Source: Polychytrium aggregatum (taxonomy: Eukaryota; Chytridiomycota; Chytridiomycetes; Polychytriales). Taken from it: a stretch of DNA of 64,000 bases. The stretch lies in assembly GCF_025602895.1 (NCBI RefSeq), contig NW_026516219.1, positions 248,001 to 312,000 of the forward strand, given 5' to 3'. The position numbers and the translations under genes are program-made. The notes beneath the pieces were generated by a model. The model was given only the letters and a program-made list of their open reading frames with translations, did not search any database and had not been told where the DNA came from. Shown here piece by piece: positions 1-64,000 of this stretch (positions are counted from its first letter, which is position 1; each line of letters starts with the position of its first letter).

Positions 1-690
1 AGGTCTTGGACAGGTCTCGGACAATTCCCACGCCATGAACCAGGAACCTTACCAGGGCAGCGTATGAGGTCGGATATGTCAAGAAGATGCCAGCGGCGTC
101 GCGGAGACTCATGCCCGTGGGCACCTTGTGGATGTGCTCGACGCCGCTGAGGACGTACTCTGCATAGCAACCGGTCTTGCCGTTTCCAAAGACTCGATCG
201 CCGGGCTGGAATCCCTGGACCTTGGGACCCACGGCCACGACGACCCCGGCAAACTTGGATCCGGGTGAGCAAATAACAACATGAGTCCACAGCTCGGCAG
301 GTTCGACGTGTCTCAGGGCGGCGCCGAAACCTGCTTCCATGACCTTGGGCCACTGCTTCGTCGACTCGCTACGGCTCTCGCATTCGCGAAGATGGAATAT
401 CGGTCCTGGTCGCGCTCTCGATCAGCACGGCTCAATCCAGCCAGGGCACTGCTCGTTGGTCGCCCAGCCCTCACCTCGGCTCCGGGGATGAATGGACGCT
501 TTGGCTTGGTCTGGTGCTTGCCCGTGACGACAAGGGCATCGAAGAAATTGAGCCCGATGGCTGCGACCCGGACGAGCACCTCGGTTTCGCCCAGCGGTTT
601 GCCAGGCGCGAGGCCGGGCAGCTCTGGAAACGAGGTCGAGACGGCAAGCTCCGAGTGCGACTGGAGCCACTGCGACACGACGATGGCCTT
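1..690 (-). CDS. quinone oxidoreductase-like MDR protein, 5' part
   Basis: This is the N-terminal part of a medium-chain dehydrogenase/reductase of the NADPH:quinone oxidoreductase type. The ATG is at 690. Exon 1 runs 690-475 and exon 2 runs 253-53; a GTAAGG donor at 52 starts an intron that leaves the window. Splicing 475 to 253 restores the family signature FIPGAEFAGVV. The next exon holds GDRVFG and AAGIFLTYPTSYAAL, the usual GroES-like half leading into the Rossmann domain. The Rossmann domain lies outside the window, so activity cannot be judged. Family assignment is from motif recognition; the substrate is unknown. Confidence 0.8.
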
Positions 691-1029
691 CATGGAGAAA
701 CCAAACAAGCAAACGAGCAAACGAGCGAGCGAGCGAGCGGGTGCAGCAGATCAAAGGCACGGCGAGGGATGTGTTGCTGGGCTCGCCTGGATGTGGAATG
801 GAAACCGAAGGCGATGTCACATGTCGGCGGGCCATTCGTCCCGGCAGTGCCGTTGTCGATGTTTGTGCGAATCGCAACAGGGCGAACGCTCATTCGCTCT
901 TTGTCTGCATCTGTCCTCGGCCTCGAGGTGTCTGCTGCTGGCCCTCGGTGCCGACCCTTGATATCGACCTTCGAGTCACCACCAACACCAACACCAACAC
1001 CACCACCACCACTACGGCCTGTGCCCGGC
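691..1029. other. divergent promoter region with ACCAAC/ACC simple repeat
   Basis: This is non-coding sequence between the divergently transcribed oxidoreductase and Rdx-like genes. It contains a CGAG-rich run near 725-740 and an ACCAACACC-type simple repeat at about 976-1015, just before the downstream ATG. No TATA box is obvious. Confidence 0.4.
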
Positions 1030-1990
1030 ATGCCCACGCTCCGGGTCGGCTTCCGGCGGGTCTTCTGGATCCTGGTTGCTCTCGTCGGCGTGATGTCGCT
1101 CATCGGCTTCATCAGCCTGCGAGACTCATCCAGCGACTGGTCAGCCTCGCCGTACCTGTTCCAGGCCCTCAAGCCTGCTGAGTCGCCCTTGCCAACAGAA
1201 GCCCCTGCGTCGTCGTCGCTGCTGCCTCCTCTGGATGAGGATCTGCCTGAAATCCTGCCTCCAGGCACCAAGATGACGATGGACATGCTCAAGTTGCGCT
1301 GGGCCGCCCTGCGAGAGGCGCCGCTCCACTTTACTATCGAGCACTGGTGAGACTTTGCCGCCGTTTGTCCAAATCTACATGCAGTTGTGTGAGGCCCTAC
1401 GCGCATCTGCACGAAAGCTCCTCTGCCAGGACGTATGGCGGTGCCGATTTGCAGCCATACCTCTCCCGACGCACTCATTTGGGCATCCACCGGTCCGTCT
1501 CCATCTTCACTGCAGCACATCCTGAGGCATGTTCAAGGCTGCCTCCGACGCCTTCAGCCAGGTATGCGGCGATGGTTGCCTTGCTCTCGATGGGCTGTGT
1601 TCTGTGCTGGCGTCGCCGAGGCCGTTGACGCTGACCTCCGATCGGCACTCTGTAATCCTGCAGATTCTGAGAGAAGCTTTCCCCAAGGCCATTATTTCCG
1701 TCAACCCCGTCCCGCCTCGCAAGGGTGCCTTTGAGGTCACCCTCAACGTCGGCAGCGAGGAGGATGGTACGTGGATACTCTCACGATACAGCTCCTGTGC
1801 TCGAGCGATTTGCCAATGTGACTTGGCTGGGCTTGGCTTTGACAGTGCTCTCTCGCTCTCTCGCTCTCCAGACATAGTGGTCTACTCTGGCCTCAACCAG
1901 AGAATGGGAAAGTTCCCCAGCAGCGAAGCGACGTTTGCGGCAGTCGATCAAGGGCTCATGAAGGCTTACAGATCAAAGGCAGACCAATAA
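1030..1990 (+). CDS. Rdx/selenoprotein W-like protein with N-terminal membrane anchor
   Basis: The protein starts with MPTLRVGF and has one membrane segment (FWILVALVGVMSLIGF), a Ser/Pro-rich linker, then the start of a thioredoxin-like Rdx fold (LHFTIEH). The C-terminal half, FKAASDAFSQ-ILREAFPKAIISV-GAFEVTLNVGSEED-DIVVYSG, matches the SelW/SelT (Rdx) pattern. Supported pieces are exon 1 from 1030 to about 1347, an exon ending at 1561, then 1664-1766 and 1872-1990, the last joins being in frame. The exon that should carry the CxxC/CxxU redox motif, between 1350 and 1527, could not be closed. A candidate exon at 1455-1492 gives Cys-His-Thr-Ser, with Ser at the second position. Family call is moderate; a redox role is inferred. 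Confidence 0.5.
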
Positions 1991-2621
1991 GGGCGACCTC
2001 TAGTGTCGCCCCGACGGCGGCCTGATTCTATTTGCCATCGTTGGGCTCTCCCTCGGCGAGCCGAGCCCTTTCTCTTGCTCGGCTCCTCTGCTTGCCCTTG
2101 GTCGGGGACTGAGCGGCGGCACTCTCGCCTTCCCAGGTCCCGGACCAACTCATTCTGGAGATGATGGTGTGCTCACTGGAAAACCCTTTGTGGATCTGAC
2201 GGACCCAAGGACGAGGAATGCTGGTTCCAGGCCATTTGCTTTGGCCGTTTGGACCAGCAATTGTCTCTGTGTCGGAGACACCTCATTCTTGTTCTGCAGC
2301 GGTGGGGCGCCGGAAAATATGCGTTATTGACTGCTGGCCTGCTCTTGGTCCTCGTTGGGATCGTGCCAGACCAGCGCAATAAAAGAATGGGCGTTTGGCA
2401 ATGCATCTCAACGACGAGCAAGTGTGTTCGTGTGCTGGGGGGTGTGGTTCGTCATTTCCACAGCGTCGTGATCACGGCGCATTTTTCTGTCGTCGTTGCC
2501 ATTGATCTCTTGCTCTCCGATCTTCCACCGCATCATCCCATTGCACGTCCGCCCGTCTCCGGTGCCGATCTGTGATTCCGGCTCTCGCTCGCCATCGACA
2601 AGTCGCCGTCCCGCATCCGCC
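1991..2621. other. intergenic, no gene seen
   Basis: About 630 bp lie between two plus-strand genes. It presumably holds the 3' end of the Rdx-like gene and the promoter of the NUFIP1-like gene. Open frames here are short and show no recognisable protein. Confidence 0.4.
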
Positions 2622-5037
2622 ATGAGCTACATTCCACCCGAAGGATTCAAGCCTCCACAGGCTCTCTCGCTGCCCCGGCAGCCCAAGCGCAAAGACCACG
2701 CTCGGAGCAAACCCTCATCGAAACCTGATCCATCGCCATCGCCGCAACAACATCAATCTAGCTCGACATCGACATCGTCCTCGGCCGTGCCAACGCCCAA
2801 TTGGTCTCAGGCGCCTTCCTTTGTGCCTTACGGCTCGGCCGGCGCCGGTTATCCGTTCCAGACGACTGGCTATCCGTTCCAGACCCACAGCAGCTTTGCA
2901 AGCATGCATCTCCAGCCCCAGCTGAGCTATGGACTGCCGATACAGACCTATCCGACATATGCCCTGGGATCGCCCGCGACTGGATCTCTGCACCCGTACT
3001 ATGGAGCCATGTTCCCGGGCGCCCAGGCTGCTTCGTTCGTGCCTGGCATGGCTGGGACTCCCGCTGGCCATGGAATGACTCTGCCAACAGCGTATCCCGG
3101 GTTCTCTCCCGACCCAGTTCCGCACCCATCCGAGCCAGAGTCTTCGTGAGTGCTTTCGCTCGTCGCCGCCGCTACCGCTCGCTTTGCAGCCCAAGGCATT
3201 TTGCTGGCTTGGATCGTCATGGTGATCTGCCCGAGCACCCCGACTCCAATGTCCGATCATTGATCGCCTATTGGGCCTCGTATTCTCATCCACGACGGCG
3301 ACACCTCGGCAGGTTCGACTGCGAGCCCTGCGACAAATCATTCAAGACCGAGGCGCAGTACAAAAGCCATATCAAAGGACACGTCAAGTGCAAAGCATGC
3401 AATTATGAGGCCCTGGCCAAGATCCTGCTGCTCCATGAAGAGGGCGAGCACGGCCTGGTTAACGGCGTCAAGTAAGCTGCATCCCTCCCTCCCTCCCCTT
3501 CATCATCATGCCAACCATGGACAGAGAGTCGAGCCGGTCGTCCATTGTCGAGATTCGATCGTCAATGGCGGCTTGCTGGTCGCCTATCACTAATTGCCGG
3601 GGACCGATCCCGGACTGCCTCCAGGAAAGCGCCGTTTGTGCCCACCAATACTCCGGAGGAGATTGCATCATGGATCCAAGCCCGCAAGAAGCGATACCCG
3701 ACCGACGAGAACGTCCGACTGAAAGTAGGAATCGCTGGCATGGAATGTCGTCCCTTCGCTCATCTCGCCGTTCGCTGGATCGTGTGCTCGTTGCAGAAGC
3801 AGTCCGTATCAGCTCATGTGGAGCATGTGCGCACTACGGTGCCGTTTCGGGTTGCCAGCACGGCTATTCGATCGAGCGTGTCTCTGGCAACAGCGATGGA
3901 TCGTGTACTTGTTGTGGGTGAGCTCACGTCGACTTCTTCTCTCGCAGCAACGGCACGAGGAAGAAGAGATCAAGAAGGGCAAGGTCCTCTCGGTTTCCAA
4001 ACGGAAGATTGTCCAGAAGCACAGCTGCGAGGCTGATTCCAAGCGATCCAAGACCGAGCCTGAGGTGGGCCATCCAGTTGTGAGACTATCGGGGATATGT
4101 TTTGTGCGCTGAGCAAGCATCAAGGACAGTCCCGGTCGTGCAGTTCTTGGTACCAAGTCGCGGCTCTCGCTGGCCTCCTGGATGGCACCTTTGAATCCGA
4201 CACTTGCCCCGCCATCGTTGAAAGCGATCGAGCAACGTCGTGGCTATGAATGCGAACTAATATGCCGCTATCCCATGTCTCGACAGAGCTCAAAGCCAAG
4301 CGACAATCCGCTTTCGATGCTCTCGAGCTACGATTCAAACGATGAATCGGACGGCAAGAGTAGTTCCAACAGCAGCGACAGCGATGCAGACAGCGATGAT
4401 GGCGGCAGTGACAAGGCGGAGATCGACCAAGGCGACAATGAAGATGACAACAGCGACCGCGACCAGTCTTCCAAACGCAAGTCCTCGGACCAGCGCAAGG
4501 ACTCTCGTCCAAAGATCAACCGACCCTGTCGCTACTTTCTGCGTGGCCACTGCCATAACGGCGACAACTGCCGTTTCCTGCACGATCCCAGCCGACTCCG
4601 GCGCCCACAAAGCCGTGCTGCTGCTGGATCGCAGGGCGCTTCATCAACTTCATCCCCGCACGACAAGCTGAATGCCAAGCCGGGATTGGGAGACGATTCG
4701 GTTGCCGCCGCCGCTGCTGCTGCTGCTGCTGCTGCTGCAGCCGCTGAGCAGAAGCGACGGCCAGGTTTGCTCCGCATGGTAAGTTTTGTGCATGGCGGCA
4801 AAGCTTCGGCCCGCTCTGTTCAACCAGCATTGCTGCCATGGAGATCGAACCGGATGCGCTCAAGATGTGACTCTCGGAGGGCGATGGCTTCGCTCTCGAG
4901 ACATGCTGCTGGTTGCTTCTAATACTGCATCCATACACTCGATTCAGCTGTTGGAGCAGCAGATTGTGCAAGAAAAGAACACTCTCTTGCAGTGCATCCG
5001 ATACATTGTCGAGCACGACTTTTTCGGATGCGAGTGA
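2622..5037 (+). CDS. NUFIP1: NUFIP1-like RNA-binding protein with C2H2 and CCCH zinc fingers
   Basis: Exons 2622-3145, 3313-3471, 3625-3724, 3948-4064, 4287-4778 and 4948-5037 join in frame to 493 aa. A Pro/Ser/Tyr-rich N-terminus is followed by a C2H2 finger (FDCEPCDKSFKTEAQYKSH). Next comes the NUFIP1 core TPEEIASWIQARKKRYPT, the diagnostic block of the Rsa1/NUFIP family. An acidic Ser/Asp stretch precedes a CCCH finger (CRYFLRGHCHNGDNCRFLH), a poly-Ala run and the C-terminal LLEQQIVQEKNTLLQCIRY block. NUFIP1/Rsa1 is an assembly factor for box C/D snoRNPs working with Snu13 and R2TP in the nucleus. The CCCH finger resembles the arrangement in some fungal and plant homologues. Family assignment is firm; function is by homology. 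Confidence 0.87.
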
Positions 5038-5529
5038 GGATCACGGGTGATCTGCACAAGCTGGACAAGTTGGACAAGCTGCACAAGCTGGACGAGCCGG
5101 ATTGCTATCGCTGCAGATGAATACGGGCTGCCCTTCGTCCCGATTCCGATTCCGATTCCGACTCCTCTGCCTTCATTCTCGGGGCCATGAATACACGCGC
5201 CCAATAGTCAGTCGTAATGATCAAACACAATCGACTCCATACCAAGTGACTGTCATGGACGAGCCATGATCAAAGCCACAAGTGTGGTCCAATGGCACCG
5301 TGGCTGCTCGGAGCCCAGAACGCTGCGCAAGGAAGGCAATTTCTTGTAGGAGCTGTATTCCTCGGCAGTTTAGTTTCCCATCAAACACTTTGGTTGTCAG
5401 ACCAACACATTGCAGGGCCCTCGATGCTGCCCCAAACGGGGTATCCGACCCCGATAGGCGGGGGGGGGCTTCGCTCCCAGGACGGGGTGAAGCTGCTCCC
5501 TGACTGAGCCTGGCTTGGGTACTATTTGC
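5038..5529. other. convergent 3' region with short tandem repeats
   Basis: This is the space between the convergent NUFIP1-like and MMS2 3' ends. It holds an imperfect repeat of CTGGACAAG/CTGCACAAG units at about 5057-5097, a TTCCGA repeat at about 5141-5163 and a G-tract at 5460-5468. No gene is supported. Confidence 0.45.
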
Positions 5530-7077
5530 TCAGAAGGTAGTTCCTTCAGCGGGCTGGGGCAGCTTCTTGTTGGCGGGGTTGGCCATCTCTCTGCACACGG
5601 CGGGTCGTCCGGGCAAATGATGGAAACGGTGAGTGCAATGTTGCCGGGTCCTCGCTCCGATCAGGTCGGCCGGGCTCGAGCCCGCGACCAGATGCAAACG
5701 CCGCACTGCATCACAGCCCAGTTTGTGCTCTACTTACTTGCGGAGCTCGGTGAGGATGGTCTCCATTGAGTAGGTTCGCTTCCAGCTGTCGAGGCAGGGC
5801 AGGCGCTCGACCTGTGAATCAACAAAGTTCGTTGATGGAAAGCCAGATATGCCACAGAGAAAGCAAGACACATCAGATGGTGCGCGGATGATCAGTTGGC
5901 GCTGGGCTGCAACAATGCTCTGTCGACTCTGAGAGGACACTGTCCCAGCCATTGCCGTCGAGTGTTCACTGCTCGCCGTCCAGGCTGCTGATGGCCGAGG
6001 AGACACTACCTTTCCGTTCTGCGCATTGACGTTGGGCAAGTTGATGCGCGAGACAAAGGCAACCAGCGGGGGTCTGTCAGGGTACTGCTCGCCGCATTCA
6101 ATTTTCAGGCTGTAGATTCGGTTTTCGTGGACAGTCTGAGGGAGTGAAGAGCGGAAAGGGCAGATCATGGTTAGAGGAGACCCGGCCGAGGCAGAGGCAG
6201 AGGCAGCGATGCTATCGGGGGCAAGTGTCTGGCCATATCAACAACAACGACGACCACACAGCACTCCATCGACACAATAGGCGAATGCGATCCTGTCGCT
6301 GCTCAAGCGATCCAATAGTGACCGGTGGCGGCCATTGCTACAGCATCGGTACATACGTGGCCGGGTCCGATGATGGTTCCGTGCCAGTGGGTCATGAGCA
6401 GATCGTCTCCGTCGGCGAGGCCGTAGCTGATGTTTCCATCGCCAATGCCCTTCTCGCCCTTCTCCAATTCTTCCAGAAGACGGAAATTGCGGGGAACTGC
6501 GGGTCCAGAGAGCCAAAGCGGAGCCGGCAGGCAGGCAGGCGAAAGCAGCCCCGCCGAGATCGACCCAGGCGAAGCGAGAAGCAAGCAAGAGCGATAAGGT
6601 CAGACGACAGTAAAACGAGGCTCGATTTGAAGCCCACGCGAGAGCCATCCAGATCATGGACGGGGATTGCGGATGCATTTGCTATTGGGCTGCAGAGATT
6701 CCAGCGTCGCTCGTCGATGCCCCTCCTTTGGCATATTGCATTTCGGACAGCGATCTCTGTTCCCGCCGCCGCCGCTCGGTGCTCGGTGCTTGCCGTTGGA
6801 TAGTGCCCGGCACCTGCGACCCGGATCGATCTGAATCAGATCGCCCCAGAAGCGCATCGGACATCCCCAATTGCTGTGGCGTCGACGTTCAGCGAGCTAC
6901 AGAGGGATCCGACAGGATCGGCGGACGGCGACCAGAGACGCTTCTGATGGCCGCCAAGGAGGCCGCATAGCGCGGAGCGGTCCGCTTTTCCGGCTCGCTA
7001 GAGCAGCGCCGACTAGAATCGCACAAAGGCAGCAGTCACAACCACAGCAGCCGCGGGTATCCTGTACCTGTAGCCAT
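5530..7077 (-). CDS. MMS2: ubiquitin-conjugating enzyme variant Mms2/Uev1
   Basis: Five exons (7077-7068, 6496-6357, 6135-6010, 5811-5738, 5590-5530) give 136 aa, essentially the length of yeast Mms2 (137 aa). The reading runs [20 protein letters not shown], then [43 protein letters not shown] and ends [15 protein letters not shown]. These are diagnostic for UEV proteins, which lack the E2 active-site Cys; none is seen at the expected place. Mms2/Uev1 pairs with Ubc13 to build K63-linked ubiquitin chains for post-replication repair. The first exon is only 10 nt (ATG GCT ACA G) followed by a 571-bp intron; the ATG has a good context (CCCGCCATGG). The next gene upstream is a Fanzor element whose end lies 330 bp from the MMS2 start. 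Confidence 0.93.
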
Positions 7078-7406
7078 GGCGGGATCGGTGTCGCTGGTGA
7101 TGGTTTGCAGGGGTGGATGAAGACGAAGCCGACCGCCACTATGAAAAAATTTCTTGTTAATAAAATGAGCGAGAACGAAAAAACGCGCTCTCGGAGCCAC
7201 CTCGGTCGGCGAGAAGAGCAGTCTCTGGCGAGAGACCCCCGAGGGAAGGCGAGAAGCCTCTCGCCGTCACACACACACACTTTGCACAAGGGAGTCAAAC
7301 ACCTCCCATCGACCATCCCAAGAGGGATGGCAACCCCGAAGTGGACTGCCCAGAATATGGGCGACCCGGCATCCACTGTCGAAATGCACAAGGAACAAGA
7401 TGCTTA
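7078..7406. other. MMS2 promoter flank next to the Fanzor element end
   Basis: This 330-bp stretch lies between the MMS2 start and the TA dinucleotide (7405-7406) bordering the Fanzor element. It has an AT-rich patch at 7140-7185 and a short CA repeat at about 7268-7281. It is host flank by position and is where MMS2 promoter elements must lie. Confidence 0.45.
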
Positions 7407-7443
7407 CAGTCTATCCAGAAAGAAACGGGACAGTCACTTTCTG
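7407..7443 (-). repeat. terminal inverted repeat end of Fanzor element 1
   Basis: These are the terminal bases beginning CAG after a TA, matching the terminus of the copy ending at 25287 almost base for base. The Fanzor stop codon (7434-7436) falls inside it, only 27 bp from the element edge. Confidence 0.7.
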
Positions 7444-9833
7444 GCTTCTGAAGCCCGCTGACTGACTTGTAGGCCCAGCGGGCAGGCCGTGAGATTGTTT
7501 CCCGTCCTGGTTGGCAATCTCTTTGTTTTGGTTGGTTTCGGGAGCACAGTCTTGAATACACTCGGTCGATCTCCTGTGGCGATGATCGACTGGCATACCG
7601 AGATCATGTTCCTTGAGGCATTGATGTCTCGATCCCACAGCGTATGGCAGCTTGCACAGCTCCGGACAAAGTGTGGTTTCTCGATATCAAGATGCTCGAC
7701 CTTCTCGAGTCGCTTGGCTTCGCGACAATGTGAGCACACCTGAGATGTGTTGAACTCGTTCACCGAGCACACATGGATCTTGGAGACGGATCGGTCTGGT
7801 GGTCGTCTCTGGTGGTGGTGGAACTGCTCGAAATACTTGGCAAACCTGAGTCTTCTGGGACTGGATGCATATCCCTTCCCTTGCTTCCAGGATGCATTCC
7901 CAAAGGCAATCACCACTTCGGTCTCCGGTGGTGCCTGGTCGATGACTTGCTTGCACATCTCGTGGACAGTGCGCTGTCGCTTGCCGTAGAGATCGAGTCG
8001 CTTGAATCGCCGTCGCCGGGTCAGGCTGAAGTACAGCTGTTTCTCCAGCATGTCTCCATCGAACACATGGTAGATGTATCGCAGGAAGGAAGACACCCCG
8101 GGGATCTTGGGGCTCGGTGTGGTGCTCATCCATTCCTGCAGACCAAGGATCTTGTGGGTGCTCTGGATCCACTTGGTCGCCTGGCTGGTGCCAGTTCGAT
8201 GCTGGTACTCCTTGTTGGAGAACGACACAATCTTCTCGTTGGCACGCTGTGCCTTGGTCACCTTGACACCGTCTCGCTCCTGGATGGATGGTTGACCGGG
8301 TGCCCGAATGACAGCGGTGAAGATCGATCCCACTCCAGGGTCGATCCCGATCCATGTGATCCGAGAGTCGTCAATGGGACCGACCCTGGCCTGGATCTTC
8401 TTCTCGGGAGTGAGCTTGAGTGTCATGTCGTCCTTGTCTGTGGTTTCTGGTTTGGCATCAGGGTCCTTCTTCTCCAGGATCTTGTATCTGAGCGTGGTGA
8501 TTGAGCACCCGACCCCATCGGTGGTGATCTCGCAGCCAAAGAGCTGCTTTCCCTCCTTCCTGGCACCAAAGAGTCTCGGATCCAGCTTGAAGTTGGTCTG
8601 CCAGAAGGTCTCTTGCTTTGTGGTGCCATTGACCTTGGTCTTCAGGTCGTCCCACTTGAGTCCAGTGCCAGTCTGGTATCCAAGGATTTCCCACAGTGCT
8701 TTGGTGTCGAGCTTGACATACTTGGCTCGGGCATCGCAGAGCGGGACCAAGGTGCACTGTGCTCGAGGGACATTGTGTCGCTTCTTGGTCTGGGCAAGCC
8801 GGTCGGTGAGGCGCTTAATCCGCTTCGTGTTGATGGTGATCTGCTTGCACACCTCCTCGTGCTGGGTCTGGAGTGCTTCGAGTCTGTCAGCCCCGATGTG
8901 GTGGATGGGTTGACACATCTCCTCGTTCAGTCGCCCACGCTCTCCTTTCAGATCTTCGGTATCCCTCGCGAGCCTGGGAATGATCATCTTCTGGATGGCC
9001 GCCATGAAGAGGGCCTCCTTCAGGTGGGTCAGTCGAGAGACTTCACTGGCCAGTTTCGATACAACTCGATACAGGTCCTGGTGGCTTTCGTACCGAAGCT
9101 CATACAACTGGTCGGCATGGTGGGCGAAGGATTTCCTCAGATCACCGAGGAGTGTCTTGGAGAGGGGATTCTCCATCAGCTTCATACACTCATCGACGTG
9201 TGTGTGCCGTTTCACATCCTTGGGAGCAACCAGGACCAGATTGCAGTATCGGCGTAGAAGGGACCAATACCGATCGAGAACGTGGGTCTCACAGTTGACT
9301 GCATAGGTCTTGACAGCCAAACCAAGGACCTGTGACCCAGTACCCTTTGGGAGGGACACAGGAGGCAGGATACACGACTTTCCCCATGTACTTCGGTACA
9401 TCTCATATGTGTCGAGGATGTGCCTGTCATCTTCTGGGGTGTTTGTCCTGACACCCACTGTTCCTGTCTGCACCATATTGAAGCATTTTCGAACGAACGT
9501 GGGTTCACTCGACGACACAGTGGGGAGAGTGATGCCCTCGTCCAAGCACCGCCTGAGATGCAGCTCCAGGAGACGAGATGCTTCGTACTGCACATGTGTC
9601 ATGGCCCAGACAGTCTCCTCGATCTTGTCGTGCAAGGTGTCGTTCTTGATGATGGCATCGAGGGTGCACTTGATGATCGAGTAGTCGGCCTTGACTTGCT
9701 CGTTTGGGCCACAGCCAGGCAAGGTAGAGCTCCAGAGTGGGTTATAGAAACGGCACTTTGGGGTGTTGCTTCTGGCATGACCCACTTGCTTGCACGTGGC
9801 ACATACAGGGACCTTGGGTGCTTGGCTGACCAT
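7434..9833 (-). CDS. Fanzor (eukaryotic TnpB-like RNA-guided nuclease), copy 1
   Basis: This encodes a TnpB/Fanzor-type nuclease of 799 aa from the first in-frame ATG. The frame stays open upstream to a TGA at 10008-10010. That extra stretch encodes a zinc knuckle (CPSCGLANHVRPFTKKC), so the true start may lie further out. Within the CDS are a second knuckle (CATCKQVGHARSNTPKC), a long helical region and a RuvC core. RuvC-I is WIGIDPGVGSIFTAVI (Asp498). NEFNTSQVCSHC follows (Glu693, Cys700, Cys703), then SCASC (Cys726, Cys729) and WDRDIN (Asp736). The usual RuvC-II acid is absent: that strand reads VVIAFGNASW. Fanzor proteins are RNA-guided DNA endonucleases of transposons; the guide is expected to derive from the 3' end of the gene and element. 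There are no introns, unlike host genes. Confidence 0.88.
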   Translation of the reverse strand: MVSQAPKVPVCATCKQVGHARSNTPKCRFYNPLWSSTLPGCGPNEQVKADYSIIKCTLDAIIKNDTLHDKIEETVWAMTHVQYEASRLLELHLRRCLDEGITLPTVSSSEPTFVRKCFNMVQTGTVGVRTNTPEDDRHILDTYEMYRSTWGKSCILPPVSLPKGTGSQVLGLAVKTYAVNCETHVLDRYWSLLRRYCNLVLVAPKDVKRHTHVDECMKLMENPLSKTLLGDLRKSFAHHADQLYELRYESHQDLYRVVSKLASEVSRLTHLKEALFMAAIQKMIIPRLARDTEDLKGERGRLNEEMCQPIHHIGADRLEALQTQHEEVCKQITINTKRIKRLTDRLAQTKKRHNVPRAQCTLVPLCDARAKYVKLDTKALWEILGYQTGTGLKWDDLKTKVNGTTKQETFWQTNFKLDPRLFGARKEGKQLFGCEITTDGVGCSITTLRYKILEKKDPDAKPETTDKDDMTLKLTPEKKIQARVGPIDDSRITWIGIDPGVGSIFTAVIRAPGQPSIQERDGVKVTKAQRANEKIVSFSNKEYQHRTGTSQATKWIQSTHKILGLQEWMSTTPSPKIPGVSSFLRYIYHVFDGDMLEKQLYFSLTRRRRFKRLDLYGKRQRTVHEMCKQVIDQAPPETEVVIAFGNASWKQGKGYASSPRRLRFAKYFEQFHHHQRRPPDRSVSKIHVCSVNEFNTSQVCSHCREAKRLEKVEHLDIEKPHFVRSCASCHTLWDRDINASRNMISVCQSIIATGDRPSVFKTVLPKPTKTKRLPTRTGNNLTACPLGLQVSQRASEARK

Positions 9834-10025
9834 TTCAGCGACCGAGGCAGAGCCAGAGGCAGGGCTGCTGTCGATTCTGGCTGTGCACTTCTTGGTGAAG
9901 GGCCTAACATGGTTGGCCAGGCCACAGGAGGGACACGATTTGATAGTGGGCTTCTTGGCCACAGGAGAGTCATTGGGTGATCCCGGGTCGGGATCGGGGG
10001 GTGTCTTTCACTTGCGGTGAACCAT

Positions 10026-10849
10026 CTGGCGAGAAAATAGCGACGATGGCTGGTTCTGCCCTTGGGGAAGAAAAATTTTCCTCAAATCCAGCGCATTTTG
10101 GGCTGGCAGAGATGCTCACAGTGGCGTCCTTGATCCAGATCCAGAAACGCATCGCTCGCTCAATCAGTGGGAAGACATCTTGTCAAGGTGAGTCTTGCCT
10201 GATAGCCAAACGATCATGTCATCTCGCTGACACACAGCCGCGCTTGACTAGGTTTCCAACCAGAGAGATTCAGATGGTGGTGGTTCTTGTCCGCAATCGG
10301 AGTGGAGCTTCCAACAATGATCCAATTGATCATTCTTCCACACCAATTGCCCACCACCACCGTCAATCGGCTCAAGACGATACCAAATGCCGTCAACCGA
10401 CCATGGCCGGATTCCAACTTTTGCTGCTCCACATTCGACGTGACTTTCAGGTGACCGAGATGAGCAGCCGCGAGGGAGTCGGAAAAAATTGATAGTGGTC
10501 GTTGCCGAGAAGAAGGGAAAAGGAGCGGCTGCAGCCACCGGCCGGATCGATCCGCCGGTTGCAGCCACGCACTCATGGAAGGCAGCTCACAACAGCTCAC
10601 TCGAAACGAAACGGGACATCGATGCATCATGAAAGAGCGAGATGCGGGGGACTACGGTGTCCTGATGACTGGTGCGCCGCCACAGCACGATGCAGCCGAT
10701 CCGGAAAGAAATACGGGACGGGATATGGACACATGCATGGCCACTGTTGATGGCATCGTATTCTCAACATCGTGTTGATAGCGCGGCGTCGTGCGCACTT
10801 GGGCCATCCGCTGCTCCGGGTCCGACACATCGCCCTCCGCAGTCCCACA
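10026..10849. other. intergenic with two TIR-like ends in direct orientation
   Basis: There is no supported gene. Two short stretches resemble the Fanzor/mariner terminus in the same (not inverted) orientation. One is near 10599-10622, CGAAACGAAACGGGACAT. The other is near 10691-10720, GATCCGGAAAGAAATACGGG. They may be decayed ends of other elements. Confidence 0.35.
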
Positions 10850-12956
10850 TCAACCTTCGACAGGCCGATCGGGAAAGAGCGATGCGACAAAGGTGTAGCA
10901 GATAAAGTAGATCTCTTGCAGCAGCGTCCTGCGCGGGACTGCTTGAGCCTGTGCTTGGTGGCCGGCCTCTCCGTTGGGCTCTCTGGCGTCGTCTCCGGCG
11001 CCTGGCAGGCCCTCTTGGGCCGCGACTGGGCCCTGGATTCCTTCTGCACCGGCGTTGGCGTTGGGGTTCGGGTTGGGCTGCTGCCAACGGCGCTCCTCGC
11101 CAGCTCCAGCAGCCGGGATTGGATTGGGGTTTGGGTTGATGATGCGCAGAAAGATACGCAGCTGCCCCGTCTCTGCCAAGAAAAATACTATGGCGCCCAG
11201 GATGACGAGGACAATCCGCCAGGTTGATGCGTTCTGCGTTAACAGATATACCATGAGGACGAGTCTGCTCAGAAGGCCAATCATGTTGACGGGTTGGTTC
11301 TCGTTTTCGGGGCCAGCCAATGCTGCGGCTGCGGGAGGGGCGGCGGCGGCCGGAGCTGCGGCTTGAGCCGGTTGCTGCTGCTGATGCTGCTGCTGCTGCT
11401 GCTGCTGCTGATGCTGATGCTGTGGAGCCTGGCCGGGATGTGCGTCTTGTTCGTAGCGCGCTGGGATCGCCTCCGCAACATATTGGCTGCTTGGAAACTG
11501 TACTTTCGGTGCGGCGACAACCTTGCAGTCGCTGAGCGTGATAGTTTCGCCGAGTCCGAGCTCAGGCAGCTCTATGCTAGAAGCCACCGACTGAATCACA
11601 TAGGGAACGCCGCTGCAGACCAAGTTTCCGTCACGGAGTAGTGGAGTGAGGTGGAGTGGAGTAGAGTGGAGTGGGGTTAGTACCATACGCAACGGTCGGC
11701 TTCGGGATATGCGATGAATGCAGCCATCGAATATCGCAGAAACAGAATCACTCGGAGACAACCGATGCATTGCTGACACTCGCATCAATGGCGACGTAGT
11801 CGAGCACGGATACTCCCCCATGGGCACTGCCCTCCAAATACGATTATCCAATGCTTACCCCAGCATAATGACTTGGAATGCACGCTTGGCCGTCTGAGCG
11901 ATAGAGGACTCTGATCTGAGTCCGAATCGGCGATCAAACAACTCAAACTCAGACACGCAGTCGTCGGTGTCGGCCAGGCTACTGTCGTCGCCCACCACCC
12001 GCTCCGAAGGGATTGAGGAATCCTCAGTCTGCGCTCGATCGCCGTGGAGTTCTGACGACACCAGAGGCTGCTGTTTTGGATAAGAGGTGATTGCCGTCTG
12101 GGCCACATCTTCAGGCGATTGTGCATGCAGCGTACTTGTTTCAGCAGATGCAGCTTCGGCCTCAGCCTCGGCCTGCTCGATAAGGCTGTCGAGCGACGAG
12201 AGCGAACGTGAGTCCTGGACGGGCTTCCCGGCGCCAAAGAGCATCTCCGCTTGGGGTTGAGGGACAGTTTGCGGCGACATTTCGGCCACGGAGCTGGAGT
12301 GCGACCCGATCAAAGTGGATTCGCGGGAGAGCTGATGCGGCTGGGCAGAAGACAGAGCCGGGAACGGCGACTGAGGGGCGTCGCTGGCGGGCCGGACTGT
12401 CAGCGGCTGTGCAAGAGGCTGCGACACCCCGGGCTTGAGGACAATGTGAATGGTTTGAACCTCGAGCGGGTCACTCTGTTTGCAGGGAGAGGATGTGGTT
12501 GTTGTCAGGACATATCCAAGAGTGCCGGAGAAATCGCAGACAAAGTCAGAGCAGGAAGCACATCGGAGGACGAGGCTGGCACAGAAAGTACAAGCAGGCA
12601 CAGATAGTCCCACTCGATGCGGGTGGAAGTGCTTGACAGCGCTTCACGATGCATCGTGCGCAAGCCAAAGCGGCACTGACCGACTTGAAGAGCGACTCGA
12701 CCACAACGCCGTCGACAAGCAGAGCGCCAGAGTGGATCAATCGCTGGCTGTTGGCGGAAGGCTGGCCGGGATAGTGGTGATGCAGGAGGTTCTTGAGCTC
12801 CTGGACCGTCGACTGGCCCGGAATCAGAAAGGAAAAGTAAACGTGGGGGTGCAGAGGCGACTTGACGGTGAACTTGCGGTGGGCGGGGACGGCGAGCCGC
12901 AGGAACTCGGCTTCGTTCTGCTGAGCAGCAAAGACGACAGGATGCTGGTCACTCAT
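10850..12956 (-). CDS. HERP-like membrane protein with N-terminal ubiquitin-like domain
   Basis: Exons 12956-12681, 12475-11859 and 11612-10850 join in frame to 551 aa. Residues about 20-105 form a ubiquitin-like domain. HPHVYFSFLIPGQSTVQELK, QRLIHSGALLVDGVVVESLF and VQTIHIVLKPG match the HERPUD pattern of a Tyr-Pro-x-x-Pro segment followed by QRL(I/V)(H/Y)SG. A long Ser/Gln-rich acidic middle follows, then a Gln/His/Ala-rich run. Two hydrophobic segments (GLLSRLVLMVYLL and WRIVLVILGAIVFFLA) come before an Asn/Pro/Ala-rich tail. HERP proteins sit in the ER membrane, scaffold the Hrd1 ERAD ligase and are stress-induced; fungal Usa1 and Dsc3 have related layouts. The exact orthologue is not settled. 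Confidence 0.72.
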
Positions 12957-13240
12957 GGCGGGGGTTGCACGGCGGGAGGTGGATCGAGGAGGTGGATCGA
13001 GGGATGTGATGATCGAAGAGTGCGCCGCAGTCGAAGAGTGTGGATCGAGGCAGAGCAGGAGTGCATCGGGGGTGGGCAAAGGTCAAAGGGGAGCACGAGG
13101 ATAGCCACGCCGATGCAACGTCGCCGCTGTCGATTGGCCAGCCCTTTGTCGCGGCCATGGCTTTCGGGCCCGTTGCTGCCGACGAAGCGCAAGGAAGGGG
13201 CAGGACGGATGTGTCGACGTGGAAGGCGGATGCATCGACT

Positions 13241-13303
13241 TGGAGAGGGGAGTTAACGACTTGGAGAGGGGATTTAACGACTTGGAGGGTGCATTTAACG
13301 ACC
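13241..13303 (+). repeat. tandem repeat, three units of about 21 bp
   Basis: Three imperfect copies of a unit reading ACTTGGAGAGGGGATTTAAC lie in the promoter between the HERP-like gene and ALG11. The third copy has GGTGCA in place of GGGGAT. Confidence 0.7.
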
Positions 13304-13436
13304 CGGCTTGCCAAGAGGGCCATAGACATTCGCTCGCCGCGCCAGCCATCGCTCCGGATCTGCACTGGCACCGCCCTGCATCTCCTCTGGCTTGATCTTC
13401 CTCCTCGGCTTTGATCTTCCTCTCCTCCGTCTCCAT

Positions 13437-13506
13437 CGGCTCCCCCTTCGTCGGCTCCCCCTTCGTCGGCTCCCCCTTCGTCGGCTCCCCCTTCGTCGGC
13501 TCCCCT
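13437..13506 (+). repeat. tandem repeat, five units of 15 bp
   Basis: Five near-identical copies of CGGCTCCCCCTTCGT end 14 bp before the ALG11 ATG. The array is probably in the 5' leader or core promoter; the last copy is truncated. Confidence 0.8.
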
Positions 13507-13519
13507 GCCCACCCAAGAC

Positions 13520-16040
13520 ATGGCCATGAGTTCAGCAGCCACCCCAGTGGAGATCTACATCCTGAGCGCCTTCGTGGCTTTCCTCATCGTCGCGGTCTCG
13601 TCGCTGGTCCGCTTCCGATCCTCCATCCAGCAGTCCATCCTGTCCTCGCGCTCACGCTTCCTGGCCTCGCTGCCGAGCCACCATGGCTCCAGCACATCCT
13701 TCATCATCGGCTTCTTCCACCCGTACGCCGATATGGGCGGCGGAGGCGAGCGAGTCCTGTGGTCCGCCATCCAGGCCATCCAAGCCAAGTACCCGACTGC
13801 CATCGTCGTAGTCTACGCCTGGGACCGCATCGGCGAAAAGGACCAGGTCCTCGTGAAGGTCAAGAGCCACTTCAACCTCGCCATCGACTCGGACCGGCTG
13901 CACTTTATCAAACTGAAGGATTGGATTTGGCTCGAGGCGAGAAAGTACGATGTCGCTCTCTGGCGTTTGCATCGAGACTCGATACCCTCATTCTCTGCTG
14001 TCTGTCTCCCTCCACACACGCATCGACGGACGTCCAAGGATCGCTAACACATCCGTGGCTCCTCAACCAGATATAAGCGATTGACGATGGTGGGCCAGTC
14101 GCTCGGCTCGATCTGGGTGGTCTGGGAGGCCCTGGGTGCCCTTGCCCCCGACATCTTTGTCGGTAAGCCACGCCGCCGCTGCTAAGATGAATGTCTGCTC
14201 GCTCTGCTGTGCCGCGGCCGTTGCTGCAGCTGCAGCATGTGGTTCAGTCGTCATCTCCAGCCGTTCTCGGTACTGCATTTGCATCGCAGATGTACTCATC
14301 TCGGACCCCGTCGTCTGGCCAGATTCCATCGGATGCGCATTCACGTTTCCGATCGTCAAGCTCTTTGGTGCCTCTGTCGTTGCCTACGTGCATTATCCCA
14401 CCGTGAGGTACGTCGCCCCGCCACGGAGATGAGCTGCCGTCTCGATTCCGGTTGCAATCATGCCGAGCGAGCGCTCCCGATGTGCCTGTGATGTCCCAAG
14501 ACACGGCAACTTCATGCCGAGACAGACTTCAATCGTGCCGACATGCTCGTTGGCTTCCTCAAACAGTGCAGTACCCGATGGATTATTGCTTGCCCCCTCC
14601 CAGAAGTCAACAGAGCTCTCCGACACCACTCACTCACCAAATACGATCCTCTCGTGCTCGATTTCCCTAGTTCGGATATGCTCCAGAAGGTTGCCAGCAG
14701 GGTTGCTGACTACAACAACAAAGGATCCATTTCATCCAACCCCATCAAGAGTTTTGCCAAGCTGTGGTGGGTGGCCTTGCGACGGTCGACTCCCGCTTCA
14801 TGAGGACCCACAGCCAAGAAATCGCGATTTGAATCGAAGCCGAGCTGATCTTGTCTTGTCCTGTCTATCTCTCTGTCCAGGTATTACCGTGTGTTTGCTG
14901 TTGTCTATGCCGGCATGGGTCTCTTTGCCGACGTCATCATGGTCAATTCCACCTGGACCTACAACCACATTGTCTCAATCTGGCGCCGCCCAAAGTCCAC
15001 GACGATCGTCTATCCTCCCTGCAACACCGAACGGCTCCTCGCCATTCCACTGAGCCGTCCCAGACAGCGCACCATCCTCTCTGTTGCCCAGTTTCGACCC
15101 GAGAAGGCCCACATGCTCCAGCTCGAGGCCTTCAAGCTCTTCCTGACGGAGAACCCCGAATATCGCGAGGGCGTGAACTCTGCCCAGCTGGTTCTGTTGG
15201 GCGGCAGCCGCAACGACGAAGACCAGAAGCGAGTCCAGGAGCTTGAGTCTGCCATCAAAGTCCTTGGGCTCCAGGTAGGGACGCTGATCCACCACTAAAT
15301 TGAGTATACAGGCGCTTTGCTTTGTTGATATCCATGCCCGTGTTGCAGTTCGGCACTTGCTATCGCCAGCAACCCAGTCACCGCGGAGTGCACTGAATCG
15401 CGGCACTTATCCAACCCGTTGTGATTCCCACAGGGCAATGCCCAGATCATCGTGAACGCCTCGCATGAAGTCCTTGGCCAGTACCTCTCCCAGTCCATGA
15501 TCGGCTTGCACACTATGTACAACGAGCACTTTGGAATCGGTGTTGTGGAATACATGGTGAGTCCTCGTCGGGATCGCAGGACGAGGCACGGCTGCTGTGG
15601 CTCTGGAGCCATGATGTCGTCGCTGTCGTATACTCACGACAGGCTGTGTTTTGAAAGGCTGCTGGCCTGATTCCCCTTGTCCACAAGTCCGGCGGACCGA
15701 TGATGGACATTGTCGTTCCGTTTGAGAACGGCCCGACCGGTAAGCATTTGCTGTCCCGCTGCTGTGCCTCTGGGCCGCCGCTGGCTGCCATCTGCCTTGC
15801 CCCGGCCCCGACGCACTCACCCTGGCTGTCCATCGCCTCTGCTCGCCAGGATTTCTTGCCGAGACCGAGGAGGAGTTTGCAGCCGGATTCAAGGCCATCT
15901 TTGCCATGTCCACGGCCGAGCAGAGCCAGATGCGCGAGCGGGCCCGCAAGTCAGTCTCGCGCTTCTCGGACCAGATCTTCAAGGACTCGTTCATTCAGCA
16001 GATCTCGCCTGTCTGCCAAAAGTACTGTGCCAAGCCATAG
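13520..16040 (+). CDS. ALG11: GDP-Man:Man3GlcNAc2-PP-dolichol alpha-1,2-mannosyltransferase Alg11
   Basis: Eight exons (13520-13944, 14071-14162, 14323-14407, 14671-14766, 14881-15274, 15434-15556, 15658-15739, 15850-16040) join in frame to 495 aa. An N-terminal signal anchor (YILSAFVAFLIVAVSSLV) is followed by the Alg11 hallmark GFFHPYADMGGGGERVLW. Also seen are DSIGCAFTFP, VVAYVHYPTV and, in the GT-B nucleotide-sugar half, ASHEVLGQYLSQSMIGLHTM and [23 protein letters not shown]. Alg11 adds the fourth and fifth mannoses to the lipid-linked oligosaccharide on the cytosolic ER face, an essential step of N-glycosylation. Length and motifs match the family. An alternative in-frame ATG lies two codons downstream. 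Confidence 0.95.
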
Positions 16041-17063
16041 ATCAATACAGCCGATCGACTCTGGCCGTCGTGCTGCCGTCGTACTGCCGTCGTGCTGCCG
16101 GCATGCCCGAGCTGTTGATTGGGATATCCCTGCCCGACGCCATTGTCGAGTGAGGGTGGCTCAATGGAAGCTTCGACTGCCGCTGCCATTGCCGCCGCCG
16201 CTTGCGAACCAGTTGCGCACCCATTGCATCTGTGGCCCGCAATCACCTGCAGCGATCCGGTGTCGTCGCTCGCTGCTGCTGCTGATGATGATGCTGCTGC
16301 AGGCCGTTGCGGGCGGGATGCAGATGGCCGTTCGGGTTGGGCAAGACGAGATGCACATCTGTCTTGGGCTCGGTGATGGGCCCGCGATCGCATGATGCCC
16401 AGCAATAGGCGACTCTGCCCCTCATAGAACATCGCTCAAAGCCCTGCTTACTCGTTGCCGAATCCTCCCGCATCCCAAAGCCCGTTCGGCCACCGTCTGT
16501 CCGTTCGTCCGTCCGTTTGCTCGGTTGTCCATCCGTCTGTCCATCCCGTCTCCACAAGCACAAGGCTCGGGTCTCGCCCGCCACGCCTCCTCCTGGACCT
16601 GCGTCGCCCAGGCCGGCTTTGCCCCGATCTCCTCGCCATCGGCCCTCGTCTGCAAGCGCATCTCCGGGATTTGGGCCGCCGCCTGCCCGCAATCGCTCCG
16701 GGAAGGCATAGGCCGCACCCCTCCGTCGCTAGCGGCGCTGTCCCTGACGACATCCTCCTCGACCGGCAAGCCCGACAGCAACCGCCCACTGTCTCTCGGG
16801 CCTCTCCGCGCAAGCGCTGCTCCGGTTGCGGATTGCATCCTCGGCTTCTTCGAGGGGAACTGCATCCCCGTTCCCTTCCGGGTCGCATCCCCGCTCCGTC
16901 CTGGACTGCATTCCCGTCTCGTCCCTGGACCGCACCTCTGTCTCATTCGGCCCGTCCGTTTCGTCTGTTGCTCGACCCCACTTGTGTATAGCAGCTTACC
17001 AGTCGCTTTCGCAGTCAACCGGCTTGCTCAACCCAGCTACCTCCCGCCCAACATCCCTGCGCC
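16041..17063. other. intergenic region, CCGT/CCAT-rich
   Basis: About 1 kb lies between ALG11 and the cyclin gene. It contains GCTGCTGCTGATGATG runs near 16270-16300 and a CCGTCCGTTTGCTCGG-type pyrimidine-rich stretch near 16498-16550. No coding region is supported on either strand. Confidence 0.45.
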
Positions 17064-19566
17064 ATGGTCTCCTACAACTACCCCAGCGACATCAGCCAGG
17101 CCATCTGGTACTATGCCACCACCTTCTGTCGGCACTTTCACGGCATCCCCTTTGACGAAGCCGTTGCTCGCATCCAAGCAGACTCGTTCTTTCTGTATTT
17201 CATTAAGGTGAGGCACTCCCCTTTCTCCTCTTCGCTCTTCCTCTTTTGCATGGCTGGTACCCGCCGTGACCTTTCTTTGTCATGGGTGTCGGTGCCGTTG
17301 GTTTTGGAAACGGGGTTGGCCCTTTCAGCCCGGTTTTGTGGGTGGTTGCCACAACCTTGGTTCGATCGAGAGCTTTTGCTTGGCACATGGCCGTGAGCCC
17401 CCCAGAACCGGTGCCCGATGGCCCCTCTCTTGCCCAGCCGGAAGGAATGCGGTGCTGACGCTGATGCCGAGATCCATGGCTCCCCTGATGTCTCCGATGG
17501 CGTCTCCAAACGACACCTGCGCTGATGCCTCCAACCATACATCCAATGCCGATTGCTGCTCCCGTGTTCTGATGAGCCCATGTGCTGATGAGCCCATGTG
17601 CTGATGTTCTCATGCTTCTCGCCTACTTCTTCCTCTTCTTGTCCTGCCATCCCTCCAGAACTTTATCGAGAACTGCAACAGTCTGCAAAACGAGAACCGC
17701 CTGCCCCTGGGAATCACCACCGAGGTCCAGATGACCTCCTTGATCCTCGTGCAGCGAGCCGCCAGAGCCCGCGGCGCCATGCTCCAGCATGCCCACCGCC
17801 ACGAAGTCGACCAGATCCAGCAGATGGCCGTCCAAGACATCTACGCCTGCTTTGTCGTCTCCTTTATGCTGGCCCAGAAGTGGAACATCGATGTGCCCTG
17901 GGACATCAAGGCGTGGGTGCTGATCGCCAACGAAGGGCAAGAACTGCTCCAAACTCCCGGCAGCGGGCAGCTCCATCCACTCCAGGCCCGAGTCCTGGTC
18001 CAAGCCGAGCGAGAGTTTCTATCCCTGTGCTCCTACGATCTCTTCATTCAGCCGGAGGAGTACCGCCAGTTTGTCGACACTCTTGTCCATAGCGAAAAAT
18101 GCTGGCAGCAGGTCAGTCGCATGATGGAGATGGACTGGGACACTCTCCGCTCGACCTCGGCGGCCCAGAGAGAGAAGCGCTTGGGCAGGCGGCCCAAACC
18201 AACCGAGCAAGTCCCTCCGCTGCTGCAGGAAATGGCTGCGTCGTTCCCAGCAATGTATCGCCAGACAAGTGGTCCCGCTGCCGTGGTTGGGAATCCGGTG
18301 CCCAGCCTCAGCCGGTTCGATGCTGCCCAAATTGCCGCCCACCGAAGCGACGCTGCCCGATCCGGCGAAGCAGAACTCGATGAGCCCAAGTTTGATGCCT
18401 TTCGACTTGCTGCCCCAAGACTGGAGGCCGCGCGGGTCGACATGTCTGGGCTCGGCCAGTTCAAGCGCGACCACTATAGATCTAGTGGACTGCAGCCAGG
18501 CCAGCTCCGACCAGAGACGACGGCGAGTTTCGGCGCTTCAATTGTGCCCAAATCGCATATCCATCACTTGCACAGCTCGCAAGGCACTGCTCCTCACACT
18601 GCTGGCACAAGCTTGCAAGGCGACGGCACATACTATGGCTTCAAGGACCTTTTTGACCTGCCCGGGATTCCCCTCGGGCTCGGCTCGCCGCTGCACGTAC
18701 CCTCTGCCGCCCTCGATTCCACCACCTCAAAGTTTGCATCGGCTCAGGCGAACACCGGCCCAAAGGACAAGACAACCGGCTTGGACGACATTCCCCTCAA
18801 CACACACCACCCGGTTTCGAGTCGCAATCCTGGCTCGCTTCATTCCGCATCAACCGCCCACGAGGGAACTGGTCAAGGCAGCGTCCCCATCACTGGGTTC
18901 GGTATTGGCGGCATGAGCATTGGTGCTGGCACCCAGCACCGGGTTCCGTCCGCCTCCCCGCGACGACGATACCATTCTCGGTCCCGCTCTCTCGCCGACC
19001 TCCCAAACAGCTCGTCCAGCCTACTCCTATCCCCGCATGTGTCTATCCGCGACGGCATCAGCCCGGAGGATTGGTCTGTGTTCGACATCATCCCCAGTAC
19101 CCTGAGAGAGATTCTTCATCCCCCCATGAAACCCATTCACTGCCACAAGCAGGGCCAGCTCAACGACCATGTCCCCTCCGTTGCCCACAGTGCCCCGAAC
19201 GGCCACTTCTGGGGCACCTACCCATACGCTTCGCTCTCCACCAGCGCTGTCGTTCCCGATCTGGGCTCGGTACCTTCGCACCTACAAAAGCCTCCCTCAC
19301 CCGCGCTGCTGCCGCCCTTACCGCCGCCATCGGCATTGTCGCGCCTGTCTCCCGGGCCAAGGCCAGCTGTAGAGTCGATTTCGATGCTCACCGAGAAGCC
19401 CCCGATGCTGCTCGGATTTGCGGACACGGATAGTGCTCGTCCCTCGATCCCGCGCCCGGATCAAGGTATGTGGATGGCTGCCTCCAAGCCATGGACGCAC
19501 GGGCTTGCCGCTGCGTCGAGACCACAATGGGACAGCCACACGACCCTTCTCGATCTCGATGTTTGA
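17064..19566 (+). CDS. cyclin-box protein with long disordered tail
   Basis: Two exons, 17064-17207 and 17659-19566, give 683 aa. The first 48 residues (MVSYNYPSDISQAIWYYATT) precede a cyclin fold. Its landmarks are VQMTSLILVQRAARARG, DIYACFVVSFMLAQKW, AWVLIANEGQEL and the typical EREFLSLCSYDLFIQPEEY, where cyclins have a core Leu-x-x-Asp/Tyr-Asp-Leu-Phe-Val helix. From about residue 250 the protein is low-complexity (Ser, Pro, His, Ala). The fold is like fungal Pcl/Pho80-class or cyclin-Y-like proteins, but the class is not resolved. It presumably activates a cyclin-dependent kinase. The intron of 451 bp is long for this window. Confidence 0.7.
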
Positions 19567-20008
19567 GCTCGATTCGAGGAGCAGCCGAGTTGGGCCACAA
19601 GCTCCTCTCGCCTCCTTGAGCCGAAAAAAAAAAAGATCAAAAGTTCACACCCCTTCAAAAGGAAGCGTTTAATCATCGGGAATCTGTCAAATAAAAAAAA
19701 GAAGCAAAATCAAGGCAAAAAAAAAAAGTCAAAAGATAATGTCTCAAAAAAAAAAAAGATCAAGGGGAATATGCAGGAACGTCCAGCTTCTCAAAACCTT
19801 CAAGAAACCGAAGAGAAACAAGGGACAGCAGGCAAGGACCAAGGCCAAGATCGAAACGGTGGTCCCGCCTGTCCCTCGTCATTCATTCACCCCTCGACGA
19901 CGCGAAAATGCCAGTCCAAGGGAACATTGCGTCTGGATAGGATGGCATTGTCGAGAGGGGGTCAGTCATGTCAGTCATGTCAGTCCGAGTCGGTAGCTAT
20001 CTTCAGTA
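19567..20008. other. intergenic, A-rich tracts
   Basis: This region follows the cyclin stop. Several poly-A tracts (about 19624-19635, 19691-19735, 19746-19757) probably mark the 3' untranslated region of the cyclin gene. A short CAGTCATGT repeat lies at about 19962-19984. No gene is seen. Confidence 0.4.
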
Positions 20009-20462
20009 CAGCCCGTTCCGAGCGCAACGGGATGGTGGCTTCCCCCAGTGTCATTCACGCCGACCACTTCACGTTGTTGGCTTGGGAGCACGGTCTTGAA
20101 TACATCTGGTCGATCCCTTGTGGCGATGATCGACTGGCACACCGAGACCATGCTCCGCGAGGTATTGGTGTCGCGATGCGAGAGTGTGGTGCATGCATTT
20201 GATCGTCTGGACACCTCCGTACACAGTGTGTCTTGTTTCGTTCTGGGCACGCCGCAAGCCAGTATCCGATGAATCGGCAATATCGTCGAAAACGCTCCCT
20301 CATCTCCTTAAAGAATGAGACCAAGGATATGCAGCAACAATGGCATGACGGCCCAACGTGGCTAGATCTCAATAAGGCCCTATCAATGCACTTGTTGACT
20401 AGTCACAGCTCTTCTCCTTTCCCGTGATGTCCGGGTGTCCCGTTTGCATTTGGAGTGGTCAT
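20009..20462 (-). mobile_element. degenerate Fanzor/mariner relic
   Basis: The left edge follows TA (20007-20008) and reads CAGCCCGTTCCGAGCGCAAC then GGGATGG, a decayed family terminus. The right edge near 20431-20462 reads, in reverse complement, CCAAATGCAAACGGGACACC, matching the mariner TIR at 46891. Between them the minus strand encodes remains of a Fanzor C-terminus (MVSVCQSIIATRDRPDVFKT) with frameshifts. It is about 0.45 kb, non-coding now, and looks like an internally deleted copy. Confidence 0.65.
20050..20225 (-). pseudogene. Fanzor C-terminal fragment, decayed
   Basis: The recognisable peptide SHRDTNTSRSMVSVCQSII followed by RDRPDVFKTVLP corresponds to the RuvC-III region and tail of Fanzor copy 1 (DRDINASRNMISVCQSIIA). 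The catalytic Asp equivalent survives, but the zinc-finger part upstream is frameshifted and no start exists. Confidence 0.75.
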
Positions 20463-20762
20463 GGATCGATCCAGCGACACATGTCCGCAAACAACGGCGC
20501 CGTCAGCCGATTATGGCGGGCAGCTTGTTTCTGAGGCAAGCGGCCGTTCTTTCCCGGATCTCAAAGACAAGATCCCCTGACTCAACGAATGCCGCATCTT
20601 TGTTTTCTTGTAATGGCTGCTGATAGCAAGAGGACAAAAGAGACAGTTGTTGGGCGCAAGCCCAGACATGAATCGCAGTACATGAACCAGTTCGGCTGCC
20701 TTGTCTCGACCGAGCCAGCCAGGCCCTCCTGGATGGACGCGGTCCGAATCGGCCGGCTGTCC
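20463..20762. other. intergenic, no gene seen
   Basis: This stretch separates the mobile-element relic from the 3' end of the membrane-protein gene. No coding or RNA feature is supported. Confidence 0.35.
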
Positions 20763-23700
20763 TCATCGAATCGAAACAGAGTACCGCAGCTCGTTGACAA
20801 AAAACGCAGAGACACATCCGATCAGCGCTGTCAGCAGCTTCCACCGCAGACGCACAAAGGCCTTGATGCCCAGAGACCATTCGAGATCCGTGATATCGAG
20901 CATGACGAGAGTGTAATCCTCGAATAGGACAGCTGGAGTTGCAGTTTTCGGAAAGGCGGCAAGACAATGTGCACAGAGAGTGGATCAATGGGGGAACAAG
21001 CCAGGGGTGAGTCAATGGTTCTGCGGTGGCCCCAAGGCTGTGCGTGCGCACTGAGTGGCCATTAACACAGCATCCAGTCCAACATAGATGACAAGCCGCT
21101 GTCTGCAGGGCTGTGCTCACCAATGTACTTGGGGGGCTTGTTGTACGGATCCTGCGGGTACTGCGCATCCAGTATTTTCTGTCCCGGCCCATCCTCGATC
21201 ATGGCGATGCCGATGATTTTCTGCGAAGCATAGTATGTGTAAATCCGAGGGACGATGTGTCATGTCCGCCCCATCCCTCCTGTCACTCGTTTCTTCAAAA
21301 GATCGCTCGCGGCTTGATCCGGGCCCGTCTCCGCTGCGACTGCGACTCGATCCAAACTCACCAAACCAACGAGTTCGGAGATGGCGTTGCCGGGCCAGAT
21401 GCTGACGATGGTCCAGGGTCGATTGTCAAGCTGCTCGCTCGTCCAGCTGTCTGGATCGTCGGTGGGCATTGCGGAATCGCCGTCCGTAGATTGCATTGTT
21501 GGTATGTAGATGTCACCCGGCAAGCCCATGTCGACGTGGACGAGGGCATTGTGCGGTCGTTTCTTGTGCCGTTTGGAGCCCCGCGGAGCGATGGGCTGGT
21601 GTGTCATAACGAGCAAATCGGATCTCTGCGCCAATGCGTAGAGGGTACTCTGTAAGCCATGTGTGGATAGAGACAGGTAGCTAAAGAGCATGTCACTCCC
21701 AAGCGCAAGATCGGGCGTGTGGAAACCAGCCTTATGTCGGATCATGTTATCTGTGTCGACTCACAGAGTGGTAAGGCGTCGCAAGGCCGTCGATCATCAT
21801 CACCGCGACACTGCCCTCGGTGTTCAGCAGCGAGCCTTGGACCTGCAGATCCAGCGGATCAACTCGGGATATCCAGTGACTTGTGACATAGAAGCCGCCC
21901 GGGGTGTTGTGCTTGCCAACATACTCCAGCGTATGAATGTGGCCAAAGAAGACAAACGCAAAGACGTTGCCCTGCCGCGAGCGACCTACGGATGTCATTC
22001 AATAAGCAAACCAGGCATACAGCATCAGTATAGCCGAGCAAAATCACAACTTTTCCTCCTGCCATGGACTGCGGCCTGCACAAGCCGTCGATTGAGGCCA
22101 GGCCCCACCGACACCGAGACGCTGCAAGCGGAAGGCAGGTCGGTTTTGCAGTTGATACTACATCGATAGACAGCTCACCAACGACGGGATGCTTGATAAA
22201 GTAGAGTTCTGGGTCGTTCCGTCGGTGGATTTGAGAAAAGTCATAGCCCGTATGTGCTCGCAGCTGATACAGCCGAGTCGAAGGCACGCATTAAACCGGG
22301 TGCCAAGCGGAATGCAGGCAAGGCCGTGCAGAGCACCGGAATTCTTCACTGTTCCTCAGCGCTCACCATTTTGTTGGACAGCTTTTTCCACGAGCTAGTG
22401 TCTGTGCAAATTGCCGTTTGCAGGCAGATGAGGTCAGTAACGCCTACCAAGAAGACGGAGGCAAAGCAGCCAAGGCACGCAGACAACTCACTGTGGGAGT
22501 ACTCAAAGATAGTCAGACGAAAGTTGATTGAGGTTTCGTCCAGGGGGGAGGCACTGATGACCAAAAAGGTGTTGTTGTCCTTGCTGATCAGAGACGAGAG
22601 GGGAGTGATGAGTGAGCGAGGCGGACGCAGTTCAAGGTGTACCGCCAGGACGACCGCCACGCAGATGGCTTGTTTGCCTGTCCAAGATGAAGTCGGGTGG
22701 CCCAGAGACTCACATTGGGGAATAGATCTCCGAGACAGCAATGATATCTATCGGAGCTTTGAAGGTGCCTGAGCATGAGGTGAGATGGCCGTCAGCATTA
22801 CCGTTAAGGTAAGCGCGACGATGTCGATATTCATCCGCTGCTGGGACGTCCGCCCCCCCCCAAAAAAAAAAGTGCCAAGATTCGATCATACCTATCGAGG
22901 GACCGGCAATCGTTGTTTCATTCCAATAGACAGGAAGGAGATCGTCCAGGACGCAATCTGAATCACGAGGAAGGAATCGAAAAACTTTGGAATCCAGCTG
23001 CCTGCGATACAATCGGGGAAGCAAATGCGTAGCAGAGGAATGTGAGTCGCCTTGCGCCATCACAAACCAACACACACCAGCTCGGCGGACCCTGTCCGAC
23101 AAGAACGGCATCGCACCACGGCAATTGGGGGGGGGTGTTGATGGGACTGCGAGATGCTGGGCATGGTTGGCCTTGGCTGTCCCTGGTAGGGGAATGGCCC
23201 CGGGCTGTCCGCTCCGTCTTGGCCCACCTTTCGTAAATCAGCTTGCCATCGAGGCCGATGGAAAGTGCCTCGACCGGCGTATTGCCCTTGTAGTTGTAGT
23301 TGTGAACATGCACCCCGGTGCCAGGTTCAGGAGCCTTGTCGCTCCAGCAGTCTGAAAGGATCCACCAGGGATGTCAGAAGCCCTGATCCAGGACCAGGTC
23401 AGCGACACTGCCCCCCAGCAACCGAAGAGCCTATCCATTCAGAGCCGTCATACGGCGGCGGCATAGATGTACTTGCCGACACAACTGGGCAAAGGATCCT
23501 GTCCTGAGCAGAACTGCAAGGTCTTGCCATGGTATCTGTGGCGTGGAGTGTCCCCAAGCAAAGTGTCAAATCGGCTGCCAAAGCAGTGGGCTGGCGGACC
23601 CACGGGCTGTCCTGCACAATCTCCTGGATAATCCATGCCACAGCGCCTTCTGTCCGATACCGTACTCGATCGTTTCACCATCCGGATAGGTGTGATAGGA

Positions 23701-24374
23701 TATGGAGATGATTGGGCGGAACGAGGCATCGACCGACGACGAGACCTGGTCGACAATGCCGTGAATGGTGTGCTGATCGACCAGCTTGGGCACTACTTCC
23801 GATATATGGTCAAAGGCATCATTGGATGTGCTCTCCGCGGTTGGAGCCAGGGCAGAGAGCGGGACCATGAAAGTTTGGAGCGAGGCTGCGGGATGGACAA
23901 GCACCACAGGAGGCAGAACGAGCAAGGCAAAATCGAGCCGAACGCAGGTCAATACAGGCGAGTGAATCGAGACAGATGGGAATACAGTGCAGGGAGCAAG
24001 CGCTGCTCCAGAGTGCCGAAGGATGCAGAGATTCTGTCGGCGTTGTCTGCTTCCTCTTCCGCTCCCATGCAACACTGGGTCGAAGGGGACACACCGTTCG
24101 CTTGGCGGATGTGCTTTCTGTCCGAGGTCGGCTGTGTGAGCCACGAGAGCTGGAGATGGCTTTGGTCGGCAGAGAGGCCAAAGTACTGCAGCCGGGTGTC
24201 GGGATGGCTCCGGGAAGCGATATCGGTGGCCGAGTAACCTTCCAGGTCATAGGGCCTCAGGATGTGGGCCGATTTGACCCGGGGCAGCGGAAAGGGAGGG
24301 GCGTTGATCAAGAAAATTGTTCCAAGGAAGAGAATGCCAAGGACGCCCACGATGGCGGCGTTGGTGAATGCCAT
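20763..24374 (-). CDS. unrecognised multi-exon membrane protein
   Basis: The ATG at 24374 opens with a signal anchor (AAIVGVLGILFLGTIFLIN). The last exon ends at 20763 with a second hydrophobic segment (LLTALIGCVSAFFVNELRY). Confident coding blocks, all minus, include LQYFGLSADQSHLQLSWLT, FDHISEVVPKLVDQHTIHGI, VHVHNYNYKGNTPVEALSIG, KVFRFLPRDSDCVLDDLLPV, FKAPIDIIAVSEIY, NTFLVISASPLDETSINFRL, EYVGKHNTPGGFYVTSHWIS and SDLLVMTHQPIAPRGSKRHK. At least nine exons are implied; most junctions were not closed. The layout (membrane segment at each end, large polar domain between) suggests an ER or vacuolar luminal protein. GHIHTL resembles a metallophosphoesterase motif, but the other motifs of that fold were not found in order. 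The function is unknown. Confidence 0.55.
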
Positions 24375-24551
24375 GGCTCCCGGCGGCGTAGAGCGCTCGT
24401 CCAGCCGGCAGGGGTTTGGCGGGTCGGCAAGTGTCAGGCAGATCGAGTCCAAGCGAGGAGGAGGAGACAGGCAGCACGACAACGAGGATGCCTTGGGGAG
24501 GGCGTTGTGCGACCAGGCTGTCCAGGAGGTTGTTGCACGCCACCGCGCCCA
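24375..24551. other. promoter flank between membrane-protein gene and Fanzor fragment
   Basis: Only about 180 bp separate the start codon of the minus-strand membrane-protein gene from the break in the Fanzor fragment, so the insertion lies in or beside that gene's promoter. No promoter motif is obvious. Confidence 0.35.
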
Positions 24552-25236
24552 GTTGCAGGAATGGATGAGCACCACACCAAGTCCCAAGATCCCCGGGATG
24601 GCTTCCTTCCCGCAATACATTCGCCATGTGTTCGATGGAGACATGCTGGACAAACAGCTGTACTTCAGCCTGACCCGGCGACGGCGATTCAAGCGACTCG
24701 ATCTCTACGGCAAGCGACAGCGCACTGTCCACGAGATGTGCAAGCAAGTCATCAACCAGGCACCAAAGGAGACCGAAGTGGTGATTGCCTTTGGGAATGC
24801 ATCCTGGAAGCAAGGGAAGGGATATGCATCCAGTCCCAGGAGGCTCAGGTTTGCCAAGTACTTCGAGCAGTTCCACCACCACCAGAGACGACCACCAGAC
24901 CGATCCGTCTCCAAGATCCATGTGTGCTCGGTGAACGAGTTCAACACATCTCAGGTGTGCTCACATTGTCGCGAAGCCAAGCGACTCGAGTCACCCGAGT
25001 ATCTTGATATCGAGAAACCACACTTTGTACGGAGCTGTACAAGCTGCCATACGCTGTGGGATCGAGACATCAATGCAGCCAGGAATATGATCTCGGTATG
25101 CCAGTCGATCATCGCCACAGGAGATCGACCGAGTGTATTCAAGACTGTGCTCCCGAAACCAACCAAAACAAAGAGATTGCCAACCAGGACGGGAAACAAT
25201 CGCACGGCTTGCTCGCTGGGGCCTACAGTCAGTTAG
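24552..25236 (+). pseudogene. Fanzor, 3' fragment (copy 3)
   Basis: This encodes the C-terminal half of the RuvC domain, from LQEWMSTTPSPKIPG through VVIAFGNASWKQG, NEFNTSQVCSHC and WDRDINAARN. It is nearly identical to copy 1 but ends earlier after small indels (LGPTVS then stop). It lacks RuvC-I and all N-terminal parts, so it cannot make a nuclease. An open frame continues upstream to 24262 by chance through host DNA. Confidence 0.85.
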
Positions 25237-25287
25237 CGGGCTTCTGAAGCCAGAAAGTGACTGTCCCGTTTCTTTCTGGATTGACTG
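24552..25287 (+). mobile_element. 5'-truncated Fanzor element with intact terminus
   Basis: Similarity to Fanzor element 1 starts abruptly at about 24552 (GCAGGAATGGATGAGCACCA) and runs to the terminus at 25287. The terminus is CCCGTTTCTTTCTGGATTGA ending CTG, followed by TA. It lacks roughly the first two-thirds of the gene and any second TIR. High similarity to copy 1 suggests a fairly recent event. Confidence 0.8.
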
Positions 25288-25671
25288 TAGATCCACCTGA
25301 CCAGGTGTGCGATATGATCCGACTACGCCGTGTTTGTCCGGATGAGACGATGTGTCCCACTTTTTCTTCAACACGCTCTATGCTGGTCCTGTCATGGAGC
25401 CCGGAGTGGGGACTCATCCTGGCAGCCTGGTCGATCCCACCGGCCCCTCGACAGCATCCCTACCGAAGGTCACTCTGTTCATGAATCTACATGCGTGTTG
25501 GAAGCCACCGACAGCTGCCACCCTCTCCGGCAACCAAGTTCATCGACCACCACGGTCCCTACAGCCGACAAGAGGATGCGAGCATGAGTCACGGACTGGA
25601 AGCAACTCCCAAGATGCTCAACACAATTGACAGTCGACAGCAGGCATCCTCCAAACAGTTGTCTCGATTGA
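25288..25671. other. intergenic, no gene seen
   Basis: This is host flank between the Fanzor terminus and the 3' end of the carrier gene. Nothing coding is recognised. Confidence 0.35.
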
Positions 25672-27356
25672 TCAAAGTTTGGCAGACTCTGCTTCAGAAT
25701 ACTCCTCCCGCCTCCTCCTCTCGGCACCGAAAATAAATCTACTGGCCGCGCACCAGATTACAAACCTGTACTCGTCTTGGATGTATGCCGATCGTATCGA
25801 GTCGTAGAGGACGAACTGCAGGGCTCCGCCAAGAGAGGTTTTCAGGGCGTTGGCCGCGAGTCCGCGGTAGAATGACTTCCAGCCCTCCTGCAAGATCATG
25901 GTTTTGATGCTGCCAAATCCGATTGAGAGGGTCCCGGTGAGTATCGAAACCAAGGCCGAGATCGGCCGCGATTGACAGGTCGGACTCTGTCACTACCCCG
26001 TCGCTCCAGAGACTGGCTAACAAGATCGCAAGCCTCCGCAGCCCATATCCGATCTTGATGCACGTTCGCGACAGCAACGGCGACACTAGCGAGAGATAGA
26101 GGGGCGAGAGTCGTTCTGCCGCGCTGCCATCGCCTCGGACCACATACGGCTGCACTGCCTGATGCTCTTACCAGTCGGCGGTGCCGCTGTAGAGCTGCTT
26201 CTGGCCGAGGCCGCCATTGAGTTGCATTCTTCGGCGAATCGTGTCGACTGGATAGGTCAGGCTCTGGGCTACCACGACCGAAACCATGCCCAGCGAGAGC
26301 TTGAGCCACGGATAGAGCCACTCGGAGCGCATAGGGCGGGACTCGGGTAGGAAAACATCGACGAGCGAGTCGTAGGTGGCATAGGACACCCCTGTATAGA
26401 GCATCACGCCGAGGTTGCTGATGCCCAAGCCCTTGTATGCGGCCAGGACACCCTCGCGCTGGGCTGTCTTGAAGAGACAATCAAACAGCCCCCGGTAGAG
26501 ACGGTGCGGGCTGGACTTTGGGGTGGTGTCGGCCGTGAGTAGCGTCCGTGCATAGTCCAGCGGATACGTCAGCGACAGTAAGATGCTGCCGCTCAGGGCG
26601 CCGGTTACCAGCTTGGTTTGGAAGAGTGTCGTTGCATCGCCCTGGGTCGGCGCCAGCAGGACATTGAGTCGGTCAAAGAGAGCGAACCGGATCAAGTTGG
26701 TCGGGAAGATCCTGTTAGGCCGGCAACTGCGATTAGGGCCCCCGTATGTGCGTCCACCACGAGAAGCTCCAGCCTGCCAGCGGCTTCGTCTGGCAAGAGA
26801 TCCGGTTCAAAGCGAGCGACAGCACGGGCGCACCTCAACACATTGACACCTGCGGGGACAGGGATGGCGAGATCGTTAGAATCGACTGCATCGATGGCCC
26901 GGCGCTGCAGAAGCAGAGGACGCTTGGGAACTTGACGCTGATCCGATGCCAGGACGAAGATCATGCTCTCCGAAGAGTGGGCAGGGCGAGCCGTTGCGGT
27001 ATCAATGTCCCATGACACATACCATTGCCTCGATACAGCGCAAGCCATCCTTCCCGCTCGGGGATTCTCTTGAGGCCATCGATCATGTTCTTGTAGGGTG
27101 TGTGGAGCTGCGGGACGATGCCAAGCGGAAAGTGGGGCATGATCGTCATGCGCTGAACCTGGAGCACGATCTTGACCCGTTCGATCGGGGCGATGAGCGT
27201 CCGGGCCACCTGGGCAGCAGAAACGAAAGTTGAGTGGCTGGGCTTTGGACCTGCGGCTGCACTTGACCCCGAGGAGGGGACAGGGGCCACACTAAAGGCA
27301 GGCCGATCGAGGCGAACGAACAGCTTGTCGATGACAAACCCCGGCTGCTGTTCCAT
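25672..27356 (-). CDS. mitochondrial carrier, ADP/ATP-carrier-like
   Basis: Exons 27356-27023, 26849-26834, 26711-26172 and 25909-25672 join in frame to 375 aa. Three solute-carrier repeats are visible. The first has APIERVKIVLQVQ and REGWLALYRGNGVNVLRIFP, the second LTYPLDYARTLL and REGVLAAYKGLG, the third LTYPVDTIRRRMQL and EGWKSFYRGLAAN. RRRMQL occupies the place of the ADP/ATP carrier signature RRRMMM, so the protein is of the adenine-nucleotide-carrier branch but divergent. It should exchange nucleotides across the mitochondrial inner membrane; the substrate is inferred only. Exon 2 is a 16-nt microexon coding VNVL. The N-terminus is longer (about 50 aa) than in classical carriers. Confidence 0.85.
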
Positions 27357-27878
27357 CGATGAGAAGCTGCTTGCCAAATCGAATCCTGATGGAGGGTTTG
27401 ATTGCAGGCGCAGTAAGCTGCCGATCGAAGAGGCGATCGTGCTTGGAATCGCAGTGTGCGGCAGGCAGGCAGGACCTGGCGCTGCAGCCTACCAAAACTC
27501 GGTGCGCTTTTTCTGCCTCAGCGACGGGTGTGCCCGGTCGGATGCAGAGCGGTGGGCGATCAGCTGTGTTGGGTCCGACATGGGTGTGGCCAGCGAAGGA
27601 CAGAGATGCCAGGAAGATGGCGGCCGAGATGAGCAGCGAGCAGGCCAGCGACGGGAGCCAGGGAAAGATCGCCCTTGGCCCTTGCGCCGATTGTGCCGAT
27701 TGGCATGCGCGCGTGGGTGCTGTCGGCTCCGGCTCGCTTGGACTGGAAATGGACACCCGGTATGGGTCGGGCATGGGGCTTTTCTCTGGGTCATGTCGAC
27801 AAACGAGACCCACTAGCCCGCCCACCCACGCTCACAGCATTGTCAGTGGCAGCAGAGGACGCAATCGTCTATTATGGG
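27357..27878. other. intergenic, carrier-gene promoter
   Basis: About 520 bp lie between the carrier start and the 3' end of CCDC77, both on minus. It should contain the carrier promoter. No gene or clear motif is seen. Confidence 0.4.
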
Positions 27879-30540
27879 CTATAGAGCCAGGCTCTGGACC
27901 TGTTTCTCGGTAGCATAGACCTTGGCCTGGCGATACCACGGCAGGCAGATGACAGCAACAGGGCCAAGAGCGACGGCATTAGCAGATGAGAGATTCCGAC
28001 CGGAGATGCGATCGAGGATGCAAACGACTCACCTTGAGATTGCTCAGGTCGGTCGACATTTTCGCAGCTCTGCTTCCTGTCTCTCGGGCTGGTGACGGAC
28101 AGAAAGAAGCTCCATTCAGAGCACGCCAGCTTCGAGCCAGATGACCCAGCCACAACCCAACTCCACGGCCGTTTCTCCGTCGGCGTTCGATCGCATGCGG
28201 CTACAGGCCGGACGCAGTGAAACGACAAGCCTACCGATGTTGAGTAGCAGCAACTCCTTGTCTTCCAGCGGGCCGTACTTGAGGATGTGCTTCTCGAGAG
28301 TCTTGAGTTGCTTCCGCAGAGCCAGAATATCGTTTGTGAATCCCTCGATCTCGTGATTCCGCCGTCGCTTCAGTGATGAATAGCTGCAGGAGGGAGCAAC
28401 ATGGAGATAAGCGCGCGTCCGAGCAGTGCGGCAGCTTGCCGACATATCGATGCAAATGCACTGGCCCAGAAACATGGAGGCCATTTCCTGCCGCAGCCGG
28501 TGATTCCCAGAGAGCGGCAAATACCGAGCCTATGGATAGTGCATTATAGGACCGCATCCGCGGACGATCAAAGGCAAAGCCACTCACTCGGCTGTGATTG
28601 CTTCAAGTCGGTTCTTCAGCGCCTCTGTTTTCTTGCGCATCGTCTGCTCGGCTTGTTCTGCCCGGGTCTGCATCGGATTCGAATCAGAATCGGAGAGGCA
28701 AAGCAAAGTCCATTTCCAAGACAGATGCCACGCACCTTGTATATCCGCAGATTCTCTTCCTGCTTTGCGATATGGGTTTGTAGTTCCGCCACGAGAGACT
28801 CTTGGCGGCGGGTGAGTTTCTCCTCGATTTTCTGCGCAAAAGGGGATGATGTCGAGATGCAGAATATGTCAGCACGATCCGAGGGCCTCGGCAAGGCTGC
28901 TCAGGGACAGGGACATGAATCATGCTCGCTCTCCAATCGGCCTACCTTCTCCACAGAGTCTACCCTCTCCTTCTCGACAGTGAGCTGTTGATCGACCTCC
29001 TGCAGTTTCTTGACCAGGACGGCTTTGTCTTCAATCAGCTGTCGCTCGTGCACATGGGAGACCTTCTTTGTGTGCAGAAGCTCTGGTCGAGCGACAGCCG
29101 TCCGTTGGCACAGAGTCAGCATATGAAGTAGCAAGAACGGCGCTGGCAATGGATACTCGAAAGCCACCGCCGGAGCATGGGCCTGCTCTGTGCTCAGAAT
29201 GCTGGATCGACATGATCGTCAACAAGCACGGCGGTCCAGACCTCGGGTGTTCTCTCGACACAAAGCCTGTAGACGCTGGGCTTTCCTCATGTACTCTTCG
29301 ATTTTCTTTGCCTCATATTGCCGACGCACGGCTTCTTCGTCCAAATGTGCCTTGCGATCCTTCATCAGTCCAGTTATCGTGGCTTCATAGTGTCGTTTCT
29401 GAGTACGGTGGCACAAGTCAGATACGATCCGTAGGATACGAGCCAAGATGGAAAGGGTGAGCGAGATAGCATATTCTCTTGAACGAGCCGCAGCCCAGCC
29501 AACGCACAGGATATTCCAAACAACCCCACCTGTTCATCGAGCTGGGTACGTAGCGACGTGACGGTCAGCTTGAGCGACTCGATCTCATCCTCAAGAATCA
29601 CAATGTCTCGGTCCTGAGGCTCGCCCTTCTGTGGGTTGTGCGGAATGTCAGAGTCGATCCGATCATTGAGGTGGCAGAAGAAGTTGGGATTGCGGTGGGT
29701 GCCAGGGTTCCATGCGAGGATCGAGAGATCATATAATCAGCCATGAAATCGTCCGATTCGCCGAAGGGCCTGAGATCTAACAGCACGGCGACTGCACCTG
29801 ATGCTTCGGCAGCGGCTGGACTTTGACCAGCCTCTTGTCGAGAGTGTCTCGAAAATAGGTTGTTTCTTCGTCCACCGAGCCTTGCATCGAAAGCAGATAG
29901 CGGATTTTTTTCCTGTCCTTGAGCTCCTGGACTGCATCAGCCCAATCGGCAAAGAGACGAGGGAGCCACATGGAAAAATAAAGGATCAGCGTTTAAGGCG
30001 CTGATGCGGGGAACGGCATCCGCCTAATCAATGCGTCGTGGTTGGGGTGCTGGGGCTCAAAGCGGCCTGGACAGAGAGGCAGCGGATAGCGACGATACCG
30101 ACGGCGAAGCTCGTCATTTTCGGCGACGACCTTGAGGAGCTGTTTTCTCTCGTCAAAGACGGACGTCTGAGCATCGCTCAGGGCCTGCTGAAGCTCTGCG
30201 ACCTCGCTGGACCGCTTGTGAAGCTCCCAGACCAGCTTGTGGTGCTCCTCGTGCGAGATCTTGAACTGCTCGACTCGATCCAGGGCCTCCTCGAACTCGG
30301 TCTCGGATTGCTCTGTCCAGTCAAGACATCAGTATGAGTGGCGGCATTGACGAGCGGGGATGGGGCACATGCTGAGGCTTGATGCTGCAGAGGGTTGTGC
30401 GGCGAGGCGCCATTCGAGCCCGACACAGCGATGCGGCGATATTGGAAGGCGAGCGTACTGATGCGGTGCCGATAATAGGCAAGCAGATCCTCCGAGAGCG
30501 GCAGGCTGCGGACAAAGTCATCCGTTTCGAATGCGGGCAT
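27879..30540 (-). CDS. CCDC77: CCDC77-like coiled-coil protein (basal body/cilium)
   Basis: The ATG at 30540 opens MPAFETDDFVRSLPLSEDLL then AYYRHRISTL, as in CCDC77. Later exons give HEEHHKLVWELHKRSSEVAE, AENDELR plus LQELKDRKKIRYLLSM, DIVILEDEIESLKL, HYEATITGLMKDRKAHLDEE, EDKAVLVKKLQEVDQQL, NRLEAITADYSSLKRRRNHE and the end KAKVYATEKQVQSLAL. Frame-checked exons are 29628-29530, 29398-29242, 29082-28946, 28831-28736, 28667-28588, 28383-28235, 28088-28033 and 27926-27879. The joins between about 30315 and 29798 are less sure. The protein is coiled coil almost throughout. CCDC77 is conserved mainly in ciliated eukaryotes and is linked to centrosomes and basal bodies, so it supports a flagellated life stage. 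Confidence 0.8.
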
Positions 30541-30950
30541 CGTGCAGACAGGCGCTCTGGCTGTGGCGGCGAGCAGATGTGGGGCAGAGATGCCGAAGGC
30601 GATGGCCTGTTTCCCCGGGTTGTTGGCGACCAAGCATCCAGGCAACCAGAACCTGGCGAAAAGGCGCGTCAGATCCTCCCAGATCGGCCTGCCATGAAAC
30701 CCCTTGCACCAGCGGTGTCCTGATTTGCCCAGGCCGCCATGATACGCCCAGGCTGCCCTGATTTGTCCTGGACTGCCTGCAGAGCTCGCCCTCGCGTGGG
30801 GACGACCGACTCTGCCTGGCGGGGTGGATAAGCACCGACTGGGGTGCCTGGCAAGACCGAACAGGCCGTGGGCCGATGATCAGCCGGGATGCCGCCGACC
30901 AGTGAAAAAATGGGTGCGGCAGGACAGGAGCAGCGCGGGGCCAAGAACCC

Positions 30951-31020
30951 ATGCACGCAGCATGCCCGCAGCATGCCCGCAGCATGCTTGCAGTGTGCCC
31001 GCAGTGTGCTCGCAGTATGT
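30951..31020 (+). repeat. tandem repeat, GCATGCCCGCA-type units
   Basis: Five or six imperfect 11-12-bp units alternate between CAGCATGCCCG and CAGTGTGCCCG. Each full unit contains the palindrome GCATGC, so the array could also fold. Confidence 0.65.
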
Positions 31021-31387
31021 CCAGCAACCGAGGGTGCATCCGGAGGCTGTCTTGGATCGATGGGGTTTGGTCGTGGGAACGAAGCAGCAGGTCGCCCCCA
31101 GCGAGAAGAGAGCGCGCGAGAGGCGGGCGAGACGCGGGCGAGAGAGCGTGCCATGTCCGTGTCCAGTGCCGGCCAATGGTTTTTTGGTGCCAGGATGGAG
31201 AATATGCCCGATTTGGGCATGGGTGCCGCGCGTCGCAGCACACCCGCGCTGTCTGTGTGGCAGCCATAGCCTGGCCAGCCACACTCAGCCACACGCAGCC
31301 ACACACGCACACGCACTCATCCGTGCTCATTCGGACAACGCAGACGCGCAATCGACCCCTGCACACACACACGTCGCCAAGCACTCT

Positions 31388-31425
31388 CGCTGGCTCCTCG
31401 CTGGCTCCTCGCTGGCTCCTCGCTG
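31388..31425 (+). repeat. tandem repeat, CTGGCTCCTCG x3
   Basis: Three exact 11-bp units plus a partial fourth lie about 340 bp before the SREBP start codon. Confidence 0.7.
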
Positions 31426-31762
31426 TGCCGCGCCTCGCTCGATCGTGCTGCAGATGCTGCACTCTGTGTGGCTGCGCATCCCCCTCGCTCCTCGCCGTGC
31501 CCTCGCCAGTCGCGCTGTCCTGTCCTCAGTCCTGTCCTGTTCTGTCCTTTTCTCACCGACCTTGACTTTCATCTGCACCATCGTCATCCATCGCCGTCCA
31601 TCGCCATCCGTCGGCATCATCCGTCGCCGCACATTGCCATCTGCCAGCGTCACTGCCCTTGCTCGCCCCGTTGCCGAGCCCTGTCTTCCTGATCCCCGCC
31701 CCACAGCCTCGGCAGAGCTCTAGTCAGAGTCCTCGCCGGGCCGACCCACACCCCGCCTCGCC

Positions 31763-34700
31763 ATGCTCGCCAGCCCTTTCCCAAATCCGTCGTCCGGCTC
31801 TCCGGAGAGCGACCCTGGCTCGCTCGATGTCTTTGGCTTGTCCGCAGCAGCACTGGACCAGCAGCACCGCGACCTCCTCGCCCGCTTCCAGGCCCATACC
31901 TCTGGCCTCCAGCTCGAAGACGATTTGTGTGCGTTCGCTGACGACTTTATCGACACCTCCTTCTGTGAGCCAGACAGCTCCCTCATTACCGCAACGATTA
32001 CCCTGCCGACCACTTCCGCTCCCGGGCCGATTGGCATGTTCCCCAACGAGGCTAGCATCGCCCAGGGACTTTTGAATGTAGCCATGTCCCGGACAGGCGC
32101 AGATCCCGTCGTCGACACCAAGGACACGTTTCTTCCGATCACAATGCCAATTCAAATGCCGCAAATGCTGTCACAATCGCCGACGCCTTCGCTCGTCTTG
32201 ACCTCCCCGCTGCCCACCGTCGCCGCCCAGGCTCTGCCGGTCAACTGGACTGCGGGTGAGCCACTTCCGTCCATGGCTGCACCCGCCGTCCATTCGATTG
32301 CGCTCCATTCACCACAAACGCCAGACCCGTCCTCGAATCAGCAGCCCCAGAAGAGCGCCGCGCAAAATCAGCAGTTTCTGTTCCGCCAGCATCAGCAAGC
32401 TGGCCAGAAAAAGAAGCGCGGACGGCCTCCAAAGTCCGGCTTTTCTATCAACGACCACACTCTGACCTTTAAGCTCTCGGATCCCGTTCCGCTATCGACC
32501 CCAAGCATGCTCTTTTCGCCCCATTCGGCGTCATTTGCGGCCCAGATGGTACTGAGTCCCGCCGTTCCATCTGGCGACCATATCGGCATGTCCTTGAGCC
32601 CGTCGCCGGTTGGGCCCCCGTCGCTTCCAGGACTGAACATCATGTCCACAGGGCCCCCGATTGCGCCCGCAACAACCTCGGCAGCGCAGCCCATCATCCC
32701 GTCCGCCCTCCAAGCCGTCCTCCAACCTGCCGTTCAAGTGGACCCATTTGGGTATCGCCAGTCTCTCAGCAGCCCGTCGCAGCTCGAGTCGCATTCCGCC
32801 CCAGCATCGCTTGAGTCTCTTGTAGCGTTTCCCGATGTCGCAATGGCCAGCCTCGATATGCCGTCGATCAGCGCAACCTTGAGCGACCCTGCAATGGCCC
32901 AGTTGCTGAACTCGCTGTGTTCCTCGGCAAACCTCGCATCGATCGATGGCCAGGGTCTCCCGGCAGTCGTCCCCAACGTTGCTTTGGATGCCGTCCCGCC
33001 TTTCCTTGGACTGCAGCGATTTGGGACAGTGGTGAATCCGGCTGCGGGTCTTCCTGTCGTCAAGAGAAAGCGCGGACGCCCTGTCGGAAAACGAGACCCC
33101 GAGAAGGAAAGGGCCAAAGAGGCTGCAAAGGCCAATGCAGTTGCCAGTGCCGCTGCTGCTGTAGCTGCAGGCAAGAAAGCCGCCGCCGCAACTCTTGCTG
33201 CGTGTACCTCTGCACAGCGCTCCACACCATCGGCCCCGTCGATACCGACCGGTGCCGCAACCTCCCATGTTTGGCAAGCCGGAACCCGCCCTGCTGGATC
33301 CGCTGTCGAGGCCGCAAAGCTTCCCATCATGCCCCTCGTCAAGCCAAGCAGCACAAAGGCGCCCGCCAAGACCATGCCGCACCAACTCAAGGAGCAGCGC
33401 AAGGTAGCCCATAGCGCGATCGAACGCCGATACCGCAACAACATCAATGACCGCATCGCCGAGCTGAAGGCTGTGATCCCAGCTCTCAACGCTTCGGCAG
33501 CGTGCCCCTCGAGCGACAAGTTTGCACGCGGCGCATCCCATTTTGGAAACGAGCACGAATGCGAATCAGACGACGACTGCGAGGCCGAGGACTCGAGCGT
33601 CGTCATCGACGGAGTCGCCGTGGCCCAAAAGATCAACAAGGCTACGATCCTGCGCAAGGCAGCCGAGTATATTGCCCATCTCCGACGAGCCAACCAGGTG
33701 CTGAAGGATCAAGTCGACTCGAGCCGCAAATGTGTACAGGACCATGGGAGTCCGGAGCTGCTCCTGCTGCTGGAAGATAACCTCCGGGCCGTCAAGGAAC
33801 GGCACCAGACTGAGACCGTCCAGAGGCAGGTCAAACTGGAAGACAGCCCGCTGTCACCGGTCCTGTCGGGTGTGCCGTCCATGTCTTCTCCGTCGACATC
33901 GTGCAGCCACGACTCCCCGCCATCGTCTGGATTTACTTCAGCCCAGCTGCACACCGATTCGCCGCCGCCGCTGGTGCTTGAGAGCCCAACGACGTCCTCC
34001 GAGGACGAGTCGGATGGATATCCGTCTCCCAAGCGCGCCAGGCACACAGGCAATCCAGCCGCGCATGTTGCCCCGGCTCGCATGATGATGCTTGTGTTTG
34101 TATGCGCATGCATGCTCTATGCCCCGAATCCGTTTGGCTCTGCGCTTGTATCTCTGAACGGACCTGCAAGCCCCGACCACCACCACTCGCCTGCAAGGGT
34201 CTTCGACGCCGGTCTGAGCTCCGCGATGCCTGGACAGCCCCAGACGGCGGTGTGGTCTCCCGAGATCATGTGGTATGCTTTCGACATCTCTCCTCCGCTG
34301 CTTATCAGGAGACCCTGAACGCCACCAGCATATGCCTTTCGCTAACAAACACGATGATGTTGCGGCTGTCCTTCCCCTTTGGTGACTCGCACACAGGCCC
34401 ATCCTGCGGATCGTTCTCACGCTCTTGGTCCTTTGGAAGTGTCTGAATCCGTCAATGTCCACTCACACCGCGACATTCAAGCCTGTCAAGAAGCCCACTG
34501 ATCAGTACCACTCGAGCCAGCTCAGCTTTGAAGCCGAGCCCTCGGATGTCAGCCAGCACTGCACCAGTCAGCTGGAGTCTCCTGCGAACAAGAGCCGACT
34601 GTGGATGCTGCGCCTGGCCCAGGAGGCCGGTGCCTATCTCATTGGCCCAAGGCTGTGCCTGGGCCGTGCCGCAGTTACAAATGCAGGCGAACTGCACGAG

Positions 34701-36232
34701 TACATACTGTTGGTGCGACGTCTGGAGTCTGACCTACGTAAGTTTGCCCCTGCCTGCGTTGCCGCACTCGAGTATGGAGCCAGTGTGCGGGTCAAGCACG
34801 GCTTTTGAGAATCCGCGGCACTTGGAATGCAAGCATCGATGCGCTGCTATGTTCTGGGCCAGCCCACCGAAACACCTTTGTTGATGGGTCATCTCTTTGT
34901 ATCTCGCTGCTCTGGATGCCGCCGCTGCGCTGTTCTGTGCCTCTGAAAACGCTTCGCTCGGGACGTCGGCCAGTCCTCAAAGACAACTACCAGCCTCTCC
35001 AACTCTCTCAAATCCTTCGCTTGGCCAATGTGGCCAATGCGTCGCCAGAGATTCTGGGAGCAGAGCTCTGTGGACGCGCTCTCCTTCTCTGTGCCCTTCG
35101 GATTCAGCGGGCGATCGTTGCTCGGCACCCACCCAGGAAGAGTGGCAAGGCCATCAAGCGCCCTGCTGTCTCCGCCACTGGATCTGGGCACATCATGCTC
35201 TTGCTTTGGCAGCAGCTTAGCATGAGTCTACTTGCCAAGGGCATCGAGATGCTCCAGTCTGCCGGGGCCAGCCTCACCGACCCACACCTCAACTGGTTCT
35301 TGCGTGTTACGCGGGAGGAGAAGGTCAACCCAATGTCTCTGCTGGACGAGTCGGTTCACACTTCCAGCAGCGAGTCGGCTGGAGCGGCACAGCCTGCGCA
35401 AGAAGCGGCCCGAAGCAATCTGTTTGCCCACGCCATGGCGTCCTACCGCCGCAGTCGCTTGCACGAACTACTCGGCGAGGCCCACGTCATCCGCCATCTG
35501 TCGCTGCTCCCGCTGCATGAAGAGCCGGCTGCGGATCCCTCGGGGTCTGTGTCGCCTGGCATCGATGGCATCCTGGCAGAAATCAAGCGGCTTGGACAGG
35601 CGTCCATGGACTGCCAGGATTTCCTCGGCTATGCTATTTGCGAGCTGGTTCAGGTGGGCGACATGATGCGGTCGGGCCAGACCTCCGAGGCGGTCGAAAG
35701 GTACCTGGCTCTCGAGCAAGCAATCCCGCCCGAGTGTCTGCGCCAGCGATACGAGGTCTTTTCGACCCTGAGTCTGTCGGTCTTCCTCGTGGCTTGTCAC
35801 TACCGGCAACTCAATCACGCTCAGCAAGAACAACACATCTCCAACTCTGCTGGTGTCCTGACCACCCTGTCAAAACAAACCGACTGGGTTGTCTGTGGCT
35901 GGCAGGAGCTCGACCGATACACCAAAGAACAGCTCTTGCATCCATCTCCAAACGACCGCGATGGGTCCAGTCTCGTGCTGCTCCAAGCCATGTTCCTCAA
36001 CTGGGCCCTCCTCACAGTCCCAACGGGCGAGGGCCACCACGAGTGCGGCATCACTTCCTGCGCCGCCGGTGACTCGTCTCGGCGCTGCTGCCTTCGCACC
36101 CATGCGGACAAGGTTCGATTCTGCATGAACGATCTGATCATGGGCCGACTCAAGGCGTCCAAGGGAGCCGCGCGCGAGACCCTCTTGGAGATTCTCAAGT
36201 ACTGGCGACAGAAGACGATGCTGTCCGAGTGA
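31763..36232 (+). CDS. SREBP-type membrane-bound bHLH-Zip transcription factor
   Basis: Exons 31763-34272, 34397-34737 and 34974-36232 join in frame to 1369 aa. The N-terminal activation region has two AT-hook cores (KKKRGRPPKSG near residue 215 and KRKRGRPVGK near 435). The bHLH starts near 545 with RKVAHSAIERRYRNNINDRI, including the Tyr typical of SREBPs. An acidic loop insert follows, then KINKATILRKAAEYIAHLRR and a leucine-zipper-like stretch. Two hydrophobic segments (MMMLVFVCACMLY near 775-790 and PILRIVLTLLVLW at 838-850) flank a short loop, as in the SREBP hairpin. The C-terminal 500 aa form the regulatory domain. SREBPs are held in the ER with SCAP and released by proteolysis when sterol or oxygen is low. 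Family call is strong; targets are inferred. Confidence 0.88.
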
Positions 36233-36720
36233 AAGCACTTTCTTGTGCACGACCGCTCTGTCTTGTTTTTGTTTCGGAGTTTTGCCCCCCCCCCTCGTCA
36301 TTCATACATTCACCCCTTTCTCTCGCATCATCGCTTGCCACGCCTCTCCTTTCGTGTTGTCACCATCAGCGTCGCTTGGACTCACTCCGCTACCTTCCCT
36401 TTGGAAGTGCGACTACATTCTTCACAGCCGTACCCACATGCCCCTTCCTGCGGCTCAGCCACGACAAACATCCGCACCCATCCGTTTGCCCGACTTTGTC
36501 TCCATTGAACCCATGTATTTATTTCTTTTCAACCACCCGCGAGCACGGCAGATACACCAGCGAATCTATACAACTCGCATGTGCGCAGACGCCTTGTGGC
36601 TCTTATCGTGATTGCTCTTTGCACCCTGTCTTATAACTAGTTTTGAATACAGTTCTTCCCCGAAAGCAAAACAGAACCAGGGAAATGAGGCACGGAGACC
36701 CAATATGCACGGCGCGGCTG
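36233..36720. other. convergent 3' intergenic region
   Basis: This separates the 3' ends of SREBP (+) and the LIM gene (-). It is pyrimidine-rich with a C-tract at 36286-36295. Nothing coding is recognised. Confidence 0.4.
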
Positions 36721-38103
36721 CTATCCGTAGAGCTTGATGTGGCATGGCAGGCAGTATGGCTTCGAGTCGTGGACCTTGAATGCCTTGCCGTTGCTGCCGG
36801 GCACATCGGACTGGAGCGTTTGCTGGCAGAAGGTGCACTTGAAGTGGTCCAGGTGGTATCGGCGACCAGCGACATTGAGACACTTGCCAATGATGGGCTT
36901 GGAGCACGTCGAGCAAGTCGCCTCGTTGCGTGCGTAAAAGTGCGTCTGGCAGTACGGATGGCCCTCGTGCTCATAGTAGCCCACGTCAACGAGGGATAAG
37001 TTGCAGTCCTGGAATCGCATTGTATGTGGTGGACAGTGCGAAACTCATGAGCAACAAAGCCGGTCCAACGCAAACCAAGGGCTGCCCAAGAAGCACATCG
37101 ACGACCGATTTCGCTGGTCTGCTCCTTCCCACATTCTCTACGACAATACCACTCATTTGTCCGCACCCGTATCGGCCACCGGACGAGCCTCCTCCTCACT
37201 CACTCCTATCACTTACCGCACAAGTGAAGCATTCCTTGTGCCACTTTTGATTCAGGGCCACGAAATGATCGCCCACAAGAGGCTTCTCGCAGCGACCACA
37301 GACATCGGCAAACAGGTGGCGGTAGTCGTTCTCGCAGTAAGCACGGCCATCGGGGCCTTCCAGGAAGCCGTCGCCCTGCGAGAAGACTTTGCCGCACTGG
37401 CAGCAAAAAAAGTGGTCCGGGTGGAAGGCCTTGCCGAGGGCGTTGATACAGCGGCTGGTGATGGGTGTGTGGCCTGGTTGTGGTTGTGGTTGTTTAGTTC
37501 CCAGCAGTCAAGAGAGTGTATCTGCTCCTCAGCCTCCAACTGGGCGAGAGGCCACTCACCCCATGATACTCGATCAGACAACTTCCAATCCTCCTCCTCC
37601 TACCAGCAACCCCTCAGGCACTTACAGAACTCGCACTTTGGCGAAAATAGCTCGTGGAAGCAGCCTTCGCAGTACGGCCTGCCCTCCATCTCGTAGTACT
37701 GGATATTCGCCAGCACCCGGCGGTTGCACGTCGGCCCGGGGCAGACAAAGTGGTTTGGATGGTAAAACTTGCCAAAGGCCTCGACGAGCTGGCGCAGGAT
37801 GGGCTCCTGGCAATAGTCGCATTTGGGTTTGTTCTGGAGGTCTTGCTGGTCGTCTGGCTGAGCGTTTGGCTGCAACTCGGGCTGCGGGACTGGGTCCTGC
37901 GTCGGGTCATAGTCCCACCAGCCCCCGCCTCGCTTGATCTTTTGGAGCTGTGCCCCGGGGAAGTTGGGCTTGGCTGCCTGGATCTCAAAGAGTAGCTTGT
38001 CTTTGGGAAACCGAGTTGCCGACAGAGTCAAGGAAGGCAGGCAGTCGATATCAACAGCAATCAGCACTCGAAGCTCGGGAACGCGTACTTTGTTGGTGGC
38101 GAA
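36721..38103 (-). CDS. four-LIM-domain protein, paxillin-like (5' end unresolved)
   Basis: Exons 38103-37626, 37473-37217 and 37008-36721 join in frame, and the first still lacks a start, so further 5' exons are expected above 38103. Four LIM zinc-binding domains follow one another. They begin CDYCQEPI, CEFCHTPITSRCINALGK, CGRCEKPLVGDHFVALNQ and CSTCSKPIIGKCLNVAGR, each with the HPxHFxC or HxxCFxC core and a closing YC-x-x-(C/D/H). The tandem C-terminal LIM array resembles paxillin/leupaxin-type adaptors at actin-linked adhesion or polarity sites; fungal relatives act in morphogenesis. The N-terminal region (VPELRVLIAVDIDCLPSLTL) is unfamiliar. The role is inferred only from the LIM array. 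Confidence 0.8.
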
Positions 38104-38936
38104 CTGGATCGCCCACGGTCCGAGCCCAGACAGTCATGGAACCAAGTGGGACTCCTGACCTTCATCGAGTCGAAGCGCTAGACTATGAGCATATACCTAG
38201 CGCATCCATGACAGCGATGATCTGTGTTCCTGAAGCGACTGCGGTAGTGCGAGGCTTGCTATGCAATTCGGCGATGGCGTATGCCAAGGATTGCCTGTCG
38301 AACGATCAGGTGCGGAGGAATCTCAGATGCGCCTGCTCAGAGCAGTGCACTCGATCACCAACAGAGCGACAAGTCGGAGAGGTGATTGACAAGCCCTTGT
38401 GTGATTGAAATAGCCTCCTCCCCGATGGGAGGCCGAACCCAGCAACGTCATCCAACGACCGTATCCGACATATGCTTCAAAGGCCAGATGCAACCCAGTC
38501 TGCAGGATATATCTCATCCAGACCGTCGGAGGACTGTGTCTCGTTGTCTTACGGCAGATAGGAAATATATGTGACGGTCATAGTATACGTGGGGGATGAT
38601 GATTGGAACTGCACAGCTACCAACGGTCGGAGGGTACCATTTGGTTGGACATAGAGATCGACAGAATGTCAAAGAAAGACAAGAAAGTACAGAGACAGGC
38701 AACCGAGGGTGCTTTCCCCGCCAAGGCCGACCAACGCTCGGGCAGGCGCTTCTCTATCCAGCGTCTTCCATGGTCCTCCCGCGAGTTTCGGCCTTGGACG
38801 TCTTCCAGCCAGAGCAGTGGCAGCAACAGCAACAGAAACAGAAACAGCAACAGCGATAGAGACTACGACAGCAGTACAAAGACAAACGAGATCGACATGC
38901 TGATGGGGGCGACAGACCAAGGGGGGTTGAGGCCGA
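38104..38936. other. possible 5' exons of LIM gene; otherwise no gene seen
   Basis: About 830 bp lie between the first identified LIM-gene exon and the 3' end of the ODF3-like gene. The missing LIM start and promoter should be here, but no exon could be joined in frame. An ACAGAAACAGAAACAGCAAC-type simple repeat lies at about 38825-38860. Confidence 0.4.
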
Positions 38937-41156
38937 TCAAAAGATGAACTCGCCCTCGGTGGTGTCGGGCACAAAGAGCTCGTATTCCGAGTGCTTGCAG
39001 CGGAACGAGAACATGGGCGCGGCCTCCTTGCTTTGGATGAAGTTGGGGGTATCTGGAGGAAGAGGAGCAGCCAAGTGGAATGTTAGTAACCGTAGATCGT
39101 ATTCGAAATCGAGCCCATCGATCAACTTTCGAGTGACGGCAGGAGCTTACAGTGTCCAGGCCCAGGCATGGGCGACTGGCCATGTCCGTTGGCCGTGTGG
39201 TACTCGTACGCATCTACAGAAGGGTCAGGAAGCCCCGATAGTCAGCCAACACGTCTCGCACCGCTATCAGCGAGCTTGTGCAAGTGTCCATCAGATCCAG
39301 GCGCCGGCCAAGCCATGCAAGCATTCAGATGATGCTGTATCGACGGACACAACACTGACCCTTTGATCCAGAGAATGGACTCTCGCTCGACTCGTGGTGC
39401 CATCGGCTACCAAGCGAGTATGCTGGCGCCGATTTCTTGATTTTGGAGGGATCGAGGGCCGAATAGGCGGCTGGTCCAGGAGAAAATGACTCCACTGTAG
39501 GAATGCCGTGGGAAGAAACGATAGAGCAGCGGGGATACGGAGATGGTGTGCACACAAGAAGGCAGTTGGAGGAGCGCTGTTAGCGAAGGAGTGTACGCTC
39601 ATTCGATTGAACATATGCCCGACATAAACAGGTTGATCTGTTTGCTGGCGCATCTCGGCATTGGCTTACGTTTCATCGGTCGCGGGGGCTTGATGGTGTA
39701 TGCAGCAGCAGCAGGCATGGTGATGGCCGGACGCAGTCCCAAAGTTGACGCAATCGAATCTGTTGTCGACAAGGGTAGGCGTAGGCAGGCGTGAGTATCA
39801 AGTCATCGTCAAGAGCCACCCGATCGATCGGCTCGGGTTTCCTTCGAGCGGGATGTGGACGGCTTACATTCAGCAGGACCCGGATTGATGTTGGCTGGAA
39901 GGAGAGGCCACTGGTGAGACGTACGATCGTGCTCATGCCGATGCTCATGCTGATGCTCATGCTGATGCTGATCTGATGCTCATGCTGATGCTGATCTGAT
40001 GCTCACGCTCGTATTTGTGGCATTTGATCAAGCACGATTGCAGGTGCAAACACACCGCCCAAGCGTGCCCGTCTAGACAAATTGCCATCAAAGAAGCCCA
40101 TGTCGGCACAGTCGCAGCGCATACCTTTCTCGTTGTTTCGGCGTCCGCCCATACTGTACGCTGGTGCTTTGGCCTCCTTTGTCGGAATGTAGGTCGGATT
40201 GTACTTCCCTGGACCAGGGGTGTCCAGATCAACTGCACGAACGTATCCGATAGAATCAGCCGTGGTTGGGTGAGCATCAACGAGCGATATATCGAGTCTC
40301 CGATGCGAGTGCCAGAGACGCAGACTCCGTACCATCTCTTCTCTCTTTCTTGTATCCACCCTGGAGCGAGAAGGCCGGTCCTTTCGATGTGCCGGTTCTC
40401 GTTGTTTGAGGGAAGAAGGCGTTCGGGCCTGGGGTTTCGCTGGCAACTGGTTGCAGGATGGAATATAGGGTCAGTACTGGTGCCAAGAGAGCTACCAAGA
40501 GAACCACAGAGCGAGCAAGCCGTGGCACGAATCGGTACGTTTCCCGTAGAGCTTGATTCCAAAAGAATATGCCGGGGCCCGAACTCCGGTTTTAGCATTC
40601 AAGCCAATTGTCCTAAGGGCATTTTTGAGGGTTAGTGGACGGGAATCTTTGGTGCCTGGCCCCGGATGTTGGGCTGCCAGCCGCCCAGCTGTACTTGACA
40701 GCCAGCGATGCAAGTGCAGGGCTCAAACAAGACCACAGACACACAGGCCATAAGGAGAGACGTGCTTACGATGGTAGGGTATAGGCAGCTGGTCCAGGAC
40801 CTGGTCGAGTGGATGCAGCGACTGTGCGTGAGAACCGGCCCGACGACCGACACATATCCAGGCTGTATGTTCTTGCAATAAATGCCCGCTGCAGATGCTG
40901 CCCCGCAGACTGCCTCGCAATGTATAAGCAGCCAGGGTCTGCACACACTGTCGGCCACACCGCCTAGCCCCTGCCGTTTGATCATCGTGTGTGGTGCTGT
41001 ACCTTTCGATCTGGCTGCAATGGGGATCTCGGCGGCACTGGCGACTTCGTTCTCGCTGCCGCCCTCGGCAGGAGCGGTGACGTTTTGGCCGGCCGGGACC
41101 TTTGGGAACCGGCTGGCACTACCTCGCTTCGAGTCAGTGGTATTTTCTGGCGGCAT
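38937..41156 (-). CDS. SHIPPO/ODF3-like STPGR-repeat protein (ciliary microtubule-associated)
   Basis: Nine exons (41156-41003, 40800-40770, 40612-40539, 40446-40333, 40232-40125, 39759-39670, 39494-39360, 39213-39151, 39052-38937) join in frame to 294 aa. Repeats of the Pro-Gly-Pro type recur: GPGPAAYTLPSTIGL, APAYSFGIKLYGK, ETPGPNAFF, TPGPGKYNP, APAYSMGGRRNN, SPGPAAYSAL, APAYSLGSRW and PMPGPGHYTPNF. This is the STPGR/SHIPPO pattern of ODF3/CIMAP proteins, which lie along sperm and cilium axonemal microtubules; the length matches ODF3 (about 250-300 aa). It suggests a flagellated stage. The exon 5 to exon 6 junction is the least certain. It is divergent from the TPS gene. Confidence 0.85.
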
Positions 41157-42679
41157 GAAGACGCTTGGGATGCAGATGCACTCTATGGACTGTGGGAAGG
41201 CGAGTCTGCGGGATTGGTGGTACACCGGAAGCGGTGGGCGGTTACTGGCGACCGAATGGCAAATAGAACCAACGGCAACAGTTGGTGAGGGTAGATAGAG
41301 GCCGCGGGCTTATCGGAGCCGACCGTTTCAACAAAGTATGGCCAGGAGAATTAGAGGCGGGCTAGAGGGCCTTGGCGAGACCGCCGAACGGATGGAAAGC
41401 GGAGGTTTTGAGGGATGATGTAAGGGGCGATTAAGGTATGACTTGCAGGGCCGCAAAGGCCGGGGATGCGGCCACAGATGGCGAGTAAAGAGCGAGGGTG
41501 GAGGGTCGCAGAGAAGGGAATTCGCAGAAACTATATCGCGGAGCACCCCCTTGGCTAGGGGTCGAGACGAGCGAGAGGGGAAGGCACTTGCCCGGCCCCG
41601 TATTCGACAGTGGTGTGTGCGAACGGGAGAACAATGGGCCGGTGCGTGTGTCACAAGCAATCAGACTCTCGATGCAGACTCGCCCATCCAACTGTGTTTG
41701 ACTTTGCGCTGTGGCCAGCCGAGGGCAAAAGCAGGCGGGTAGTGCGGCGGCACTGAGCGAGGATGCGACAAATATGTTTGCGTCGCAATCGCAGACAATG
41801 CCGCGAGGAAGCGATGCGAATAGCCCCACTGCGAGCTGTGTGATTGAACATGCGGAAATGTGGTTGGCGATGATGCTGGCCGGCGGCGGCTGTGATTGGG
41901 GACGAGGATGTGAGAGCGGTTGTTCACTCGGGTTGTTTCGCACTGTCTGCAGTCGGGTTGTTTTGCACCGTCCACGCTCGGGCTGCTGGTTCACTCCGAT
42001 GTTGGTGTCTGCATCCGCGGCACAGAAGCTTCCAGCATCATCCGCTGCAATGCGACCCGAGGCATGCAGCACGGAATCGCGGTATCGATGCGATATCCAA
42101 GATGATCGCCGAAGCCTGGCATGTCGGGGGTTCACCCAGACACCCAGGCGATAGCGCGTGGGACTTGGTTCCGCTCTCTCCAGGATCCGTGCGCATCTGG
42201 CTGCCTTATTCGCTGCAGACGACCATTCCGCAGGACAGGCGCAGAGCAGGGGATCAAACGCGGGTGTCTGTTGTTGCCTTGGTCGGTGCGCCTGGCAGTC
42301 TCCTCATGGACCCGCATTCTGCTTGTGGCAGCCCGGGGTTGGACAACTGCATCTACTTGGACAACTGCATCCATCGACTTGGGCGACTGCATCCACCCAC
42401 TCGGGCGACTGCGTCCATCCCAAACTGCCAGCCCAGACTGCCTTTCCTGGTCGGACGGCTGCAACTCGGTCGCCCAGCCCCAGCAATCCGCCTCGGCCAC
42501 AGCAAACGTGCGTGCGCAGCACTGGCTGCCACCTGATCCGATAAGCAAACCTCGCGAGTCCCCCCCAGCCCATCATCATCGTCCAGCCCGCCCCCCGGCC
42601 TCCCCGGCTTGTCTTCTCCAGCTCGCTGCCTACTCGCTGCCTGCATCGGCCCACGCCCGTCCCTGTCGAACCCACCGCC
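41157..42679. other. divergent promoter region ODF3-like/TPS
   Basis: This 1.5-kb region lies between two divergent genes. It is G-rich in its first half and contains an approximately 20-bp repeat at 42338-42420. Long open frames on both strands are unsupported by homology or splice continuity. Both promoters must be here; no TATA box stands out. Confidence 0.45.
42338..42420 (+). repeat. imperfect tandem repeat, about 20-bp units
   Basis: Four units of the form TTGGACAACTGCATC or TTGGGCGACTGCATCC, drifting from GACAACTG to GGCGACTG along the array. It lies 260 bp upstream of the TPS start. Confidence 0.65.
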
Positions 42680-45600
42680 ATGGCATCCTCGCAGTCGCGA
42701 CTCATCGTCGTCTCCAACCGCCTGCCTGTCACCATCACCAAGAACGAAAATGGCTGGAAGTTTGTCATGTCCTCGGGCGGACTCGTCTCTGGCCTCTCGG
42801 GTCTGAAGTCCGAGCAGGATTTTACCTGGATCGGATGGCCAGGTAAATGTAGAATTGCTGCCGTCGCCAGGCGCTCCTCCCCGCTCTCCGCATGCCGGCT
42901 GGCGAGGACGGCGGGCGCCTCTACGCCTCTGTCTCCACCTCTTTCTGTCGTCACCGGACCTCGGCTGCCCTCTCGACCCGTATCAGCAGCGTCCAGACCT
43001 GGCTACTGACGCCTCTGTGGTCAATCGTCGCTGTGACGACTGTCGGTCGGCTTCTCTTTCAGGTCTGGAGATCCCTGAGGACGAGCGTGAGACCGTTACC
43101 TCCCAGCTGGCCGAGCAGTATCACTGCGTCCCCGTCTTCATCTCGGACGACATTGCCGACAAGCACTACAACGGCTTCTCCAACAGGTAATATGGCGGCT
43201 GTGTCTTTGCCGATCCGCTCCATGCCTGTCCGCTGCGACTTGCAGTACGATTCAGCAGCTCAATGGTGTAGAGATGTCCACAGCATCAGATACATGACTG
43301 GCGGCACTTTCCATGAGTGCCGTTTGTCAACGTGATCGCCCTGGGCCCTGAATCATGCCGCCGCTCTCGATCTGTGGGGAGGGGTGCGGGCTGTCGCATG
43401 CACAGCCCGACGGCGGGACAGCACAGGGTTCATGATGCCCAGGACCCAATCTGACAGCGCTTTTCTTTCTGCGCCGCCAGCATCCTGTGGCCGCTCTTCC
43501 ATTATCACCCCGGAGAGATCACCTTCAACGAGGAACACTGGGAGGCCTACCAGGCGGCGAACGAGGCCTTTGCCGAGTCCATCAGCAAGATTGTCCAGGA
43601 CGGCGACCTGGTCTGGGTCCAAGACTACCATCTGATGCTGCTTCCTGCCATGCTGCGCTCCCGTCTGTCCCAGTCTGTCAATGTCAAGATCGGCTGGTTC
43701 CTGCACACCCCGTTCCCCTCCTCGGAGATTTACAGGTATGTCCCGTCCCTGCCAGCCACTTGCTGTGTCCAGTTCTCCGCTGGCCAGTGGTGTGTCTCGC
43801 ACTCTACCGGCCGGCCGTCTGTGTGTCCGCTTCCCTGACTTGTTCCTGGTTCCTCGCATCCGTTCCCTGCGCTTGCTCTGCGTGTTTCGGCAATGCCTCC
43901 TGTCCTCTGTGCACTAGAATCCTCCCTGTGCGCAAGCAGATCCTCCTCGGCGTCTTGCAGAGCGATCTCTTGGGCTTCCATACGTACGACTATGCCCGCC
44001 ACTTCCTGAGCTCCTGCACGCGCATCCTGGGTCTCCCGACCATGCCCAACGGTGTCGAGTTCGAGGGCAGGCCCGTCCACATCGGCACCTTCCCCATCGG
44101 CATTGAGCCCAACAAGTGGCTGGAGGTATGTGCCCTGCTGCCAAACTTCGGGAGCCTGAACTTGATGGACAAACGCTAGTCCTCGCTTTAAGGCTCGTCC
44201 TGTGTGCGAGACACTGCTGGCAACCGAGCTGTGCTTAACCCCCTGTGACCTTGCCGGGCTTCCATAGGGATTGAAGCGCCCCTCTGTTCAGGAGCGCATG
44301 CAGAGGCTCAAGGAGAAGTTTGGCAACACCAAGCTGCTCGTCGGCGTCGACCGCCTGGACTACATCAAGGGTGTCCCCCAGAAACTGCATGCCTTGGAGC
44401 TCTTCCTGGCCAAGCATCCCGAATGGCAAGAGAAGGTAGTAGCCGTGCATATACCTGTGCCCTGGTACAGAGTCTGTGGAATGGTTGCTCGGTTTGTGAC
44501 AGCCACGAAACCATCACAGCAACTAACCCAGATTCGGATGACATCCACAGGTCGTCTTGATCCAGGTTGCCGTGCCTTCACGTCAAGATGTCGAGGAGTA
44601 CCAGCATCTGCAAACCGTTGTCAACGAGCTTGTCGGTCGCATCAACGGCCGTTTCGGTGAGTGCCAGACCAAATGCCAGGTTTGATCCTTTGCCAAACCC
44701 TCCGCACCAGAGGTTGGTGCCATCCCCGGTGTGCACACTCGCCGCCCTGATCTGCACACCAGCAATCACTAACTGCTTCCTTTCTTCTGCACAGGCACGG
44801 TCGAGTTCACTCCCATCCACTTTATTCACAAGTCGGTCAACTTTGAGGAGCTGGTTGCACTCTATGCTGTTGCCGACGCCTGCATTGTCTCCTCGACTCG
44901 CGATGGAATGAACCTCGTTTCGTACGAATACGCTGCCTGCCAGCAGGAGAAGCACGGCGTCCTGATCCTTTCTGAGTTTGCTGGCGCCGCCCAGAGTCTC
45001 AACGGATCCATTATCGTCAACCCTTGGAACACCGAGGAGCTCGCCCAAGCCTACTTTGATGCGGTCACGATGCCGGACGATGTGAGGGAGGCCAACCACA
45101 ACAAGGTGTTCAAGTACATCTCCAAATACACCGCCGGATACTGGGGTCTTACCTTTGTCAACGAGCTCACTGTATGTCTTTGTTGTGGGCGGGGGAGGGG
45201 CTGGCACTTGCTGCATCTGGCAATGAATGCATTCTCACCTGCGCTGCTGCTGTTGTCTGTGGCTGTCATAGCGCATCAAGCAAACCCAGGAACTCAAGAA
45301 GCTGATACATCTGGACGTCGATGACGTTGTCAACCGATGCGCCAGCGCCACCAAGAAGCGGGTGAGTCTCATTCGGACACAGCGTCGCTGTGATACAGCA
45401 CCAATCCGTGAGGGTCCCGGACATGGCTGCGGTACCGTCGCCACTGTCTATCGAGTCGATACCGACGCTCGTGCGCTTACCCGACCTTTCTCTGCCTCTC
45501 GCAGCTCGTGCTCTTTGACTACGACGGCACCTTGACGCCCACCCACAAGCTGCCCGAGTTTGCGAGACCCTCGGTCGCCACGCTCGAGAACCTCCAGAAG

Positions 45601-46620
45601 CTGGTTGCCAACCCCAACGTTTATCTCTACATCCTCTCGGGCCGCTCGCGTGTCCACCTCGACCAATGGTTTGGCGAACTGCCCGTGGGTCTGTCGGCCG
45701 AGCACGGCTGCTTTGTCAAGCACCCACCCCGTGTCCGCTCCGAGCTCGATGAGATTGACTCGAGCAAGACCATTGCAGCGGTGGAGTCACTCTTGGCCTC
45801 AGGGGCGAACGAGGACACTCGCATCCAGTATCCCGATGGCTGGATCAGCCTTGTGGATCAGACCTTTGAGATGACCCAGACTTGGAGAGACACGGTCCGC
45901 CCTCTCTTCCAGTACTTTACCGAGCGTACTCCGGGCAGCTTCATCGAGGAGAAGGAGCTGAATCTGACCTGGCACTACCACGGAGCCGATCTTGAGTTTG
46001 GCAACTGGCAGGCCTCGGAGCTCCAGGCCAACCTCGAGAAGGTCCTGACGCACAATCCTGTCACGGTAAGGCAGTGTTGGGTTCGGTGGACCCGCCTCCT
46101 CTCTGAATGGCAATCTCTTGTCGATGAGCGATCTGGTCGGTGCCTGGCTAGGTTCGACGTGGCATCGACATGCACTTGCGTCCCCCAGCTACTCCACCTC
46201 ATCCAGTGCGATTGATTCTCGATGCATCCGGCTTTGATGGACTAAACATCATGCAACCATCTTTGCCCATCCATACGACAGATCGTCAAGGGTAACAAGA
46301 CCCTCGAGATTCGCCCCTCTGCCGTTGACAAAGCGAGCGCCTGCAGGCTGATCATGCGCGACCTCGGCGTCGCCCAAGGCGAAGTGGACTATGTCTTGGT
46401 CGTCGGCGACGGCAAGACGGATGAGGTTGTCTTTGAGCTGATCAACAAGACCCAGGCCACCTTTGACGCCCAGGAGCCTGCCAGCGAGGATGTCCCCGCC
46501 CCCGCCATCACCACCTTCACCACGACCGTCGGCAAGAAGCAGACCGTTGCCAACCACTTCCTCGAGAACGTCCGCGAGGTCGACTGGCTGCTCTACTCGC
46601 TCGCCGAGAAGAGGTTTTAA
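42680..46620 (+). CDS. trehalose-6-phosphate synthase/phosphatase fusion
   Basis: Ten exons (42680-42842, 43063-43186, 43481-43735, 43918-44125, 44268-44435, 44551-44656, 44795-45171, 45272-45361, 45505-46065, 46282-46620) join in frame to 796 aa. Residues about 1-470 are a GT20 synthase. RLIVVSNRLPVTI, GGLVSGL, VWVQDYHLMLLPAML, IGWFLHTPFPSSEIYR, GVDRLDYIKG and SSTRDGMNLVSYEY are all intact, in the style of Tps1. After a 30-aa exon comes a HAD phosphatase. Motif I is LVLFDYDGTLTP, motif II YILSGRSR, and VVGDGKTDEVVF is motif IV with Gly where Asp is common. It should make UDP-glucose plus glucose-6-phosphate into trehalose-6-phosphate and then trehalose, for stress and spore survival. Both active sites look plausible. 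Confidence 0.93.
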
Positions 46621-46890
46621 AGCGCAACGGACCAGCAGCAAGCGCTGTGATCGCCTCCCTCTCCCTCGTCCTCCGAGTGAACAGGATTAGGCACACGAGC
46701 TCCTGGCATTTCGACTTGATATGCTCTTTGTCCTCCCCTCCCCCTCCATTTTATATCCCGTTCTCTCCTTTATCTCTTGTCTTTTTTTTTGCTCCGTAAC
46801 GAACCTTTAAACTCCCACTTTGTGTCTTGTTAGATTCCGGTACCGTGCGCGCTTTGACTGGATGGATCCTGCCGTGAGTCTCTTGCTTTA
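46621..46890. other. TPS 3' flank up to mariner insertion
   Basis: This is the 3' untranslated region and flank of the TPS gene, T-rich at 46783-46793. The Tc1/mariner element is inserted at the TA at 46889-46890, about 270 bp after the stop codon. Confidence 0.45.
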
Positions 46891-46958
46891 CAGGCAATCC
46901 AATAAAAAACGGGACACCCGGGATTTTGACCATTCATCGAATATTTTGTTACCCAATG
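46891..46958 (+). repeat. left terminal inverted repeat of the mariner-Fanzor element
   Basis: This begins CAGGCAATCCAATAAAAAAC right after TA and continues GGGACACCCGGGATTTTGAC to about 46958. It pairs with 50732-50799 at most positions, with exact identity over CAATCCAATAAAAAACGGGA. Confidence 0.93.
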
Positions 46959-46974
46959 TTATCGCGCGCTGGCC

Positions 46975-47778
46975 ATGACCATTCGCCACACATCCCGGGT
47001 CCCAGCTCGCAGATCCACTTTCTTCGAGCAGGCATGTCCAGTCATTCGCACCCTGATTGAACAGGACCCGTTCCAGACTGGTCCTGTGTTGCAATGCAAG
47101 CTCGAGTCCATCCTCCAGAGGAAAGTATCACTCTCACTCTGCCACACTGCCATCCAGCGAGCAGGTCTCTCACACAAGAGGGCAACACACCTCTACAAGT
47201 CCAAGCGACTGGATGAGCGAGTGGCACAGTTCAGGGACCAGGTCCGCTCCATCGACCCGCGGCGATTCGTTTTTGTCGACGAGACGGGGATCAGGAAATC
47301 CATTTTCCCTCTTTACGGATACTCGCCGAAGGGTGCTCCGCTTCGCCAGTGCAATCACATGAAACACAAGTCTGTCTCGGCTGCATTTGCCATCAACCAC
47401 TCTGGTGTGCTGCATCGCATGTACATCCCCACATCATTCAAGACACACTCGATGGTCGAGTTCTTTGAGCGAGCGACCTTCCCAGACGACTCTGTGGTTG
47501 TGATGGACAATGTCAGCATGCACAAGACAAGGGCTGTCCTGGACTGCATCGAGCGCCGAGGATGGTCAGTGATCTTCACCCCACCTGCTTCACCCGACTT
47601 CAATCCCATCGAGAACTTCTTTGGGGTTGTGAAGCATCAGTACAGGAAGGCAGCAGCGCTGAATGCGTCCGAGGGGTTCAAGGTCGGGATGGTGACCCTG
47701 TTTGAGTCTGCCGTTCGGAGGGTGCTTCCAGATGTCTTCCCACGGCTGATTGAGCGAGCGATGCGCTTCTGGGGTTGA
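46975..47778 (+). CDS. Tc1/mariner DD34E transposase
   Basis: The protein is 267 aa with no introns. Its N-terminus contains one helix-turn-helix-like segment (LSLCHTAIQRAGLSHKRATH). The catalytic triad is Asp102 (FVFVDETG), Asp178 (VVMDNVSMHK) and Glu213 (DFNPIENFFG). The Asp-Glu spacing is 34 residues, the Tc1-type DD34E. The frame starts 17 bp inside the left inverted repeat. At 267 aa it is shorter than the usual 340 aa because the first DNA-binding helix-turn-helix is missing, or supplied by an unseen exon. The transposase should cut and paste the element at TA sites. It lies 251 bp upstream of the Fanzor gene in the same direction. Confidence 0.93.
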   Translation: MTIRHTSRVPARRSTFFEQACPVIRTLIEQDPFQTGPVLQCKLESILQRKVSLSLCHTAIQRAGLSHKRATHLYKSKRLDERVAQFRDQVRSIDPRRFVFVDETGIRKSIFPLYGYSPKGAPLRQCNHMKHKSVSAAFAINHSGVLHRMYIPTSFKTHSMVEFFERATFPDDSVVVMDNVSMHKTRAVLDCIERRGWSVIFTPPASPDFNPIENFFGVVKHQYRKAAALNASEGFKVGMVTLFESAVRRVLPDVFPRLIERAMRFWG

Positions 47779-47895
47779 GTTCCCTCCAATCAAGCCGCCG
47801 TTCTCACGTTCACATCCCTGTCTTGAACCTCTCGGCGATTTTTGAACAGGGTCACTTCCCCAACCAGCCCGCAACGACGGGCTCCTGCTCTTGGG

Positions 47896-47902
47896 TATAA
47901 AT
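47896..47902 (+). promoter_or_regulatory. TATA box of the mariner Fanzor
   Basis: TATAAAT lies 128 bp upstream of the Fanzor ATG at 48030, in the gap after the transposase. It suggests the Fanzor has its own promoter rather than depending on transposase read-through. Confidence 0.5.
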
Positions 47903-48029
47903 GTCCCACCTTCGTCCTGCTGCTTTCTTCCCTCATCTCGCCTTGATCTGATCATTCGCGCCATTGTACGATAAAAAAGTCTCTGCTCTGACCAGTACCA
48001 CTGGCAGGCATCCAGCATTCTCTGGCCCC

Positions 48030-50402
48030 ATGCCTCCGAAGCGTAAGGGTACCGGTGATGGCCAGCCTCGGCCACCCAGGCCCAAGAAAGCCAAGTCACA
48101 GTCGGAGCCTGTCTCTGGTTCGTATTCTGACCCCACGCATGCTTGTTTCTCTGTTGCTCCGTCGCTCACCACCACTGCTTCTGCAGATCCAATGGATGTC
48201 GATCCCACCGAGCCTGGTCCATCTACTTCCTCGAGTACCGGCAAGCGATGTCGCCAGTGCGATGGCACCGATCACGAACGTTGCAACACCAGCAAATGTC
48301 CCAAATACCGGCCCCTCAAGAGTTCTGTCGTCCCACTCGTGGATGGAAGGTCATCCGCCCCTCAGTTCAGCTGCTTCAAGCAGACGATGGATGGCTGTTG
48401 TCTCAATCCCGCTCTCCGCGACAAGATCCAGGCCACCGTCGAGGCCATGACCCAGATCCAGTTCGAGGCATCCAGGCTGCTCAACCTGCACATCCTCCGG
48501 TGCATCGAGCAGGATCTTCCCGTCCCCGTCATCTCCAAGGCCACCCCTGCTTTCATCCGCCAGTGCTTCACGATTGTCGAGGCCGGTGCCCTCTCCCCGA
48601 CCGGGGACAATGAGAAATACAACGAGCATCTGGTCGCTTCCTTTCGCGACTACCAGACCACTCGGCACGCAGACCTGCCTCCGGCCCCTCGTCTGCCTGA
48701 TGGCGCTCACAGTCAGCTTCTCACCCTGGCTGTCAATGCCTATGCCACCAACTGCACCACCCACCTCAACCTGGCCTACTGGCGACTCCTTCGCCGCTTC
48801 TGCGCTGCCGTCTTCCCAGCCAACAAGCACAAGCACGAAGCCATCGAGGCCTGTCTCGAGCTCTTCGAGAAACCAGGGCAGACTCCACCCAAGGCCGATC
48901 TCGAGTTCCTCTATCCAGACTTTGGCCACGTCCTGGACGAGTTTCGGTACAGCAACGACCAGGACCGCTTCCGGGCCCTCCATCGCCTCTCACACCATGT
49001 GAGAATCCTCGCCCGAGACAAGATGGTCGACGATGTCCACAAGTGGATCGACTGCGACATGCCCGCCCTCCGAGTCACCGAACTGCAGCGCCAGGCCAAG
49101 CTGGACGAGCTCACTACCCAAGGCATTCCCTCCGACGACAAGAGGTTCACCACGGCCAAGTCTGAGCTCGGCACCACCAAGGCCAAGATCAACAAGCTGG
49201 CATCCAGGATCAACTGGGCACTCAAGCAGCTCGCTCTCGACACTCCTCCGGCCGTGTGCACGATAGTTCCTCTATGCACAGCCAAGGTCAAGTATGTCAA
49301 GATTGACACGGTCACTCTCTGGCAACTCCTTGACACCGAACAGCACCTTGGCCTCACCTGGGACATGCTCAAGGAAGAAGGTGAGGACGGCATCAACAAC
49401 CAGGATCGTCTCTGGCGCAGCTGCTTCAAGCTGCGTAGTTCCCTCTTCCAAGAGCGAGACGTGAACAAGAAGCTGTTCAACTACGAGATCAGCACCGATG
49501 GCATTGGATGCACCATCGGCCTCGTCAAGTTTGTGCGTCGAACCGATCACACCGAGACCACCACACCCGTCAAGACTGCCGAGCAGCGTATCCAGGCCCA
49601 CATCGGCAGCCCAGACCCCGACAAGACCACTTGGATTGGCATCGATCCTGGAGTCGGCTCCATCTTCACGGCGGTCATCCAAGCACCGGGCCACCAAGAC
49701 GAGGTGGTCTCGTTCTCCAATGGCCACTACCAGCACATGTGTGGCCACAAGTCCAACACCGACTGGCACAACACCATGAAGTATCGACTCAGCATCGAGA
49801 CCTGGATGTCGACCACCCCCTCGCCCAAGGTGTCGTCCTCGGAGGCCTTCAAGGTCCATCTCACCCATGTCCTGCGACCGGAGCTGCGAGTGCAGCTCGA
49901 CTTCCACCTTGGCAAGAAGGCCCGTCACCATCGCTTCACGGGCCACAAGAGGCGCCAAGTGGCCGTCGACAGGATGTGCAAGGCCGTCCTGAAGCACGCC
50001 CCGATACGGACCGATGTGGTGATCGCCTTTGGCAATGCGTCATGGCGTCAAGGCAAGGGCTATGCATCCAGCCCTCGGAGGCAGCGGTTTGCTCGGTACT
50101 TTGAGCAGTTCGAGCACCACCGACGCCGTCCCAATCACCCTCATGGAAGCGTCAAGGTGGCCTCAACGAACGAGTTCAACACCTCGCAGGTGTGCTCCAA
50201 GTGCCTGGAGCCAGTTCGGTTGGAAGGACTCGATGCGCCCAGTGTTGCGAATTCCCACTTTGTCAGGAGCTGCAAGAATCCCAGCTGCCGGACAGTGTGG
50301 AATCGCGACGTCAATGCGGCGCGCAACATGATCACAGTATGCAAGTCGATTGTGGAGACCGGAGGGCGACCGGCGGTCTTCACTCGGAGGCTGCCAAAGT
50401 GA
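48030..50402 (+). CDS. Fanzor (eukaryotic TnpB-like RNA-guided nuclease), copy 2, intact
   Basis: The protein is 790 aa with no introns. The ATG at 48030 is preceded by CCCC and opens MPPKRKGTGDG...PPRPKKAKSQ, a likely bipartite nuclear localisation signal. A zinc knuckle (CRQCDGTDHERCNTSKC) and a helical region follow. The RuvC nuclease has Asp539 (WIGIDPGVGSIFTAVI), Glu715 (NEFNTSQVCSKC), a zinc finger with Cys722, Cys725, Cys748 and Cys753, and Asp760 (WNRDVNAARN). As in copy 1, the usual RuvC-II acid is absent (VVIAFGNASW), and Glu715 is the likely replacement. Fanzors are RNA-guided DNA endonucleases; the guide RNA is expected from the region around the gene end and the right element end. 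The sequence is similar but far from identical to copy 1, so it is an older sister lineage. Confidence 0.92.
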   Translation: MPPKRKGTGDGQPRPPRPKKAKSQSEPVSGSYSDPTHACFSVAPSLTTTASADPMDVDPTEPGPSTSSSTGKRCRQCDGTDHERCNTSKCPKYRPLKSSVVPLVDGRSSAPQFSCFKQTMDGCCLNPALRDKIQATVEAMTQIQFEASRLLNLHILRCIEQDLPVPVISKATPAFIRQCFTIVEAGALSPTGDNEKYNEHLVASFRDYQTTRHADLPPAPRLPDGAHSQLLTLAVNAYATNCTTHLNLAYWRLLRRFCAAVFPANKHKHEAIEACLELFEKPGQTPPKADLEFLYPDFGHVLDEFRYSNDQDRFRALHRLSHHVRILARDKMVDDVHKWIDCDMPALRVTELQRQAKLDELTTQGIPSDDKRFTTAKSELGTTKAKINKLASRINWALKQLALDTPPAVCTIVPLCTAKVKYVKIDTVTLWQLLDTEQHLGLTWDMLKEEGEDGINNQDRLWRSCFKLRSSLFQERDVNKKLFNYEISTDGIGCTIGLVKFVRRTDHTETTTPVKTAEQRIQAHIGSPDPDKTTWIGIDPGVGSIFTAVIQAPGHQDEVVSFSNGHYQHMCGHKSNTDWHNTMKYRLSIETWMSTTPSPKVSSSEAFKVHLTHVLRPELRVQLDFHLGKKARHHRFTGHKRRQVAVDRMCKAVLKHAPIRTDVVIAFGNASWRQGKGYASSPRRQRFARYFEQFEHHRRRPNHPHGSVKVASTNEFNTSQVCSKCLEPVRLEGLDAPSVANSHFVRSCKNPSCRTVWNRDVNAARNMITVCKSIVETGGRPAVFTRRLPK

Positions 50403-50649
50403 TCTGTTTTATTTCTTGTGGCTTTGCTTGACGCAAGCACAGCACATACTACATGTTCATGGAAACGGCTATATTGTCCCGTTTTTTTCTGAATAAAGTG
50501 TACACATGAGTAAACGGGGCGCCCTCACGATCCCATTTGTCAGCGTAGTATGCGATGGCATGCGTCAAGCTAAGCCATAAGAAATAAAACGGATCACTTT
50601 GGCAGACTCTGAGTGAACACCACCAGTCGCTCTCCGGTCCCCACAATCG
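50341..50649 (+). repeat. inverted duplicate of the Fanzor 3' end
   Basis: Bases 50341-50437 (last 62 coding bases plus 35 after the stop) recur in reverse complement at about 50559-50649, with scattered mismatches. Shared blocks include TGCCAAAGTGATC and GTTTTATTTCTT. The 120-bp spacer holds TTGTCCCGTTTTTTCTGAATAAAGTG followed by TA (50474-50501), itself a family-type terminus. Transcribed, this would form a long stem-loop overlapping the Fanzor stop. Confidence 0.8.
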
Positions 50650-50731
50650 ATCCGCACACTGGCCTCGGAGTGCCAGCGGTGAATGGTGCCCTTGGACACA
50701 CTGGCGAATGACCATGGTCAGCACGCGATGG
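50403..50731 (+). ncRNA. candidate Fanzor guide-RNA (omega-RNA) region
   Basis: This is the non-coding stretch between the Fanzor stop and the right terminal repeat, including the hairpin-forming inverted duplicate. TnpB and Fanzor guide RNAs come from the 3' end of the gene and run to the element end, so this is where one should lie. Its boundaries and expression cannot be read from sequence alone. Confidence 0.35.
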
Positions 50732-50799
50732 TATTGAGTAACAAAATATTTGATCAATCGTCAAAATGACGGATGTCCCGTTTTTTATTGGATTGGCTG
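50732..50799 (-). repeat. right terminal inverted repeat of the mariner-Fanzor element
   Basis: The reverse complement reads CAGCCAATCCAATAAAAAAC then GGGACATCCGTCATTTTGAC to ACTCAATACC. It ends directly before TA at 50800-50801 and matches the left repeat at 46891-46958. Confidence 0.93.
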
Positions 50800-51149
50800 T
50801 AACCGTTTGATTGGACGAGCGCTGGAGACGCCGCGCTGTGGAGGGTCTCATCCCACAGATTCACCGACGAATGACGTCGACAGAGCCAACCATGATTGGG
50901 CAGCATTGTATTCTGATCTAGAGTGACGGATCGGATGAGACAACAGTCCGCCGCAGGGCGGGCCATCAGCGTTGGAGCGGACAGGGTGCAGCGACGACTC
51001 CATACTTACCAGTGCTTTGTACGAATACTCGCTGTTGGGACCGGCCAGGTATCCCTGGGTCTTCCGGGACATCTTGTCTTGACCAAGCATCGACTTGACT
51101 CCCTGCAACAGGTAATCGCCGACCTGTCTGTGGCGACCACTTCCTGGAA
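50800..51149. other. flank between mariner element and WD40 gene
   Basis: This 350-bp region contains the WD40-gene promoter. On the minus strand 51114-51023 reads like a short exon (GQDKMSRKTQGYLAGPNSEY) between an AG and a GTAAGT donor. It could belong to a small divergent gene, but no start-to-stop model could be closed. Confidence 0.3.
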
Positions 51150-54100
51150 ATGGACTATGTCGCAGAGTCTACTTCGCGGGAACTGGCTCAGACAACCAGC
51201 CCATCGAACGGCCGCTCCAGTCCACACGAATCCGGTCCGTCAAGGGCCAGCTCAGGATTCGGCTCAAAGACTACATCACCAAGCAGACCAAAGTCGGCCG
51301 GCGACGTTGATGGCCTCGACAGGATCGTTGCGAGTCCTCAACCGGGCTCGAGAGGCTCTCGTCCAACATCCGCACACACCCCGGCACAGATATCCAATGC
51401 CGGTAGCAAAGATACCACCGCAGCATCGTCACAGGCTTCGCTACAACGCTCGGCTGCAGCAGCTCGTGCTGCCATAGCCAATAGCGGCCCGCTCTCACGA
51501 AGGTCATCTAGTGCAAGGTCCCGGCGGAGCAATAGCCCCACAGCAAGCCGAGCACCATCGTCGCTGCGACAGGAGATCGTGCCGTTGTCCAAGGAGGCTT
51601 CAGAACGGGCAAAGAGGTTCTGGGAAATCGTGAGAAAGGCCTTTCTCCGCAAGGACATTGACGCCTTTGCGCTTCTGGCGGGCACAAAGGCGCCAGTGCC
51701 CTATCCCATCACCATCCGCCAGGGGTTCCAGTTCAAGTACCGCCTGAGGTCCAAGCATGCGATCGTGTGTGCCATCCAGCATCCTCGGGTGCCGATCCGC
51801 TTCGAGGGCGGCTGTCTCGGAACCGAAGCCGACGCTGGCTACGAGGAAAGCGAGGACGAAAGCAGCCTCGAGGACGACCACGACCACCCGGACGGGAAGG
51901 AGAGCACCAAAGTCAAAAAATCGAGGCCGTACACGATCGCCTGTGTCGACCGCGCTCGCGGGATCATTGTCTGGGATGTTACCCGGGTGTCCTTCAGCAC
52001 CAAGCCGCGGATCATGCTCAAGCTCAAGACCGACCTGACCAACTTTGTGTTTTTGTCAAAGTTTGGCATGTACTGCGGGTGCTCGTATGACAAGTCGATC
52101 AAGGTTGGTCAGGCGGTTGGTGAATGGCACTGCGGATTTGCGGGGCGATTCCATTCGGAGGTGACGCCGGGCTGACCAAAGTACAGTTTTTCAACGCCAG
52201 ATTCGAGCTTGCTAATATCTATTATACCATGAAGGCCGTTCAGTTGTGAGTTGATCAGCCGGACGCATCCACATCCGCATCTGTCCGCATGGGCACTTGT
52301 CGGACGACGAGTACAGCTGGATGATTGCACATGCCTTTGCTATCCCGACTACATCACCGTTGTCGCGATCGAGCAAGCGCGCGGCTGCAGCAGCACTGCT
52401 CGCGCCTCGACCCGAAAGCTTATGGATTGTACTTTTCTCACCATTCTTGGTTCTAGTGTGCGCTACAACTCCATCAGCCATGAGCTGGTGACAGCCGGAT
52501 CGCATAACATCTGCGTAGGTGCTCCCGACTATCCGCGGGATGATCGTGCTACCGCGCGGGGCCTCGACTGGGGGTCTAACGAGCCGTGATGAACCGATTG
52601 TAGGTCTGGACAATCCAAGGGCGAATGCACAAGTAAGTTGATGAGGGCACCAAGTAGTAGTATCACACTGTTCTCTTGAGAGAGTGGCTAGAATTCATTG
52701 TGAGGGTGGCACCTCTGGGTGGGAGTGGATGGAGTTTATTGAGTCCAAGTTCTCACGGTGCACCCCTTGGCTCCTGGTCAGAGGGGTTGTGCATCTGCAG
52801 CCGACTCTAAAGTACGAGATCGAGACCGATCTTTCGACAGACGAATGGATCACCAGCATCTATCTCGATGAAGCAAATCACAGGATGTACGCCATCATCG
52901 ACACGCGGATTTTGGTACGTGACCAGCTCCTGGCCATATCAGCGACGATCATGGACTCACAACTATGTTTCATTCGGAGCAGGTATACGACCAGTTGTTT
53001 GGGGAAAGAGTGGAATGCATGTCGCAAGTCTCCAATCGGCAGATATGCTGCATTCTGCACTACAGCGAATATAATTACACCATCATCGCCTGCGCGGATG
53101 GGTCAAGTAAGTTCTGGACAGCCGAGCTCGTTGCGGGTATTTGCTACGTACTCACACCATGACACTTGGCTCCTTGTACATCACCTCCCCTCATCTCACC
53201 TCACCTCACACCTTGCCACCATAGTCAAGATCAAGAACCTCACCAATGCGGTTGTCCATGAGTTCACAAGCCACACAAAGCGTGTGACGGGGCTGGCGGT
53301 CTATCCCTTTGGGCCAATCATCATGTCTTGTGCGCTCGACATGACGGTCCGTATGTACAATCTCAAAAACTTCAAGGAGGTTTACTGGTGAGCACATCAT
53401 CGTAGCGCCACTCACATAACCCATCCTCCGTACTGACTGCTGTAATTGGTGGCGGGCAAAGCTTCCATATTCGTGAACAGCCGATGGGAATCGAAATTGC
53501 CGACAAGGCCGTTTTGAACATCTATACAAGGGAGGGGATCCTGGCTTGGAATCTCAACCATATCAATACAAGCTTCTCGTCCATCAAGTGAGGCACTTTG
53601 TCGTGCGGGGTCATCTCGAGAGACCGTGCCTTGGCAATGTAACTAAGTGCATATACCGTATGCTCACTCTTGTTGAATATCGCAGTTCGCAGGCTAAGCG
53701 TCTTGTCAACTATCAAGGCACTAGAACTCCATGTCGTATCTTGGCGTGGAGCGATGATAGCGTCATTCGGCTCATATCGCCCGCGACCGGCAAGTCCATA
53801 ACGACTGTGCTGCCGCTTGTCGAGTCCGAGTCCATCACGGCGCTCAGCTATTGTCCGTCGATAGGTACTTGAATCGAGTCGATATGCTTGCTGAGGCAGA
53901 CGAGGTCTTCAAAATAAGGATGATGTCTGAAACGTCGGTTGGGCGGCCAACTGCCATTTCTTCTGACGCTGTGCCTCATCTTGGCTGCAACAGAGAAGCT
54001 GTTTATCATGCTCACCAACTCTGAGATCTGGGTTATCGCCACCAACGTGAATCCGTGTCTGGTCGTGGATATATGGCGACCCAACGGACCAAGTAAGCCT

Positions 54101-56009
54101 CCATCCCACATTGCTGCAGTGCGATATTCACAATCTAACATGGGCCTCGCTCCCAGTCCGCGAGGATTGCACATGTATATGCGTTTGCGATGGCGTGTTC
54201 CAGCATCATCAGCCATCGCCCAGTGGGTACGAGCGCAGCAAAGGATTTGCCTTCTTGTTCGGCGGAACGGGCAACGGTCAAGTTCTGGTGTATACACGGT
54301 TTGGGGTGGTATGCGATCGGTATCAGGTCAGTTTCCGGCTGATCCACCGCGGACACGATTCGACGACTTCATTGTAGCATTCGAATCTGCGAAGAAACGT
54401 GCAGGATACCAACGTTGATTCATCCAGAGCATCGCTCGTGCTGCTCACGCACACACATGTGTGTTCCTTTGATAGCTCCATAATGGTGAAGTCACGCAAA
54501 TCATCTACATCTCCAAACAGCAGCTTTTGATTACGGGAGGTGCAGGTAGGACCCCGCATCCGCATCGGATCCTTAATTTACGCCTACACTCAGACGAGCT
54601 CCGATCTGGCGGTATCAGACGAATTGATCAAGATATGCACACTGGAGCCCATGAGCAGCGAGCTGATCCAAGTCAAAGTGAGCATCAAGGCTGGATTCAT
54701 ACCGCGGCTTATATCCATTAGCGACAATGCCGTGGCAGCAACGTCCGATGACTGGAGCATCCACATGTTTCAATTCAACCTGCATCGGAACGGTACGCAC
54801 AGATTTGAAAGAGTACCAGCTCGATCAATGGCATGTCCGGTCGTTAATTGGTGGCTTGTTGAACTTCCCCCATTTGCTCACCATCCTCTACAATCCTGGG
54901 AGCAGAGAGCAGAAAAATGCCGACGCATCTGCGCTCCGACGACCACACGGATGCGGTCACAGCAATATGTCCAATCCCTATGCTTGGCCTGTTCATCTCC
55001 TCCTCGCGAGATGGCACGCTTCGTTTGTGGGATAGCTTCAACACTCTGATCAGGTTCGTTTTCACCCACCAAGACTGACTGCTGATCGATACAGTGTAAC
55101 TGCATCATGGCGTCGTCGCCCTTTTCCGCGCGCCACGATCCCGGCTTATCAAACTCAACCAACCCAATGTAATGCAGAGAGGTGCAGTTCACGCAGCCGC
55201 TCGAAGCTGTCTGCGTCAACTCAGAGAGAGGAGACATTCTTGTTGGCATCCAGAACCGAGTCGACATCATTCAGTACTCTTTGTGTAAGTACCGTCGTGC
55301 CACAGAGCTGAATATGCGGCATCAAAGATGTCAGGCATATGCAATTTACTACATCTAGTCTTGAGCGCGGCTTGAGATACATGCGTTTGGGTTCTCAATG
55401 ACCTCAGCGATCGCCGTGCAATCGAGGCAACACTTGCCAAGGCTCGTCTTCGTCAGCACTCATGACCCATCACATCGAATAGATCTGCCTCCCGGATACA
55501 TTGCCACAGTGCAGTCCCTCGAATTTCCGGAGATGCCGGTGGAGCCTTCCTTGCCCTTTGACGACAATCAAGCGATTTGGAAGGCGGTGTACGAGAGGAA
55601 GATGGCTAGGTGGGTGTTGGTCGCAGTTTGCGGCATCCTGTGCACTCGAAGGCTGATTCATGAAGGGGATATAGTGATCGCACTGGCTGAAGTATTCACT
55701 TGCACCGACTGTGGGCTTGAATCAAGACCGCTGCAGAGCTATTCGACAAGACAAGACTTTTTTCACGCCATCAACCTTGTCAGCACGGGTGTGGAGGCTC
55801 TCAGCTCTCAAAGCCTCTCCTCCGCAACTACATTCGAACTGGAGACTCCGATGTTGTCAAAGGAGCATCAACTCAGCTCAACCGAAAACATTTATCGAAT
55901 GTTGGATGTTTTGATGCTGCGCCGGCAAGAAGTTGTCGACCGTGCCAAGAAGCGTATCAGCGAGGAGCTGTCCAACGTCCGGCGCAAGGTAAATCGATAT
56001 TTGCCGGCC

Positions 56010-56085
<76 letters not shown>

Positions 56086-59000
56086 CAAAATGCTTCGTAA
56101 GCTGACACTGTGTATGGACAGGATCAAATCCTCCACGAAGAGTACGAAAAGTATATCAAATACAGGCCTCTGATGCAACGCGAGCTTGAAGAAGACAGTG
56201 AGAAAGCTGGCTACAGGAGCTACTCGTTGAGCTATCTGCAGTTCTCAGCACCAATAACCCCTAGAGGCGAGGTTGCCGAAGAGCTTACGGTGAGTTATTT
56301 AGCAGACACGAGAGGAGCATCAACGATGATGCTGCAATCGAGACTGAGCCACACGCAGCTTCTCAGAGAGGTCAAGGAGATTCAAATGAACGAGGCCGAG
56401 TCGATCGAGAGCGTAGCTGCTCTAGAGCAAGGTATGCAATGCCAATCGAGCTGGACTCGCACGATACGGACGAAGATATGCGAATGAAATCGACGCCGAC
56501 TTCTGGCTTGGTGCGAGTTCATCAAGATTTACACCGTATCCTGCAATCTTCCCAGCTGCAGAATCAATTCAGTCAGTGACGCTAGAAGAACCAAGTGTCC
56601 CTATCATTCAAGAAGTTCCTCAGGAAAGCATTTCACAAATCATCGCCAAAATGCCAGTAACACCAAAGCACAGACTGAAAGTTGCCCCGGATGGAGAGAT
56701 TCCAAACTCGGTGCTTTCTCACAACGTCGAGTCGTGGCGATCAAAGCACACGGGATATCAACGTGCTGGGGCAATCAGAGGCATTCGACGAAAGAAAAAG
56801 GAAGCACCCAAGCCTGCTGACACTGTCGAGCGCAAGAAGAAGAGCGACGAGTACAAGGAGAGACTCAAAAATCTACTCGAGAACATGGCCAAGAAAGAGG
56901 AGGAAGAGAAAGCACAGGCAAACGAGGCTAATATCGTCGTTATAGAGGATGAAGATGAGAATGAAGCGGAGGAGGAAGAGGAGGTCTACAGATCGAGGCT
57001 GCCTGCGAATACTGGGCTCCGAAACGTCCAGATGTACGATCCTATCGTGCAAGTTGTGGCAGAGAAGGTCCCGATGATCGTGCAGAAAGCTCTGGCGTTC
57101 TCATGGTTTCCGGACGACGAGGTGAGTTTCTCTTCAAGTTCTTGGCAGTCGCTTGGTGGATACAGTTGTAGCGGATCTTGTACCGCTCCAGTTCAATGGA
57201 GACAGATCCCCATCTCTTGGGCGGATCGGTGCGGGCGACTCACAACCGAGCAGCTCTATCACACACAACAAGCCGTGAACGATCCGTATGGTGTCGTGCG
57301 TCCATCGAGCCGAAAACTGGTATGTACTCCGAGAATATCGAAATGAATGCCATACAGTGTCTCTAACGACCAACACCGATGCAGAAAATCAATCCGACGC
57401 CAGAAGCCATCGCCGAGATCATAGTGGGCAAACTGTGGGAGTACTCCAAGCCGGAAATCAAGCTGGAGATGCTGGACTTTATCAATTGGATCTATGAGGA
57501 GCTCGGCATCCGAGACACAACTATGATTATGCGAACACTCTGCAGGTATCTGCAGTCGAGGCTCACCGAGTCGATGGATGACACCGATGTCAAGGTAAGC
57601 ACGTTTGCTACAGGCTATTGTGGGCGACCCGGTGATTGCCCGTGCTCTCATATCCTTCTGGCATCATACCTTTGTGTCAATCTGGACTTCAAATGCTCCC
57701 ACGCACTCGATAGCTGACGGCAGACATGCTTTGGATACTCTCGTCTTGACACCCAGCTTCGAGAAAAGATCATAGGTGTTTTGACAAAGTTCTCGGTTCC
57801 ATATACCGAAGTGATATCGACGTTGATCATGCAGCTGATCTTGCCTTACGAGCCGATTGTCGCGCCATCAAAGCACTTGATGTCAGCACTCGGAATTGCT
57901 TGTGCCGAAAGTCAGTTCCTCAAGATGCAGATTGAAGAGATCTACAATGAGGTAGGCCAGTACTATCCACGGGCCTTACTCCTGCTCCTGCTCTACCAAC
58001 ATCTCGATCATGTCGCACGATGGTGCCAGCAGCGATAATGTCGCCGACTGAGCCGACAATCACCAATGCCGCGCATACAGGCGCAGGGCTTGCTTTGACC
58101 AACATACAACTTGGATGTGTTTGTGGCGCAGTCTCAAAACCAACTCATGGCATTTAATGCCGCAAGGGGTGAGAGTGGATCTCGGCCACAAACGCTCACG
58201 AAACCAAAAGACTTCCGGGAGCTAGCGACGCTGTGGATCCGGACGTGCTTGAAAAACTACTTGATGAAGACGCTGAAGGATAAGGACGCAATTGCGCTTC
58301 TAAAGAAGCTCACTCCCTTCGGAATCGAAGACCGCGGCAGCACCAGCAACTCGTCGGCACCAAGCACCCCTGCTCAAGCATCCTCAACGGGCACGGCAAA
58401 AACTTCAAACCCAAGTACCCCCTCCAATCAAATCGACAAATCTCGGCGCTCGTCCGTCAAGGGTCGCCGCGAGTCCACAGCCACACAAAGCAGGAGACCA
58501 ACGAGCCCGCAGAAGACCCGCTCACGCCAGACCTCGATCGCTACTGGAGCAAACCAAGGCAGGTCCACGCCTGGAAGCAGGCCGAGGGCAAACAGCGTGA
58601 CCGGCCATTCAGATCTTGATGCAGCAGACCCAAAGTTCCCATCTGGCTCACACAAGGCTGGCTCACGTCGAGGCTCGTTGGCTGTCGGTTCAACACAGGA
58701 TCGGGCAACACCGACGGGCAGGCCAAGGGCAAGTAGCGTCAGCTTCCATCCGGATGTCGGCGAATCCGGTCCGGAGGATCCAAAAGACCAGCTCAGGCGC
58801 CTTGCCGTCACGCTTGAAAGCTCAAACGAGAAGCTGGATGAAGAGACCAACGAGGCCATTGTCTCACGCCCGGTGACAGCCATCGGTGACTCGACCATAG
58901 AAGGAGTTGTCATCGAGACCCGGGATCCAGGCTCACGCGATCCGGTGAGCATCTTGCGGAATCCTTCCGGCCAAGACTTTGTGGATGCAGTGAACTACTT

Positions 59001-60046
59001 CATTGTCACATTGGAAAAGAAGGCGGCGAAGGAGGAGCAAGAACGGCTTGCCAAACTGCGCGAGCAGTCCGCGCAGGCCCAGAGACAGCGTCTCGAAGCT
59101 GAAAAGAAAGCACAGCTCGAGGAGTACCTCAGACAGAAAGAAGAGGAGCGACAGGCCCGATCGGCCGCACGACGAGAGAGAATAGCCAGTCTCAGGGCGC
59201 AAGAGAAGGCCAAGGCCGACGAGTCCCAGAAGAGGCGACGCGGAGTCAACTGGAAGACAGTCGGACAGACGCACCAAAGCAAATGCCATCCGTCACGGGA
59301 AACACTCAACGTTGCCTTGGGTGAGTTTCGTCGCCCACTTTCCATGTTTGGCTGCAGACCGTCAGTCCGAGCCACAGTCCGGCTGGCTGCACATTCAGAC
59401 ATCCGGGCTGACACGGGCTCCTGATCCTTGACTTCCTCACGCAGACAAATTTCCGTCCATGTGTGGATCCTTCTTGCGATCGTTCACCAATGAAATCACC
59501 CTCAACATGGCATCGCTGGCCAAGACCATGCCGATGGAACACGTCGTCTTGAGCCCGTTTGGCGAGCCTCCACTCTCCCAGAGGATTCTGTCCGCCGCAG
59601 CCCGAGAAAAGGTTCATGGGCGAGACTATCCGTACTCGCCGTTTGTGAACTCGCAACACACCTTGGTCCCGGAGTGGAAAGAATATCACGCCGATGAACG
59701 ACGTTCTTCGACGACTCGTTCGGATGTGTCGTATATCCGGGCGCCGTTGACTTTCCGTGAAAACAACGTAAGGATCGTCAAGGATCTCTACCTCCAAGAA
59801 TTCGACCCGGAGGGCGACGAGTCAGCAAAGTTCAAGACCCAGAAGAAGTACTTTATTCCATCGCTTGCCGTTCCTGACATTGACGATGAGTTGAATGACG
59901 AGCTCCAGAACATGGACGAGAGCGAGCGCCCTTCCCAGGCACACTCGCACCGACACTCGCACTCACACTCGCACTCGCAGTCCTTCCATCGGCTTTCGGA
60001 AACAGACCAGCAGCTTCAAAGAATGAAAAACAGGCGCTACATATAG
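51150..60046 (+). CDS. large WD40-repeat flagellum-associated protein (WDR97/WDR87-like)
   Basis: This is an 8.9-kb multi-exon gene. Exon 1 (51150-52103) encodes a Ser/Arg-rich N-terminus, then the start of a beta-propeller (CVDRARGIIVWDVTRVSF, YCGCSYDKSIK). WD40-like blades follow, for example VRYNSISHELVTAGSHNI, VTGLAVYPFGPIIMSCALDM, FGGTGNGQVLVYTRFGVV and FISSSRDGTLRLWDSFNTLI. A helical region after 56122 (LHEEYEKYIKYRPLMQRELE, EIKLEMLDFINWIYEELGI) suggests HEAT-like repeats. A Ser-rich segment, a coiled coil (58990-59230) and a conserved-looking end (MEHVVLSPFGEPPLSQRI) with a His-rich tail close the protein. The layout resembles axonemal WD40 proteins such as WDR97/WDR87. The orthologue and most exon joins are not settled. 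A long GAT microsatellite sits in the intron at 55989-56121. Confidence 0.65.
56010..56085 (+). repeat. (GAT)25 microsatellite in an intron
   Basis: About 25 perfect GAT/ATG triplets. Exon joining across GTAAAT (55989) and CAG (56119-56121) restores the frame (RRK to DQILHEEYEKY), so the repeat is intronic and does not encode poly-Asp. Confidence 0.85.
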
Positions 60047-60634
60047 CCGATCTGTTGAGCCAACTGTGCCAGCAAAGCTGCTCTCCAGAGATATGGGTGC
60101 CGATGCAAGGACCGCACTGTTGCGGCGTTAGCAGGGTCTATCGGCCCCCTCCCGGTTTGGGACCGTATTCCCTGGTATCTGAATACACACGTGTTCGCAG
60201 TGCCTACAATCTCCGGACTGGAAGAGTCGACCGCTTTATTCTCTCCGTGGCTTTTTTCGAGGGCGGCTCTGAGCCGCCTCGATAACTGTGACGGCAGCAC
60301 AGGCATGGGTGATCCAGGACGAAACATGACATGTTGTAAGCCAGATGCCAAAGGACACACGGGAGGCATATCGATTGGCCATTCGCAGCGCAACAACCAC
60401 CATAACAGGTTATAGCGAGCGGAAAACGGGAATGACGATTCAATAGAAAAACGTTGCCGTATCAGAATGAGGATGTGATCGACGGTGAGAGGGGATCATC
60501 AGAGAGGGAAACGGAATGAAATCGAGCGAAGGGAAGGCGGCGAGCCAATAAGGAATGACAACAAAGAGGCGAGAGAATGTCAGGACAGACAGCCGCAATG
60601 GCGATCGGGGTTGCCCAGACGGCAGCAAGCACAT
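60047..60634. other. convergent 3' intergenic region
   Basis: This separates the ends of the WD40 gene (+) and CCA1 (-). Short open frames only; nothing recognised. Confidence 0.4.
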
Positions 60635-63616
60635 CTACGGTCTTGAGCCAGACTTTCCTTCAGCAAACTCAACCTTGATCCAGCTCTCGCACTCGGGCTT
60701 GGTCCCGTGGGGGTGCTCCAACTGCCACTCCATGACGCGGTATAGGTATTCTCCGACCTGCGGTCCAGGCCGGATGCAGAGAATCCGAGCAATGTCCTTG
60801 CCCTACCGTATACGTCGATATCGCCAACCAAGACCACAATTAATGAGTGCCGCGAGGCTCGCCGTGCGAGGAGCTTTAGCAACATGTGCGAGGAGCTCGG
60901 AGCACCAGGACAGCCACGCTACACTCGCCGCTTCCACACTCCCGCAATCATTAAACTATGCTTACATCCAGAAGAGGCTTGAGGTCGTGCAAGTGCTCCA
61001 TGTCATACCGAGCCACATTCTGCATGAATAGCGCGTAGTTTCCGATGGTCTTGGACACCTCAGGATCTGATCAAGGTATGAGCCGTTTAGGATGCGCTCC
61101 ATCGCCCAGCAGCGCTGCACCAAGGACAGAATCACCAAATAATACGCAGGAAAGCTGATACTAACTGTCAAGATGAGCGGAGTCGGCTGGATCGCCGAGC
61201 TGGCTGATTTCTAGTGCCAGGGAATAGATAAGTGCGAGGGGCCACTTGGGCCCAAGTGGTTTGAAGACCTCCCTCGCACCCAAGGGCTTGCTGGCGATAT
61301 TGCGGATGAGCTGGCCGATCGTTTTGCGGTCGGTAATGGGGGTGATATCCCGGCACAGCTTCGTGATGAGAGGCTGGAATCCTTGCAGAGCGTGGCAGAC
61401 ATCGCCGTCGTGCACATTGAGCTGAACGTTGACAAGGGTTTGTTTGAGTGGGATCGGGTCCATCCAATGAGCCAGCTCCATCGATGTCGTGTGCATACTT
61501 TCTGTTGCCGCAATGGTCAACGCTCCTCCACTTACTTTGAGGGAAACGACCGCCATGTACTTGCTGACAGGGTACTCGCGAGCTTTCTCCGTATACGTTT
61601 GGTCAGCAAACGGACACATGGAGGCGCAGAGGTAGAGTATTCGGTGGTCATCTTCGGAGAGTGGCAGGGCATGTTCTGGTACAATCCGCGATAAGACTTG
61701 CGCGTTGCTCAAGAGACTGGTCGATTACAGCGAATCAAACATGTTAGCACGGGCCATCAGCAGCCTCGATATCATACGAACAAGAACCACGGTCCATGCA
61801 AAGAGTCCAGCGCGAATGTGATAGAACGAACCGTTTAAGAGCCTTCGCAACAGAGAGCGCAGTGTCGCCGTTGAGCACTGGCTCGACCGACTCTGGCGGC
61901 ATAAAAACGAGCGAATAATATCCAAAGTCGCAGACAAGCTGAAGCGAGCGCAGGGGATCTGGCCCCCTCATCATCTTATCCACCTCGGTTCCTATACGCT
62001 CTCGGCTTAATTTTGAGCCAAAGGCACTCTAGGGTCGGGGTGTTGCCGCCAGACTGTCAGAAGTGGATGATATCCTTCGTGCCAATCTCGATGCTGCCGC
62101 CAAAGTGGGCATCAAGTGTGGGTCGATGATGCACATGTCCGCTCAACATACTCTGACATCGGAATTTGCGGCTGCGGGGGCAATCGCTGTGTCGATCTGG
62201 TAGCCAAAGCGGCTTGCAAACCGGATCACGCGGAGGATCCTAAGCGGATCATCGAGGAACGTTTGAATGGGATCCAGAGGCGTGCGGACGAGCCCACTGC
62301 GAAGATCCGAGAGGCCCTGGGTCAAAAAAAGGCAGCATATCCAGTGATGAGCACCTCCTGCAGGTTGAGACTGCTGTGATAAGCGCGAGAGTATGCCGAG
62401 CCAAGCGACAGCCCACAAACCGAACCTGGCCAGTATAATCCTCGACTTGTTTGCTCTGGATGTTGTAAAAGAGCGCGTTGATGGTAATGTCACGCCGCTG
62501 AGCGTCTTCGAGAGGAGTGCCGAATCGCTGGGGGGGGGATTCATCCAAAAGCATGATTTAATGAGCGACCGCAAGGAAGCTGGCTGCACTCAACATGGGG
62601 ACTCATCGATGCAGAGGCGAACCGATGGCCCTGTAACCGAGGCGGAACCATGGCCTCAACGCACATTCGAAGCCATCCGCTGCCGGCGAGTCCAACAGCA
62701 CTATCCAAAGGACCTAGATTTCTCACCACAATGGGGATACGGCTATCCTCCCGATAAGATTCGGTTCGTAGATTGACAAAGTCGATAAAGTTGCCCATGA
62801 CTTTGGTTGTCGCTGTTTCAAGATGCTTGGACTTTTCGGGATTCGAGTCAATCTTGCCAAGGGTGTGGGTTTCGAAGCCGTTCTCGGCCAGGTAGCGATT
62901 GACCTGGAGCGCAAAGTCGTACCCCATCATGGTATCGAGGGCAATATCGATGTCATGGGACTCCATTCCGAGAAGCTGAAACAGCCACGAGAAACATCCA
63001 AAGGACTCGTCAGCCCTGGGTAGCGGCAGCTGCGGCCGAAATAGCAATCTGACAGATGCACAGATCATCGAGCGACAGGCTCATCTGTGTCCGTGTGAGC
63101 TGCATGGTGCCAGCGGTCGCCTGGTTCATTACGCTCATTTCCTCCACGGCTTCTGCTACCGTGTTCTTCGAGTAGCCACTTTTGTTGTGGCTCTATCCGC
63201 ATCCTCTGCCACCGCATGCATTCGACGGCATCCATCAACCGTGGTCGCCCGCGACCGGAGGCTGGAGCCCAAGGCCAACACCAACCAGCCCATCGTCCTG
63301 GAACTTGATTGTGCCGACTCACCTTATCGCGGACCCAACCCCCCGCAACACGCAGGGTGACGTCCTTTGGCGGTTGTTGATGGTGCAGGTGTTCGGCGCA
63401 TTTGGAGAGAATATCGAAAATCTTGCTCTCTTGCTCCGTCAGGGTTATGCAGCCGATCTGCGTCAATGGGGGAGTGTCGGGCGACATGGCTGGGCTTGGT
63501 GTTGAGCTGGCGGACAGATGGTTATGGAAACGTCGAAGGCTGGGCCGAAAGCGCCAGATTGGCCGAGTATGGGCTGCAAGTCGTAACCAAAGGCAGTTGG
63601 ATGCACCACCATGCAT
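60635..63616 (-). CDS. CCA1: CCA-adding tRNA nucleotidyltransferase
   Basis: The ATG at 63616 starts an Arg/His-rich, acid-poor leader (LRLAAHTRPIWRFRPSLRRF) that looks like a mitochondrial presequence. A second in-frame ATG at 63487 (MSPDTPPLTQIGC) would give the cytosolic/nuclear form, as known for yeast CCA1. Motifs of class II CCA enzymes follow: LRVAGGWVRDK, ESHDIDIALD (metal-binding DxD), EDAQRRDITINAL, and DDPLRILRVIRFASRFGYQI. The helical C-terminal body runs to FAEGKSGSRP at 60635. Checked exons include 63616-63323 and one starting at 62975; at least eight exons are needed and several joins were not closed. The enzyme adds CCA to tRNA 3' ends without a template. Confidence 0.9.
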
Positions 63617-64000
63617 TTATTGGGCAGGCGGGTCTGCAATGATCAAGAGCAGAGTGAGAGATCGTTGGGTAGACGCAGCCAGACCATTCCGGTCGAATGC
63701 GGCGCGGCTGTGGCCGAGTCACTTGGCAGCGGTGAGTGGGATGAGTATACCTTGGTTTCCAGCGACGGCACTGGTGGATTTATCACTACCAATCCGTTCA
63801 AACGTTCCAGATGGCTGGTTTGGCTGGCCGAGGCAGTTGCAGTCGGTCGCAGTCGATGTTGAGTGCCCGACACAAACCCGAACAACAGCCGATCTGGCCA
63901 GAGAGCAATATCACGTGCCTTCATCGTGATGCCGACGTGACTGTCGACGGCCCGCGTTGATCTGGTTGTCGGTTCGCTGCCGCCGGATCAACCCAGATCA
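63617..64000. other. CCA1 upstream region, no gene seen
   Basis: This is the promoter flank of CCA1 to the window edge. Open frames on both strands are short and not recognisable. Confidence 0.4.

Follow-up and report, generated by a model that had tools for sequence, protein, structure and literature searches.

The window analysed here, 64,000 nucleotides of the Polychytrium aggregatum genome, contains a Tc1/mariner (IS630) element which carries both a transposase and a Fanzor gene and spans positions 46891 to 50500 of the forward strand. The reading we somewhat favour for the family to which it belongs is that these elements encode a transposase and a Fanzor, that empty sites are cut by the Fanzor next to TTA and then filled with a copy of the element during repair, and that ghosts would use the same enzymes in trans. 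Ghosts (types S1 to S5) are elements that keep both terminal repeats and the putative right-end RNA region and have no Fanzor ORF.

The window element shows terminal inverted repeats and a TA target-site duplication, features of Tc1/mariner elements. The left TA lies at 46889-46890 and the element starts at 46891, in agreement with the sequence-only reading; the right end consists of TGTCCCGTTTTTTTCTGAATAAAGTG followed by TA (50475-50502). Alignment to the full-length sibling L009, used as reference (REF), showed that the window element covers REF 1-107 and 229-3743. The TA duplication was seen at one site, for which two uninterrupted paralogues carry a single TA, with T before it.

Fanzor loci were taken as the best protein matches (of 1274 candidates 57 were scored, and 50 loci were fetched), and the sample of loci is non-random: members were chosen by protein match or as short elements, and the S1 pieces are 40 of 51 matches. 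Of the 50 loci compared, one is the window copy and one its allele, L002; in the 48 others the similarity to the window element stops at approximately 50502, or in a few of them 3-11 nt beyond this position. The right end had previously been placed at 50799, in a structurally complete element, and neither statement held. Positions 50503-50799 correspond to a separate ghost, inverted and internally deleted (REF 1-100, 176-214 and 3576-3693, at 83-87%), which contains the left 100 bp, REF 176-214, the last Fanzor codons and the 3' end. The inverted pair taken for the two ends of one element is real (46888-46988 and 50702-50802: 101 nt, 85% identity), but its right member is the left end of the ghost, and pairing of the 46891 and 50732 repeats was absent from the other copies. 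The right end of the ghost doubles as the right flank of the Fanzor element, the presumed guide. The window copy is thus an incomplete element: its transposase has no helix-turn-helix (HTH), and the right boundary assigned to it belongs to the adjoining ghost. The features are listed in Table 1.

Table 1. Positions of the Fanzor element, the adjoining ghost and their junctions in the window.
Feature	Positions	Strand	Basis
Tc1/mariner (IS630) element	46891..50500	+	alignment to L009; ends of 48/48 other loci
T-TA at the element's left junction (TA duplication and 5' T; TAM-like TTA)	46888..46890	+	sequence; family junction counts
Left terminal inverted repeat CAGGCAATCCAATAAAAAACGGGACA	46891..46916	+	sequence
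DD34E transposase ORF, 267 aa, without 43 aa (N-terminal HTH)	46975..47778	+	translation, profile matches, sibling alignment
Fanzor ORF, 790 aa, uninterrupted	48030..50402	+	translation, domain match, motif
3' region with the right end; candidate scaffold of the guide RNA; predicted terminal stem closes on TA	50403..50502	+	prediction
Right terminal inverted repeat TGTCCCGTTTTTTTCTGAATAAAGTG	50475..50500	+	inverted-repeat comparison, sibling ends
TA common to the right ends of Fanzor element and ghost	50501..50502	.	sequence; ghost alignment
Separate S2-type ghost, tail to tail with the Fanzor element	50503..50799	-	alignment to REF
T-TA at the ghost's left junction	50800..50802	-	sequence

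The claim of a DD34E transposase with all three acids was borne out: D, D and E are present, 34 residues separate the second D from the E (read by eye on the translation), and the profile search matched the protein to NF033545 (IS630; 106.4 bits, cut-off 100) and DDE_3 (85.2 bits). An in-frame deletion of 129 bp (43 aa), located at about 46988-46995, has removed the first HTH, which intact siblings keep at the N-terminus. The match to the IS630 model begins at position 53 in the window transposase and at position 2 in that of sibling L010, for which NF033545 gave 125.6 bits; L010 matches HTH_23 weakly (18.8 bits, below the cut-off of 24.6), and this N-terminal HTH is missing from the window transposase. 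Because its transposase has no DNA-binding HTH, the most that the window copy can contribute is Fanzor and guide.

The Fanzor ORF is uninterrupted, as had been stated, and its product has the TNB domain of TnpB/Cas12f (profile search). It fits the motif given by Bao and Jurka, D-X(125,275)-[TS]-[TS]-X-X-[C4 zinc finger]-X(5,50)-RD (PMC3627910), with D539, T718-S719, C722/C725/C748/C753 and R759-D760, and with 178 residues from D to T and 5 from the last C to RD. The best match among solved structures was SpuFz1 (8gkh), over the C-terminal 49 residues only and with an E value of 0.057, above the usual threshold. No relatives elsewhere were found at E 0.001 among the 8000 candidates scored from the protein collection, and none were confirmed in the viral contigs searched.

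Counting alleles separately, the genome contains 276 right ends and 382 left ends of the family. Fanzor matches of full length, likewise with alleles counted separately, number at least 57 (93-100% identity, 12 of them with stops); full-length siblings with both the transposase and the Fanzor gene exist. Many near-identical copies had been named as a sign of activity, together with polymorphic insertion: the copies are there, but polymorphic insertion was seen at none of 44 sites. These sites came from 51 prepared ones (L002, L050, L055-L058 and L060 were left out), and scoring covered 40 of 77 and 40 of 69 candidates. The joined flanks were searched for the empty TA sites whose search had been proposed, and no 72-base match across any junction was obtained. 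A 58-base match across the L031 junction was rejected as an empty allele; it was due to similarity between the L031 right flank and the left end of the element. Two filled places were found at 22 of the 44 sites, consistent with two haplotypes. The search at these 44 sites thus gave no sign of current movement of the family. The allele pair C156/C223 (L061/L041) was at first taken for a ghost formed on the spot; its ghost has the common S1 breakpoints, and an exchange of content is therefore no less likely.

The left ends follow a rule: T-TA precedes 174 of 180 exact left ends. A junction table was prepared, from which 22 junctions were skipped (13 loci with divergent or unfound ends and 9 S1 pieces, 6 of the latter being restored) and 2 rows were too short; after identical right flanks were merged, 94 rows were left. 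Scoring took 88 of these, five having no TA in the expected place and one more having fallen out. T stands before the left TA in 84 of the 88 insertions, against 158 of the 1309 TA sites in the window; for the short elements the count is 42 of 45. The right ends show no bias comparable to the left T rule, A being slightly enriched at the +1 position (20/88, p 0.009). The left T-TA may be described, from its sequence, as a TAM-like motif. One transposase lineage in the genome is paired with two Fanzor types, the second represented at 7434-9833, and where a near-identical transposase (95-96%) is joined to the different Fanzor, 3 of 6 left ends are non-T, compared with 4 of 88 (Fisher p 0.005, with a swap sample of six).

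In 8 of 90 insertions, against 1.0 expected, 6-10 bases of the right flank recur in the left terminus, the right flank being the presumed guide target; for 7 nt or more the count is 5 of 90 against 0.16 expected. This excess was reached in none of 20,000 shuffles. Seven of the eight scarred left ends deviate from the form that is usual in the family. None of 88 insertions shows the mirror pattern, and 75 of 90 insertions show at most four matching bases, as expected from integration by the transposase alone. Among the insertions examined, no site combined a precise left end with a scarred one. L016 and L101, at first among the longest and third-longest scars (11 and 13 nt), were later dropped from the count, as were L001 and L018, since in these loci the right flank is, or looks like, the end of another element.

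RNAalifold, applied to the right-end alignment, gave 11 pairs, 2 of them with two-sided changes, at -6.9 kcal/mol; the terminal hairpin stayed unpaired in this fold. Seven single folds of the right-end RNA were no better than shuffles (z-scores -1.15 to +1.18), and Rfam gave no match in the window. A guide RNA of the window Fanzor would end slightly past 50502, not at 50799.

In the favoured reading the transposase inserts the element at TA. The Fanzor, with an RNA made from the element's right end plus the flank next to it, would then recognise TTA beside the same flank on the element-free chromosome and probably cut to the right of it, and repair from the element-bearing chromosome would copy the element in. 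A leftover target tail that happens to share a few bases with the left end of the element may stay untrimmed and appear as a scar. Ghosts, with both ends and the putative guide-RNA region kept, could use the same enzymes in trans. That a nuclease might restore the element at the empty site had been suggested before, by analogy with TnpB; this role gains support because the TTA rule and the scars are both one-sided and the T rule is lost with the other Fanzor, but an empty allele was found at none of the 44 sites. We tentatively propose, at a confidence a little short of even, that the insertion sites record RNA-guided homing by a eukaryotic Fanzor: TTA would be the TAM, the left scars target tails kept after repair, the Fanzor swap would reset the site rule, and the surviving insertions would have been filtered by the nuclease and not by the transposase.

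The left-end rule could also be due to the transposase only, which would prefer T-TA in one orientation, the ends being unlike, and join the left end imprecisely through short matches, with the Fanzor as a passenger. Tc1/mariner enzymes are known to use TA, most junctions are precise TA insertions and the left and right terminal repeats differ. This explanation appears unlikely to us, as it is at odds with the loss of the T rule in half of the copies with the other Fanzor, with scars confined to the presumed guide-target side, and with the depletion of replacement changes in the Fanzor (replacement/silent ratio 0.32 of neutral, in a biased sample of copies chosen by Fanzor similarity).

We consider it improbable that the Fanzor acts elsewhere than at its own empty site, for instance on rival members of the family, which it would cut, or in regulation of the element, with the TTA rule and the scars separately caused. 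The window copy, whose right flank and presumed guide is a ghost end, would fit such a role, and L034 has a similar neighbour; the right flanks of the other copies compared are nearly all unrelated sequence, and it is from exactly that sequence that the scars derive. A single complete element from 46891 to 50799 with paired ends, to which the 101-nt inverted pair and the two open frames had pointed, is refuted as to its boundaries and very hard to maintain against the ends of the 48 other loci, the alignment of 50503-50799 as a ghost and the transposase without HTH.

The pairing of a transposase with a Fanzor in a Mariner element is already known (PMC3627910). As in PGv-1 and PUl-1, described there by Bao and Jurka (2013) with Fanzor1, both genes occur in one TA-flanked element; unlike PGv-1, given there as a single copy, the present family comprises numerous near-identical copies together with ghosts, and one transposase lineage in it is combined with two Fanzor types. 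One genome offers many comparable insertions with both enzymes, ghosts and a transposase lineage with two Fanzors, and the retention or homing proposal becomes directly testable: a TAM (TTA), a right-flank guide for each copy and a left-only scar are predicted, and the second Fanzor is a built-in control.

In Spu-1 of Spizellomyces punctatus, as reported by Saito et al. (2023; PMC10432273), CA is conserved before the left inverted repeat, SpuFz1 has the TAM CATA and cuts 16-21 bases away, and ghosts carry working guide RNA; the same report found no transposase within the Spu-1 inverted repeats and described the biological role of Fanzor as unknown. Common to both systems are a Fanzor between terminal inverted repeats, left bases matching the TAM, ghosts keeping the right-end RNA region, and an RNA scaffold at the right end with a guide from the flank, here predicted from sequence. 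The present family differs in its co-encoded transposase, its T-TA motif and the target-derived scars at some of its left ends; SpuFz1 is also far smaller than the window Fanzor. For the Fanzor1 of an ascovirus element, Yoon et al. (2023, PMC10711439) described a reRNA scaffold of which both the terminal repeat and the target-site duplication are part; similarly, the terminal stem predicted here, from few independent lineages, closes on TA. For TnpB of IS200/IS605, retention through cutting of the empty site and copying back, and gene drive in plasmids, have been described (PMC11870625). The logic proposed here is the same, with a flank-encoded guide, a left-end motif, a cut at the empty site and copying by recombination, whereas the setting is a DDE transposase with TA duplication in place of TnpA, in a eukaryotic nucleus, and the evidence consists of footprints.

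The window carries a mariner-like left end, flanked by TA and starting at 46889, followed by the transposase and Fanzor reading frames listed in the table. The sequence-only reading had described one complete element, 46891 to 50799. The repeat finder reported an inverted pair, 46888-46988 with 50702-50802; it further found the Fanzor 3' end repeated in inverted orientation over 104 nt (50335-50438 with 50558-50661) and the terminal repeat present once more inside, at 50475-50494, and these last two features hinted at two abutting elements. Fifty Fanzor loci were compared. Leaving aside L001, the copy in the window, and L002, which is its allele on contig C30, likeness to the window stopped at about 50502 in all loci (48/48), and the repeats at 46891 and 50732 were not paired there, which withdraws the right end from 50799. 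The stretch 50503-50799 aligns as a separate, internally deleted relative. Past the equivalent position the flanks were unrelated in nearly all loci, the exceptions being L018 and L034, which adjoin another family member, and L031, whose flank resembles a left end. The right end of the element reads TGTCCCGTTTTTTTCTGAATAAAGTG, then TA.

One TA is common to the window Fanzor element and the neighbouring short relative, or ghost; their outer flanks, when joined, read TTAA, so that T-TA is available on both strands. L034 and a short member of the family likewise adjoin each other tail to tail. At L018, L031, L034 and L101 another element's end, or end-like sequence, directly abuts the right end, with the TA common to both. 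A perfect GAT trinucleotide array of 25 copies was seen elsewhere in the window (56010-56085).

Features of the window, composition of ghost types S1-S5 (coordinates of REF, the full-length sibling L009) and three scarred left ends (slash, change to element sequence)
Feature	Position	Strand	Remarks
Transposase ORF	46975-47778	+	matches DDE_3 and IS630 model
Fanzor ORF, 790 aa	48030-50402	+	matches TNB domain of TnpB/Cas12f
Internally deleted relative	50503-50799	-	REF 1-100, 176-214, 3576-3693 at 83-87%
Second Fanzor, 799 aa, uninterrupted	7434-9833	-	40% identical to first Fanzor
Fragment of another second-Fanzor copy	24262-25236	+	similar right end 25262-25289
S1	REF 1-99 + 3528-3743		
S2	REF 1-100 + 176-209 + from about 3576		
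S3	REF 1-209 + 3576-3743		
S4	REF 1-665 + 3296-3743		
S5	REF 1-99 + 3576-3743		
L033			left TAGTGCAATC/C; right flank TAGTGCAATCATG
L041			left TAGTGGC/AATCC; right flank TAGTGGCGGG
L139			left TATGGTC/AATCC; right flank TATGGTCCGCC

Further full-length copies, which the sequence-only reading had proposed to look for, were found in the genome (64.7 Mb, 418 contigs): at least 57 full-length Fanzor matches with 93-100% identity (57 scored of 1274 candidates), 12 of the 57 with an in-frame stop, and at least 144 scored transposase matches. Ends with no more than 3 mismatches, alleles counted separately, numbered 276 on the right and 382 on the left; the reversed control gave 0. Pairing with listed right ends was tried for 58 of the 100 exact left ends listed. 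Among these listed ends 51/58 were paired, at a spacing of 3178-3791 bp in 41 and of 1115 bp (3), 384-386 bp (3), 313 bp (3) or 284 bp (1) in the others.

The window copy had been taken as complete, with both genes. The 790-aa Fanzor frame is indeed present, but the transposase carries an in-frame deletion of 129 bp that took away the HTH; the 310-aa transposase of the L010 copy has this HTH at its N-terminus. By simple motif and length rules, the transposase was whole in 11/50 fetched copies, Fanzor in 35/50 and both in 8/50. The replacement/silent ratio relative to neutral, calculated for 45 copies, was 0.53 for the transposase and 0.32 for Fanzor, the latter biased downwards by the selection of copies on Fanzor similarity.

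The part of the right end from about REF 3576 was kept in all short elements read at both ends, although in several S2 lineages the last 50 bp or so are of different sequence. Genome-wide, the S1 junction had 51 matches and the S2 junction 74 at up to 2 mismatches; with 3 mismatches allowed the S2 count rose to 91, against 5 in the reversed control. These elements fit the Spizellomyces ghosts, as described in the accessible text of PMC10432273.

Merging rows of identical right flank left 94 insertions with both junctions. T stood directly 5' of the left TA in 84/88 scorable insertions (Fanzor loci 42/43, short elements 42/45), the background being 158/1309 window TA sites; among exact left ends genome-wide, alleles counted separately, the base was T in 174 and another in 6. 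The mirror base of the right side, A after TA, occurred in 20/88, slightly above 13% (p 0.009). With T dominant on the left and the mirror A in slight excess, only the left side has a strong motif, T-TA. The repeat that received the L050 insertion also occurs in uninterrupted copies, and these have T-TA, with the TA present once; hence the T belongs to the target and not to the element, and TA is duplicated on insertion at this one site. The uninterrupted copies (window 7137-7288, minus strand, and L020 4720-4891) serve as empty site. In Spizellomyces, according to the accessible text of PMC10432273, CA is conserved before the left inverted repeat and the measured TAM, the motif beside the nuclease target, is CATA.

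Some left termini open with bases of the right flank and pass into element sequence over a short stretch where the two match. Each insertion was scored by the longest right-flank run, counted from the TA, present in its left terminus, with shuffled flanks as controls. Scores of at least 6 nt were obtained for 8/90 insertions, against 1.0 in shuffled flanks, and of at least 7 nt for 5/90, against 0.16; neither count was reached in 20,000 shuffles. Four doubtful cases had been removed from the 94, and with them the counts are 10/94 and 7/94. Among the eight, the left end of L015 is of an ordinary form and has TACAGG in common with the flank by chance; the other seven have left ends unlike the family's repeated forms. 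Sixteen left ends are unlike every repeated form, 9 matching the right flank over 5-10 nt and 7 over 4 nt or less. The scars are one-sided: left-flank bases of 5 nt or more in the right end were found in 0/88. T was retained at 7/9 scarred sites.

The second Fanzor has its own right end, TGTCCCGTTTCTTTCTGGATAGACTGTA, at about 7405-7432; no left end for it was found within the window. At least 56 copies occur in the genome (56 scored of 1638 candidates), and 7 of the 56 are preceded, at a distance of 363-364 bp, by a transposase with 95-96% identity to that of the window. In the first family, a listed transposase lies 230-341 bp upstream in 35/57 copies. One of the seven was read piecewise; its pieces show, in order, the left end of the family, the end of the transposase, and the start of a different Fanzor with a different right end. 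Two Fanzor types stand behind one transposase lineage. The seven copies are on contigs C24, C63 (two), C326, C157, C2 and C96 (fetched loci L181-L192).

Left junctions were read in 6/7 of these copies, the seventh running off its contig. The bases before the left TA were G, C, T, A, T and T, and the C96 copy has TG in place of TA. A base other than T thus occurs in 3/6, compared with 4/88 of the insertions scored above (Fisher p 0.005) or 6/180 of the exact left ends genome-wide (p 0.0015). The T rule is lost with the other Fanzor in this small sample of six, and it is therefore apparently the Fanzor, not the transposase, that the site rule goes with. A one-base difference, CAGCC in place of CAGGC, also marks the left ends of these second-Fanzor copies.

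The SpuFz1 cut lies 16-21 bases from the TAM, according to the accessible text of PMC10432273. If the Fanzor of this family cuts like SpuFz1, the left end of a cut empty chromosome would be TTA plus up to about 16-21 target bases; repair from the filled chromosome would have to trim this target tail before copying, and a tail with a partial match to the element's left end could stay as a scar. An untrimmed tail would account for the length of the scars seen, for their side and for the intact right junction. A guide RNA, TTA as the TAM, cleavage and repair copying are the steps that we infer. Against this mechanism, no allele pair with one precise and one scarred left end was found. Also against it, the search for empty sites, proposed earlier as well, yielded no empty allele at 44 sites, so that no sign of present activity was seen.

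The content of a fixed site can change, as differences between alleles at two sites indicate. One haplotype carries a full-length copy (L041, contig C223) where the other carries an S1 ghost (L061, contig C156). Their scarred left ends are identical and the breakpoints of L061 are those of other S1 ghosts; element content may have been swapped here. At the other site, present on two contigs, L011 (C334) and L032 (C6) are of unequal length, an internal part of the transposase region being deleted in one of them.

The arms of a predicted terminal hairpin at the right end, paired with their own partner, gave means of -13.3 and -15.0 kcal/mol in two right-end lineages that differ in sequence (21 and 7 rows), and -10.2 and -9.2 kcal/mol when paired across lineages; a third group, which mixes lineages, was left out. 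This pairing, from few independent lineages, is suggestive of the hairpin. Seven single right-end folds were no better than shuffles, and RNAalifold did not recover the terminal hairpin. The stem is predicted to close at the TA or next to it, resembling the Fanzor1 reRNA of Yoon et al., which takes in the target-site duplication according to the accessible text (PMC10711439).

Reports of target scars at left ends, or of an exchange of Fanzors behind a single transposase, did not come up in a literature searched mostly outside subscription papers, which does not prove their absence. Mariner elements carrying both Fanzor and transposase have already been described (accessible text of PMC3627910). 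Ghosts and a TAM-matching flank are likewise known for Spu-1, whose inverted repeats hold no transposase, as far as the accessible text of PMC10432273 goes.
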